Assembly: GCF_003144195.1 (NCBI RefSeq)
Contig: NW_020290001.1
Coordinates: forward strand, 548,717-612,716
Source of the DNA: Ceraceosorus guamensis
Taxonomy: Eukaryota > Basidiomycota > Exobasidiomycetes > Ceraceosorales > Ceraceosoraceae
Length of the DNA: 64,000 nt
Direction of reading: 5' to 3'
Numbering within the stretch: position 1 is the stretch's first letter; each line of letters opens with the position of its first letter. Shown here one piece after another: positions 1-64,000 of the stretch. The notes beneath the pieces were generated by a model. It did not search any database. It had not been told where the DNA came from and saw only the letters and a list, made by a program, of their open reading frames with translations. The position numbers were made by a program, and so were the translations under genes.

Positions 1-2
1 TG

Positions 3-771
3 ACGTGCCTCAACGAAGCTCGCCCGTCATCTTGTCAGCGGATCTTCAAGCCATGGGATAAGAGGAACGAAGAGTCCTTGGAGAGTTGTCTTGAGAGCGA
101 TGCGGATGACCAGATCTTGCTGCGCATCCCCTTCACTTCTAGCGTCAAACTCAGAGCTCTTTTGCTCAAAGCTGGACCGGCAGGTCAGACGCCTGGTGAG
201 TAGCTGCTTTGCAAGGGGCCCGAACAAAGAGCGAGCTTGCAGCCCAAGTAGAAGCGACACGAGTGCGTCGCTATGGCTGCCTTGCGTGACGGCGAGCTTG
301 CCAAGAGGCCGCGCTGACAGTGTCTGGCCCGTCTGGGCTCCCCGACGCACAGCCAAGCTGCACTTGTATTCCAACGCACCCGCCACCCTGGACTTCGACG
401 ATGCCAATGCAGGAGTGCCCAAGCCGACGCAGAGCATCGAAAGTGTAGCCTTAGCTCGAGACGTTGTCGAGGTGGGTAGTTCATCCGCTTTTCACGCATC
501 CACCTTTCCTCCTCTGACTTTCGTCCGCGCTCTTCTTGCACGCGACGCACAGTATCCCCTCAGAGCACCAAAGTTTCCTGCAGTTTCGGAGCTTTTGATC
601 TTTATCCCTGCCGGCTCGGGAGACGAGACGGTGCGCATCGACTACATTGGATTCCGAGGAGAGTCTCTCGGACCACGTGGAGAAGCTCCTACGAACATAG
701 TCTACGAGTCTGCCCCACAGGTCAAGGATCACGCCAAGGCTGGTACGGAGAATACCAATAGGCTCGGGTGA
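3..771 (+). CDS. PITH-domain protein (PITHD1-like), 5' end cut off by the window
   Basis: Three exons are visible: 3–195, 353–471 and 553–771; they join in frame to 177 codons including the TGA. The first exon reads LNEARPSSCQRIFKPWDKR and then DADDQILLRIPFTSSVKLR, which is the classic opening of a PITH domain. The last exon has FPAVSELLIFIPAGSGDETV followed by RIDYIGFRGE and NIVYESAPQVKDH, the domain's closing beta strands. PITH domains bind the proteasome in thioredoxin-like TXNL1 proteins, while stand-alone PITHD1 proteins lack thioredoxin. The start and any N-terminal thioredoxin domain lie outside the window, so which of the two types this is cannot be decided. Donors are GTGAGT and GTGGGT. 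The family call is firm; the role is inferred from the family. Confidence 0.9.
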   Translation, partial: RASTKLARHLVSGSSSHGIRGTKSPWRVVLRAMRMTRSCCASPSLLASNSELFCSKLDRQVRRLVSSCFARGPNKERACSPSRSDTSASLWLPCVTASLPRGRADSVWPVWAPRRTAKLHLYSNAPATLDFDDANAGVPKPTQSIESVALARDVVEVGSSSAFHASTFPPLTFVRALLARDAQYPLRAPKFPAVSELLIFIPAGSGDETVRIDYIGFRGESLGPRGEAPTNIVYESAPQVKDHAKAGTENTNRLG

Positions 772-961
772 CGTGACATCAAAGCTTGGAGCGTACCGCG
801 CAGCGCGCATTTTGTACCAACATTACACGTCTCCGCTCTCAATGAAGTCATCGATTGGTGTGATCAAGCTTCAATGAAGAAGGGAGCGAGTGCGGAGGAA
901 TGTGATATGGTACAGAGAGATGAGAGACGACAGAAATGTCGAGCAGATCATTCGTCGGTCG

Positions 962-3384
962 TCAAGGACCAACGCCAAACTTTTGCTGGTCCCACACTTT
1001 GTCGGCAGGCCCATAAGGCTTTGGCTTGTGGTGGAAAGCGAGCGCGTCTCGTGCAAAACTTGGATGATCAGCGCTCAAGTCCTTGCGCGAAATTGGAAAA
1101 ACAATTCCCAGCTCGTGATTCAGCAGGCCAGTCATCTGCGATTTGCGAGCTTTTTGTCAGCAAACAATCTTAGTGACGAGGCGAAGCAACGAGAGGTGCG
1201 CACCGTTGGGTTAGCAGCGTCTTTCGGCTTGCTAATGTGACCCCAGGCTGCAGCTGTCAAGTTCGCACTACCCATGTACAGCCAGCCGACGAATTCTGCC
1301 TTCCTCCTCTTCTCTAGCACTCGCTGTTTGGCTTGCTCTCGTGCTGATTCTGCATCAAGTGGCATGCAAACAGCCTCTGAGCCCGTGGAGGCGCTGCTGC
1401 TACCACCCAGGGTGCGACCTGCTGAGGACCAACTTGATGACGCACTTTGTCCTTTGCGTGACGGTGATGGAGAAGGTTCCCAAGTAACCCCAGGCTGAAG
1501 GGCAAAGATGATCTTCAAATGCATGAGCATTGTGCCCCGCTGACTGGCAGGCTGATGCATCACCTGTCGATTCCTGAAACAACATCGCAACGATACTGAT
1601 GCTCTGTCAGCGTCAATTTGAATCTTGACTCGAAATATTACGACAGACCCACTTGTCAATCTCGGCCGTCTTGGCAAAGAATGTTCCGGCCGATGATCTT
1701 CCTCCAGGAGCCTCATCTACTTGAGCGAGAGTGGGAAACTGAATGCGGACCGGAGGCCAATCACCAAAATCCACAACTTCTTCAGTGTCGTAGTCTTCTG
1801 GGACCGCTGCTGAGCTCAGAGCAGCTTTATGTGCTCCTTTTGCTTGGCTTGTGCCAGCTGGCAGAGGCACTAGTCGGCCAAGACCCGATGCAATCAAGTG
1901 CAGGTGATGTAGCCACAAGACGTTGCTACGTCCACCCAACGAAGAGCCCTAACGGGATAAGATCTGCGTGAGCGCTTTGGCAAAATTGAGCGAATCGTCC
2001 TTGTCACACACCTGCGTCAAAAGCTGCATCCCGCCTCGACGCGGAGTAATCTTGAAATCGTCGATGATCCGTTTCAAACGGCCTAATCCACGGGTCTCGA
2101 TCGACTTCCATCCCCAGACTGATACTAGGCCTGGCTCAGGGAAGCTGGCACACAAGCGCGCACCCGAGCTTCCCCCGAATGCTGAGAGATCATACTCCTC
2201 CAGAGCTTTCACGCAAGGGTGCTCCTGAGACTTCATATTCCAAGAGTTGAACAAGGTGGCAAGCTGCTTGAAAGCATCCGAAGCCCTGCTGACAGCTTCC
2301 TGGCCCTCTGACAACCTGCGAAAATCTTGTACATATGCCAGCTGCGATTGAGGGCTCAGTTTCGGCGTCATGCTGGGCACGGCGCGAGCATGCGAGTGCT
2401 CATACTCACATTTTCGACTTGATACCAGTCGTATTCGATCAAGTTGCCGGTCAAGATACAGATGCGCAATCGATCAGGGTACTTCAACATCACTATCTTG
2501 ACGTGCTGCACGCCCCATGCTCCTTCTTTGGGCCGCTTGGGAGCAACATAAGTCCAGCTTGCCGGCCACAATCTCTTGATCTCCGCAGTGCTCTGCGGCT
2601 TACAAGGAGAGAGAATGTTGAGCAACAGCACCAACATGTACCCGAACGTCAGACTACTGACCGCCTTCTGCATGTCGTCGACAAGGGTCACACGAGGTGC
2701 CCTCGAGCCGCTGGGCACCAAAGTTGGTAGCCAAGTAGGATCAGCGCAGAAGCTGCTGAAAAGGATGTGGGTGCAGCCGGCCGAGTCATTCGCAGTGGTG
2801 GGGAGGAGCATGTCCTCAAAGCGCATTCCGTTAGGCGCTGGAGTGGCGTAATGGTTGTAGGATCGCTACAAGCAGCGCAGAGCCCTGGCCTTGTGTCAGC
2901 AAGCCTTGGACACGTGAGCATGGTGGTCAAGCTGGCGAGGACTCACCCTCACTGTTCCGTCCCAAAAGCGATCTCTAGACTGTATGCGCTCAAGAGAGCT
3001 GCTGACAGTATGCTTATAAGTACCCGACTCATTCGCTACAGATCTACGGGCCTGGCCAGCATCTGTCAGGCTGTGAACGGAAGCTCCGTCTTGAGACGGA
3101 CCTGTCATGCGAGAGCGTTGGGCTGGCGGCTGTGAAGGGCCGGCCTCTTCCATAGCACGTTTTGCAGCTCGTTCTTTCCTCTCAGTCTCCAGCTGAGCTC
3201 TATCCAGCAGACTCAGGCCACCGACCGACCCTCCTGCTGCGGTTCCATGCCTGACCTCGTTCTGAGTCGGTCTTGAAATATCCTCGCCCCAGCCGCCCCT
3301 TTTTGGCGCCTCATCTTCGTCCTCTGTCTCCGAATCGTCCACAATGATCGGGTCTTGAAATCCAGCTCCTTGTTTTGGTGGCAT
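962..3384 (-). CDS. TDP1: Tyrosyl-DNA phosphodiesterase 1 (TDP1)
   Basis: Six exons join in frame to 687 aa: 2947–3384, 2410–2865, 2012–2341, 1653–1948, 1204–1573 and 962–1135. The enzyme hydrolyses the bond between a trapped topoisomerase I tyrosine and the DNA 3' end; it acts in the nucleus. Two HKD half-sites of the phospholipase D fold are visible. The first is HVKIVML (H about 267, K 269) followed by ILTGNLIEYDW. The second is MHLKIIFAL (H about 525, K 527) followed by GSANLTAAAWG. The C-terminus, NHELGIVFP to the end, is also typical. The first about 140 residues are acidic and disordered, as usual in the family. Compared with animal TDP1, about 60 extra Ser/Lys-rich residues separate H-x-K from the Asn of the second site; an unspliced intron there cannot be excluded. 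The gene is divergent from TFG2 and shares its 380-bp upstream region. Confidence 0.93.
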
Positions 3385-3766
3385 TTCGCATAGCTAGACA
3401 ATGAGGCAGAGTGAACATTTGCCAAGCTATGATTTCGCGGCTGTGCTGGTATCAGGAAGCTCAGAGTCATTCACGATTGGCTGAAAGCAGCGCAGCGCTA
3501 CGGTGCTGCTGGTTTTGCGCGGCGTGATGCGCGTCCGAAATAAAGAGAGTCACGAGTCTGTGCGCGGCCGGCACAGGCGCGTATGCGCGCTTTGCAGTCA
3601 CGAGTCAAGCGAGGGCCTCATGACGATGACGAGGCGATGATCCATGTGTCCAACATCCTTCAGCAAGAACACCATCCAACCTGACGCGGACGCAGTGACG
3701 TCTCGGCGTCATCACACGTCCGAATCACGCCTATTGACTGACGCGCTTAGCAACAATCCGCTCGAC
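3385..3766. promoter_or_regulatory. Shared upstream region of TDP1 and TFG2
   Basis: This is a 382-bp gap between two divergent genes. It carries two exact copies of the 11-mer AGTCACGAGTC at 3548–3558 and 3596–3606, in the same orientation and 48 bp apart, and an alternating GC stretch around 3563–3587. No clear TATA box is seen for either gene. An in-frame ATG for TFG2 exists upstream at 3644, so part of this gap could be coding if that start is used. Confidence 0.5.
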
Positions 3767-5289
3767 ATGTCCACTCCTCGAGGAGGCGGAAGAGGGAGCA
3801 ATCGGGCGTCCGGCACGCCTCAACCCGTCGAAGGCTCACGAGGATTGAGATCCGGCACCCCCTCTCACTCGACAGCGGGAGCCTCAGCCGGACCTTCTGC
3901 AGATGTGGCGGCCGACAGGAAGAGGGAGAGGTCTCCGGAACCTAATGAAGAGCTGGACATGACGGACGCGGCAACCAATGCTTGGCTCGTTAGAGTCCCC
4001 CGTTTTCTAAAGGAGGCGTGGGCCGGTGTGGATCAGGACGACGTCAACCTGGGCTTTGTCAGAGTGTACGAGTGAGTTCATGCGCACTCACGAAGCTTCC
4101 TTGACTCTGCGCGTGCCATGAAGTTGCGCTGGCCTTTTAATAAGCCGCTTGCTCATTGTGCCCTTGCGCCGCTTCGCCTTCAAAGTGCCGATCATCGTGG
4201 ACATCAACGCATGGAACTGCATCTGCCAGAGACAAAAGGGCCTTCGGTCCCAGGCGTGCCAGCATCATCAGACTTTCCGAGGCGCTTTGATTTGCGAATG
4301 GCTGTCGATCATGCCACTGGTCAGGTGCGAAGCACTCGAAATACGTGGGCTTTCAAGGAGTGGGAAGAGGAAGGAGATGCGTATGACAGCGATGAGGATA
4401 TCCTAGACAGTCATGGAGATTTAGTGCAGCTCACAGGAGAAGGGAGGAGGACACGCAGTGAGCAAATGGCATTGTGGTGTATGGGCGGCTCGATCCTCTA
4501 CTGATAGCATGTTTGCGCTTCTTCAGGGCGCACAGCTGTCACGGGCACGGTAACGAATGAGGTCCACGCGACGCCTCAAGCCAGAGCAGCACCAGCTGCC
4601 TCTAGCTCAAAGTACAATACTGCATCCAGCGGCATGACTCCCGAGTATCGAGCGCTGCTCAAAAAACGAAAGGAGGCGAGCAAGACCCAAGACAGGACGC
4701 AAATGCTTGACGAGACCGACACGGCTCGGAACAACATGCTGGCCGCGGGTGTGCAAGGCTTTGGCACACGCAATCCCGCTAACTTTGTGGTGAGGAATGT
4801 CATGATCAAGGCTCCCTTGACAACGTCGAAAGCTGATAAGGGAACCTTTCACTTGCGACGCAGACTGTCGCTGCAAAGCCGACATCGACGGACAAATTCG
4901 CTCGTCTGCCGCGCAACGAGCTGCTGGATATGCTCATGCAAGCGTTCGAAAAGTACAAGTACTGGTCCACAAAGGGATTGCGAGAGCACACGAAGCAGCC
5001 CGAGATCTACCTCAAGGAAGTCTTGTCTACCGTTGCCGACTTTCACAAGCGTGGACCTTACGCCAAGAATTGGTCTCTGAAGCCCGAGTATGCGAATGTC
5101 AGACCACAGACCACTGCTCAAGCGTCTTCGAGCACTGCTGCTGCCGCTGTTACATCTGGTGGATGGGGTCTTTCGCCGGGCGATTTGGCTGCTCAGACAT
5201 CCCACAATAATGAGCCGGGTGGACTGAGCGGCGAAGAAGGCAACAATGATTCGGAGGACGACGGTGAAGACTTCGAGGACATCGTTTGA
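3767..5289 (+). CDS. TFG2: Transcription initiation factor TFIIF subunit beta (RAP30/Tfg2)
   Basis: Four exons, 3767–4071, 4186–4457, 4527–4789 and 4864–5289, give 421 aa. The protein is the small subunit of TFIIF, which escorts RNA polymerase II to promoters. The N-terminal part has the dimerisation-domain signature NAWLVRVPRFLKEAW. The middle has the SSKYNTASSGMTPEYRALLKK linker. The C-terminal winged helix is unmistakable: ARLPRNELLDMLMQAFEKY, YWSTKGLREHTKQPEIYLKE and NWSLKPEYANVRP. The tail is acidic (SEDDGEDFEDIV). An in-frame ATG at 3644 would add 41 residues; I prefer 3767 (MSTPRGGGRG) because the added part has no family features. All introns are short (69–114 nt). The gene is convergent with the F-box-like gene, with 184 bp between the stops. 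Confidence 0.93.
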
Positions 5290-5473
5290 GAGAAAGCCGT
5301 GTCATCAAACGCAATGCCGACTACATGTCCTGTGAATCGACTCGTGAAGGGCTGCCAATTGCTGTGCGATGATGGTTGCTGTGTTGTTACAAGATGATTG
5401 GAATGCTCGGGATTGTCTGGGAAATGTCTGAATCGTCGTGAAGAATAGAAGCTCGTGGGAAGCGCCGAGCACA

Positions 5474-7082
5474 TTAATTTATGACCAGCCTTGCCACGTC
5501 GTCGGCGAGCGTCTGCTCAGGTTCCGAGCCTGCGTCGGCTGCTCCACTAGCGACTGTATTAGACAGCGACTTTGCTTGAGCATCGAGCCAAGCAAAGCCT
5601 TGCGCGGTAGCGCCTAGCACGTCGTCAGCTTCGTCTTTCCAAGGTGCCGCAAGAGGAAGGTCGTCGTCGTCTGCTGCTGCATGGCCCACCGGCCACTCTT
5701 CGTAGCGAGCCTTTCCAGATCCAGTCGCTCCAACTGTGCTCGTCGTGGAATGCAGATGCCCAGACGCGGCAAGCTCAAACATGACTTGTCGTCTGCTCCG
5801 CACAGCGTTTGCTTGATGCTCTTTGAGCAAGTCGAGTGGGCCCGATTCGTCTGCCACGTCCACCTTGCGTTGCGACGAGGCTTTGCCGATCACGCGGAAG
5901 CGGAGCCTCTCATCGTCGATGGGTCTCAATTCATCAGCGATGGCAGCGAGCGAGGAAACATCAGCTCGTACGATGAGCTTTTGAAGAGCCGGTGCTGTGG
6001 AGGAACCGCTTCGTTGGCCTGGGTCATCTGGACTGACAGTCGCCGAAAGCAGGGCCATGACAACCCCACGCCCAATGATTGGGAACATGAAGCCCGTTGG
6101 GCCGAGCGGAGGTAGTTGTGGGTACGTGAGCACCAGATGAGTCAAGGACCTTGCGGTGAACAAGCCAGGCAGGCAGTCCTTGTGAAAGTGTGTGAGCTAA
6201 TGGTGGCGCGGGACAGAAGTGAGCTTCCAGCGGGCTGTACGTGCGATTCAGCTGCCTCGCAATGTCACTCACGTGCAGCCTCCGCACCCCTTCATGTGTA
6301 GGAATCTCTCCCGGCCTGGGAACCGGGACCACATCACGCCTACATCCATGCATTCCCACAAACAGATGGGAGCCTTCTACATTAAGCAGAGTCATTTCCC
6401 TCGCCCGCCTGAGGGCGTACAGTCCCGGACTCCAGTCCCAACAGAAGCGCCTATCGATGCTCAGTGTCCGAACGTTGGGACACAATTGCAATATCCTGTC
6501 AGCTGTAGGCGATCCCATGGTCCCAAAGCAGCCAGACCTGGATGAAGCAGTGTAGTCATGAATAGCCATCCTGTATCGAGGATTGTTGGGAGCAGGGTCA
6601 TCCTCGAAGAGACGAGCGATGGGTGCGGCCGGACAAGCATCCCCGAGGACGAGCAAAGCTACGATCAACCTGCCCAGATCAGGTCGAGAAGCCAAAGTCT
6701 GCCTGAGCATCCCAACGGATTCAGCTTCACGAAGCTCTGGAGCGCGATAGAGAATGGGTGTGTAGCGAAGTTGATGGAGCTTGCTCAGTTGACACAGCAT
6801 AGCGCAAGTATCGCTCGATTGCTGAGCTGCTGCATCGAGTATGTCCAGCATCAGTTCCCAAGGTACTTTTGACCCTGCTCCTGGAATCAGATCAGGTGCA
6901 TTGTCACCTTTGGCGCGCCTTCTGAGCGTGTGCAGACGTGACGGTGGCGAGTAAGAGGTTGTGCTACTCGAATGCGTGTGAGCATTGTCGATAGAGGCCG
7001 ACGCCATATCAGTACCGTGCGGAGACGGCTCGCTGCTTCGCCATGATCCCAACAAGGACACGCCAGGTATCAGCGAGAGCAT
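5474..7082 (-). CDS. F-box/LRR-like hypothetical protein
   Basis: Two exons, 6273–7082 and 5474–6178, give 504 aa. I do not recognise a named family. Around residues 72–110 the sequence VPWELMLDILDAAAQ followed by a Leu/Cys-rich helix (CAMLCQLSKLHQLRY) looks like a degenerate F-box. Later segments such as RILQLCPNVRTLSID, RRAREMTLLNVEG and SLTHLVLTYPQLPPL have the spacing of leucine-rich repeats. This layout is common in fungal substrate receptors of SCF ubiquitin ligases, but the match is weak and the function is inference. The C-terminal 80 residues are acidic and alanine-rich. The first ATG in the open frame is at 7082; a second at 7007 (MASASIDN) is equally possible. Confidence 0.7.
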
Positions 7083-7811
7083 GACTCGCAGAGGATGTCG
7101 GCAATCAGGCAAGAAGATGCGCGTTGGAGATGCTCTTGACAGGCTCAGTGAAAGGTGGGCGGAGAAGGGTCGAGGTTCGCCCGTTCGCCGTAAAGCGGAA
7201 AAGGGAGCAGGGCCTTGCCTTGGCTCCTTTCCTGGGTGCTCCGACGTTCGCGTCTGATCAGCTGCTCAAGTCGCTACACTATACTTGGCGAGTCGGAGCA
7301 TGGTCTGCGCGCAGTGTCGGCAATCAGAATGTGGATGCTGTAGCTGCTCAAAGCGAGCATCGATGAAGAGCCAAAGGTATCATCCAAGGTCAAATTGTGC
7401 GAACATACAAGCTCCCTCAATTGCTCCGCGTGCTCTGGGAGATCGCGCATGTCAGCCGGCCCGATCGAGCGGCTTTGCGCGGCGTCATGCATCATTGTTG
7501 CCTGGGCGCATCATCCATCTGCATGTGGAGTGGTGAATGCGCTTCTGCGTAGATGTGCGTGTGCAAGACCTCTTGTGTGCCCAGCAGGACGTGCGCAGTC
7601 TTTTCTCATCTCATCTCGAACTGCTTCTTTTCCCGGGCCGCTAGCATTCACGAGCAACATCAGTCGGCACGAGTCGCTTGCAACATCAGCGTCTGAGGTC
7701 TGTCACCATAGAAGAAAGCAAGCGCACAAAGGGCCCACATGCAGCTTCTCTATCGATCATGTTATTAATCGTTATTGCAACTACATCAACATCCTTGCCT
7801 TCTGGGTCATC
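7083..7811. other. Intergenic region, nothing recognised
   Basis: This 729-bp gap lies between the 3' end of SPE3-LYS9 and the start of the F-box/LRR-like gene, both on the minus strand. Open frames here are short and have no family features. It presumably holds the terminator of SPE3-LYS9 and the promoter of the F-box/LRR-like gene. Confidence 0.4.
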
Positions 7812-10536
<2,725 letters not shown>

Positions 10537-11460
10537 CTTTGCTACCAGTATTCGTGACTGAGAACTTCTGAGAGCGACGCGAGAAAGGGGATGGTGGTGG
10601 AGGTTGAGTCTCCAGCCAAATCTCATACCCTTGTGAGCTCGTTATTCGGCCTCAGGTACATCACGTACGTATGACTCGAAGCAACCTTGGGTTCGAATCA
10701 CGAGTGCTGCGCTGTATAGAACCGTCTCGAGAAGAAAGGTTGGGCGCGCGCGCGCGGGCTGTGGAGAATCGCACGCAAGAAAGATTTTGATTTTGAGCCG
10801 TCGTCCGTGCGCGCGGCGCATCAATTAAGGCATATATCGGTAACGGCCACGTGGGCAAGGCTGATCGGGACCTACTGGGCACGATGGTGGGAAATCGAAG
10901 ATTCATCAATCACGGTCAGTCACTCGTCTGAACACCTCCTTCCCCCACAGTCGATTTTTCTGGTTCCAAGAGACCATGCTATTTTTCATACGCGCATCGA
11001 AGACGCTAGTCCACGTCTTCTCCAGCTCCAACATCAGAGTCACAGTCAAGAGTGCAGAGGTATGGTTGCAGAGGAAACAGCGCGCACTTTGACTGTTCAT
11101 TCTGATTTTCGAATCGTGTCTCAAGATTCAAATTCTTGATCCACGTGATTGACGCTTTTGTGATCCTTGGGGTGGATGACTATGCAGTCACGTGTCAGTT
11201 CTCGAGCAGAGGTGAAAGTCAAAAGTCAGAAAAGGTCCAATTATAAGAGTCGAGTCGAGGTGGAGGTTGCAGCTCGGCGCCTCGGCGGGCACGCCTGCTG
11301 GTGCGTCGTCTCTTTCTGACCAAGCGCATCATGCCACAGCAACTCACGACTAGCTTCGATCAAACCATCCAAAGGCTCACTCGATTGGTATCTATTACAT
11401 CAACATGAGCAAAGTTCCAGTTTGTTGATGTCAGGCGACGGGTGATCGGGGCTTCATCAA

Positions 11461-11485
11461 GCTCAGCTCAGCTCAGCTCAGCTCA
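11461..11485. repeat. Tandem repeat (GCTCA)x5
   Basis: Five perfect copies of a 5-bp unit, in the region between SPE3-LYS9 and the alcohol dehydrogenase. No coding frame uses it. Confidence 0.9.
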
Positions 11486-11650
11486 GAGCTGTGGGCAAAG
11501 TGCGAAAGTCATGCGCGTGTACCATGATCGATGCTGCTACGACAAAAAAGAGTGGATCCACACTCGCGCACGTACACATCGCGCCGGTAGGTACGTCACT
11601 GCTGGTAGACGCGGTGCCGTTGGTCGAGACTGTTGGACCCTTTTTCCCTC

Positions 11651-11651
<1 letters not shown>

Positions 11652-11687
<36 letters not shown>
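11652..11687. repeat. Trinucleotide repeat (CTG)x12
   Basis: Twelve perfect CTG units in non-coding DNA. It reads as Leu, Cys or Ala on the plus strand and as Gln, Ser or Ala on the minus strand, but no gene runs through it. Confidence 0.95.
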
Positions 11688-12030
11688 AAAAGCACAGACG
11701 ACACGCCTGTCAAACAAGTGTGCGCTGACCTTTGTAGGTACAGTAAGAGCACCACTGCTATGTGATTCGGATCGTCAGCGCACCCAGCAGGCACCCAGTC
11801 GCGGGGCCGAGCGGCCGTCAGGATCCTTCCTTACCATCGATGATGTCGTGTGCGAGATCGTGACGCGCACGACCGAGGTCGGATGCACACCTCTTCCTCC
11901 GAAACACACGCTTCCATCTTCTTGTTGGGTGGTGTGGCGCTTGCTAAGCGCTCTGGTGGCACTCGCATTCGAGCGTTTGCTGTCGTCAATGGCAGCTCAG
12001 CTGGCTTACAGGTACTAGCAATGCCATCCT

Positions 12031-12037
12031 TATATAA
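12031..12037 (+). promoter_or_regulatory. TATA box of the alcohol dehydrogenase gene
   Basis: TATATAA lies 122 bp upstream of the ATG at 12159. Its position argues against an upstream start in the same open frame and for 12159. Confidence 0.6.
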
Positions 12038-12158
12038 CAGCTCGCAGTCCGAATCCTCTTTGTATCCCCTCCGTCTCGTTTGGAAACCATTCTCGCGTCA
12101 CTACTCTCACACTTGTGCCTCCTTGCGCAGAACAGCAGCTCTATCTCAGTCAGCCATC

Positions 12159-13343
12159 ATGGACGCAATCAAACAAACAGCCGAGAGCGTCGGAGACGTC
12201 ATTCACAACTCTACCTTTCAAGGCAATGGACAGCAGCCCAGCCAAGATGCGCTCCCAAGCAAGATGAAGGCCGGCATCATCGAAAAATTCAACTCTTCCG
12301 TCGCATTTCAAGAAGGGCGAGAAGTGCCGAGCGATTTGAAGGGGCACGATATCCTGGTGCAGATCAAAGCTGCGGGCATGTGTCACACCGACTTGCAAGT
12401 CCTGCAGGGCGTCTATGCCTCGCAAGGTTCGCACGAGGGCATGATTGGCTCTCACGAACCAGCAGGCATCGTGGTCGCGCTCGGTCCCGATGCGATGTCC
12501 GCGGGCAAGGTCAAGGTTGGAAGTCGCGTAGGCAGCATCAACACTTTTGGCTTTTGCGGCAAGTGCAAGGCTTGCAAAGCCAATGGACCTCAATTGTGCG
12601 AAAATGTCAAGGGTCTCTTGGGTCTCACCATCGATGGCGGATTTGCGCAGTACGCCAAGATGGACGCTAGAGTCGTCGGCTTGATCCCAGAGAGCATTCC
12701 CTTCGATCAGGCAGCGCCACTGTTCTGCGCAGGCGCTACCATCTACGGTGCTCTCAAGGCCGTCGGTATCGAGAAGGGCAAGTGGCTCGCCATCGTCGGT
12801 CTAGGCGGTCTTGGTCACCTGGGCGTTCAGTACGCCAAAGCGCTCGGCTTCAAAGTCGTCGCGCTGGACAATCGTCAAGAAGCGCTTGATCTGTTGAAAG
12901 AAGCGCCGGCCAATCTGCGTCCGGATCAGAGCTACCTGATGCACGACGATGAGAAGAAGAATGAGCAAATCATCCAGCAGCTCGGTTCAGGCTTCTACGA
13001 CTCTGATCCTGGAGTGGACAAGGCCATCATTTGCGCGGAAGCGAGACATTTGCCTCGTGTGACGCAGCAATTCTTGAGAAAAGGCGGCATCATTTGCGAT
13101 GTGGGACTACCTGCTGATGGGCCCCTAGAAGTCGACGCTTTCGCACTCAGCTTCAAAGAGCAGACGATCCGCGGACGATTGATCTGCACGCCCAAGGAAG
13201 CTCAAGATTTGGTGGATCTTCACGCACAAGAAGGTTGCAGGACCCACATTGAGAAGACATACCCCATCGAAGAGATCAAGGACGTGTACAAGCACTACGA
13301 GTCCAAAGACCTCAAGGGTCGCATCGTCGTGACGTTTGACTAG
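12159..13343 (+). CDS. Zinc-dependent alcohol dehydrogenase (medium-chain family)
   Basis: A single exon of 394 aa. The enzyme should oxidise an alcohol to an aldehyde with NAD. Both zinc sites are visible: the catalytic set CHTD (about residue 74) and SHEPAG, and the structural set C-x2-C-x2-C-x7-C in CGKCKACKANGPQLC (about residue 133). The coenzyme fold has GLGGLGHLGVQYAKALG near residue 214. It resembles yeast ADH1-type enzymes but carries about 40 extra N-terminal residues (MDAIKQTAESVGDVIHN…). The frame is open upstream to 11850, and an upstream ATG would add an Arg/Ser-rich leader that could target mitochondria. The TATA box at 12031 favours the start chosen. Substrate and cell location remain undetermined. 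Confidence 0.93.
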   Translation: MDAIKQTAESVGDVIHNSTFQGNGQQPSQDALPSKMKAGIIEKFNSSVAFQEGREVPSDLKGHDILVQIKAAGMCHTDLQVLQGVYASQGSHEGMIGSHEPAGIVVALGPDAMSAGKVKVGSRVGSINTFGFCGKCKACKANGPQLCENVKGLLGLTIDGGFAQYAKMDARVVGLIPESIPFDQAAPLFCAGATIYGALKAVGIEKGKWLAIVGLGGLGHLGVQYAKALGFKVVALDNRQEALDLLKEAPANLRPDQSYLMHDDEKKNEQIIQQLGSGFYDSDPGVDKAIICAEARHLPRVTQQFLRKGGIICDVGLPADGPLEVDAFALSFKEQTIRGRLICTPKEAQDLVDLHAQEGCRTHIEKTYPIEEIKDVYKHYESKDLKGRIVVTFD

Positions 13344-14255
13344 TCTTTCTGTACCACCGCAGCGGTGTCGTATGCCCATCCATAGGTCACTTGTTCATCC
13401 ATACCTCGCAGTAACGAACGTTGAGTGCGGCATTTGGCGCGCTAGTCGAACTAATCGTGTGGGCTAATGAAGCGATTTGCTCGCTGATTGCGTGACTGAG
13501 GCTTTGTCATTCCAAAGCTATGCCCGCTGTGGCTTGAAGCCTAGTAAAAGAGGGTCCTTCGCATCCGCACCAATACCTATAGCATCCGAGACCGTGAGAA
13601 GAACCGGTGGCTGGGGATCGCCGTGTTCAATCTTTGACGATGAGGTTGCAGCTAAGCGTAAGTTACGCAGGTGGGAATGAGCATGCGGCACGTCGATGCA
13701 ATTGTCCGGGCTGCTAGAATCACAAATGCCAGTCGGAGTGGGGCAAGCATGATGAGCAGTGTGGTGAACGTGTGCAGTCACGAGTGCGCGTCGACGTTCG
13801 GAGGCTTGCTGTGCCTGGCTATTCTGATTGTCATTCGTGATCGTCGTGATTGCTGCATCTGCACTCACCACTCATACTACTTGTGACTTGCATTTGCATC
13901 TGCATCTGCGTTTGCACAGCTAGCCTGCTGACTCTAGACGCATCAAAGCGCCACGCCGAAATCCCGAACGCATAAAGGACCGCCCCAGACAGCAGCAGCC
14001 TTAGCGTCAAAACTAGTTGCTATGTAGGTGCCTCCTGCTGCTGCATCGACTTTCCAAGCAAGAGGTACATGGACCCCCTCGACAGCCTAAAGACATCGAG
14101 CAGACGACCTTCTGTTCCCAGACGATCATCTACTCGTGACACACACACACTCTCTCTCTGCTTCCTTACAGCCGACCTCTCAGTTGTACCTCGATCTCAC
14201 ATCCAATCCAACCAACAAAGACGCATCCGAATTCGTGCATCAACACCACAAAAAG
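13344..14255. other. Intergenic region, no gene supported
   Basis: This 912-bp stretch separates two plus-strand genes. A 10-bp core of the recurrent motif (AGTCACGAGT) lies at 13776–13785. Minus-strand open frames around 13518–13871 have no family features and no good splice context. Confidence 0.4.
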
Positions 14256-15700
14256 ATGCGTGCGGTCTCTGTGGCTCTGCTGACGAGTCTCGCAGCGCTG
14301 CTGAGCACTCAAGTCGTCGAAGTTCGCTGCCTGGACATGGTCATCGACAACGATTTCAGTTGTGAGCGCTGCATGGTGGGCCCAGTCTGTCGCTCGTCGT
14401 ACGCACGTCCCTCATCAGATCGCTGACCACAGCAGCTCTCGCGTTGCGCTGCTGCCACAGCGAACAGCGTCACGCCCCTCTTTCCAGCTTTAGCGAATGC
14501 AAATGTCAGCCTGCTGGCCGTCACGTCGGTCACTGGCAACACGTGGAATGCGCAATCCGTAGGGCATCTCCGACGCTATCTGCAAGCAGTCGGCACAGCC
14601 AACAATTCCGACTCGCAGCGCGCTGCCCAGGTCAAGGCAGTCTCGGGCGCGAATCGAGCGCTGGTCCGGACGCCAGACAGCTACGAGGCTGATGCGGCCC
14701 TCACGGGGCGATTGCGCTTCGCTGGAGCTTATCGACCTTTCAACGCTACAGCAGAAGCGGAGGGAGCAGATCCGTCCGGCGACTTGCAAAACAATGCGCG
14801 AGTCACACTTCAAGGGCAAGAGGTACGTAGGCCGCCGCCTATTGTGCTGGCGTCCAAGGGCGCTCTCATGCGCCCTCGTCACACGATGCTCACGCATCAC
14901 CTACCTCTTGCCTGACAGAGACCCGGACCTCTCTCTGGAGCGCTGCAGGAGTCTGCCAATCTCTACGCTCCCAACTTTCTCGTCGAGAAGTCGAGGGAAG
15001 CACGAGCAAAGAATGCGACTTTTAGCATAGCCGCCATCGGCCCATTGACCAATCTGGCTCTGGCGCAAGCTCAAGATCCAGAATTTCCCAAAGGCGTGGA
15101 GCTGTGGTATCAAGGCGGCTACCTAGGCACAGGCCTCGAAGCTGTTCTCTCCGTCATCAACAGCGATTACTACGTGGACCTCAACACCGCCATCGACCCA
15201 GAGGCGGCCAAAGCAGTGCTGAGAGCTCCATACGCCCGAATCGTCTGCGTGGCCGACTTCACCAGCAAGATCATCGCCTCCAACGACACCTTGTCCCGCG
15301 CTGCCGCACTGTCGGACTCTGCAAGCGATGATCAGCGATACCTCGCCCGTCAAATTTCCGATCCTGTCGAAGTTGGCCTGCCTGCGTGGGACGACATTGG
15401 CGTCGCTCTGCCCATCTATCCTGAACTCATCACCAAGAGCATCAAAGTGCGTCTGGATGTGGATGCCAGAGCAGGTGGACCGGCGTATGGCAAAGCTTTT
15501 GCGTGGCTGGACGATCTGTAAGTGGTTACGAAACGATGGGAAACCTCACAACCGAGCTCACCAGCGACTGACACTTCATCCCATGTCGCTGCAGAGCACC
15601 TTCTGGTCTGCAGGAGGTCGAGTTTCCTTTGTCCATCAATGAGACTCGCTTCTTTGAAATCTACGTTTCAGCTGCGCAGGCGTTCATCAATCCCAAGTAG
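14256..15700 (+). CDS. Secreted nucleoside hydrolase (IUNH family, fungal type)
   Basis: Four exons, 14256–14361, 14461–14822, 14919–15517 and 15595–15700, give 390 aa. The start at 14256 gives a signal peptide, MRAVSVALLTSLAALLST, so the product is probably secreted or vacuolar. The nucleoside hydrolase fold shows VIDNDFS just after the signal peptide, LLAVTSVTGNTWNAQS, then SIAAIGPLTNLALA and the long sugar-binding C-terminal half. Family members split N-glycosidic bonds of ribonucleosides for salvage. The usual DTDxxxDD calcium motif is replaced by DNDFS, a version known to me from a fungal branch of the family (often DNDWS). Substrate choice cannot be read from this. The gene is convergent with the RTC3-like gene, with 219 bp between the stops. 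Confidence 0.88.
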
Positions 15701-15919
15701 AGAAGCTGATGAGACTGTACCCCTGCCTTGAAACCCCGAGGCAGTCCACTCAGACTTGTGCACCTTTCAAATTCGGTTCTGCTTGTCTGCCATCCATGCT
15801 TCTAAAAGGTCACGCGCCATCATGCTCGCCCATGCATACTACTCGGCTCGCTCTCAATGCACTGAATGACTTGACCATCACATTTGTTGAAGTTTCACCT
15901 TTGCCTGGCTTGTTACACT

Positions 15920-16740
15920 TTAGCGTCCTCCATGAGTAGCCCCAGCGCTCGCCTGGAATGCGCCAGACTTTCCATCGTTGGTGGAGGAAAAGCCGTCCTT
16001 GGCGGAGGCGGCTTGCAGGTCGCCCTTTTGAAGGATCTGCAAGACGACGTCGGTATCGTTGTGCGTACCGAAAAAGTTGTCCAACTGCGTGCGAGAGATG
16101 GGAGAAAAGAAGGGAAAAGCGGTGAGCCATGGACAGTGAATGAGCCTTTTTGTTGGAGGGTATGCGCACGTCTTGCTTGCTAGGCTTGCCCATGATTCCT
16201 TGAGCGCCTTGTCCAGTGTGGAAAATTTGGAATGCTGTGTCGCAAAGGAGACCGGGCTGATCAGCTGTGTGAAAGCAAAGTGACTTGTGCACAGAGCGCA
16301 AGACTCACAGTCTACGACATCGGCAAGAGGAATGGTGCTGCATAAAGATGAGACGGGGGCAGGCATCAGCTCTGCCGTCTTGGGTGGAACAAGATCAGAA
16401 TGCAAGCAGCTTTCATGGGGCGCTCACGTGTCTGTGAAGATGGACATGTGAGGAAACTGATAAGCAAGAGGGTAAGCGCTTACGACTGGCCAGCCTCTGC
16501 TCACCTCCAGCTTTCCACTTCTTGTACTGCAGGAACATGGAAAGGACGAAGGGGCAACATGGGCGTCAGCACAGAGCACGAGCACGAGCACGCCCACACC
16601 CTGCTCGCCAGCAGACAGGCGTTTGCGCAACCTTCTGAGCCCTCCGCGTAGCTCACCTCTTCGCCATTGACGATGACCTGGAAGAGGTCGTTGGCGTTAT
16701 GCTCGGGGTGGTAGACGACCTTGTGGAAAGACTTGGGCAT
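15920..16740 (-). CDS. RTC3: Small SBDS-domain protein (Rtc3-like), six exons including a 4-nt exon
   Basis: Exons 16657–16740, 16505–16526, 16428–16431, 16309–16337, 16170–16234 and 15920–16084 give 122 aa, close to the roughly 110 aa of yeast Rtc3. The fold is the N-terminal domain of the ribosome maturation factor SBDS, without its other domains. Visible landmarks are HKVVYHPEHNANDLFQVIVN, then KKWKAGDTTIPLADVVDSF, then QIFHTGQGAQGIMGKPSK and LDNFFGTHNDTDVVLQIL. The third exon is only ACAC. It is flanked by CACAG and GTGAGC. Leaving it out shifts the frame before the conserved IPLxDVV block, so it is needed. The second exon is 22 nt. Yeast Rtc3 is linked to RNA metabolism and telomere capping; the role here is inferred. 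Confidence 0.85.
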
Positions 16741-17863
16741 TTTGTCTTGTAGTATGAGAGGCTTGCTGTTGGGTTTGATCGTTTGAGTACGACGTTGATT
16801 TGACCTCTCAAAAGGATCTTGCTGCTCTCTTGTGTTGATGCTGAGTGGATCGAGAAATTCGGCAATGAATGGTGGTCGTGTTGGTGAACGCTGTACGTGT
16901 ACTTCACCCCTCCTCGAGAGCGTCTATGCTGCTGCGTTATAAGATCTCCTTTGCTGCTGTAGGTGTGAACTGGCCGCCGCCGAGCGCATGCGGCAGAGGC
17001 GCGCCGCGGTGATCCTCGCTCAACACCTCATCACGCGACTGCGCGTTGGAGTCCGTGCGCGCTTGCGTGGGGCCGCCGCTGATGTGCACCAAGTGAGAGG
17101 GCCGCATGACGTCAAACGTGATTCACCAGCCACAGCTGCTGCACAGCCCATGCCCATGCATATATACAGTATAGCGCCCGAAGCTTCTCGGCGCTTGCGA
17201 CCACGCACGCGTGCACGCATCCATCAAGGCACGAGTCGTGCGTGAGTCATGATCCACAAAAGTCACGAGTCTTGGGCACAACACAGCCCACACACACCTT
17301 CAGAATGGCTCGTGACTCGTCCCATCGCCTCTTGGAGAATCGTGCACCACGAAGTCCATCACCGACGGGAATAGATCGCTCCTCGCTTCATTGAGGTGAT
17401 GCCCATTCACGTCTATGAATCGCGATTGGATGACTCGGAAGGCGTGATCCATGGAACGATACTGTAGGTGCACCCATCGTCATGCGCCGAGTCAGATCGC
17501 CGGGTGCATCGACTCGTAACTGCGCTCACTATTTCATGACACGGAACAGTACGCGGAGGCGCGTACCTTGAACCCAAATTTGGCCCGTGCCACGGCCAGT
17601 CATGGTAAACCGAAGCGAATTGCGCAGCTTTGCGAAATTATGAGCATTGACACGCGTCGAAGGGTGATGAGGGTGACGATACGAATGCTGAAAATTGCTT
17701 GGGTGGAGGCGGGAAACAGGGAGGTCTTGAGAGTCGCGCCTACGACCCGAGAGGACCAACGAGTGCTTTCGAAGGTGCGAAGTGCCCCTAACGAGCTTGA
17801 CTGGCCTGAAGGAGGAGTAGAGCGCCTACGCGGCACGGTTCAATACACAACGTTGTGCTTTAC
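16741..17863. other. Intergenic region with one exact copy of the 11-bp motif
   Basis: This 1.1-kb stretch holds the RTC3-like promoter and the 3' flank of the F-box gene. An exact AGTCACGAGTC copy lies at 17261–17271 and a 9-bp inverted relative (CTCGTGACT) at about 17310–17318. TATA-like TATATA lies near 17160. The minus frame at 17529–17759 is open but has no recognisable domain. Confidence 0.4.
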
Positions 17864-19700
17864 TCATCTTTTTCTGCGCTTGCTAGGCTTTTCTTCGCCT
17901 TGATGGCGCTTGTGCTGGACTTCGCGTTCTTCCAACAGTGCCAGGGTAGGCAGGTCTGGGATGACGCCCTTGAACTTCAAATGATCGGCAATATCCCAAG
18001 CACCGGCCTGGACGGCCTCGTGGAGCTCGCGTGAGCTAGCTACACTTGCATCCTGGGGCCACTTTTCGCTCAGCACCATTTGTTGAGCTTCATCGAAGCC
18101 GAAGCTCATCGCGTCCTCGGGATCTGGTGCAGTCTTGCGGGACTTTGGAGCTTCGCATGCCTTTCGAAAGTGCTCTGCTAGCCGCTCTAGAGATTCTGGT
18201 ATCGGCACCCTGATCTCTAGCACACCGTCGTGCTCCTCGCCTACGTGCTTCGGAATAACGCCTTCGCTCCACAGTGTGCTGGGTCGGTACTCTCTGAGGA
18301 AATCAGTCTTGCTAGACACGATCTTGATGGTAAACATTGACACTTCTTGGCGAGCGACTGATTGCAGATAGTGAAGTGTTGTATCAATGGCGATTTGGAA
18401 CTCGCCAAAGTCGTCGAAGGACATCCTCCCAGTCTCTTGAGCATCTTTGAGAGCGAACCAGCAAGCTATGATTTTAAAAGCTTTATGCATGCGAACCACC
18501 CATTCAAGTCGGGGCCTCTTCTCCAATATTTTCAGGCCCTGCAGCCACTTGCCAGAGAGGCACGTCGCTCTCGGTAGGCTCAGCCCAAACTTCTTGCCAG
18601 GAGGTGCACAGACGTTTGCCAGCAGTAGGCGCATCAAGGGTGCATTCTTTGAGAAGCACGCTCGCGAAAGGCCATAGTCGCTAGGCGAGTTGAGGTGTAC
18701 GTGGATGGTCAGCAGGCGAAGTAGGAATCGCAGAGACTTGAAAGGCAGGGGTAGCTCGTTACCGACTCCAAAAGGATAGAGCACATTGCAAAAGAACTGT
18801 CGCTCCTTTTCCGGGTCGGGTTCGCTGCCCTCGAAAGGTTTCGATGGGGATGATCTGAACAGATGCTTAGGCAATCGATGGAGACGCAAATATATGCTCT
18901 TCTTGACCGCGGCGTGTCCCTTCGTACCAGTCCTTCTAGCGCTGCGCTGAAGCCGTATCCGCTCTTGCAGGGACGCAAGAACTCCTTCATCGCAAGCGGA
19001 GCAAGCCACGCTAAAATCGATGAGCGACGCAAAGCGAGGATCGAGGCGTCGAGGAGGATCCCCGCAGCTCAGGACCATGTCGTACATCCCATCTGACGTT
19101 TCGTACGCCCCATTCCCCACCCTAGAGTGGGATGTTGAGGAGGAGTCGCTTGAATCGGAGCTGCAAGGCTCGCAAAGACGTGAAAGCCAGAAGTCGGTCT
19201 GGAAGAGATGCACCGTCGGAGCAGAGCGGTAGTGCCCGGGCATCGTCTTGGGCACAAGAGCTCCAGCCCAGCGCTCTGTGTCCTGCTCATCGAGCCACGG
19301 ATCGAGGAAGATTGCGGCGTATCTCCTCAGGAGAAATCCTGCCTTGACATCACTCGGCGCGGATGCAAAGGTGTGACGCAGAGCGCACGACGTCTGTGGA
19401 AGCTGAGGCGATTCACTAAGCTCGAATATTTGCCACAGAATCTGATGCAGACACACAGTGTGAAGGTCATCGAAGCATCAGCGTCTCCGTTGCTGAGCGG
19501 ATGTTGTCAAGGCGGAGATTTGAGCTGCTCACCTCTATGGGCAAATCTGTGAGGTTGATGGAAGGCGCAACAGGCTCCTCGGTGGTCTGCTTGGAGCTCT
19601 TCGATGATCTGCTGGCTTCGCGCAGCGAGTCTTCGGAGCGATGGCGATGCTTGCGCTTCTTGCTGTGGTGGCGAGTGGAGACAGGCGACTTGTTGTCCAT
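17864..19700 (-). CDS. F-box-like domain protein
   Basis: Two exons, 19533–19700 and 17864–19441, give 581 aa. Splicing brings together the F-box core LTDLPIEILWQIFELS (about residues 50–65), followed by the ESPQLPQTSCALRHTF helix; this joined motif is the main evidence. F-box proteins hold substrates for SCF ubiquitin ligases. The rest of the protein is helical, with Leu-rich segments such as SLRFLLRLLTIHVHLNSP, and has no repeat type I can name. The N-terminus is basic (HHSKKRKHRHRSED) and the C-terminus ends KPSKRRKR, both nuclear-signal-like. It is divergent from the ORC6 candidate. Confidence 0.8.
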
Positions 19701-20410
19701 GATTTTGCGAACGCCCCCTTTCGGCCTGTCTCTCCTTGCTGCTCGTCGATGCAATCCACCGAGTGAGCCCATCCACACTTGTCCTATCTGGTAATGAGAC
19801 TCTACCACTTCACCATCTGACTCTATAAGCCAAGTCTATGTTGGAAGGAGGAATGAATAAGTAGCATCGACTCCTCTCATACTCAAGACTGTAGCTCGCT
19901 CCAGCGACTGATTGGCAGGCTTTGCAGCTGCTGACTCTGGTCGCGGTGCTGATTTTGATTGTGACTGTGACTCGTGACTGCAACACATATCCAGCATAAG
20001 CATTAGCGGCCGCAACACCGCGCGCCACCAAAATTCGCAATTTTTTTGGTTTTGGCCCGCCGTGGGAGGGGCACATATAGATGCTTGCGTGTGCGCAACG
20101 TCAACTCCGCGGAAGTCCGCAGCTTGGATCAATCACGAATTAAGCTGCAGCTGGGTCCAGAGGCCACGCATGCATGCAGCAGCAGCTAGCTGCACTCACA
20201 CTCACGAACACTCACCACTCACCACTCACACAGAAGAGACTCCCTCCAACGGCGACGAATCGTGACATTGACAGCCACGAGTGCGACTACTAGCAGGCGT
20301 ATGCACGATCTTCACAGCTCCTGTGGGTCGAAGTGAGATTTGTGAAAGCTGGACCGTGCTCCGCAAGGTTTGAGCCAAGCGTCTATACACCTGCACACCT
20401 GCAATCACGA
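19701..20410. promoter_or_regulatory. Divergent upstream region of the F-box and ORC6-like genes
   Basis: This 710-bp gap holds an exact copy of the 11-mer in the opposite orientation (GACTCGTGACT, 19969–19979), a short poly-T run near 20041, a GCATGCATGCAGC palindromic stretch near 20168, and several CACTCAC units at 20195–20229. Confidence 0.5.
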
Positions 20411-21628
20411 ATGTCGCGTCAAGCCTTGATACGCTCCTTCTACGCCAAGCTGGACGAGGGCCTGCAAGGAGGAGAGTTGGAACAAGCGGAGAGACGAACA
20501 ACGTCGCTTATTGCAGCCTTGGAAGCTGACAGCGGTGCCCGAGCAGCGCGTCACCAAGCCGGCACCGGTCTCATTTCTCTGAGCGCACGCTTAACATGCG
20601 AATCGTGAGTCGAGACTTCGGAGGACCTGTCAAGGCTGACTCGCTGACTGTATGCTGCCTTTGCCTCCCGAAGGCTGTCCCTCTCCGTAGATCCGACAGC
20701 CTTTGAGAAGGCGTCCGGATTGCGACCTGCGGTGTTCAAAAGCTGTCTCTCGGAGCTGCGACCACTAGTGAAGAAGATCTTGAGCGCCTCAACCGCCTCA
20801 CCTCGTTCGTCGGGCAGAGTGGGCAATGTCTCTGCTCAGAGCTCGCTGGTGAATGCGTCAGGTCAACTGGGTGATCGGAGTCCGGAAGCTCTCAAGGCCA
20901 GAGCAGCAGCGATCCAAAGCGGTGCAGCTTTCGGCAGAGGATCCTCCCTCGACCAATCAAGCGCTCCTTCCACGCCATCTAAGAGAAGCGCTGCTCTTGC
21001 GTCATCACCTTCCGCTCGAGTCGCTCAGGCCAAATCTGCAACTCCGCCCAAGTCGTCCAAGGGACATCCGATCGTGCAACCCGAAGCGTCTGGCTCTGCA
21101 TCAAAAGCTTCACCAAATAGCGATCAGGACAGTCCAAGATCGGTCCGCTTTGAAGAGGCGCTGTCAGGCCCGAGCATCAACGACGAGCCAGACACGCCCT
21201 CTCATCGACGCGGCTCAAGCGCAGTGCAAGCGCATCCTGCCTCTTCACAGCCTCACACGCCTTCCAGAGGATCGAGACTCAGGAACATCCTGCCGGTCGA
21301 GGTGGATGATGACGAAGCAGAGAGCGAGCCAGATCATGCGGTCGAGCGTTTCGTCCTGCCTGGCCAGACACGAAAGCGCAGGCGAGCTGCGCCCGAGACT
21401 CGCAGACAAGATGACCGTGCCGAGGCACCCCGAACGGCTCCCAGCTCATTCCTCGGTGATGACGACGAGAAGATACCTATTCGTTTGAGACATGAGCAAT
21501 CACAGCTCGAGGAATGGTTGGAGAAGAACGCTGGATGGCTGGGCGCAATAGGAGATGAGGACGAGGGCGAAGGTGGGCATTGGGATGAGGGAGGGTGGGG
21601 TCGTTTGCACACGAAAAAAGCAAGATGA
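20411..21628 (+). CDS. ORC6: Candidate origin recognition complex subunit 6
   Basis: Two exons, 20411–20604 and 20674–21628, give 382 aa. The first 110 residues are helical. Across the splice site they read LSLSVDPTAFEKASGLRPAV then FKSCLSELRPLVKKIL, which matches the second half of a cyclin/TFIIB-like fold as found in Orc6 (SGL.pkvf..cl..l). ORC6 helps load the replicative helicase at origins. The middle (about 120–270) is Ser/Pro/Ala-rich and disordered with many SP and TP sites, which fits cell-cycle phosphorylation. It contains FVLPGQTRKRRRAAPE, a nuclear-signal-like basic stretch. The C-terminus has the helix QSQLEEWLEKNAGWLGA and an acidic glycine-rich tail. The ORC6 match rests on one short motif plus overall layout, so I am only moderately sure. 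Confidence 0.6.
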
Positions 21629-22064
21629 CGCAAGGTTTGCAGCGAAATCAGGGATCGCACGTCTTGCGGCCACTGCGCGCGTTCAGTGCTCACACACCCC
21701 CAATCAGCGTCGCAAAGTTCGCACAAGCTGTACCGTACCCGTATGAACAAGTCAATGTAAAGAGTATGGATGCGGTGTTAGCGCGAGAGAAAGAGTGTGT
21801 CCTGATTAGTACGTCGACGGTGGTCTCAAAGAATGTCTGCGTGTCTGAATTAAGGATGAAGCCAAGGATGAAGACCTGCTCAGGCAACTTTCAGTGGTGG
21901 CGGATGCGCTGGAAGGACTGTGTAAAACGATGGATGGAGGCGAGCGGGGAGACTTTGAAGTTGAGACTGATCGGTAGCGAGGCTCCGAACCAAACGGGTC
22001 GCAAGAACGGCTGCAAGTTACAGCGGGAGTGGCCGCCTGATCATCGGGCTGACAAGCGAAAAGG
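21629..22064. other. Intergenic region between convergent genes
   Basis: This 436-bp gap separates the 3' ends of the ORC6 candidate and the large serine-rich gene. No coding or structural signal is seen. Confidence 0.4.
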
Positions 22065-25000
22065 CTAGACGATGGACTGTTCAGTTGCTCGCGCAGGTGC
22101 TGTTCGGCAACCGGTGAAAGATGGCGCCAGCGCTTCGGCGTATCCAGGATGGAGTTCGAGTGCATGTCCCCTACAGTCACAATCTTTTGCTCGGCGAGAG
22201 GACGAAAGCGTGCTTGAGACTCTATCAAGAAGACCCCTAGCCCGTGCGTGTCGGTGGGAGGTTTGAAGGCTATGCAATGAGCAAGAGACGAGGCAGATGT
22301 CAGCGGAGTTGCGAGCTGGTTTGGAACAGCGAGGGTGCATTTTCTCACAAGCGAGCAAGCTATTGCTGAAGGGTGTGCAAGCCCAGGCCAATTTTGAGCG
22401 TGCAACCTCCTCAACAATCGCGTGACAAGAGGTATGCCAGTCGCTAGACAGGGCAGACAACCACTGGCGCGCTTTCTCGAAAGGCGTAGGGGCCGCACCG
22501 GGGCAATCATCAGCATCTGGTCGCAGAGTGCATGAAGTGGGCGGGCGCGTCGGACCTTCGCTTGTGGTTTTGCATGGGGGGGACGATTGGAAGACGTCGT
22601 GGATGGAGGGGGCGGTGTCAATGGTCAGGTCCCCTTCAAAGGTTTCGGTAAGATCGGTCAAGCCGGTCGATGTCGAGGACATCCGTCTGAGAGACCACAG
22701 AGGCGATGCGCTCACGCTGAACGAGGAGGGTGTGGAGTTGAGAGACGAGACAGATGTTGAGAACATCGGCGAGGCGAGCAGATTACCGTTCATCGCGGAC
22801 GTGGAATCATCTGCGACTTCTCCGCGATCCTGTACTGCATTCGTGCATGATGGGAAACAAGAGAGCTCCGAGCGGGGTCCTGCCTTTGCCAGTTCGCGTC
22901 CATCCTCTGGTGCCGGGTCAGTCTCAGCATAGCACTCGCCGTCAATCGAGAAGCAGTATGACTCACCGTTCTCGGAAGGTTTCTCCCAAGGTTTGGTACC
23001 ACGGCTCACCCCTTGCATCGAGCTGTCATCGGTGACAGAGGCTCCTTTGCGCCCACCGCTGGCTTTGCTCTTCTTGCATTCTTCTTGCAGACTGCTTGAT
23101 TGTGAGATCCAATCACCTCGATTCACGCCGTGGCAGCGCGAAGGGGGGCAGGGCGAGTCCGTCATAGCACGTCCTGCATGGGCTTCGTCAGCAATGCTAT
23201 CAAGACTGCTTGCGATCGAGATTGTGCTGTCAGCCCTTTGCCGGGGATCGTCAGGCTGCAAGACGTCTTCCGGCGGAGCAGACAGCAGAATATCTGGTGC
23301 GCACATGTACAATTTGGAGGTGTCGATCTTTTTTGTATGACCTAGCTGGGTCATTGACTTGGACGTCACGAGCATCCGAGATCTCGGCGGCCACTGAAAG
23401 CCCGAAGACGCGCTTGACAGACTTGTATCTTCTTCCCTGGGGATGCGCTTGATAAGGCTCTTCATCGTCGCTCTGCGCGCCAAGACTCGAAATCACAGAC
23501 TGCCGCCTGTTCCCATCCTCGACTTCCTCGTCTGACGAAGCCATCAAATCTTCGATGAGGCGCTGTTCATCTTCGGCCTCCGTGCCTGCAAGGCTAGCAC
23601 TGTAGACCGTCGACTCATAAGTAAGGACCGTAATGGCGCTGTCGCACCGTCCAGCTCGCCTTGCAAGCCCCCAATTCTCTGGAGTGATCCGAGATTGGAC
23701 TTTGCAACTTGCTCGTCGGCGTAATGGTGTCTTCAGTGCAGGCGAATCGAGGAAGTCTTCGCATAAGGCGACAAGATCCAGAGTCGCCTCTCCCGCTCTT
23801 CTTCTCGTGTCCCGGCCAGGCGTGGGTACCGAAGCTCTGCGAGGCGTGGCAGAAAGCAATCTTTCACGGCGCGCGCACGGTTCGCTGAGAGGTCTATTCG
23901 TGACGTAGTCAGAGGTCGCCTGCTGCGAAGTTCGCGTGATGCTGGTGCGGCGACTAGCTGCTGTAGTGTTCGAAGTCGAAGATGACGCAGGTGCAGGTCT
24001 GATCGTGAATGTCGACTCGGCCGCCGACACTGGAGGAGCGGGAAGAGGCTCTTTAGGTGGGATTCGGAGGCAGGGCCAAGGTCTTTTCGTGCTTCCAAAT
24101 TCTGCGTTTGCAGCTTGCTCGGCATTTTCATGTTGATGGGAAGGCAGACTACGCAGCGCAGCGTCGGCGAACAGAATCGAAGACGACACAGTCTGCACGC
24201 TGACCATCGTGTCATTTGTACCACCGACTGGTGCTAGAGCGACGGTCAGAGAGCGATCCCGGTCATCGTATGAGCTGACCGTGCTAGCCCTACTTCTGTG
24301 ACTGCGAGGAGGAATGGGCAGAGAAGAAGAAGCAAAGAAGTTTTCCGCGTTCGTAGATCTGCCGCTAGAGAGCGGTGGTGTCACAATTAAGGGGGTGGAA
24401 ACGGCCTGAGAAAGCGCTGAGCTCTTTGGCGATGTCGTGGGGCTAAGACCAGCCGATTGAGGCAAACGTAGAGGTCTTAGCCAAGGCCGATCTTCGCTTT
24501 TCCGCTTACTGTTCCTGCTTTGGTCCCCGCGGTCACGCGTCCCTTGCGGTTCTACGGCCTGTTCGACGGTCGGACGGGTATGAGACATTGTCGCCCAGAG
24601 TTGGAGATCTGGAAGCGCAGGTCGCATCCTTGGGGCTGGCTTGAACGGCAACTCCGTTCTGATGGGCTGATAAGGTCGGACTGCAGCAGTTCTGATCAGT
24701 CACGGTCATGACGAATGCTAAGTGTCCGTCAAGGTACTCACGTAAGTCGACGCTGTGAGAGCCCCGCCCGGTGAGATGAGGGAGGTCATCAAATAAGGAG
24801 GATCTTCGCAAAATGTCATCGCTCCTTCGGAGATACGGTATTGAGCTAGCTACGTCTATCGTCTCTCCTGTGAGTGCGACGGGTTCATCGATGGAAGGAC
24901 CGTCTTTGCTAATGGTGCCAAGGTCTTTGCCTCTCCGAATCATGCTCCACCACGAAGGCTTCACGATGGCGGCTTTATCATTGGTCCAAGCGGACGTCGA

Positions 25001-26577
25001 TCGCAGTTTCCACATTTCGGCATGTCGGTCGAGAGGGGGCTGAAAATCTGCAACGTCTATCCAAGAATCACGAATAGATCTTCTAACAGATCCGCGTGCG
25101 TCGAACCGCTGGGCGGCGTTACGTTGGGCGACACGGGTGGTCGAAAGCAAACGAAGTCGGCGCGGTGCGCTGCGGCCTCGGGCGGGAGATCTGGCGGAAG
25201 AAGCTCCGAGCTTACGTGAAGCACTCGAAGGAACTCTCAGGCGCTGAGTGGAACTCTTGCGAGATCTTGTAGAAACCTTGCGAGACCTTGACGAGTTCTT
25301 GGAGGTGGTAACAGAGACGCGATCTTGCGAAGAAGCGGAGGCTCGCTTGTCCTGGGGCCAAAGCATACCCGAGCGTGTGGGAACAGAAGCTATGGTCTCC
25401 AAATCTTGACCGAATTTACTACGCCCGAAAGGCCACCTAAGACTGCTCGTCTGAGCGTGACCGTCATCGGAAAGCTCTGGCCTATTGCCTTTTGCTTGAA
25501 GAAGGTCGAATTGGCCATCTTCCCTTGCGCACAGCTCTCCGTTCTGCGTGAACAGCGCGAGTGGTGCTCTTCTGGCCGCGACGAAGAGAGGAAAAGAATC
25601 AGCTCTGGGAGCTGGTCACAACACCACCACCCTCAAACTCACGACAGCTTCGTGCGAATGCCCGTGAAGGTCGAAGTCAGTCGCGAGCCGCGAGCATTTG
25701 AGGCGTCATCTAGAGGAGTCGTCGGTCTCAGCATAGGGAACTTTGTTTGCAACGCAGCATGCGGTGTCAGCGCGACCACGTCATCGTTCGCTTTACCGGT
25801 CCGGGGAGCTCGTTTGTGACTCGCAGCACTGGCTTTCCGTGTCCTTGCAAATCTTCGGAGCAGCTTGCCTCGTGCGGTCGAGTCAGGGCTAGCGCTGAAC
25901 TTGCTTCGCGCCTGCACGTAATTGGAAGCGTGCGAACCTGCGCTTTCAGCCTCTTGCATCCATTCGGGTGGAGGTGCCCATGGTATCGAGGGCAACGCTT
26001 TGGTTTCGGTAGCGGTGGACCGCTGACTTTGAGCATGCGCTCGCCAAGAGCTGCTCGACAGGTCAGCTTGTGATCTCACAGCTTCGTCGCGATCTTCCTC
26101 GATCGAAGTCAGGCGCAGCGAGCTTTGTCTTGGCGTGACAATGGGAGCGCCGCTGATGAAACATGAAGGCGGTGTAGGAGGAAGCGGTCTTGCCGACAAG
26201 TTGTCCATCGATGGCCGACCGGTTCCAGGAAAGCCTCCGGGCATTTGCTGCATGTCGAGCGATGGGCGCTCGCGGCTCCTGCTTTGAGCTGGAGACTCCA
26301 TCGACTGCCGATCCGAAGACCTGCTGATCGAGAGAGAGCGCTCGACTGCGCTGGATATGGTGGGATCAGCGCTGTGACATATCTTGACAGAATGCTCTTT
26401 GCGAGAGTCTAGCGAAACGTGCCCCCAGTGCGCGCTTATGCGCGAAGGACTTAGTGGTCGGGTGCTTCTTGCTGTGAGCAGGGTCAGACGAGATGCTGTG
26501 GTGATGTGCGCGCCGGGACACGACGAGGAGGAATGCGAGGAAGTCGTTGCGTTGGAATGGCTGGAGAGCGGCCTCAT
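22065..26577 (-). CDS. Large serine-rich disordered protein, unknown function
   Basis: Four exons, 25643–26577, 24742–25481, 23305–24680 and 22065–23255, give 1413 aa. The exon 3–4 junction uses a GTGCGC donor and a 49-nt intron, which reconciles the change of reading frame there. I recognise no domain. The protein is dominated by Ser, Arg, Pro and Thr, with many SP/RS-type sites (for example RSSDRQSMESPAQSRSRERP). Short ordered-looking pieces are PSWWSMIRRGKDLGTI and EKARQWLSALSSDWHTS. Such proteins in fungi are often polarity or septation scaffolds or phosphoregulated adaptors, but nothing here shows that. The start is the first ATG of the open frame. No membrane segment or signal peptide is visible. 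Confidence 0.75.
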
Positions 26578-27237
26578 AAATGCACATAGATCAAGAAGTG
26601 ACTGTGTGGGGAGCAATTATGCTGAGAGGATATGCTGAGAGGAAGAAGAGAAACTGCAAGCTTACTGGTGGAGAAGTTGGCAAATGCTGTAAGCCAGAGG
26701 CGAGGGAACGCGAGCTGTTGACGTCGAAAAGAGGTCGGGAGAGAAGTGAGGCTGGTGAGAGTGCGCAGAGATGAGGCAAAGACTGACTGTAGGTAGAGGA
26801 GATCAAGCTTAGCCTTGGTCTCTTGGTTACTGGTGTATAATTGCCGACATGCTCAACGATGAAGACTCGTGTAGCACAAGCGCCCCCATCGCGTCTGCCT
26901 GTGGTCGATCGTGTTGTTCTCTACACTATAGCTCCCAAGTGTTGGTCCCATGAGTCTCGGTACAATTTGTTATGCCATCAATCCTCTATAGATTGGCTGC
27001 GCAGATGTCGCCGAGGTGAGGACTTATTCCGCGCAATATAGATGCATTCGAGCAGTCAAAAGTCGTGGCTGCAGTCGCATGCTTAGTACGTGCTGGTTTG
27101 GGATCGACCTTCGCGGCGTCTCTTGGCCGATCTTCGCGTGCGAAGAAGGTCTAGACAGAACGAGCTTGACTGGTGCTGCTGAGCCTTTACAATCGCTCAG
27201 CGCTCGAAGCGGGACAGCGTTACGTTCGACGCGCCCT
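26578..27237. other. Intergenic region upstream of the large serine-rich gene
   Basis: This 660-bp stretch is purine-rich near 26620–26780 (AG-rich on the plus strand), probably the 5' leader and promoter of the serine-rich gene. No other feature is seen. Confidence 0.35.
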
Positions 27238-27737
27238 TTACTCTCGACTCAAGACAGCTTGCAACCTCTTGATAGCTCCTGAAATGAGGCCCTCACGCTG
27301 TCGTGACACACTCATCAGAGTATGAGGTGTGATCTTTGCGAGTCTGAATCGCGAGTCAAGTATGATCTGAGGGATGATGCCGCGTGATCTGTACTTGATG
27401 TGGTCACAGAATGTTTGAATGTGTCGCGATGAGGCTCCCCGGTCCAGTAGCTGCGCAAAATGATGGTGGTTTATGCAAGCGTGAGCGCAGCCAAAAGAGT
27501 TGCTTCCCGGCTCAAAGTGGATGGATTGATGGGGTGCTGCATGTCTCGTTGCGTGTGCGCACTCACCCGTGCACCGACTCGCTCCCAATCACGAATGACT
27601 TGCACCGCTGTCTGCTCGAAATGACTTTGCTCGAGAGAGGTGTGATCCCCTCTGCCAATCTGTGATGGTCGAAGACTTACGACTGTGCCGAGCGTGCTGT
27701 CATACATGATGTACGGATGGCGCTGATTCCGCCACAT
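27238..27737 (-). CDS. Possible small orphan gene
   Basis: Two exons, 27567–27737 and 27238–27450, give 127 aa with a consensus GTGAGT donor and CAG acceptor around a 116-nt intron. The product has no family I recognise. It is basic and helical in its second half (for example HIQTFCDHIKYRSRG and EGLISGAIKRLQAVLSRE). A TATA-like AGCATATAGA lies at 27761–27770, so close to the first ATG that an internal ATG at 27707 may be the real start. It stands alone in a 2.2-kb gap. Support is only open frames plus good splice signals, so chance is possible. Confidence 0.3.
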
Positions 27738-28825
27738 ACTCTGAATTACACGCCATCCCTTCTATATGCTGCGCGTGTCCGCTTCATTGCGAGTCGCAGC
27801 AGCCATCGACGACGATCTTTGGTGATGGTGTGCACGGGCGCCCTCCCTGTATGCTCGGCACTTCAGGAGGACGGGTCTTCAGTCTAAGTAGTAGAAGTTC
27901 CTGTAGTAGCGCTCAGGCCCTTTCATGTGCGCGTACACGTATCTATATGTACGCAAATCTCTCTGCCAGCCCGATTCAGCTCGACTACCCACCACGTAAG
28001 GAATCCATCTTCCCTTCACAACAGACTGCTGCAAGGCCCAGCCGACGCACACATTCACGCTGTCAGCCTCAGCATTGCATGCCGGTGCTGTCGAAGAATA
28101 TGAGATACTCCACAATTTGAAGCTTGACCAGGCGGCGTGCGGAAAAGTGCTGCAGCCCAGAAGAGCAGCGGGAGGAAGAGGAGAGTTGTGGTGACCGAGG
28201 CCGTCAAGAGTCGTGAGTCTGATGATGAGTGTGAGCTTGACGGTCGGTTCATCCGATCACTCGTGGCTTCCTTCTATAACTATAGCAAACACTCGCCCTG
28301 CTGCTGATTGACGCGAAGGCCAACACCTCCCGCGAGTTTGGCCGCTGCACGCGCGCAGATGCGAAGGTGGGTCGCTCGCTTGTTTGCGTCTCACGGTCGC
28401 CTCGCTATACAGCAGCAGCGCACGCGGAGAATAGCGCGCGGAGAATAGCGCACGGAGAGAATCACTACTGATGAATATATGCCGCCCTACTTCCCTTCGG
28501 TCTTAAGACGAAGGTGTGCTTGACGGTGCAAGTTAAGATGCCTTGCAGCAGCACTCACAGTTCTGCTGATGATTGTGCAGCTTAACAGCGAACAAGCCAC
28601 ATCAGCCAGCAGCAGCAGCACAGACCATGCACAGCACTTGCGCGAGACTGGAGGCGGTTCTCGGGGCCGTTCAGCAGACCTCGCATCGTATATAAGAGAG
28701 GGGCCAGCGAGCAATCGCAACACATCCTTCCTTGTCACACCTCCTTCCACACATTTCGGCACACCTCGCCGCACAACAACGCATCACGATCAACACATAG
28801 CGCACACAAATCAATCCACGTAACC
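27738..28825. promoter_or_regulatory. Upstream region of the quinone reductase gene
   Basis: This 1.1-kb stretch contains the motif variant AGTCGTGAGTC at 28209–28219, a duplicated CGCGGAGAATAGCG unit near 28421–28447, and a TATA box TATATAA at 28689–28695, 131 bp before the ATG at 28826. No gene is seen in it. Confidence 0.5.
28689..28695 (+). promoter_or_regulatory. TATA box of the PST2-like gene
   Basis: TATATAA followed by GAGAGG, 131 bp upstream of the start codon; the sequence after it is a CA-rich leader typical of strongly expressed fungal genes. Confidence 0.6.
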
Positions 28826-29953
28826 ATGTCCGCCAAAGTAGCAGTTCTGGTCTACAGCCTGTACGGCCACCAGGTCACCCTGTCCAAGCAGGTCGAGGCA
28901 GGTCTCAAGGCCGCCGGCGTCGAGTACACGACTTTCCAGGTATGTTGCTCCAGACTTGTCAAGCCGGTACATCTTGTCACATTTCCTCACTCGGTCCACG
29001 CACCCCTCCGCGTCCAATCGTGCAGATCGAAGAGATCCTTTCCGAAGAAGTCCTCACCAAGATGCACGCAAACAAGGTGCGAGCGTGATCAATGCTCAGG
29101 CTTAGCAGCACTTGATCAAACTGACGCATGACCTTGCTGACCTCCGCTGCGTCAGAGTCTGACTTCGGATTTGCCCAAGATTGACCCTGAAACCCTGACC
29201 CAATTCGATGGCTTCGTCATCTGCACCGGTAGTGAGTACATGTGCACAGGAGTGCTCGTCATCGCTTGCATGGCTTTGCTCATCCGCCACTTTTTTCCAC
29301 ACGCCTCTCCCAAGCTCGTTATGGGTGAGTGGTGATCGAAGCGAGCTGCGATCTCATGCGTGTCTTGCTGAATATTTTGAGCAACCGCTACATGATCGTC
29401 CTTCAGACGCGTCCCCGCTAGCGTCAGCGCTTTCTTCGACAAGACCGGCGGGCTGTGGGCGTCGGGCCGTTTGGTCGGAAAGCTGGCCACCTTGGTCACA
29501 TCGACCGCCAGCCAGCATGGCGGTGCTGAAAGTGAGTTCCCCTCAGAAGAGATTCGTACATGCGCTCCAGTCGTGGAGAGTATAGGAACAGGTGCTCATT
29601 CTGTGATCGTCTTGCATTTGCTGCTCGCACCTGCAGCCACCGCCTTGACCACTGTGCCATTTTTTGCGCACCACGGCATCATCTTTGTGCCTCTGGGCTT
29701 CACTACACCCGAACTCGGCAAGGTGGATGAAATCATTGGCGGCAGCGCGTACGGTGCTGCCACCATTGCTGGTGCCGATGGCAGTCTGTGAGTCTTTCGA
29801 GGCCTTGCTCACCCACTAACGCTACTTTGCTTATGCCCTACGCCTGCACCATGCCCATCCAGTCAACCCAACGAGGCCGACCTGAAGGTTGCCCACCATC
29901 ACGGGTCGCACTTTGGCAAGACTGTCGCTCAGTTCGTCGCTGGACGTAAGTAA
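28826..29953 (+). CDS. PST2: Flavodoxin-like NAD(P)H:quinone oxidoreductase (Pst2/WrbA family), with a 10-nt exon
   Basis: Seven exons, 28826–28939, 29026–29076, 29156–29231, 29315–29324, 29407–29531, 29637–29787 and 29863–29953, give 205 aa, the usual family length. These FMN enzymes reduce quinones by two electrons and protect against oxidative stress, often at the plasma membrane. Motifs are KVAVLVYSLYGH (FMN phosphate loop), the joined TGTRYGRVPASVSAFFDKTG block, STASQHGGAETT, and AHHGIIFVPLG. Exon 4 is only CTCGTTATGG; with it the conserved TRYG and the downstream frame are restored exactly. The start follows a CA-rich leader and the context ACCATGTC. The stop TAA overlaps a GTAAGT-like sequence, so a further 3' intron is a minor alternative. 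The many introns are unusual against intron-poor neighbours. Confidence 0.93.
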
Positions 29954-30918
29954 GCCCGTGTGTGGCACCCGATCATCAAGGTGTGCGCAGCAAGTTTGAA
30001 AGCGTAGCCCATAAAGGTGGTCTGACAAAGCGAATGGCATCAACGATGGATGTTGGAGGGTGTGTCACTCTGCATTCGTGCAACTGAATGCTGCCGGCTT
30101 TTTACTCAATCGCGATGTCTGCTCGCCCGTTTTACTTGCTGCTGGCTGTGGCATTCGTGATTGTGGTGGCGCTGGACGGCGCGCGTGGAAGGCAAACGTC
30201 ATCAGCTAGTCTGACGAGAGAGTCTTGAGTGCATGGTCTCGGTACGGTGATTCACTCACACTGTACAACACGCACGTGATGGGTCTTTCAGCGTCGGAAT
30301 GCGGGTCTCAATTCGGCAGGCCTTGTTTTGGGGAGGGGGCGCGGGAGAGTCCCGCTCGAGTCGAGCGTCGCGTGCGTGCTGCGTGCGCCCATGCAGCCCT
30401 CCCATGCACATCGTGATCGATCGAGGCGCCGCGAGGCGGGGTGCGTGAACGCACTCGCGAGTCGCGACTGATGCTGCAGCAGCATATGCAAGCAGCAGAA
30501 GAACATCACTCGCGTGCCTTTGCGCGGGTTCTGACCGCTGTTCTCTGATGGCGGCACAGCTGCTAGCAACCTAGCTGTCTCCCACACAACAACCTTCAAT
30601 TTGGCGCTCGAATCTGAATCGTGGATGAGGCCCCGCATTTCTTCAAAAGTTGGGAGCCATTGCGAGCCTCAACCACACCGCGTCAGCTCACGACCATCTG
30701 TGCAAGGAGCTTGGCCACAGCGCATCAGAGGCGAGTCAGACGAAGACGAAGTCGCGTTCAGCAGATCGACCTCATTTAGACTCGCCCAGCACTCGTGATC
30801 GTGAGGCTACTCCCATCCAAGCTCCTTACCATCGGCACTCGCATGTCCCGCACGCGATGCCGTCGCTGACACGATAGCAAGCCCAAGAGCACGCAAACTA
30901 AACGAGCGCATTACAACG
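29954..30918. other. Intergenic region
   Basis: This 965-bp gap separates PST2 and the first lipase, both on the plus strand. GC-rich, with a direct TGCTGCAGCAGCATATGC-like palindromic patch near 30471–30490. No gene or clear TATA box is seen. Confidence 0.35.
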
Positions 30919-33870
30919 ATGCACCCTCGCCTGATTCGATTGGCCTATTCAAGATGTAGGAGGCGAACGCGCGGCCTGGGCAAGGCTTTCGGCTCGAGTG
31001 GAGCTTTTGCTCTGCTGCATAGCGCTGGTGGTGCCAAAGCTACCCAGACATCCCCCGTGCAGTCTCCAAGCAAGACAATGAAGGTGGAGGTGGAGTCCAA
31101 GACGCAAGTGACACGCGCTGCTGAAGCCATCGACGAGATGGCTTTGCCGCTCTACACGCTAGCTTCGCCGTCCCAGGGAACTGCCGACTTTTTGAAGTGG
31201 TGGTACGCTACACGACTAGGCGGTTCGTTTGCCGGCTCAGAAGAAGCCGACGGAAGCGCATCGCAGAATTTGGAGAGTACGCAAATCCAGCGAACATTGT
31301 CTGATCAAGCTTTGCTGAACGGCAGCGAAACCAGCCGGCACAAGACTCATGCCAAGGCTCCTGCATCGGCAACACCGCAAGACGATTCGAACACACGCGC
31401 TGGCCCTTCAACGGCTGGTGCTACGCACAAAGACATGAAGCTCAAGGAGACAGAGCCGCCAGCGAAGCCAACCGAGAATCACATCAACGAACTCATGAGC
31501 TTGGGATCATTGTACGAGCCAATCCGAAGGCCGCGCCATCCGATCGTCTTGTTGCATGGCCTGGGTGGCTTCGACAAACGAGGATTGTTTCTCGGCCTCG
31601 AGATTCACTACTGGGCGACAGTGCTTGATATCCTGCGCAAGAAGATTGGAGCAGACGTCATCGTAAAGGCGGTACCGGGAGCTGGATCGATCAAGGATAG
31701 GGCAAACACGCTGCATCAGTTTCTGTGCACGCCCGAAGCTGGCGTGCTCGGCAAAAAGGTGAATCTGGTGGCGCACAGCATGGGTGGTCTGGATGCTAGA
31801 CACCTCATCACCAACATCAAGCCCACCGAATACGAGCCCATCAGCTTGACCACGCTCAGCACGCCCCACCGGGGTAGCCCATTCATGGATTGGTGCAATG
31901 CCAATGTTGGAGTCGGCAACGATGCGATCGAGGAGGCGGTGCAGCAGGCTCGTCAGAGCGGTGCGTTAGCCGACTCATCACACCTACCAAAGGTGCCGTA
32001 CACTCTCAAAACGCCCATCTTTGTGAAGCCCAAGAAGACCAAAGGAAAGGAGGGAGCAAAGAGCGAGGCGGAGAAAGAGTCGAATGCCCTCGACTCACGA
32101 AGATCTGGGGGCGATCAGAGCAATGTCGAGCTGGATCCCAGCTTTAAAGAAAAGGTTGACGAGAAGCTCTGTGAGGCTGTGGAGACTGTCAAAGCAACTA
32201 CACAGAGCGCCGGGATTGGCGACACTGCAGACTCAGACTCTGCAAAGACGAAGGCAAAAACAAAGGGCAAGCCTAATGAAGGAAAGCCGGGCGGTATCAG
32301 CTTGCCCTTCAGTATGAGTACGTTCACAAATGCTCTATCAATGCTGGGGGGCAGCTTCTCGTCGTACATGCTCTCTGTGCTTGATCAGCCGGCCTACGCG
32401 ATGCTTAGCACCAAGTACATGACGGAAGTGTTCAACCCTTCCACCCCAGACTCGCCACGCGTCCAGTACTACTCTGTCGCAGCACGTACGCGCAGCATAC
32501 AACCTTGGCATCCACTCTGGCTGCCCAAGCTGATCCTTGATGCAGCGGCCGAAAGTCGTACGGGCGGTGCAGAGACGGACGGCAGTGGTGATGCATTAGG
32601 AGGCAAGCTGCAAGGCAATGATGGATTGGTTAGCGTCCAGAGTGCAAGATGGGGTCACTTTCTGGGTGTCATTGACGGTTGCGATCACTGGGATCTTCGT
32701 GGTGGAGGTGGTCCTAGATGGGGCGCTGGAGAGAAGATCAACTACGCTACTGGCAAGCCTTGGGAGGGAAGCACATCAGGGTCAGAACGTCTGGATGACG
32801 CGCCTAGAAAGGCTGCGAAAGCAGAGGCTGCAAAGACCGAGGGTTCCAGCTGGATCGATATCAATCGGCTGCTTGATGTCTTCACCAAGAGCAAGAAAGA
32901 GCCGGATGACAACGCCCTAGTAGATACAAAGGCAAGAGACACCGCGACAGCCAGCAAAGCAGAGGACAGGGAGGCCGCAGACAGCGTTGGAGATTCTAAG
33001 CCTACGTCGGAAGGGCCCAGCTCCTTTCTAGAGCACTACGCCGCCATAGCTGCGCCTGACGATGCAGGAATGCTAGATACTGCCCGGCCTTGGCATTCGA
33101 GCGAGCTTGCAAGCATGTCGAGAGATGCTGCAGGTGCCGGTGACTCGGGCATTGTATCAGAAGTAGCGGAATGGATCTCCGAGCGCCTTCCACAGCGGGA
33201 CGAGCGTAGACGAGCGCAGGCGGAGAGGGCGGCAGATGCTCAAGATGCTCTGGCCGAAGCAAGCCGAGTGACTAGCCAAGCCGCTTTTGCCTACCTTGCC
33301 GGCAGCAATGGAGAAGATCATGACCCTGGTCATACCGAGCCAGCACGCTTGACGCTGGCGAGCACCCCAACGTGGAGCGAAATACGTTCTGCTCCGCCCG
33401 AAGCTGTGCTCATTGGACAGCCGCCGCCAATTCCTAGTCCCAGATCGCTAGGAGGCTCACCAATAATGGAGTCCAGTGGTGCGAGCGCCAGCCCCCGACT
33501 GAAGCGTGATGCGCAGTGGGAAGCTTCCCTGGATCAAAATGCTGCTTCGCGCGAGCTGCGTCGAGAATTGGCCTGGCATCGGGCAGAAAGGGCTAGAAGA
33601 TTTGCCATTCAATACCCATTGTCGGGAGATGCAGCCCTGACGGATGCTGCTGCCTCGATGAGCAGCTTCCCCGCTACGTCTGCAGTACCCAACCGTCGCG
33701 CGCCCGTCGCTGGCGACAGTGCGGATCTGGACTGGGACGCGCAGGCAAAGCGCAGACCGAGCAAGGAAGCCTCGAAGAAGGAGTCTGAGAAGGAGAAACG
33801 TAGACAGAGCGATCAGCTTGAGCGATTCTGGCTCGCTGTATGTTTGCACCTGTACCAACAAGGACACTGA
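30919..33870 (+). CDS. TGL2-like triacylglycerol lipase, long form (983 aa)
   Basis: A single exon. The alpha/beta-hydrolase core starts at about residue 206 with HPIVLLHGLGGFD; the oxyanion HG and the nucleophile elbow AHSMGGLDAR (Ser about 285) are intact. TTLSTPHRGSPF follows, the acid is in NDGLVS (about 565) and the His in GCDHWD (about 589). This layout matches yeast Tgl2, a mitochondrial lipase related to Pseudomonas lipases. The N-terminus is Arg-rich without acidic residues (MHPRLIRLAYSRCRRRTRGL), which fits mitochondrial import. About 150 residues are inserted between the TPHRGS motif and the acid, and about 390 disordered residues follow the core, far beyond usual Tgl2 length. A GTATGT donor near the stop could splice to a later exon, but that would run into the opposite-strand P450, so I reject it. 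It is paralogous to the lipase at 37838. Confidence 0.9.
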   Translation: MHPRLIRLAYSRCRRRTRGLGKAFGSSGAFALLHSAGGAKATQTSPVQSPSKTMKVEVESKTQVTRAAEAIDEMALPLYTLASPSQGTADFLKWWYATRLGGSFAGSEEADGSASQNLESTQIQRTLSDQALLNGSETSRHKTHAKAPASATPQDDSNTRAGPSTAGATHKDMKLKETEPPAKPTENHINELMSLGSLYEPIRRPRHPIVLLHGLGGFDKRGLFLGLEIHYWATVLDILRKKIGADVIVKAVPGAGSIKDRANTLHQFLCTPEAGVLGKKVNLVAHSMGGLDARHLITNIKPTEYEPISLTTLSTPHRGSPFMDWCNANVGVGNDAIEEAVQQARQSGALADSSHLPKVPYTLKTPIFVKPKKTKGKEGAKSEAEKESNALDSRRSGGDQSNVELDPSFKEKVDEKLCEAVETVKATTQSAGIGDTADSDSAKTKAKTKGKPNEGKPGGISLPFSMSTFTNALSMLGGSFSSYMLSVLDQPAYAMLSTKYMTEVFNPSTPDSPRVQYYSVAARTRSIQPWHPLWLPKLILDAAAESRTGGAETDGSGDALGGKLQGNDGLVSVQSARWGHFLGVIDGCDHWDLRGGGGPRWGAGEKINYATGKPWEGSTSGSERLDDAPRKAAKAEAAKTEGSSWIDINRLLDVFTKSKKEPDDNALVDTKARDTATASKAEDREAADSVGDSKPTSEGPSSFLEHYAAIAAPDDAGMLDTARPWHSSELASMSRDAAGAGDSGIVSEVAEWISERLPQRDERRRAQAERAADAQDALAEASRVTSQAAFAYLAGSNGEDHDPGHTEPARLTLASTPTWSEIRSAPPEAVLIGQPPPIPSPRSLGGSPIMESSGASASPRLKRDAQWEASLDQNAASRELRRELAWHRAERARRFAIQYPLSGDAALTDAAASMSSFPATSAVPNRRAPVAGDSADLDWDAQAKRRPSKEASKKESEKEKRRQSDQLERFWLAVCLHLYQQGH

Positions 33871-34045
33871 ACTGTTTCAGATCATGATGCCCCCACCATC
33901 TTTATCTGCGTCATCACGCTCGCATCTCTACTCTCTTGCCGCATTTCTGCACTTGCAAAGCTTTGCGCACTACATTTACGCATCGAGACAAGATAATAGT
34001 AATAATATGCTGGTACAGAACGTCGTCGTCATAGTCAGAGATTGG

Positions 34046-36520
34046 CTACGCTTGAACCCTGCGCACCATCAGCGGCGCTTGTTCGCTGTCGACGGTCCAG
34101 TCCCAAGGCCTGGTGACCAGCCAACGTTTCGGCGTGACAGGTCGACGTCCTTTCTCAAAATGCAGCGTGCTAGTCAGGATGGACAGGAGCGCCTTCATCT
34201 CGGATACTGCAAAGCGATTGCCTGAAGAAGCAGAATGGATCATGAGCGAAAGGTTAGATTGCGCCGCTTCCAACTCCGCATGTTCGCCAAACTCACCTAT
34301 GCAGGCGCGCGGACCCATCATAAACGCGACTCCACCAGTGCGAGACCACCGCTTGGCTCCTTCCATTGCCCAAGAGCCATCGCTTCTTCTCGCCTCGATC
34401 CAGCGCTCAGGCCTGAACTTGTCCGCGTCCTCTCCCCACAATTCAGGATCTCTGCCGATCGCGGTAAGCGGGATGATCAGCATCAACCCCTTCTCCACTC
34501 GCACGCCTGAGCGCGGCACATTGGGCGAAGCTAGAGGATCCACCGGAATGACGTCGTCCTCGCTAGCAACACGCGAAGACGTGTGGACTGTCAAGAGGGA
34601 CATACACTTGAGCTGCAGGATCACCACGATCCGGCCTACTTCTGCTAGAGCGACTCACCTGCTGGCTGCAACCGCAAGACCTCTCGAACGACGGCGTCCA
34701 GGTACGGCAGTGTTTCCAGCTCGTCTACAGTCAGCTCCCTCTCAAGGTCTCCATACGCATCGGTATGCGTATCTATGTCCTCTGTTGCTAGCCAAGAGCC
34801 AGCAACAGGGCTGAGACCGAGTTCTGTACGTTTAGCCCGAAGCTCCTCGCGCATCTTTTCTTGGCAGGCGGAATTTTCTGCCAAATAAAGCAGGGTCCAA
34901 GTGAGCTGGGTGGAGGTGGTTTCAAAGCCTGCAAGCATGAACGTCGATACTTGGGCGACGACTTCTTCATCTGCGAGCGTGGCCTTTTGCAAGGACATTG
35001 GCGATTCTGGAACGCTTGACCAGCGAGAGAAGGGCGAGCGAGGCGAAACTGGTGAAGGACTGTGCGACCCCTGCCTTTTCTCTCCCGTTGCCCCTGAGTC
35101 ATCCGCTGCCCGAGCTTGCAGAAACGCTTCGGGAATGTGACTTTCACTTGCATCGCGAGCGGCCTGTCTGGATAAGGCATTCGCTCGCATCATGCTTGCA
35201 AGCAAGTCTGCCCTTTCACCTCGATACGTTGCAGCCGATGAGCCAGCTCCGCCGTCCACGCGCAACAACTTGTCGGCATCTGCGCTCGCAGCATCCAAAT
35301 CTGCCTTGGCATCTTCGACAACTTTCTCGGCTTGCTCTCGAAGGTGCTTTTGCGCCCTGCCAAAGGTGCGGCTCTGTGTGCCAATGGGGATCCATACCAG
35401 GGTAGGAAAGAACATGATGGCAATGTCCAGCAACATGCGCCACTGCGAGTTGCTGGATGCTAGCTGCAGCGCTTGGTCATATGCACGAACGAGCGGGTTG
35501 GAGCTGGCAGACTTCTCCCTCTCGTTGTCCAGCCAAGTGGGCTCCTTCTCGAAGCCTGGTCGTATGAGCTCAGTATCTTCCAGGCACTCCAGACGAAGCC
35601 CAAAAGCGGCATGCCCTAGCACGTCCAGTGTAGCTCGAGAGCTTGCTCTTAGCATGTCGATGAGGACACCTTGATCAGACGCAGTCCCCGCGCGTTTGGT
35701 TCTGGCAGTCCGCAGCTCCTTGTCCACATGTTGCAGCAACTTGTGGCGGAGGCGCCGAGCATAGAAGCTGCGGGGAGAGGTTTTTCAAGGCGGACAAGAT
35801 GAGTCCTCGAAGTGACTACCAGGTCGCAGCGCCCTTGCTAGCTGCACTCACATGAATACCGGACCCAGTCGCTTGATGGACGCAGGCGACATTCCAGCTT
35901 CGATGGCCCTACGTTGTCTCTTGTGCACATCTCCTTCGCTCACTAGCAGACCCGCACCCATAAGGCTTGTCAGAACCCTAGCCGTATCCACGCCCTTGGG
36001 ATACGCGTAAGGACGCGAGACCAGAATGTGCCTGAGAGCTACGTGATCCGTCACCACCAAGCGCTTTTCCTGTGCGAAATGTTGCATCGGAGCAGATCAG
36101 TCTGCGCAGGCAAGCATGTGGTCGGGCGAGCCGCGGAGCCCGACGAGATGGTACCAGGACAGCTGTCACTCACTCCCATGAACGCCGACATCTTCGTCAT
36201 GCCTCCATACTTTTGGCTCCATTTGAGGAACAAGTCGCAGAGATCCTCGTCCTGCGTCGATGGGCGAAGCACGTCGGTCAGCAGGCAAGGCGGGCGAGCA
36301 AATTTCAGCCCTTCGCGCCACGACTCACTGCGAAGTCGGCCCAATTGCCGAGGAAGAAGGAAGGATTGTCAGGTCCTGGCACGCCTGGAAGCCATCTCCG
36401 CCATCTGAGATATCGCCAGCCGACGCTATAGACGACATAGACGCAGAGGATTACAGTCGTCAAGGCGGACGCTTGTAAGAGGCCGAGTAACGCCTCGAGC
36501 GCGACTCGCTGGCTGATCAT
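34046..36520 (-). CDS. Cytochrome P450 monooxygenase, unusually long
   Basis: Six exons, 36329–36520, 36174–36251, 35852–36069, 34659–35767, 34297–34587 and 34046–34221, give 687 aa. It should be a haem enzyme anchored in the ER by the N-terminal segment ALTTVILCVYVVYSVGW, followed by the hinge PGVPGP. Visible P450 motifs are the I-helix AGFETTSTQLTW (about 440–450), the K-helix ExxR in VREVLRL, the PERF-type FRPERW, and the haem loop FMMGPRACIG with Cys about 628. Extra length comes from a Ser/Pro-rich insert before the I-helix. The family is not recognised; it has the look of CYP4/CYP5-like fungal fatty-acid or terpenoid hydroxylases, which is inference. It lies between two lipase genes and is convergent with the first, 175 bp apart. 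Confidence 0.93.
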
Positions 36521-37837
36521 CTTGCTCGAGGATGACGAGGCTTGAATGAGGGGTGGAAACTTCGCATCGCTTACATGAAGCGAGATTTATGCCTACTTAA
36601 GCATCTTGCGAGGGAGTCGCTGTCCAGTATCGGAGCAAGGATGGTCGACTGCTTGTTCATGATCACTGAGAAATTGGGACGCTCGAGCCTAATCGCAGCA
36701 CTTTGCGGAGACTTGGGCGCTCCATGTCTGCGCACCAGCAGCTTGAACAAAGCCCGTGCCACCACCACATTTAGAGCTTTGATTGTCGGAGTCGGACACG
36801 CCAATCCATGACAAGAAGCTTGCAGGTGCAGGAACCGCCGGGCTTGATCTGCAGGACATCCTACCTGTAGCCTTCGCGCTCTTGAACCCCCATCGTCTTG
36901 CATATCCATCCTGCTTTGCACGGAAGACGGCTGGGGGATCATTCATGCTGGTCGTTGTGGGCCGTCAGAGCCCGCATCGAGCCTCCATACACGTTGTGAA
37001 GCGCTTCTGTTTCACCTGGGAAAGTGATGGTGTCCGGCCGCTCTTCACTGCGCGCATCAGAGGCTAGAGTGTAGGTGCATTCCTTTGTGCTGGCCCCTGC
37101 ACGCGTGTAGATGCAGGTGTCAACCGCATGATTTGGGCACGAAGGTCCTTGTGAGGCACTTTGCATCCCTGTGCGATGCTCTCTCACCGCCCCTCCCACA
37201 GTGAAGTCATGCTGCGACGATTTTGCTGTCTCTGCTTTGACGTGATGGCGCGTGGCCCTTCAAGAGAAGTCCATGCTCTCCAAGACATGTCGTTCTCGAG
37301 AGCCTGCGCATGAGGTGAATGCGGTCGTCACTGCTGCTGGGACGGCCCCTCGCGCGTCTATGCTGGCCAAAATTGGCACAGCCTACAGGGACACGTGACT
37401 GGCACATTCACCTTGACTCCGCGATCGATGCATGCATGACGTTTGCGCGGCTCAGCGAGTCAAGAGTCTTGAGTGGAGTCGTGAGTCTGAACCCGGCAGG
37501 CAGCAGCTGCTGCATCCTAGCTGCTGCCATGGACGTCTCGGCGGCTCTCCACACCTGCTGCTGGCTCGTATCCAAGCTAGTCCGTTCATTTCATGGATCG
37601 ACAGCCTGCTGGTCGCACCGGCTTGGCGCTCATCAGAGCTTTCAACCTACGCCGCTGCGGCGTTTTGTACCGCGAGTCAAGACTTGCAAGCGTGACGCTC
37701 TCCTTCGAGGCGATTTCTTGATCACCGCGTGCCGAGTCGGGTGAATTTGAGTCAGAAGAGCCTCGTCAGAGCTCCGCCTACTCTACCTTGGCCCCCTGCG
37801 ACAACATCATCCTCACCGGCCCCAACACACCAGTCCC
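36521..37837. promoter_or_regulatory. Divergent upstream region of the P450 and second lipase
   Basis: This 1.3-kb stretch has no supported gene. It includes the motif variant AGTCGTGAGTC at 37477–37487 and several CAGCTGCTG clusters. Short open frames on both strands lack family features. Confidence 0.4.
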
Positions 37838-40606
37838 ATGCTGAGCATCGCGCGTACGCATTGCAGGCGCCAAGCAAGACACCTCAAGGCTTCTCGAATG
37901 CTCCCTCAGTCCTGGCAAGCAGCATTTGGAGGAACGAGAGCTGCTGAACAAGCAGCTGCGCACACGCAGCAAGTCTCGAGCCAAGAGGCTTCCGACGATG
38001 GACTAGCAGTGGAGCAGAGAGAAGCTAGGGAGGCGAGCGCCGAATTACCTTCGCAGCATGATGCCATGCACTCTCTCAGCAGTCGTGGCGCCGCGGGGGC
38101 GGCGGGACAGTCGGCGTCAATGAGTGCGCCGCGAGAAATTGTCGATCTTGACGATACCCGGCAGAGGGCCTCCTTTGAGCTCGCAACCTATCGAGCATCG
38201 CACGATGGCGTCTCTCAAGCCACGCAGAATCTGGTCCACACAACGCACGACGGGCCAATCTATCGAAGCACTGATCCTTCTGGTCCATTGCGCTCCAAGG
38301 TGCAGACGGCCAAGCGACGAAGTTCGAGCCCCGTCTCGGCACGTCGGTCATCTGAAAGTGTGCCGAGAAATCGTGAGGGGCCGTTGGAGCGGAGGAGTCC
38401 AGAGGATCAATCCGGGACCAATGAGCTGCGTCAAGCTCTAGCAGAGGCCAAGATGGACCCCTTGCCCTCTGTCATTTCTGCTCCTGCGCAAGCGCACATT
38501 GCTCCCGACAAGAGTCCGCAAAGCCGAGCGCAAACCACTTTACAGGCAAGCGGTCGCGCGGTGGCAGCTCAAGCCGAGCGGCCAGGACCAGCAGGGAACG
38601 GTCGGACAAGCATGCCTCACGTTCCGCCGAGCTGGCTCGGTGCCTTGGGCTTCGTGGCGTCCAGCAGCGCAGACAGCTCGAGCGAGAGGACGCATAGACG
38701 GCAAACATCTCAAGCATCTGCAGGGTCCATGGAAGGTAACGATAGAGTCGAAAAGCGAGCGTCCCCGGCCGCGAAAGCAGGAACATCAGCTCCATCCCTC
38801 CTTCGTTCCCTCTCTTCTCACAGCAGTCGAGGCTACGCTGCTCCAACTCTGGGACTGAACAGGCATGGCCTCGTTACCACGAGCGTTGGCTCTCCTGGTA
38901 CTTCCACGAGCGCTGTAGGGCCGTCAAACGCTTCACCCGAGATACCATCTGCCGCTCACACGGCCATATCTGCCAGACAATTCGGAAGCTTGGCCCGCAG
39001 TGGCTCACCAGCCCACGATGAATCGAGAGGTGCATGGAGCGGAGAGGCAGCAGTCAGGCGATTCTCAGCAAACGCAAATCAAACATACCTGGACGACGTG
39101 GAAGACGTGCCCTCCTTCTGGGACTTTGAGTTGAGCAGTGATGCTGATCACACAGCCGGCGTAAATCCTCAGCAGGCATCGACAACGCATGGCAAGGAGC
39201 AGACAGGATTTGTTGGCGCCATGTCGAGGTTACGAACCGCTATGGGCTTGCAACCTCCGGGCACCAATGATTGGTGGACCTCACATCGAGTCACCCTGGA
39301 AAATGCGCTGGCAAAGGCGTCGGAAGCAGCTCAATCCACGTCCTCCGGGATGATGACGGCGGCAAAGAAAGGAGAGGAGGAGACTGCAAAGACCGGCAAA
39401 GCTGCACGGGACACGTACGACTCTGATGCGGTGGAGATCACGCCGCTGCGAGAGCAAAAGACTTGGGAGATACCCAAACATCCCATCGTGCTAGCACATG
39501 GCTTGTTCGGTTTCTCTTCGTTGGCTTTGGGACCCGTCACCATCAACTATTGGCGAGGCATCTCGGAAATGCTGCAGAAGAGAGGCACCGAATTCATCGT
39601 GGCTCGTGTACCAGCAAGCGCGACGATTGAAGAGAGGGCAGAAGCGTTGAGGGACATCATAGAGAAGGAGTTTCCCAATCGCGACATTTCACTCATTGGA
39701 CATAGCATGGGAGGACTGGATTGTCGATACTTGATCTCGAGGTTGGAGAACAAGTCGTTTCGAGTGAGATCTCTGACTACCATTGCTACGCCACATCGAG
39801 GCTCTAGCTTTGCAGACTTCATAATACAGCAAGTGATTGGCGAAGAGAATATGCCGCGAGCACTCGCCCTCGTCAAGGCTCTTTCCATTCCTGGAGGTGG
39901 AGGAGCTTTCAAACAGCTGCAGCTAGGTCCCATGCAGAAATTCAACGAAGCGGTGAGCGGGCTACGTGGTTCGGCGAAGCGTCCCAGCTATACATGTTCA
40001 CGCCCCTTATTGCGAGATGGCTCACAGACACCCAACGTGGACGGCGTCAAATGTAAGCTCTTCTTATGGCAATGACCGAGCGTCGTGGTCTCTGAATTTT
40101 GTGCAATGTTCTTTCTCGACCGTCTGCTAGATTTCTCTTACGGAGCAGCCTTCCAGCCTGGCATGTTTAGCGAATGGCGCGTGCCCTTTGGGATAATCTA
40201 CGAGCAAGAGGGAGCCAATGATGGCCTGGTCAGCGTCAAGAGCTCCAAGTGGGGCGAATACGCAGGCACGCTCGGGGCCAACCACTTGGAACTCATTGGT
40301 TAGTTCGCTCGGATTGCTCACATCTGGCTAATTCAATGGCCCTGAAATTCTCCTCTGTTATGCTATCCAGGCTGGGTCAACGCCGTCAAGTCGCAGTGGC
40401 AGCGCATGACTGGTGGAGAAGAACCTTTTGACCCAAACAGGTCAGTCTCGCAGCAGATCCTCATTTCGCGCAATGACCTGCTCGTCTTGCTGGGTGCAGC
40501 ATCGCTAGTCCGAGCCAACGAATTCTGAAGCTCTGTTCTGCTTTCCTTCAACGCATACAGGCTCTATCTACAAATCTGCGACGACCTCGCTCGGGAAGGC
40601 TTCTGA
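37838..40606 (+). CDS. TGL2-like triacylglycerol lipase, second paralogue (807 aa)
   Basis: Five exons, 37838–39952, 40028–40052, 40131–40298, 40371–40440 and 40561–40606, give 807 aa. The hydrolase core begins at about residue 547: HPIVLAHGLFGFSSLAL, the elbow GHSMGGLDCR (Ser about 622), ATPHRGSSFADF, then after splicing FNEATPNVDGVKYFSYGAAF, the acid in GANDGLVS and the His in GANHLEL. The last part matches bacterial and Tgl2-type lipases closely. The first 500 residues are disordered, Ser/Ala-rich, with an Arg-rich leader that could target mitochondria. Exon 2 is only 25 nt. The gene shares fold and motifs with the lipase at 30919 but has its disordered region on the opposite side of the core, so this is an old duplication. 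Confidence 0.9.
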
Positions 40607-40747
40607 TCCATTTAGGGCGCATGTGACCACCGCCGCTCGTCGGACGAAGCAGATGTCACACAAAGGCATGCCTGAAGTCCCCTAGAGCTGAAGCAGAGCA
40701 TCCAGCCAGACAGATGTCTCGAAGCCGGGGCAGTCCAACATTCTTCG

Positions 40748-42422
40748 TCACATTCGGCCACTCGTGGGATGAACGCCCTCCTGTGCGCGCTCTGCTACCC
40801 AACGTTTGTCGAGTGAGTCGAGCCAGATGTCTTCCCATGTATACGTTGCATCTGACGCCGACCCAGACGCTGCACCGCCAGAGCTGGCTTTGTCCGCCTG
40901 CCTGAAGTCGTCATCTTCATCCAGGCATTTGACGACTATGGATCTTTTCTCGGAGATTGAGCCTGTTGGGGCCGCAATTGGCTCTGTTCGGGTATCCTGC
41001 AATAGTTTGACAAGATGCAAAAAGATCCCTCGAGCCGCTGGAATGTGTAGACTCTCGGGATAGCCCTTGTATAGCTCTTGCACAATTGTTCGTGCTGTCC
41101 ACGCGTCGTCTGTGGACTCCGGGGCAGATTTCGGACGCAAAAGCAACTCGAGCACTTGGGATTCGCGTTCTAGCCTGTGAGAGATGTATTCCCTGATGCT
41201 GGCTTTTCCCTGAACGAGGATAGGGCCATGAGAGGGGTAGAGCCTGTTCTCCGGCGTGCTTGCTTGCGCCTGATTCGAAGCCTCTTCGAGACGCTCAAAG
41301 CTCTTCCCGTACGCCTCACGAGGGGTCGAGCTTCTTTCGAGAGCGTCCGACATGCGCTTCAAGCTTTGCAAGTAGACGCGCAAGTCTTCAAATACGCTCG
41401 TGCCTTGTCCCAAAACATTGTCACCAGTGTAAAGCGAAGCTTCTTGAGCCAAGAACAAGCAAATGTGATCACCCGTATGACCCGGAGTGTGCAAGATTTG
41501 CAAAGTCGTCATATCGCCAGACGTCTCATCAAGCGCGAGATGCTGCGGAAGCGCCGGGACGCCAGCATTGCGCTTCGATTGCGGCTGTTCGGTGGTGTTA
41601 GACCCGGTGGAGGAGAAGCTGATTCCGTTATTGGCAAGTTGGAAAGAGTCACCATCTTCGATCCAGTGCACATCTTCTCCACCCTCCGACTTTGCGAAGA
41701 GCGTAAAGCTGCAATCTTCGAGCAGCCGAGCCACCTCGTCCACCTCGCCAGCTGCGGCTTTGACTTTGTCTCGCAGCTTGTGTATCCGAGGAGGCTTGCT
41801 CTCATGCTCTCGTCGAATATCGGCAAGCAGCTCGAGTACACTCGGCAGACCGCCCACGTGGTCTACGTGCCGATGAGTAAGAATTCTAGGCAGGAGGGCG
41901 GCAAACGATGTGTTGAGGTGAAAGGGACACGATGACCTTGATTCGAGCCGGCAACGCCACCGGTCGAGGAACTCACATGTCAGTGATGGTGAAGCGAGGA
42001 TAAGGATCAGAACTTGAGCTCGCGACCGAGCTCGTTTGATGAGTGCCGCTCCAAACGTGTTCATCTCGACCAAGCAAGACACCTCTCAGCGTGTCGATGT
42101 ATGCGCTCTTTCCCTCCGCTGCATCGATGAGGACGCAAGGCAGCGCATCCACATTTCGTCTATCGGCATGATCGACGGCTGATGGCACAGGCGCATGAAC
42201 GAGGTAGGTGTTCGTGCCTTCGGATAGATGTAGAGCGGGCAGCAGATCTCGCGATCAGCCTCCTCATACGCGAGCTTCTTGTCAGAGCTTGAAGAGCTCG
42301 TTATTGCAAAACCTGGGCTGCTCACCTTGCAGTGTGAACTTGCCTGGATTGGAACCGAGAACGCGCACGACCCTCGAGGAGAGCCGAGTGACTTGCTCCA
42401 AATGCACCAACGCTTCTGACAT
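40748..42422 (-). CDS. LACTB2-like metallo-beta-lactamase fold hydrolase
   Basis: Three exons, 42326–42422, 41977–42217 and 40748–41885, give 491 aa. The start MSEALVHLEQV leads into RVLGSNPGKFTLQGTNTYLV, the family's opening strand. The metal site is THRHVDHVGG (HxHxDH, H117, H119, D121, H122), then HTPGHTGDHICLF, YTGDNVLGQGT and YPSHGPI. LACTB2 in animals is a mitochondrial single-strand RNA endonuclease; fungal relatives are also found beside polyketide genes as thioesterases (PksB/AtaC type). No polyketide synthase is present here, so a general hydrolase is the safer call. The C-terminal about 100 residues hold a helical, winged-helix-like part and an acidic tail. It is longer than animal LACTB2 (288 aa) because of inserts around residues 60–110 and 135–200. 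Confidence 0.87.
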
Positions 42423-42988
42423 GACCAAACGCTCATCAGACTGCTGCTCTAGAGTGTGAGTAGAATCGCAAGCAGTCAATGCGTGGATGACAGTTCCGCC
42501 GTTGCACAATTTTGAACCTTGAATGTGAAGATGTCGAGCACGACCTTTGTTTGGGCAACACCGTCGAATGCTCGGATCACGAGAAGAGCCGGTACCCGTG
42601 CTGCTGTGATGACAGTCACGTGACATTGATTTTCCCCGCTTTTGCTCTCGGCCCAATTCTCTGTGGGGTTGCCGATGCCCGGGCGGCGGGCAAGCATCAG
42701 GCATCAGCGGCAGCTGCCACGCAGAAAGCTATGGCGCTGTGGGCTGCTGCGACCGTCACTGAGACTGTGCGGTGCGACTGGATGACACACAGGTGCTCCC
42801 GCCCGACTTGAATGTGAATGAGTGCTGCGATCCCTCTGGCAATTCACCTTAAGTGGCCTGCTTGTCATCCCCACCATCATTTGCCCAACTTCGCAGCGCG
42901 CTTCGTGCTCACTTCATGCGCAACACACTGCTGATAGGCTCGACTTGAAAGACGGTCCTCGCGCGCGCACACCCACCCTCCTGGAACC
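42423..42988. promoter_or_regulatory. Divergent promoter between the LACTB2-like and HOT genes
   Basis: A 566-bp region shared by two divergent genes. No TATA box stands out; a CG-alternating run (CGCGCGCGCAC) lies just before the transhydrogenase start. The motif AGTCACGTGAC near 42615 is an E-box-like palindrome (CACGTG) related in form to the 11-mer seen elsewhere. Confidence 0.45.
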
Positions 42989-44847
42989 ATGGTTCGACCT
43001 GCCGCGCCTTCTACGCGCAATGCGATCTGTGAGTAGCTCGACTGTATCCCGAACGCATCCAGACATCACTTCCAACGAATCAAACGATCACACTTCGGCA
43101 CTCGTCGACCTCATATGCGCGCAAACGGGCGGCAGCTTGCTTGACCTGTCTGGGTTAAGCTGGCAGTGTGTCGTGTGCCAGCCGCAGGCGCCTAGGAAGG
43201 CCTCTACTTACACAGCTTTTGTCAATTTGGCACGTGTCGCCTGACTTGCCTGCCCACTCCTCCCATTCTTGCAGTCAACCTCATGCGGCAAGCACATGGG
43301 GCGGGCTGCCCGTGCCACGGATGCTCGAGCATGCGAGGAGAGACGACTTCAGCTTTGCGAGCAGGATTGGGCATGATCAACACTCACAACACGCTCTCCT
43401 CAACTCGGCGGTCCTATGCCTCTCCCGTTCCTCTGGCTGCTCAAAAGGAGTACGCCTTCGAGCTTGCGGCCAGCAACATTCGATTTGGAGAAGGAGTGAC
43501 GCAGGAGTTGGGCCAGGACTTCAAGAACATGAAGGCGAGAAAGGTGGGCGTATTCACGGATAGCACAGTCAGGCACTTGACCCCTATGAAGCAATCCATC
43601 GAAGCGCTGGAGCGTGAAGGTGTCAAGTACGAGATCTTTGACCGAGTACGCGTGGAGCCCAACGACAAGAGCTGGGCGGACGCCATCTCTTTTGCTCGAG
43701 CCAACGACTTTTCTCACTTTTTGGCAGTGGGCGGGGGAAGCGCAATGGACACTGCCAAAGTGGCCAACTTGTTCACTTGCTATCCTGAAGCGGATATTTT
43801 GGAGTTCGTGAATGCGCCTATAGGTAGGGGCACGCCGGTGGACAAGGTCTTGAGACCCCTGCTTGCTGTTCCTACCACAGCGGGTACAGGCTCAGAGACG
43901 ACAGGCACGGCCATCTTTGATCACACAGAGACGTCAGCCAAGACGGGCATCGCCTCGCGTGCCATGCGACCTCTGCTCGGAATCGTCGATCCGTACAACA
44001 CCGAGACGTGCCCGACGGCTGTTCATGTCAGTGCAGGTCTTGACGTGCTCTTCCACGCCCTCGAGAGCTACACTGCTATCCCCTACACCGAAAGAGCAAG
44101 ACCAGCGGGTCCTCTGCAAAGGCCAGCTTACCAGGGCCGGAATCCCATCTCGGACGTCTTTTCGCTCTGGGCCTTGAAGCAGACTGTCAAGTACCTCCCT
44201 CGCGTGGCCAAAGACCGGACAGATGTAGAGGCTCGCGGACAGATGCTTCTAGCTGCTACATTTGCAGGCATCGGCTTTGGAAATGCGGGTGTGCATCTCT
44301 GTCATGGAATCTCGTACCCCATCTCGGGGCTCAACAAGACCCTGGCCAATTACTATCATCCCGGCTATGCGTCTGATCATCCCATCATTCCTCATGGTCT
44401 TTCCGTCTGCTTGACTGGTCCAGCAGTCTTTGAGTTCACAGCCGCATCAGCGCCCGAAAGGCACAGAGAAATTGCGGAAATCTTTGCTACGGAGGAAGAC
44501 GCTGGACAGGATTCGATCGCTAGGCTGGCCGACGACCAGATCGGACAGGTTGTCTACGACCGTATTGCTCGATTCCTCACCAAGACTCTCGGCATGCCTA
44601 GAGGTCTTGCTGCTGTCGGATACAAGTCGGAACATGGTGAGTCAGCGCTCTACTGAGCAAACAGGCTAAAGTACGTCGCTGACAGCAGCCCACTTACACC
44701 ACGCCATCTTCAGTGTCCGCCCTCGTCAAAGGGTCCATTCCTCAGCGTCGTGTTCTCGACTTGGCACCTGGCATTGGCGACGTGACTGGTGGCTCGGATG
44801 GCCAGGCGCAGCTCACTCAAATCATCGAGCGCAGTCTTAGCTACTGA
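42989..44847 (+). CDS. Hydroxyacid-oxoacid transhydrogenase (iron-containing alcohol dehydrogenase family, ADHFE1-like)
   Basis: Three exons, 42989–43028, 43275–44636 and 44714–44847, give 511 aa. The enzyme couples oxidation of a hydroxy acid such as 4-hydroxybutyrate to reduction of 2-oxoglutarate in mitochondria. Visible are VGVFTDSTVRHL, the nucleotide loop GGGSAMDTAKVANL (about 163–176), PTTAGTGSETTGTAIF, the metal-site run SAGLDVLFHALESYTA, and GVHLCHGISYPISG with the expected histidines. The N-terminus (MVRPAAPSTRNAI…, then Arg/Ser-rich up to RRSYASP) looks like a mitochondrial presequence, with YAS a plausible cleavage site. Length and order match ADHFE1. It ends 208 bp from the convergent membrane-protein gene. 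Confidence 0.93.
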
Positions 44848-45055
44848 TGATGCCACCAGGCACTGCCTGACTCTTGGATCTTTGACAGGATTGCCGCCAA
44901 GGACGTGCAAGGCGTAAGCCTAGTGAGGTGTAGTAATTTATTATTATACAAGTTGCAGACATGCTACCATTGCTATCCTGCGTCTGCGTCTGCATCTCGA
45001 GAACGCAAAGGAGGGTCCGAGGAGAGTTACGAGTGTACATGGCAGAGGTCCGCGA

Positions 45056-48000
45056 CTATGAGCGATGAGGCGGATTGCTGAACGCGTAATGATTACGACT
45101 GGAACTCCAATCCGCAGGAACGGGATAACTTTCCCCCACGAGAGCCTTGGTCGCCATGCAAAGCTTATCGATGCGCAACACGATGCCAAAAGCGATGGTC
45201 ATGCCTACTGCAAAAGCTTGATACTGCTCCGATTGAAGTGTAGCCATGTCGACGTGCTTTGGCAATCTGTATGCGTCGTGTGCTAGAGGACTTGGATCTC
45301 CGACCATAGACTCCGCTGTATGCATCTCTGAAGCGGCAACGTTGTCGGATGCGACCTTGCCTTCGTCGGAAACGTCTGTGAGCTCATAGCTCGTGCCGCT
45401 GACAAGCAGTCTATCCATCAGCACGGGCATGACTTGAGGTAGAGGCTCGCCGCTCCGCAGTGCAGTTGCGCACAGCGACAATACGGATATGCAATCTGCC
45501 AAGAAGCCCGGATCCAAGAAACGCGTCTTTCGAAGAAGGGCGGCAGAATATCCTTCGCCTAACTTCTCCGTCACGGTGACTGCGTGCGACAGCAGCTTCG
45601 ATAGTTCCATCGCGACAGCTGATAATTCCTCGTACCGCTTGACCGGCCACTTGCCTCGCAGCGAAAACTCGTAAGTGACGACGGAGCGAGTCAGCGCAAG
45701 CCTTCGCAGCTTGCTCCTCGTTGCCAGCAGCCTTTTTGTCAGCTCTGTGGGCGATCGATCGGGATGATGGGGTGCCGAAGCGTACGCGACGACGTCGCAG
45801 TAGAGTTGGCAGAGCTCAGAGATTGTCGCCGCATGGCCCAGGCGCTGGTACTTCCTCAGAGTGCTCGAAGGGGGCAGTATCGCCATGACCAGCGCTGCAC
45901 CTGTGCCAATGAGGACACCAACGAACCTGCGCCAGGCTACAGTCCAGCCTACTCCGCGGAAACCAAACGTGGGATTGGTGGAGTCTTTGAGGCTGTAACC
46001 GAGCACCAGAGCCACAGTCACGCACGTGATGATGGACGTGATGGGCGGCCCTGGTGCGTTTAGCCTGACGAGCATAACGATGGGAAACGCTACGGCGGCG
46101 GTCACCATGAGCGTGTAAGGGCTGGATGCGTGATATCCTGTAGGCGCTGCGATGTACCAGATGACGAGCCCCATCGCGGCACCAGCAGTGGTGGCAATGA
46201 GTCTGGATACGAGACCAAATGCGACCTCTCCTCGATGCCTAGCCATGGTCAGCTGTGCCATGAACAAGCTCCAGACGGCTTTATTGACGTAGCAGAATCT
46301 GGCCGAGCTGCGCATGAACTGAGGTAGGCTCAGAAAAGCCGTGACGGCGGCTGCCTTGAGGCAGAAGAGCATGTTGCCACGTCCGAGAGTGTGAAGGAAG
46401 GTGCTGGCACGAGTGCCAATTTGTTGAATAGCTCCTTGTGGTTCCAGCGCATCAGGATCGCGCCTCTTTGTTCGTCCTAGCATGGAGGAGTGGCCCGGAC
46501 CCATGTGTGCAGGATCTTCATCATCATGCCCATGCTCTCCATCAGCAGTACCCTCGGAGTGCCACGCTTCCGCGGAGAAGATGTGAGGTAGCGAGGGCAG
46601 CCAGAAGCGCCCACCGATCGCATCTTGACGCTCTTCCATCTTGACGATCGCTTCCAACAGGGTGATCAGCCTCTCGCCAAAGCGTGCCGTGTGGAACTGG
46701 AACACAAATCCTTGATATCTGTGAATCAGGACATGTGTTTGGGGATCAGCACCTCGCAAGGAAGCAATCTTGCCAACAGAAGAGACGCTCACAAGTAACG
46801 GTGCGGAGGTCTCTCCTCCGGACTGCCCGTGCACTCAATGGTCGCTCTGAAAGGCTCAATCAAGCCTAGACGCGCCGTATGAAACCTTTCAAGGGCGCTG
46901 GACAAAGACTCCAATACTTCTTGTGAGCTCTTGCGCTTTTCTGCGTCTGCACTTGGTAGCCCTCCGATGACTTTGCCCAAGACCCTGCGTCGCAAGAGTG
47001 CCAGCCTAGTGCGGTTGAGGTCCGCCAACCAGCTAAGGATGTGATCGAGAGCGTCCGCTTGAGCAGCGAGCAGCTCGGAAGTCGTTTCGCCGAGCAAACG
47101 AGTGCACTGCTCGGTGAACTTGTTGTGCGCTTCGCGATGCAGTTGCGTCTCTATCGCTGCGTATCGCAGAGCCTCCCATGCCCCTACCCTCGGAGCTGGC
47201 TCTGGACTATGATGGCGTGATCTAGGAAGGTGGAGGTGAGCGAGTCGCGGTAGGAACGCGCCGTGATGAGCCTGACGTGTGTTGCCGGAGCTATCTTGCG
47301 ACGAACGAGGAGTGGAAGTCGAGGAGCTGCCCTTCTCTCGAGCCGCAAAAGGCGCCAAAGAGGATGGACGGTGGGCAGCCTTGTCGGCGTGCGAGACATC
47401 CTGAAAAGGTTGCGGACCTTCTATTCCCGGCGTGGCAGGTCTGCTCGGGGCTCGCGATGCAGGCCGACTTTGCTGACCATGGCTCTCATCCTCGAAGCCA
47501 GGCTGTTGACAAAGGTGCGGAAAACGGTCATGCTTCATATCTGCACGTATGAGCCGATAATAGTAGGCCATGCCGTCCATAGGGCTCATGAGGGCGCGAA
47601 CCAGTGCGATAAGACTGCTCAAATCCTGTCCGCTCGCAACGCCAAAGCTCACTTCGCGGGTGAGAAGCCGGCCAGCTCCAACGAGTGCCAAGATCCCGCC
47701 TTCACTCTTGGTCATCAGGTCGTGGACTTGGGTAAAATTGAAGTCAGGATCCAGAGGACTTTGCTGCAGCAGTTCAATTTGGCTCCTAGCTGCGTCACGC
47801 ATGGGTGCCAGGACTGCCACGAGCTTGTCGGCAAAGCTGCTGTTGACGCTCTTCGGGAAGAAGAACAGCGCGACGACTGCGGAGCGCAGGCAGTAGAGCG
47901 TCAGCGCCCGATTGGCGTGCGTGCGAACTCTACAGTAAGCCTTTTTCATGGTGGAGCTCACCAATATTGACCGCAGCCTTGAGTGCCAGTGGCTTGATGA

Positions 48001-48932
48001 TGGTCGTGGCTAGCATGTAATCAGGGTATGGAAACAAGGGTTGATAACCCAACGCTACATCCAAGCAGATGCACGACAGGATCGCCGCAAACAGGAAAGG
48101 TCTATGGAAGTATGCGAACGGCACATTTCAGTGACTTTTGGCTCGAAGCACTACCAATGCGGCCGTCTGACACTCACGAGGGCCCGAAGCGTACCTTGAG
48201 GTAGAGCAGAGCAGCAGCACCGATGGACAGAAAGAAGCCGCATATGACCGCTTCCCCGCCCTGTATATAATCTCCAGAGAAGATGGAGGCCAAAGGAGCC
48301 TCCGTCGGAGCCAACTGATACGTGCGGGCCTGAACAGCGATAGCCGTGCCGAGGCAAGACCAAGCCCAAGCGATGAGCAGCAGTCCCAGTGTGAAGATTT
48401 CTCGCTCGATCACTGCCACCACTGGCAGTTCGCAAGGTTGAATGAAGACGCCGACGAGCAGCAAGAAGCTCGCGTTGCCGAGTTGACGCTCGATGGGCTC
48501 GATCACCATCAGCAATAAGCAGATCCAAGCTACGATGGCAGAGCGGAGTACTGGCTTGAATTTTGCCCAGCTTGTGAGCACGGGCACAGTCCACGCGATC
48601 ATGGGAGGAAGCAAGCGCAGAGCATTGAGGCTGTTCTTGGGCTTTTGCGGCTCAAGGTGGGGTGAGCCTTCCTTTGTCTCCTGTTCATGCGGCGCAGTCC
48701 CTTTGCTTGTCGAGCTCTCGAATCGCTGTCGCCTCGCCTCTCGCTCTGGATCAATCGAGGATTCAGCCCCCGCGTGCTCCCCCCTCCGAACGGCTTCGAC
48801 GCCAGCACCTGCACGCCGTCGGGGTCGTTCCTGCAGTACAGATACATCCCTAGCATTGCTGGTTTCTAGTGTCCTCTGCGCTTGCCGATCCGTGTCCTCT
48901 CGTAGTGGGTGCAAAGGGATCGAGGACTGCAT
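45056..48932 (-). CDS. Large aromatic-acid-exporter/FUSC-like membrane protein (DUF2421/BRE4 type)
   Basis: Four exons, 48178–48932, 47962–48101, 46793–47927 and 45056–46718, give 1230 aa. It has two membrane blocks. The first (about residues 110–330) has segments such as SAIVAWICLLLMVIEP, NASFLLLVGVFIQPCEL and LGLLLIAWAWSCLGTA. The second (about 760–950) has AVVWSLF-like helices including LIATTAGAAMGLVIWYIA and AVAFPIVMLVRLNAP. Between them lies a soluble helical region with a basic linker, and a cytosolic C-terminal domain follows. This duplicated layout is that of the fungal ArAE_2_N/DUF2421 family, relatives of bacterial aromatic acid exporters and of yeast Bre4 (brefeldin A sensitivity). 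Substrate is unknown. The start at 48932 is the only ATG before the first exon's conserved part. Confidence 0.88.
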
Positions 48933-49595
48933 GTCTGATGCTGTTGGCCACAAGCAGGCAGAGCCGACCGGCAATCTCCAGGTCCTACCGCACCTTCGAA
49001 GCTGTGCTCATGCTCTGCGCATAGGCGACCTATCAAAAGATGCCAGAAGAAGTTGAGAAAAGTGGTGACGATGCTTAGGAGTCGCAAAGGATGATGGTGT
49101 GCATGCATCAAGAAGACCTCTCGTGCCCTCGGCACCCTCTCGTGCTGCACGTCGCCGCAACACAGCATTTCGACAGGGACACGCGCCGCCGGCTCGGCGC
49201 AAAAGTGCTTCCGATCACCCACTGCTTTGGTGCTGCTGCATGTGGCGCACCGGTCCTGACCCTTCTCCACTTATCGCAAACAGTCAAAGCAAGAAGCACC
49301 CCAACGGACATTGCCTTCACCAAAGCACCATTGGCACGTGCGGCCATCACCTTTCACTCGCTGTCTCGCAGAAAAGCTGGGTAAGATTGCAAGTCCTGAA
49401 GAGCCAAAACTATTGTACAAGGATTGAGGGGTCTGCTGGTCGCGGGTCCACTTGTATGCATGAGGAATTGAACGAAACTACTGAGCCATTGGTCAGATTC
49501 AAAAGTTTGTGAGGCCACGAGACATCGAGCGTCGCGGCTTTTGTATCGGTTCAGAGAGAGAGAGAGGGAGAATGTACCACAAGCGCGAACGAGGC
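48933..49595. other. Intergenic region
   Basis: This 663-bp stretch between two minus-strand genes holds the promoter of the membrane-protein gene and the 3' flank of the arrestin-like gene. A GA-rich run lies at 49552–49570. No gene is supported. Confidence 0.35.
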
Positions 49596-51434
49596 TCAAG
49601 ATGGGTAGGGCGTGACAGAGACGTACTGTTGAGCAGATTTGGCCGATTTGAACCTTCTCTCCCTCTCTTCTTCCGTCTCGTTCTCTTCGGGCGAGGGTGG
49701 GAATTCGAAAGCCGGTGGCATAGGCGGCAATCCGTCCGCGTCGGGAGGACCATCGGGCGAGGTGGGTAGCGAGTTGGCGGCAGGTTGTCCTCCCGAGCCG
49801 CTGTCTGGTGTGAGCGTATCGATAGCAGCTGGTCCACCGTGCGCAATCTCGGCATGCTCGTTGGCCATTCGTCTGTAGTGCTGTTGTCGCAAGTGCTCCG
49901 CTCGCGCTGCTGCCGCACTACCCGGACCTCGTCGCTCCCACTGCCTTCTCATGTCCTCCCACATCATACGCGTCGTGCACACGTCCTGCTCATCGTCCAC
50001 CTCGTCCTCCCACGCCAATAGCGTCTCTAGCGTCTCTCCGCATGCACATCCAGAATGAGAGACGTGAATGTTGGCGTAGCGCTCCGGCATCCAATCGTCG
50101 CGGCCTCGCTCAGGTACCGGGCACGGGTCTGCGATCGAGTAGGACGGCAGTCTCATCGACCGCCTGTCGTACGTGAGGGCAGAATTGTCAGCATGCAAAG
50201 GCGGAAGGACGTGCAGCGACTAGCCGTAACTCACCACATGCATGCACAGTGGGGTAATATCAAGGACCAGCTGGCGCGATACAGCAAAGGCTTGGTGCTT
50301 GGCAGATCGTCTGGTCGATAGATGATGCGAACCTCTAGAGAGTGGGACAACCGTAGCGCAGCTTTGCTCGCCGCTAGCGTGCTTGACCTGAACGAGGTGT
50401 CACAGATTGCTAGTAAGTGCCAAGAAGCACTTTACAGCCTGACTTTTGCGCACTCACCTGATCTGGCTGTCGTGGGGCATGCGAGCGATCCAGTTGCCTT
50501 CATACGTACCGTCTGGCAGTCTCTTGGACAAGAGCTCATCGAAGTCTATGGCTGTGATGACTCTGCTCTCTGGTCTGGCCCGTTCTATCCGTTCGCTTTG
50601 TCGACTGTGCAGTGTGGTATTCTGTACGACGCTCAGCGAGAACTGATCCAACACCAGTGTAGGTGACGGACTTGGTAAAGACAAGGCTAGCCTAGCATAG
50701 CCGCCTACGGTCATGTGCTGAGATCGGACAGCCAACGCGACGGGTCCGAGGTGCTCCACAAAGGTGCCGTGGCTTTGGGCGTAATCCAGCACATTGTCCT
50801 CGCTAGGCACGGCAATGATGAACATGTCCTTCGACGCGCTCAAAGAACGTCTTGTGATGAAGTTGCCGGCAAAGTGTAGCTTGGTGTGTAATCGAAAGTA
50901 GACGCGACCAAGATTGCACCTCTCGTAAGGGACGACATCATGCGGAATGGACAATGGCAGCTCCCATCTGCGTGAGAAGAAATGAGCGTGAGCGGGCGGG
51001 GCGCCGACATCCTGCCAAGAGCGAAGGTGCGAGACAATGCTGACCTGTAGGATTTGCCAGCCTCGATGGGCATGTCGACTGCTTGCTCGCTAGCACACGT
51101 GACCTTGAAGGGCCGATTGGTCTCGTAAGAGCCGCTTGGAAACTGCCGATGAGGATGCATGTGGGAAAAGGTTAATTTGACATGACCGGGTGACGCGTTG
51201 ACCAGGCAAAATGTGCGCATACAAACTCACGCCAATGTTCTCGACAGCCTCGAGCGTGACAGATAGGGATTGAATGCGACTGGGCGGAGAGCTCTTGGCT
51301 GGGATGGACAAAGTGATGAAGGCGACGAGCACCGCGTCGTCCCGTGGAGCCTGGGCGCTCTGCCCTTCCGAGTTGACCGTGCTGCCTGGCCACACGTAGA
51401 TGTGCGACTCGCTGGTGTCCAATTTGAGCTCCAT
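49596..51434 (-). CDS. Arrestin-like adaptor protein
   Basis: Five exons, 51231–51434, 51045–51142, 50458–50967, 50235–50387 and 49596–50163, give 510 aa. The N-terminal lobe shows MELKLDTSESHIYVWPGSTV, then ITLSIPAKSSPPSRIQSLSV, which is an arrestin strand pattern with the inserted linker. The middle has WELPLSIPHDVVPYERC and CNLGRVYFRLHTKLHF. The second lobe, reached after a 153-nt exon, has LRLSHSLEVRIIY and then HSGCACGETLETLLAW. The tail is Pro/Ser/Glu-rich. Fungal alpha-arrestins link plasma-membrane transporters to Rsp5-type ubiquitin ligases, usually via PPxY motifs; I see PPMPPAFEF and no PPxY, so that partner is not shown. Sequence divergence from named family members is considerable. 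Confidence 0.8.
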
Positions 51435-52170
51435 GGTCGACGATTGCAGGAGCGATGTGGTTTGCTTTCTTGTCTTTGCCGTAGCTTGTTGTCGCCTATG
51501 TCTGGAAGGAAAATTGTTGATTGCGCTGCTGCTCCTTGCTGAGTGGTCGTCGTGTTCGCTGCTTGCGACGCTCTGCTTGCATTCTCTGAAAGTAGCTTGA
51601 TGTCGATATCGACAATGTCTGGCTCACTATGAGCTGGCCTTTTGTACTGATCACTTGGCGTGCGCGGTTTGCATGCTCTGATGGTTCGGCTTGCCAAGAG
51701 GGAAGTTGCGAATAAGGTTCGGCGTGGCTGCTTCCGATCTCAGGCGGAGGGGGGCTGAGGGCCAATTTGGGAACGCGAAAGACCTCGAATTGAAAGCTTG
51801 GCTTGGCTTTGCCAGAGACTCTCGCGTTGCGTTGTGGACGCTGCACACGACACTAGAGGGTATGTTGCAGTAAGCCCGAGTGATTGGCTCGCATTGATGG
51901 TTGTAGGGTGAGTCTGAGGGAGGAAAGGGTGTGCGAGGAATTCTGTGCAAGGGTCGACCTCGCTTTTGAACTCGCGACTGCCCTCTGCAAAAAGTCGCGT
52001 TTCCCCGCACATCAGTCTAGCAGCCATGCAGCATAAGCAGCCGTTCGAGTCATCCCGACGTCCGCCTTTGCGCGGAGAGATCGAGGGATGAGAGCGCTTT
52101 TGCTTAATTGCATGCCATGTGCAGGGTGCAACCACAAGCTTCCACCGAAGTCGAGCGATTTGAACCGACA

Positions 52171-52198
52171 TGCCTGCCTGCCTGCCTGCCTGCCTGCC
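52171..52198. repeat. Microsatellite (TGCC)x7
   Basis: Seven perfect TGCC units. The complementary array (GGCA)6 lies 850 bp to the right, so transcripts spanning both could pair. Confidence 0.9.
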
Positions 52199-52827
52199 CT
52201 CTGCAGCAGCTGCTGCCTGATGCTGGCCGGGATGTTGTGCTCGCATCAGCAGCAGCTAGGCAGGCCTGGCGCCCACGCGTGACCCGGTGCACAATTAAGT
52301 CGTGATCCGAAGTGTAAGCTAGCCTGCAATTAAAAGGTCTCACCGGATTTAAGCCACGCCGGTCGTGTGCATTGTACTACATGTTTGGCTGTATACAGCA
52401 TGCAGTCGCGATCCAGTCGCAGCAGAAGCTTGATTCACATTGCTGCTTCACCGCCGGCTCGCGCTCCCATGCAGCATGTATAGCTCGATCGCGGGGACAA
52501 AAACGTCCTGAGCTCTGCTAGCTGCAGATATTCCTCGGCTCGTCCCTCCTCTCCATATGCTGCCTGGCACTCGTGACTCGTTCGTGACTATTTGATGACT
52601 TGTTGGCACCAAAGCTCGAAGAGGATGCAATCAAGGGAGAAAATAACAAAAAACGTCATCACAAATCAAGGATTGTGTCGAATTGTTGTGAATGCAAATG
52701 CGCACCACATCTACAAGCTTCGTTGACATTCCTCCAGACTTCACTGACAACTCGCGACGCGGAGGTCATGTATTCGCGATGTTCGTAAAGCGCTAGCAGC
52801 CATGAGTTGCCACGTCGACAAGCCGAG

Positions 52828-52862
<35 letters not shown>
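52828..52862. repeat. Trinucleotide repeat (TGC)x11.7
   Basis: A perfect TGC tract of 35 nt in non-coding DNA; second CTG/TGC tract in the window besides that at 11652. Confidence 0.9.
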
Positions 52863-52863
<1 letters not shown>

Positions 52864-53046
52864 ATGTAGCGGCTCGTCGCTCGCGAGTCTCGAGATTAAC
52901 CGGTGTGCGATTGTGGTAGACGTGTGGAGAAGAAGCACGTCATAAGGGAGAGAGCATGACTCGACTTCTTTAGATTACGATGGATAGGAACGATCAGCAG
53001 CGCACCCCACGTTGGAAGGGAATGGACGGTGTGAGAAATCGGGAGC

Positions 53047-53070
53047 GGCAGGCAGGCAGGCAGGCAGGCA
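53047..53070. repeat. Microsatellite (GGCA)x6
   Basis: Six perfect GGCA units, inverted relative to the TGCC array at 52171. Confidence 0.9.
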
Positions 53071-53656
53071 GGCGGGGCGCTGTGTGTTCCTGAAACCCTG
53101 CTTGATGCCGTGCATGCATGCATGGCATGGCGTCCATGAGCACCGCTGAGGTCGCAGCTATAGAGAGGCCGAGCTGACCGTCATGTCTTGTCATGTCATG
53201 CGGAGAGAGGGATTCATGATCAAAGGAGCGCTTCTTGATCAGCAGCACAAAGCCGCCTCGGCCGCAAGCGAGCCAGCCAGCCAGCCAGCGCTCCGAATCG
53301 CCGACTCACACTACTGCCACACCACCTCGGCTGTTCCCGAATGTCGACGTGTTCATTATTCATGCTCACGAACTTTTTTCCTTTTGGATCCCGTTGGAAC
53401 TTTACACCAAGACTTCTTGTCCGAGGCTCACCTCGCATAATCTGAGTGATTGGGCGCTTATCAAAGAGGACGCTATCGTACCCTGGGTGATCATCTCATG
53501 CTCGGCGCTTGCTTGTCAAAGAAGCTCGTCGAGCCGCTTCAGAACCTTTCTCATCTTTCATCCACGGATGCCCGCACCCAAAATGCAGTGGTTTCAATGT
53601 AGATCGGTTGCATGCCATGGGTATTGCAATGAAAGAGCCACAGATCAAACATCACG

Positions 53657-55680
53657 CTAAAGCAATTCCTGCTGCCACGCGACCCAGAAGGAGCCCTCTT
53701 GCGATGCGCACTCCCAACCCTCCTCGACGATTCGCCTCGGGCCCGCGGGGTCGAGTGCGAGAGCGACGGCCCACTGCTGCGCGTGCGCTCCTCGAAGCAA
53801 GGTCTGAACGCATCGTGTCAAGTGTGCAAGCTCTGCACTCGAAGATGCACGCTTCGTCTCGTTCTGCACTTTTGCTGCCAATTGTTGTCGGGCCCAAGTA
53901 GCTCGCACAGCCGCCAAGATCGCATCCGCAGTCGTGCGTGTGCCTTCCCAGCCGCCTTGAGGAGCGCAAGCCTGCAGCGCTCGCATAGCGGCGTCCGACC
54001 AAGCAGTGTCGTTTGCCCCAGATGCTTCCGGCAACACGCTCGAGCTCAGTCCGATCTCCACCAGCGCTCTCCTCGCAAAGATCCTGGCATTGTCTAGCAA
54101 CGTTTCTTTGCTCTTGTCGCTCATAAGCGGTGCGGCAGCCGGACCACCTCTCAGTAGGCTGGCGCTGCTCAGACTGCAGCTGATGTTGGCTCGTGCTCGG
54201 CCTGCAGAGGTGCTAGCATCGATCGCACCCAAGGCCCCCGCCTTGCGCGACAATAGCGTCCCATGAGCGTACTGAAAGAGCTTGGTTGCTAGAGAGGCTA
54301 TCTCCCAAGCTTGTTTCCGGCAATCAGCATTCTGAGCACGACGAGTGCGGATGACTGAAAGGGACAGGAGCTGATCGGCCAGATCGCAGGCTTGTCGCAC
54401 CAATTCGTCTTGCGAGGTCACCAAGCTAGCTGCACCTGCATCCCGAGCAGCCGTGGTCGACGAAGGAGAAGTAGAGGTGGATGCCAGACCGAGCAGATGC
54501 ATTCCACCAAGAGACACGTCCCCCTCGATCGCATTCAAGCCAGCCATGTCTTCTGCCGTAGCTGGGAACACCTGACCGCTCAAAGAAGCTAGTTCGCTCC
54601 TCCTGTCAGCCTCTGCAATGACCCCCGCTCTTCTTGCGGCTTGCAGATTCGCCAATGCCACCTCCCACTCCCCCTCGTCGGAAAGCTCGCTGGGGTTGGG
54701 GCAGGTCAGCACCAGCTGATCTGCTCGAGCTAGGGCATCGCGAGCATCTAGAGCAGCTCTTTCGAGGGTCTGGGCGCTGGTGGTGCCGGAGTGCGGCGCG
54801 CTGCCAGCAGGAAAAGATCGGGAAAGGATGGACAAGAGGCAGCTGTGAGCGGACAGGAAGGTTTCCAACGTCGTTGCGGGTGTGACTGGGCTGGCTGTCC
54901 AATCCTCCTTCTCCGCATACCCATCCGAGTCTTCATCAGTCGACATGTGCCCGCTGGACGCGTCCTCTTCTTGCATCTCGTCTTCAACCTCCTCCGCTCT
55001 GTCCGCTTCAGCCTGCCGTCGTGCCGAGTCGTCCAGAATGGCCCTTTGCATGTCGCCAACGCTGATGAAGCCGTACGCTGCGCTGCTGTACAACGACACG
55101 ATCGTCTCTTCATCTACAGGTCGTTGACTCTCCTCCAGCAGCTCAGCTAAGCTCTGCTGAGCAGCGTGCAGGTTGTACTTGACATCCAATGCAAATGCGT
55201 CTGGCAGCTCTGCCAATGTGTTCTGCTCCAGAGAGGACATTTCGGGCAGAGCTTGAGACAGTTGGGTCGCCCTGTCGTACAGCTGTAAAGACTGTTGCAA
55301 AGCGACGCACGACTCGGGAGGCAGCTGAAATTGGGTAGCGAGGACGAAGTGTACGCGCGCGAGGTTGTACAGAGGAATGGCGTTGCGGGCATCCAGCTGT
55401 GCAGCGATGGCATAAGCCTTGACCGCTTCGTTGAACGCGCTGTGCGGCAGTTTGAGGTTGGAGAGGGATGTGAAGTCAGACGGCTTGTAGATGGCCCGAT
55501 CGCCACGCTTACTGCTCACCGCTCGGCCTTTGCTCCAGCGTGGAAACGCTCTCCGCGCTCTTCGTGCTCGATGCCAGCCTCCAAGGCTTCATCCATTGTG
55601 GTCGGGGCAGCCGCAGCGCTGCTTCTAGAACCGCTCGCAGCTCCAATCTTGAGGTGCTTCACTTTGCGACCACTCGACAT
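53657..55680 (-). CDS. Tetratricopeptide-repeat protein, unknown role
   Basis: Two exons, 55520–55680 and 53657–55439, give 647 aa. Splicing joins HEERGERFHAGAKAERAFNE with AVKAYAIAAQLDARNAIPLY and then NLARVHFVLATQF; that is a TPR pair with the canonical A and N/Y positions. More helix pairs follow (YNLHAAQQSLAELLEES, SLYSSAAYGFISVGDMQRA, FLSAHSCLLSILS), and an acidic stretch sits at about residues 180–220 (EEVEDEMQEEDASS). The N-terminus is Ser/Ala-rich and basic. Overall layout recalls conserved fungal TPR proteins of the YDR161W/ACL4 kind, which act as ribosomal-protein chaperones and have an acidic region, but I cannot confirm that. The first ATG at 55680 is used. Confidence 0.8.
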
Positions 55681-56034
55681 GTTGTGAAATATAGAGTCGA
55701 GGATCCAGTTCGCTTTGGCTCAGACTCATGTCGAGATGTGCCAGAGTGGCGGTCGTGATGATTGTGGGTAAGACGGTTTGCGTGAGGTGCCAACGGGATG
55801 TGTGCATGTATGTGCATCGATGCTGCGTGTCACACAGAGCGGCATGGCGCGCAACCAGCAGAAAACATTTTGGGATCAGTGTGCGGAACTCCGCGGAGTT
55901 GCTTCGCTTGGGTCCAAGTGTGGAGGCGATCGACGTCACGTCTCGGCGCTGATGTTCATGCTGCACCAAAGTGTAGATCCAAAGGCCAGCGGGAGGTCCC
56001 CCCAATATATGCTCTCCTTTCAATTCGAATGTGA
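55681..56034. promoter_or_regulatory. Divergent upstream region of the TPR and methyltransferase genes
   Basis: This 354-bp gap holds a TATA-like ATATAT at 56005–56010 directed towards the methyltransferase. That box lies only about 25 bp before the first ATG at 56035, which suggests that the real start is further in (56131 or 56146). Confidence 0.5.
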
Positions 56035-57530
56035 ATGTCAGGCTTGATGCTGGGACAAACCGTCACGAGTGGTCCCTCCAAAGCACGCCCGCTGTTGTGT
56101 TCGGTGGTTCCTGCTGCTGCTGTGCAGCATATGGCTCAGCACAGCATGTCGGATTCGATCGCCAAACCTCAAGCAGCCATTCTTGCACTGAGCGCTCTGA
56201 GCCTTGCAGGGAGCATGCTCTTTCTCCTTCGAAACCCTCCTCCGACACCATTCGCAGATCGTCTGTCCAAGCTGGACCCAAAAGAAACGAGCATAGACAA
56301 TGATTTCTACGACGATTATTTCGAATCCTCTGCAGAGGAGTCGAACGGTGACGGTGACGATGGTGGGGTCGTCGATGCGAGCGCAGAAAAGGAGGAGGAG
56401 CATCCACTCCAACTGGTCAACTACGGACGCATACCTTACTTTTTGCGCACTTGGACCGCACAAAGTCCACTTTGCGCACAAGTAAAAGCGGACGTCGAGA
56501 CGATGGGAGGTGCGACCACTCGCACTGTGCTTCCTGCCAGCTTCAAAGCGCTCGATGTGGGCTGTGGCGGAGGGATCGCCGCAGAGGTCGTAGCGCGCGC
56601 TGGAGCTCAGGTCACTGGAGTGGATTTGAGCGCAGGAGCCATTGCTTGCGCAAAGAGACGAGCCAAGGCGAGGGGCTTGAGCATCGAGTATGTCGTGGGG
56701 TGTGTATTCTCAGCGCTTAAACAGTCTCATCAGTCGCAATCGATCAAGCAACGCCTCTCGCGTTTCCAACTGACTCCTAATCGCCCCCCTCCCTTCCTCG
56801 CCACACGCTCGTACGCCGGCGTCCAGCGACGCTTTGGATCTGCCCGTGCCCTCGGAAACCTACGACGGTGTGCTCTGCTCAGACACGCTGGAGCATCTCT
56901 TCGACTTGGACGCAGCACTAAAAGAGATGGCTCGCGTGCTCAAACCAGGTGAGCTCAACGCTTCCGCAATCTCGAAACATCCCCCCCTCTTCGCCCCCCT
57001 TCCCCAGCAATCCCAACTTTCTCAACCCCCTCCTACCTTCTTTTCCAAAAAGGCGGCATCCTCGTCCTCGACACCATCAACCGGACCAGAGTGAGCTGGT
57101 ACGCCCTTGTACTGATAGCGCAAGACACGCTTGGCTATCTTCCGCACGGAGCGCACGACTGGAGATTATTCAGTGAGCTCGTCGTGCGATGGCCCGGCTC
57201 TACGCTCCGAACAGCAGGCCTTCCTTCTCCCACTCGCGCTCCACTCGCTCATATCGTCGCTTGCGCCCCCCCTGCATCTTGCTCCTTTCAGTTACGCCGG
57301 ACGAGCTCAGCACTTCTCTCCAACGAGCAGGCCTGGAAGCGTGTCCAGAGTCGGCTGTGCGCGGCATGAGGCCTGGTATGCGCGCACCTCACATCATCTT
57401 GGCTCGCACTTGGCACTACGCCACCAGCAAACAAGGGTCAGCGAGCTTTCTAGACTGTTTCATTGGACGGTGGACCGAGACGACCTTTACCGCTGGCAGC
57501 TACCTAGCCTGGGCTCGCAAGCCGTTGTAG
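56035..57530 (+). CDS. COQ3/UbiG-like SAM-dependent O-methyltransferase
   Basis: Four exons, 56035–56699, 56827–56948, 57053–57172 and 57292–57530, give 381 aa (349 or 344 aa if the ATG at 56131 or 56146 is used, which the TATA position favours). The SAM-binding core is ALDVGCGGGIAAEVVARAGA (about 171–190), then VTGVDLSAGAIACAK, YDGVLCSDTLEHL and KPGGILVLDTINRT. The UbiG-typical end follows: LGYLPHGAHDWRLF then ITPDELSTSLQRAGLE. COQ3 methylates two hydroxyls of ubiquinone precursors in mitochondria. Differences are a hydrophobic N-terminal segment (ILALSALSLAGSMLFLL), which could be a membrane anchor, and an acidic insert of about 40 residues before PLQLVNYGRIPYF. It may be COQ3 itself or a diverged paralogue; a second copy elsewhere in the genome would decide. 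Confidence 0.85.
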
Positions 57531-57878
57531 ACACGCTGCACTGCTATGAGACGCGACCTCTGGAGAGAAGGCGCAAATCATTCAATTGCTTGCGTACGTG
57601 TATCCCTGGCAACTTCGTCAACGATGCCGCGACTCATTCACAGCGCACTCATGAAGGACGCCCAAGCGATAAAAGATTCGTTATGGAGAGATAGGAGGGG
57701 ATGCGAGTGGGACGAGTGTGACGTGTATGAGTCGATACAAGCAATGATGTGGTGATGTATGAGATTGGAGACATGCTTTTGTTGCAGAGTGATGCTGGGT
57801 CCCGATTGGAATGTCCGTGGGCTGACGTGATGTCATAACAATTGGGTGATGAAGAAAGTGATTCCAGAAATGATGGGC
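57531..57878. other. Intergenic region between convergent genes
   Basis: This 348-bp gap separates the 3' ends of the methyltransferase and the serine-rich gene; no structural signal is seen. Confidence 0.35.
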
Positions 57879-59870
57879 TCAGACGCCCAGAACGCTGGCC
57901 CAGCTGCGCGTATAAGGGGCGTTCGAGTCTTCTGCATCGAAATGTCGGTCCCACAACGGGCTGACAGGGGCAATGGACGAGCTAGCTGCGTGGTCAGCAG
58001 ACCTCTTTCCCTGCGCAGGACTGTTGAGCGTTGATGAGACGGGGGTCAAGCGCAGCGTTATTGCTTGATTCTTTCGACGAAGCTGCTCTGCCCGTGCCTT
58101 CTTAGCCTTGCTAGCCTGAACCTCGGCAAGGTCGCCCCAAGCTGCTTTCAGACCGTCATCGTCTACCTCGCTGCGGTTCGACGTCCGGCCGGATGGGAAG
58201 CTGAGGGACCAGCTGCGGTGCGCTGACGATGACTCAGACTCCTCTCGGGAAGAGTCGGAGTCTGCCTCGTCCGAATCATGCACGAGCGATGGCAAATTAT
58301 TGAGACTTCCAAGACTGGCTAGACTGCTGCTACGCGAGATGGCCGACGGCATTGGCAGTCGAGCAGTGGTCGTGGGCTGAACCTCACTCGTGGAAAGCAC
58401 TTCGCTGGCATTAGCGTTGACAGGTTGGTCAACCGTGCTGTCAGAGAAGCCCACGAGCCATTTCGCCAGATCCAACCACGATCCCGAGGACTTTTGCACG
58501 TTCCGGCCTCTTCGCGACTCGGCTACAAGAGTGGCTGGTGTGTCGGTTGGAAAACTACCGGTCGTAGCTGCGCGCACGCGCCGTACACGGCGAGGCGTAG
58601 TGCTGCGGATGGCCGTGTCGAAATTGTGACGGGAGGAGTGATTGCGGGTTGGTCGGCTTAAGGACTGACCACCGAACAAAACAGAGATGGTCGCAGCGAT
58701 CGGACCCGCGCTGCTGTAAATCTCGTGACCATCGTCGTCAGTGTGCTCGACGTCGTCAAAATCGACGTCGTCCAAGCTGACGCTGCGCCGATTGTGGTGG
58801 AAGGAGGTTTCTCTACGGTCACGACTTGAAGGGAGCGCAGCCGAACGTAGTCCAGATGCAGATGCATCAGAGCGCGCGATCGCGGTGGCAAGCTGCTGCT
58901 CAGGGTCGTCATCACCAGCATCGCCGTGGCAACTTCCATCGCTGGATGCCCAGCTGACCAAGCTGGATTCACTCGAATTGCGCGGTAGCTTGTCTGCAGG
59001 ACCGAGGCTGCCTTTGTCCGCCGCCCTGTATGCACGGCTGTGATCCCAGAAAGGTACAGGATACGCGAGTGGACTCGCAGGAACGAGTTGCGACGATGGT
59101 CTCTCGATCGGCAAGGCAGTGTTCAACTGTAGATCCTGCCCGAATGCTTCTGGTGCGGACTCGCAGCGCACATGACGTCGCTTGCGACGCAAAGCCATCA
59201 GGTTGCAGGGTCGTGTTGAGGCGGCGGCGTCAAACTTCGGAGCCTCAGCGAAGGTGCGCGTGCGGCGTAGCGATAGCGTTGACCTTTCCACGTCGAAGGA
59301 GTCGACTGCAGGCCTGATGGGTTGAGCTTGTCGTGCCGCCGTGGCTGGCTGCCGGGGCGAGCCGTGGGCTGGCGAAGAAACAAGACGAGTGGAGGATTCG
59401 TCGTCATCATGGTGGTCATCATCCTCCAAGTCGGCCTCGATGTCACTGTCGTGCATCGCTGCGATCCAAGGGGCATCCCAAGCCTGAGCTTCGGTGCGCG
59501 CGCTCGGCCAACGGCGAGCCACATGCTCTGGCAGTCGTACCGTCACATGCCGGCGTGGTCCGTCGGGCCTGCCGGCATACGACTTCGAAGATTTGAGTGC
59601 CGGTCGGATGCTAGAGGGCTTGAGAGCCTCGTCGACGTCGCTGGTGTTGCTCGAGCTGCTTCGCTTGGCGCGAAGCGTGGGTTTGTATGTGCCACCGTGG
59701 CCAGAAGATGAGTGGCTGAAGTGATCAGGACTTGCGAGCCTCTGGACCCACTCGTTGGCGCTGGCAGCTGAATTGAGCCAAGCGATGCTAGCATCGCTCA
59801 AGGAAAGCGGTGGAGTCGAGGCCGAGGCAGAAGGCGCGGAATTGAAGGCCGAAGTCGGCGTGGCAAGCAT
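57879..59870 (-). CDS. Serine-rich disordered protein, unknown function
   Basis: A single exon of 663 aa. No domain is recognised. It contains LSLSDASIAWLNSAASANEW, a helical opening, then ALKSSKSYAGRP followed by RRHVTVRLPEHVARRW (about residues 105–130), an Asp/His-rich acidic stretch (DIEADLEDDDHHDDDESS), and the ordered-looking piece GSWLDLAKWLVGFSDS (about 490). The C-terminal third has a charged helix (KAKKARAEQLRRKNQA). RHVTVRL loosely recalls a basic-hydrophobic docking motif, but I do not call it. Many SP, RR-x-S and DSDS sites suggest phosphoregulation. The start is the first ATG in frame; a TATA-like sequence lies about 200 bp upstream (60071–60080). Confidence 0.78.
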   Translation of the reverse strand: MLATPTSAFNSAPSASASTPPLSLSDASIAWLNSAASANEWVQRLASPDHFSHSSSGHGGTYKPTLRAKRSSSSNTSDVDEALKPSSIRPALKSSKSYAGRPDGPRRHVTVRLPEHVARRWPSARTEAQAWDAPWIAAMHDSDIEADLEDDDHHDDDESSTRLVSSPAHGSPRQPATAARQAQPIRPAVDSFDVERSTLSLRRTRTFAEAPKFDAAASTRPCNLMALRRKRRHVRCESAPEAFGQDLQLNTALPIERPSSQLVPASPLAYPVPFWDHSRAYRAADKGSLGPADKLPRNSSESSLVSWASSDGSCHGDAGDDDPEQQLATAIARSDASASGLRSAALPSSRDRRETSFHHNRRSVSLDDVDFDDVEHTDDDGHEIYSSAGPIAATISVLFGGQSLSRPTRNHSSRHNFDTAIRSTTPRRVRRVRAATTGSFPTDTPATLVAESRRGRNVQKSSGSWLDLAKWLVGFSDSTVDQPVNANASEVLSTSEVQPTTTARLPMPSAISRSSSLASLGSLNNLPSLVHDSDEADSDSSREESESSSAHRSWSLSFPSGRTSNRSEVDDDGLKAAWGDLAEVQASKAKKARAEQLRRKNQAITLRLTPVSSTLNSPAQGKRSADHAASSSIAPVSPLWDRHFDAEDSNAPYTRSWASVLGV

Positions 59871-62800
59871 GGTCGTCACTGCTGGCAGACAAAGCAACGT
59901 CAAGATTGCAGATGGGAACTGCGACGGACCTCGAACAGCGTGCGAGATGTATCGATGTCGCAGTGCGCAATGGAGTTGTAGTGGTCAAGCACGATGAGTC
60001 GATCTCGAGGGTGCGTAGAGTGAAGAGCAGAGAAGTTCACACCTCCTCCGCACTTTGAAGTGTTGTGAGTGCATATATACCTGTTCACGCATTCGCAGCT
60101 GGGTGAGTGCTGGCTCGAGAGATATAGAAGACAAGACGAGTGGGTCCGATCGCGGACGTTTCTTGGCCAGTCTCACTCTGCAGCAGTGCCTGATCGGGCA
60201 AAGACAGGCGGGCGGGCGGTCACTCTCCTATACGCACCCCGCGACCAGAAATTCTGTGTAGAGATGGCTACATTCAGTTGATTGGGCGGCCCCCTCCGCT
60301 CCAAGGCGTTGCGCCGTGCCCCCCTCTGGCAATGACCGACTGACGAACCGCTTGGATGCTGAATTTGCGCTCATCCCTCATCTCCCATCGGCTACATCTT
60401 CCCGTTCTGCGCCGCCACGAAGAGTCCAGCGTACAAAGGGCAAAGAGACGAACTGCTGCTGTGGAGAGGCGATGAAGCCGTCACTCAAGTGAGTGCAGGC
60501 AGTAATTGACATGGAATGGTTCGCCTCATTTGTGTCACCACTTGCCCGCACTTTTTGCATTGAGCTGATAACGGGGCGCCAGAGGAGAGCAGATTGGCTT
60601 CGAGCTAATGCACGCACGCACCGCTGGGACGGACGGGCCCTTGCTTCTCCGCTATGCGCTTCGCGGCTAAGTTTTGAGTCAAAAAGTTCCAATCTGGCTC
60701 ACCTCAAGCCTCTTCGCTTCCAGCAGCAGCACGAAGCCCGCACGCATTCCGCACCTCTTCGTCTCATTCTGGCCAAGCGTGCTGCTGCACACGCACAGCA
60801 TGCTGGATGGATCAAATTTGGCCTCGACGAAACATGACGTGGCCGCGGCAATTCGTTCCAGTGCAACTCAGACTTGATCATACAGGAGTCGTGAGTGCGA
60901 ACATGCACACCCATCAGTCCGCATATAGTGGATGCTGGAGATCGTACACTGCGTTTGATGCTTTTGCCTCTCGAGCAGATGCTGGTATCAAGTCGCGGTG
61001 GACGAACCACGGGTCGCTCCTCGAAATGAAGCGTCAGCCTGGGGCTGCGGTGCCGTGCACGAACCTCTCGACGACTCCTATTCGGCGATCAAAGGCTCAA
61101 TGATGCGCTGCGGGTCTATGCAGCCGTTTCATGACTAACGACTGGTGACTGATCACCTGCTGCTGCTTCATTGGGAGCAACAATGAAAGAGATGGGAAAA
61201 AGTTCGATGATGTTCATGTCGACGCGTGCGTACAGCGCTGTAGGAACGAACAAATTTCCAAACCGACGCGCATGCGTTGCGAGCCGAGAATGTCGGAGTC
61301 TGTGGCTGCGTTTCTCGGCTGCAGCTTTACGCTATAACACGAATGATGATTTTGCGGGACGATCGAGGACAGCTGCTGTGCGTGGCGCTATTGCTCAGTC
61401 AAATTGGGCTGCATCAGGGCTAAATAGTCGTGCACGAGTGTGGAGACGCGCGGGGGCCCACGCTTGGACATGCTCTTCAGCTGAGGCAGATGGGCCAAGG
61501 AAGCAGTTGGCCCTTGGCGCGCCGCCCATCAGTGATACCTGCATGCATGCAGCTTAAGCTCGCTGCATTGACAAGTGCACACTGGCATGGGAATTTGCTG
61601 CTGGACATGGCTTCCTGCTCTTCTGGGCGTGCCGCTGCACCCCTCTGCTATAGACTGAAGTTCCATTCGGCTTGCTCGTGCTGGGTGTGCTGTGTAAGCG
61701 TACGGCACCGCGCCAAACTCCGCACGCCGCCGCGCAATCGGCTGGGACGGCTCTTTTGACTGCGCCTTCGCGCCTCTGTGTTCAAGCATATGATGGTCAT
61801 CAACAGCGTATACAGCATGCATGCAATGCAATGGCTCAAGACGCCGCAAGTGAGACCGGAGCCAAGAACCTGCAAAGTTCCGTCCACGGATGTCCGTCTG
61901 TGTACTGCAGGTATACATGATGGCTGCCGTCCACGCTGAGAGACTCATCAGAGTAGCGCGTTGTGGATGGAAATTCGACTTGTCTTGGGGTCCTGATCGG
62001 TGGCTCAAGTATGCGGGTGAGTCAGCTTTTGCGGAACCGAGCGAAGATTCCAGTTCAGTCAGTCTTCTTGAGTGTCAGATAGGAGTACACGCTTCTGCAT
62101 GATGAGACGCAATGACTTCCATTTACGAGCCAGAGATGCGCTTGTGTACAGTTGAGTGTAGCCAAATCCAGCATGGGCCTCACCTGGCTCGTAATGTGAG
62201 AGGTCAGATGGCGCCACGGTGGGCAGTATGTCTGAGATACATAGATGTCGCGCCTCACGTCGAGCGTCGTCTTGTTGAGCTCGGGCCGTCTCGTCAAATG
62301 AATGACTATTTTGGTGTGCAACACCTCACCTCGCGTAACCGAATCAATGAGTTGCGTGAGTCTGAGTGCTCACATGCCTGTCGATCCCAGACTGCCGCAT
62401 TTGTCCAGAACATGAGTCACGATAGTCTGTCTGACTTCCGCCTCGCGACTACACGCTGACCACCACCAGCTGAGCACTCTTGACTCATACATGTTCCCGC
62501 TGCCACAATTCGAGCAGATCTGTACGTGGCCCGGTGCGCTCAGGGGCACCCATATGCTCGCGTACAGCACCGCCAGATCCAGCCACTTCGATCGAGAGTA
62601 TAGACTAAATCTTGCACTCCGATCCGCGCGTGCTTGCTCCCATTCGCGAGCCACTCGCAACGCTCGCTCCTGACCCAAAAGACTCTCTTCTCCTTTCCTT
62701 ATCTAGAGCGGGGCATCGGCGCGAACCTTGATGTCGCTATACTGCTGGCCCGAGCAGGTATCCCTAGGAAGCATCTTCAGCCCCACCTACTCCGCATTCT

Positions 62801-64000
62801 TATTTTTGACTTCTGCGGGGCCCCGTCACGATCTTCGCGACCCGTGTCCACACAATCCTGAATGCTGCGGACGCTGGTGCCTGAAGTACTTAGCACCAGA
62901 GCGTACGTTGCGAAAATCTCACTCAAGTCGTGAGTTGACCTCGAGCTGCGTTCGCATGGACGTCTGGGGATGTGTGTACCCGCATATAGAGGCGCCATTA
63001 GCTGCAAAACGTGATCGGGGATGCCGCGAGGGGCGCCGCGCGTCGAAGCGATCGAGCTCGCTAGCGAACGATGCAGCCGCACAAGCGAGACAGCAGCAGA
63101 TATCGATTTAGCGCGCTGCCTGGCGCTTCGGCGCAGGTCTCATTCGTCGCTCCTTGCTCCTGCTGCTGCCGCTCGATCGCGGGCCATCATATGATGTGTT
63201 GCCTCTTGACAAAACCACAATTCGTGATTCGTGATTCGTGATTCAGATATATTCACGATTGCAAGGCCCGTCTAGGACTTCGGCATGCACCGCCACTCCG
63301 CCATGCTCGTTGAGATCGCAGTGATACACGACGGGGTTCGGCAAGGCGGTCACGTCCGCTGCTGCATGAGTGCCTCGCGGCCTCCTCTACACTCGTCTCA
63401 GGCCTGTTGTCAGGACCCTCCGTGCAAGCGTTTGTGCTACGCAAGTGAACAGAGCAGGCGGATCAAAGACACACCCTCCTGTCTCTTGCCCACCTTGCTC
63501 TGACAAGCGCAATAAGCATCAGAACTCAAAGTCTTGAAACCACAATCAAGCGCTCGATCGCTCGTCAGCTTGACTCACGAACGCTGCCTGCAGCCGGGGG
63601 TTGTGCAGCGAGGTAGACCGCGTGACAAGCCGGGGGCAAGCCTTGGCAGGGACCGAATCCGCGATGCTCGGCGCAACTCCGGCGAGACTCGGGATGGCTT
63701 GGGAAAGGGACAACATCGTGTGCGCGCACGATCGATCGGCACCCTGGATCCAGAACAAGTCCACGCACGATCGAGCGGGAGGATTCGTGGTTTGAACAAT
63801 TTGATTGGCGACTTTGCAACTCAAAATGTCGCCTGGAAAGCTCGCAACTCGGCTGTTGCTGTGCAGCAGAGCCACGAGTGACGGCCGTCGTGCCTGCGCG
63901 CTGGTACGGATGGATGATGGAGCGCTTGCACAAGCAAGAATCTTGAATGTCAGTCACTCGAGTGTACAAGTCCTGAGGAGGCGGTACCTCATCAGCATCG
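59871..64000. other. 4.1-kb region without a supported gene
   Basis: Both strands were read for splice-linked frames and known families; none was found. The left end holds the promoter of the serine-rich gene (TATATA at 60071–60080). Other contents are CA/TG-alternating palindromes (TGCATGCATGCAGC near 61542), a tandem ATTCGTG array at 63220–63244, and many scattered GTGAGT-like strings with no coding partner. A gene whose main part lies beyond 64000 could begin here. Confidence 0.4.
63220..63244. repeat. Tandem repeat ATTCGTG, 3.6 copies
   Basis: Three perfect 7-bp units plus ATTC, followed 10 bp later by the inverted relative TTCACGATT. It resembles the intergenic CACGA/TCGTG motif family seen elsewhere in the window. 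Confidence 0.85.

Follow-up and report, generated by a model that had tools for sequence, protein, structure and literature searches.

A predicted four-nucleotide exon in an apparent SNOR/Rtc3 orthologue of Ceraceosorus guamensis

The apparent SNOR/Rtc3 gene of Ceraceosorus guamensis is predicted to give an mRNA that carries an exon of only four nucleotides, ACAC, which is most likely included at all times, and we put the probability of this reading at about 0.86. The gene lies on the minus strand of the window, the whole stretch of 64,000 nucleotides (64 kb) that was analysed, and runs through six exons from an ATG at 16740 to a stop at 15920 (Table 1). All five introns of this model have GT-AG borders, and the product that includes ACAC is a protein of 122 amino acids with one SBDS domain. 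On the minus strand the four bases stand between CTTCACAG and GTGAGCGC, at the positions where an earlier note on this DNA had placed them, and the lengths which that note gave for the flanking introns and exons are correct. Codon usage favours the frame of the model over the other two in all five larger exons, and the codon log-odds of the spliced coding sequence are positive (30.3 bits). The downstream part of the gene has a property of its own: from 16337 to 15920 (minus strand), exons 4 to 6 and introns 4 and 5 make up one open frame, with 159 nt of intron and no stop, and a joint retention of these two introns would be translatable.

Table 1. Exons and introns of the six-exon model, and one competing intron (positions in the window).
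Feature	Position	Strand	Description
Exon 1	16657..16740	-	84 nt, ATG to GAAGAG; donor GTGAGC
Intron 1	16527..16656	-	130 nt, GTGAGC...CTGCAG; CTGAC branch-like motif ~40 nt upstream of the acceptor
Exon 2	16505..16526	-	22 nt, YKKWKAG and the first base of Asp36; phase-1 end
Intron 2	16432..16504	-	73 nt, GTGAGC...CTTCACAG
Predicted micro-exon ACAC	16428..16431	-	4 nt; completes Asp36 and begins Thr37
Intron 3	16338..16427	-	90 nt, GTGAGC...ATGCAG; CTGAT branch-like motif ~28 nt upstream of the acceptor
Exon 4	16309..16337	-	29 nt, TIPLADVVD and the first base of Ser47; phase-2 entry
Intron 4	16235..16308	-	74 nt, GTGAGT...ACACAG; homology to S. pombe IVDSFQVF spans the junction
Exon 5	16170..16234	-	65 nt, SFQIFHTGQGAQGIMGKPSKQD
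Intron 5	16085..16169	-	85 nt, GTGCGC...ACGCAG
Exon 6	15920..16084	-	165 nt, TAA stop
Rival intron	16372..16504	-	133 nt, donor 16504, acceptor GGCAG; in-frame exon from 16371

Within the 122-residue protein, the Pfam family SBDS_N covers residues 6-95 with 79.0 bits (cut-off 24.6), and no other Pfam family rises above its own cut-off. The best match in the PDB is S. pombe Rtc3 (C21C3.19; 9phc and 9rvu), found with 50 bits and E 3e-12 by a query without Asp68, a residue away from the micro-exon region, and the best SBDS entry in the PDB follows far behind, at 14.7 bits and E 0.27 with the same query. Alignment of this query, again without Asp68, gives 43% identity to a segment of 84 residues from S. 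pombe Rtc3, and a profile made from that segment and the window protein (without Asp68) finds budding-yeast Rtc3 (1NYN) with E 3.3e-10. The earlier description of the gene as RTC3-like with an SBDS domain is thus borne out, S. pombe Rtc3 being the nearest structure, and on these comparisons the gene is apparently orthologous to fission-yeast Rtc3/SNOR. Scans of two non-fungal collections, viral_contigs and genome_contigs, confirmed no relative. It had also been held that SBDS/Rtc3 proteins conserve an IPLxxVVxSF block; this is so in fission yeast, where the block reads VPLTEIVDSF, but it is weak in budding-yeast Rtc3 (IGKLSEVVELF).

In fission yeast, Rtc3 (SPBC21C3.19) has been named SNOR and is described as a protein that sits on the ribosomes of dormant cells and promotes the restart of translation (PMC13345908). 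The contacts listed for it involve E43, D46, K68, Q69, E72, N73, H96, R97 and the C-terminal tail, with uL16, rRNA, the exit tunnel or eIF5A as partners. E43 and D46 touch uL16, and the double mutant of these two residues is reported to bind the ribosome better, while the basic C-terminal tail (H96, R97 and G100) enters the exit tunnel (PMC13345908). At the places of SNOR E43, D46, K68, Q69, E72 and N73, the window protein has Asp43, Asp46, Lys66, Gln67, Asp70 and Asn71, so that four of these six contact residues are identical (D46, K68, Q69 and N73), and E43 and E72 are both replaced by Asp. The two proteins are alike in having an SBDS domain, a similar size and several of the ribosome-contact residues described for SNOR (PMC13345908). 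They differ in the C-terminal part, which in the window protein is longer, of other sequence and outside the alignments that cover SNOR, and in the four-base exon predicted for the gene.

The micro-exon precedes the codons of all the named SNOR contacts, and a functional protein is therefore possible only if the reading frame is restored at this point. Exons 1 and 2 amount to 106 nt, which means that exon 2 ends one base into a codon, and exon 4 opens C-ACC-ATT, so two codon bases are needed ahead of it. As claimed in the earlier note, a phase-1 end thus faces a phase-2 entry with one base modulo 3 missing between them, and ACAC restores the frame by writing GAC ACC, that is Asp36-Thr37. When exon 2 is joined directly to exon 4, the frame shifts and a stop follows after 43 amino acids; this join, rejected as a candidate, has an SBDS_N score of 14.1 bits, against 79.0 with ACAC. 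The frame of the conserved protein depends on ACAC. A gene in decay, with exons 2 and 4 simply out of frame and a truncated product, is another reading of this junction, but here every exon is open, the codon log-odds are positive, and the functional residues past the junction are retained, which makes decay extremely improbable.

Homology demands a change of frame at this junction, and alone it cannot separate an addition of four nucleotides from an addition of one. A protein one residue shorter scores 81.3 bits with SBDS_N, slightly above the protein with ACAC, and in the alignment S. pombe Rtc3 has one residue fewer just before Asp36. With ACAC included, the stretch from Trp to VV needs no gap in the profile alignment with budding-yeast Rtc3 (1NYN). 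These lengths bear on another explanation, in which one base is lacking near the ends of exons 2 and 4, through an assembly gap or a real deletion, and ACAC is intronic, in a single intron of about 167 nt. The shorter protein, with its higher score and its agreement in length with S. pombe Rtc3, is what a one-base gap would give, and length permits a single long intron, since the gene-finder models include 51 introns, of which 8 exceed 167 nt. Budding-yeast Rtc3, however, has the longer length, which speaks against the gap, and a further argument comes from the splice sites themselves.

The sites were scored with donor and acceptor matrices from 36 introns of other genes in the window, each of at most 160 nt, with this gene left out; these training introns are predicted, not observed, and all percentiles are to be read against them. 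The donor of intron 2 (5.33) stands at the 58th percentile of the 36, and its acceptor, which immediately precedes ACAC, at the 97th (4.12); for intron 3, the donor is at the 58th percentile and the acceptor at the 28th. The donor after ACAC is GTGAGC, a hexamer that is found in 8 of the 36 training introns (GTGAGT in 15) and that also starts introns 1 and 2. As the borders of an ultra-short exon (1-15 nt), these AG and GT sites resemble those of the organism's own predicted introns, and on both strands of the 64-kb window ACAC is the only place where an AG and a GT separated by 1-10 nt are both this good. A CTRAY branch motif is missing from intron 2; 20 of the 36 training introns also lack one within 8-60 nt of the acceptor. 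The RNA fold across 16309-16526 is nothing unusual (z = -0.65), and no tRNA or Rfam family was detected at the gathering threshold in the window. An origin of the micro-exon through duplication of a flanking intron was considered and rejected, the similarity of introns 2 and 3 being 13.0 against a shuffle mean of 13.4.

Chance expectation was drawn from two null sets: the 167 nt between exons 2 and 4, put through 5000 dinucleotide shuffles, and 3137 overlapping real tiles of the same length with the gene excluded. A frame-restoring AG..GT pair enclosing 1-10 nt, of any quality, occurs in 3000 of the 5000 shuffles and in 1937 of the 3137 tiles; it is so common that the bare pattern proves nothing. 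When both sites have to reach at least the 25th percentile, 47 of the 5000 shuffles and 28 of the 3137 tiles hold such a pair, and the numbers are 18 and 8 for sites at least as good as those of the median predicted intron. At the observed quality or above for both sites there is none in either set, and a summed site score at least equal to the observed one is reached by no shuffle and by two tiles. A one-base gap would need an error within about ten bases and, independently of it, a frame-restoring pair of strong sites created by chance, for which the shuffles give 0 of 5000 at the observed quality and 18 of 5000 at the median. Because the error and the accidental pair are both required, the gap is judged unlikely.

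Other ways of connecting exons 2 and 4 were enumerated: direct joining, in-frame acceptors, alternative GT and GC donors, and middle exons, the last defined by an AG before, a GT or GC after, a length of 1 modulo 3 and flanking introns of at least about 30 nt. There are 12 middle-exon candidates, five of which introduce stops. Among the seven that are stop-free, only ACAC and one exon of 19 nt (acceptor GAAAG) have a GT donor, and the remainder depend on GC donors. Three of the stop-free candidates share an acceptor at 16422 that scores below all 36 training introns; further acceptors among the candidates are at 16371, at the 14th percentile, and at 16409. In-frame structures also exist that do without a middle exon. 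Rejected among the candidates were the donor at 16518 (SBDS_N 61.0 bits, with a site score of -7.06, under all 36 training introns), the acceptor at 16311 (53.0 bits) and the skipping of ACAC and exon 4 together (50.9 bits).

The most credible of the structures without a middle exon uses the acceptor at 16371, and would make a single intron of 133 nt, with Asp-Thr replaced by 12 residues (ELMPAPVSSLCS). The result is in frame and free of stops, the borders are GT-AG, a CTGAT branch-like motif lies 24 nt upstream, and the gene finder falls back on this site at an intron penalty of 13 when exons shorter than 5 nt are forbidden. Yet the acceptor is weak (14th percentile of the 36), the protein scores 67.7 bits, 11.3 bits worse than the 79.0 obtained with ACAC, and the 12-residue insertion is absent from both S. 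pombe and S. cerevisiae Rtc3. Its use would also leave unused the best-scoring of the acceptors examined in the region. This candidate was rejected as well, and we hold it to be very unlikely.

A simple dynamic-programming gene finder that permits exons of any length placed the four-nucleotide exon here; every other exon in the 18 genes that were kept has at least 22 nt. For a rerun, this gene was removed from the training set of the splice matrices, and intron penalties of 13, 15, 17 and 19 were used. Exons of 84, 22 and 4 nt were chosen at the first three of these values: the exact 84-22-4-29-65-165 structure was obtained at 13, and at 15 and 17 introns 4 and 5 were left unspliced. At 19 no gene was called. 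Barring exons shorter than 5 nt costs 8.7, 5.9 and 4.5 bits at penalties of 13, 15 and 17, respectively, and the structures chosen instead at 15 and 17 differ from the fall-back at 13. Since the penalties were set by hand, the gene finder serves as a consistency check and not as proof. Frame, splice-site quality, homology and the ab initio gene model nevertheless all point to ACAC as a spliced-in exon, and the proposal made in the earlier note is thus the best reading of this junction.

Several features elsewhere in the 64-kb window may be recorded here. At 7815-10045 (minus strand), neighbouring open frames hold a spermidine synthase domain and, after it, saccharopine dehydrogenase domains, an arrangement reminiscent of a fused gene known in basidiomycetes. 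On the plus strand, at 30805-33870 and 37751-40303, there are two genes for lipase-like alpha/beta hydrolases, a few kb from each other; both carry long stretches beyond the matched hydrolase region, and they are possibly old duplicates. Between them, at 34648-35784 (minus strand), there is a partial cytochrome P450 with three matched stretches and a serine/proline-rich segment in its translation.

How such a small exon could be spliced may be considered from what is said of short introns. Their recognition is described as taking place over the intron itself, with U1 at the donor pairing with U2AF/U2 at the acceptor; the efficiency of this intron-wise recognition is described as independent of exon length, and Prp40 as required for exons too small for splicing enhancers (PMC8624252). 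At 73 and 90 nt, the predicted introns are consistent with recognition of this kind. A study in S. pombe by Romfo and colleagues is cited in the same connection. In the case of ACAC, each short flanking intron with its good GT-AG signals would allow the sites to pair across the intron (intron definition), and the exon itself would not have to be seen by the spliceosome. U1 on the downstream donor and U2AF on the upstream acceptor would probably be unable to sit together on four bases. As such side-by-side recognition is sterically unlikely, the two introns would be removed one after the other, and once the first was gone, ACAC would form the edge of a normal-sized exon for the second. That ACAC is actually spliced in, that its introns leave in turn and that it is constantly included is what we infer from the DNA. 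The earlier note had also suggested a recursive event, which does not suit this case. Recursive sites consist of an AG directly followed by a GT, with no base kept between them, and they are described mostly from very long introns (PMC13149111), whereas ACAC would leave four bases in the mRNA, both of its introns are short and the whole stretch is just 167 nt long; the term is therefore unfit for ACAC.

ACAC and exon 4 (16431-16428 and 16337-16309, minus strand) together make an in-frame cassette of 33 nt, or 11 codons. A transcript lacking both would stay in frame and lose residues 36-46, which hold the places of SNOR E43 and D46, and its product is a poor fit to the family (50.9 bits). ACAC might accordingly be imagined as a control point, with regulated skipping either of ACAC alone, giving the 43-residue truncation, or of ACAC with exon 4, giving the in-frame isoform. 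We consider this role distinctly unlikely. If it were true, stress- or glucose-dependent splicing could set the amount of the dormancy factor or its contacts with the ribosome.

A four-nucleotide exon is unusual and easily overlooked by annotation, yet there are precedents in fungi with 1, 5 and 6 nt. The closest in logic is the exon of a single nucleotide in Fusarium CYP621A, for which RNA reads from two species and 20 orthologues are reported (PMC12940212). There, as with ACAC, an exon ending in phase 1 faces one that must be entered in phase 2, and the frame is restored by a very small exon with GT-AG borders; both cases are fungal and fall within a conserved motif. CYP621A differs in the length of the exon (1 nt and not 4), encodes a cytochrome P450 and comes from an ascomycete genus (PMC12940212). 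In basidiomycetous yeasts, the smallest exons tabulated for bglA have 5 nt in Sirobasidium magnum and 6 nt in Rhodotorula minuta (PMC9142197). These too are tiny basidiomycete exons among short introns, in another gene and in other species (PMC9142197). The micro-exons described for the P450 genes of Phanerochaete share the same setting of a basidiomycete with short introns, but they code for 2-10 amino acids, the shortest having 6 bp (PMC1184071).

Larger or more distant cases complete the comparison. In Trichoderma Xlr2, a fungal micro-exon is likewise required for the long form of the protein, but it has 20 nt and acts as a glucose-dependent switch (PMC11121469). Micro-exons of 1-15 nt have been collected in plants, where one modelled cluster, in RECQ3, has 4 nt and phase 2; like ACAC they are ultra-short and often absent from annotation, but that study had RNA-seq and conservation over several species to build on (PMC8831610). 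Among the matches listed in a search of open-access full text, no report of an exon this short in a smut was found.

If real, ACAC would rank with the shortest exons that have been proposed for basidiomycetes, and it would offer a clean natural test of the shortest exon that a fungal spliceosome tolerates. The SNOR gene is reported from 87% of the fungal genomes surveyed (PMC13345908), so a wide comparison is possible. In genomes that share such an exon, automatic models of SNOR/Rtc3 may be truncated or may hold a false insertion.
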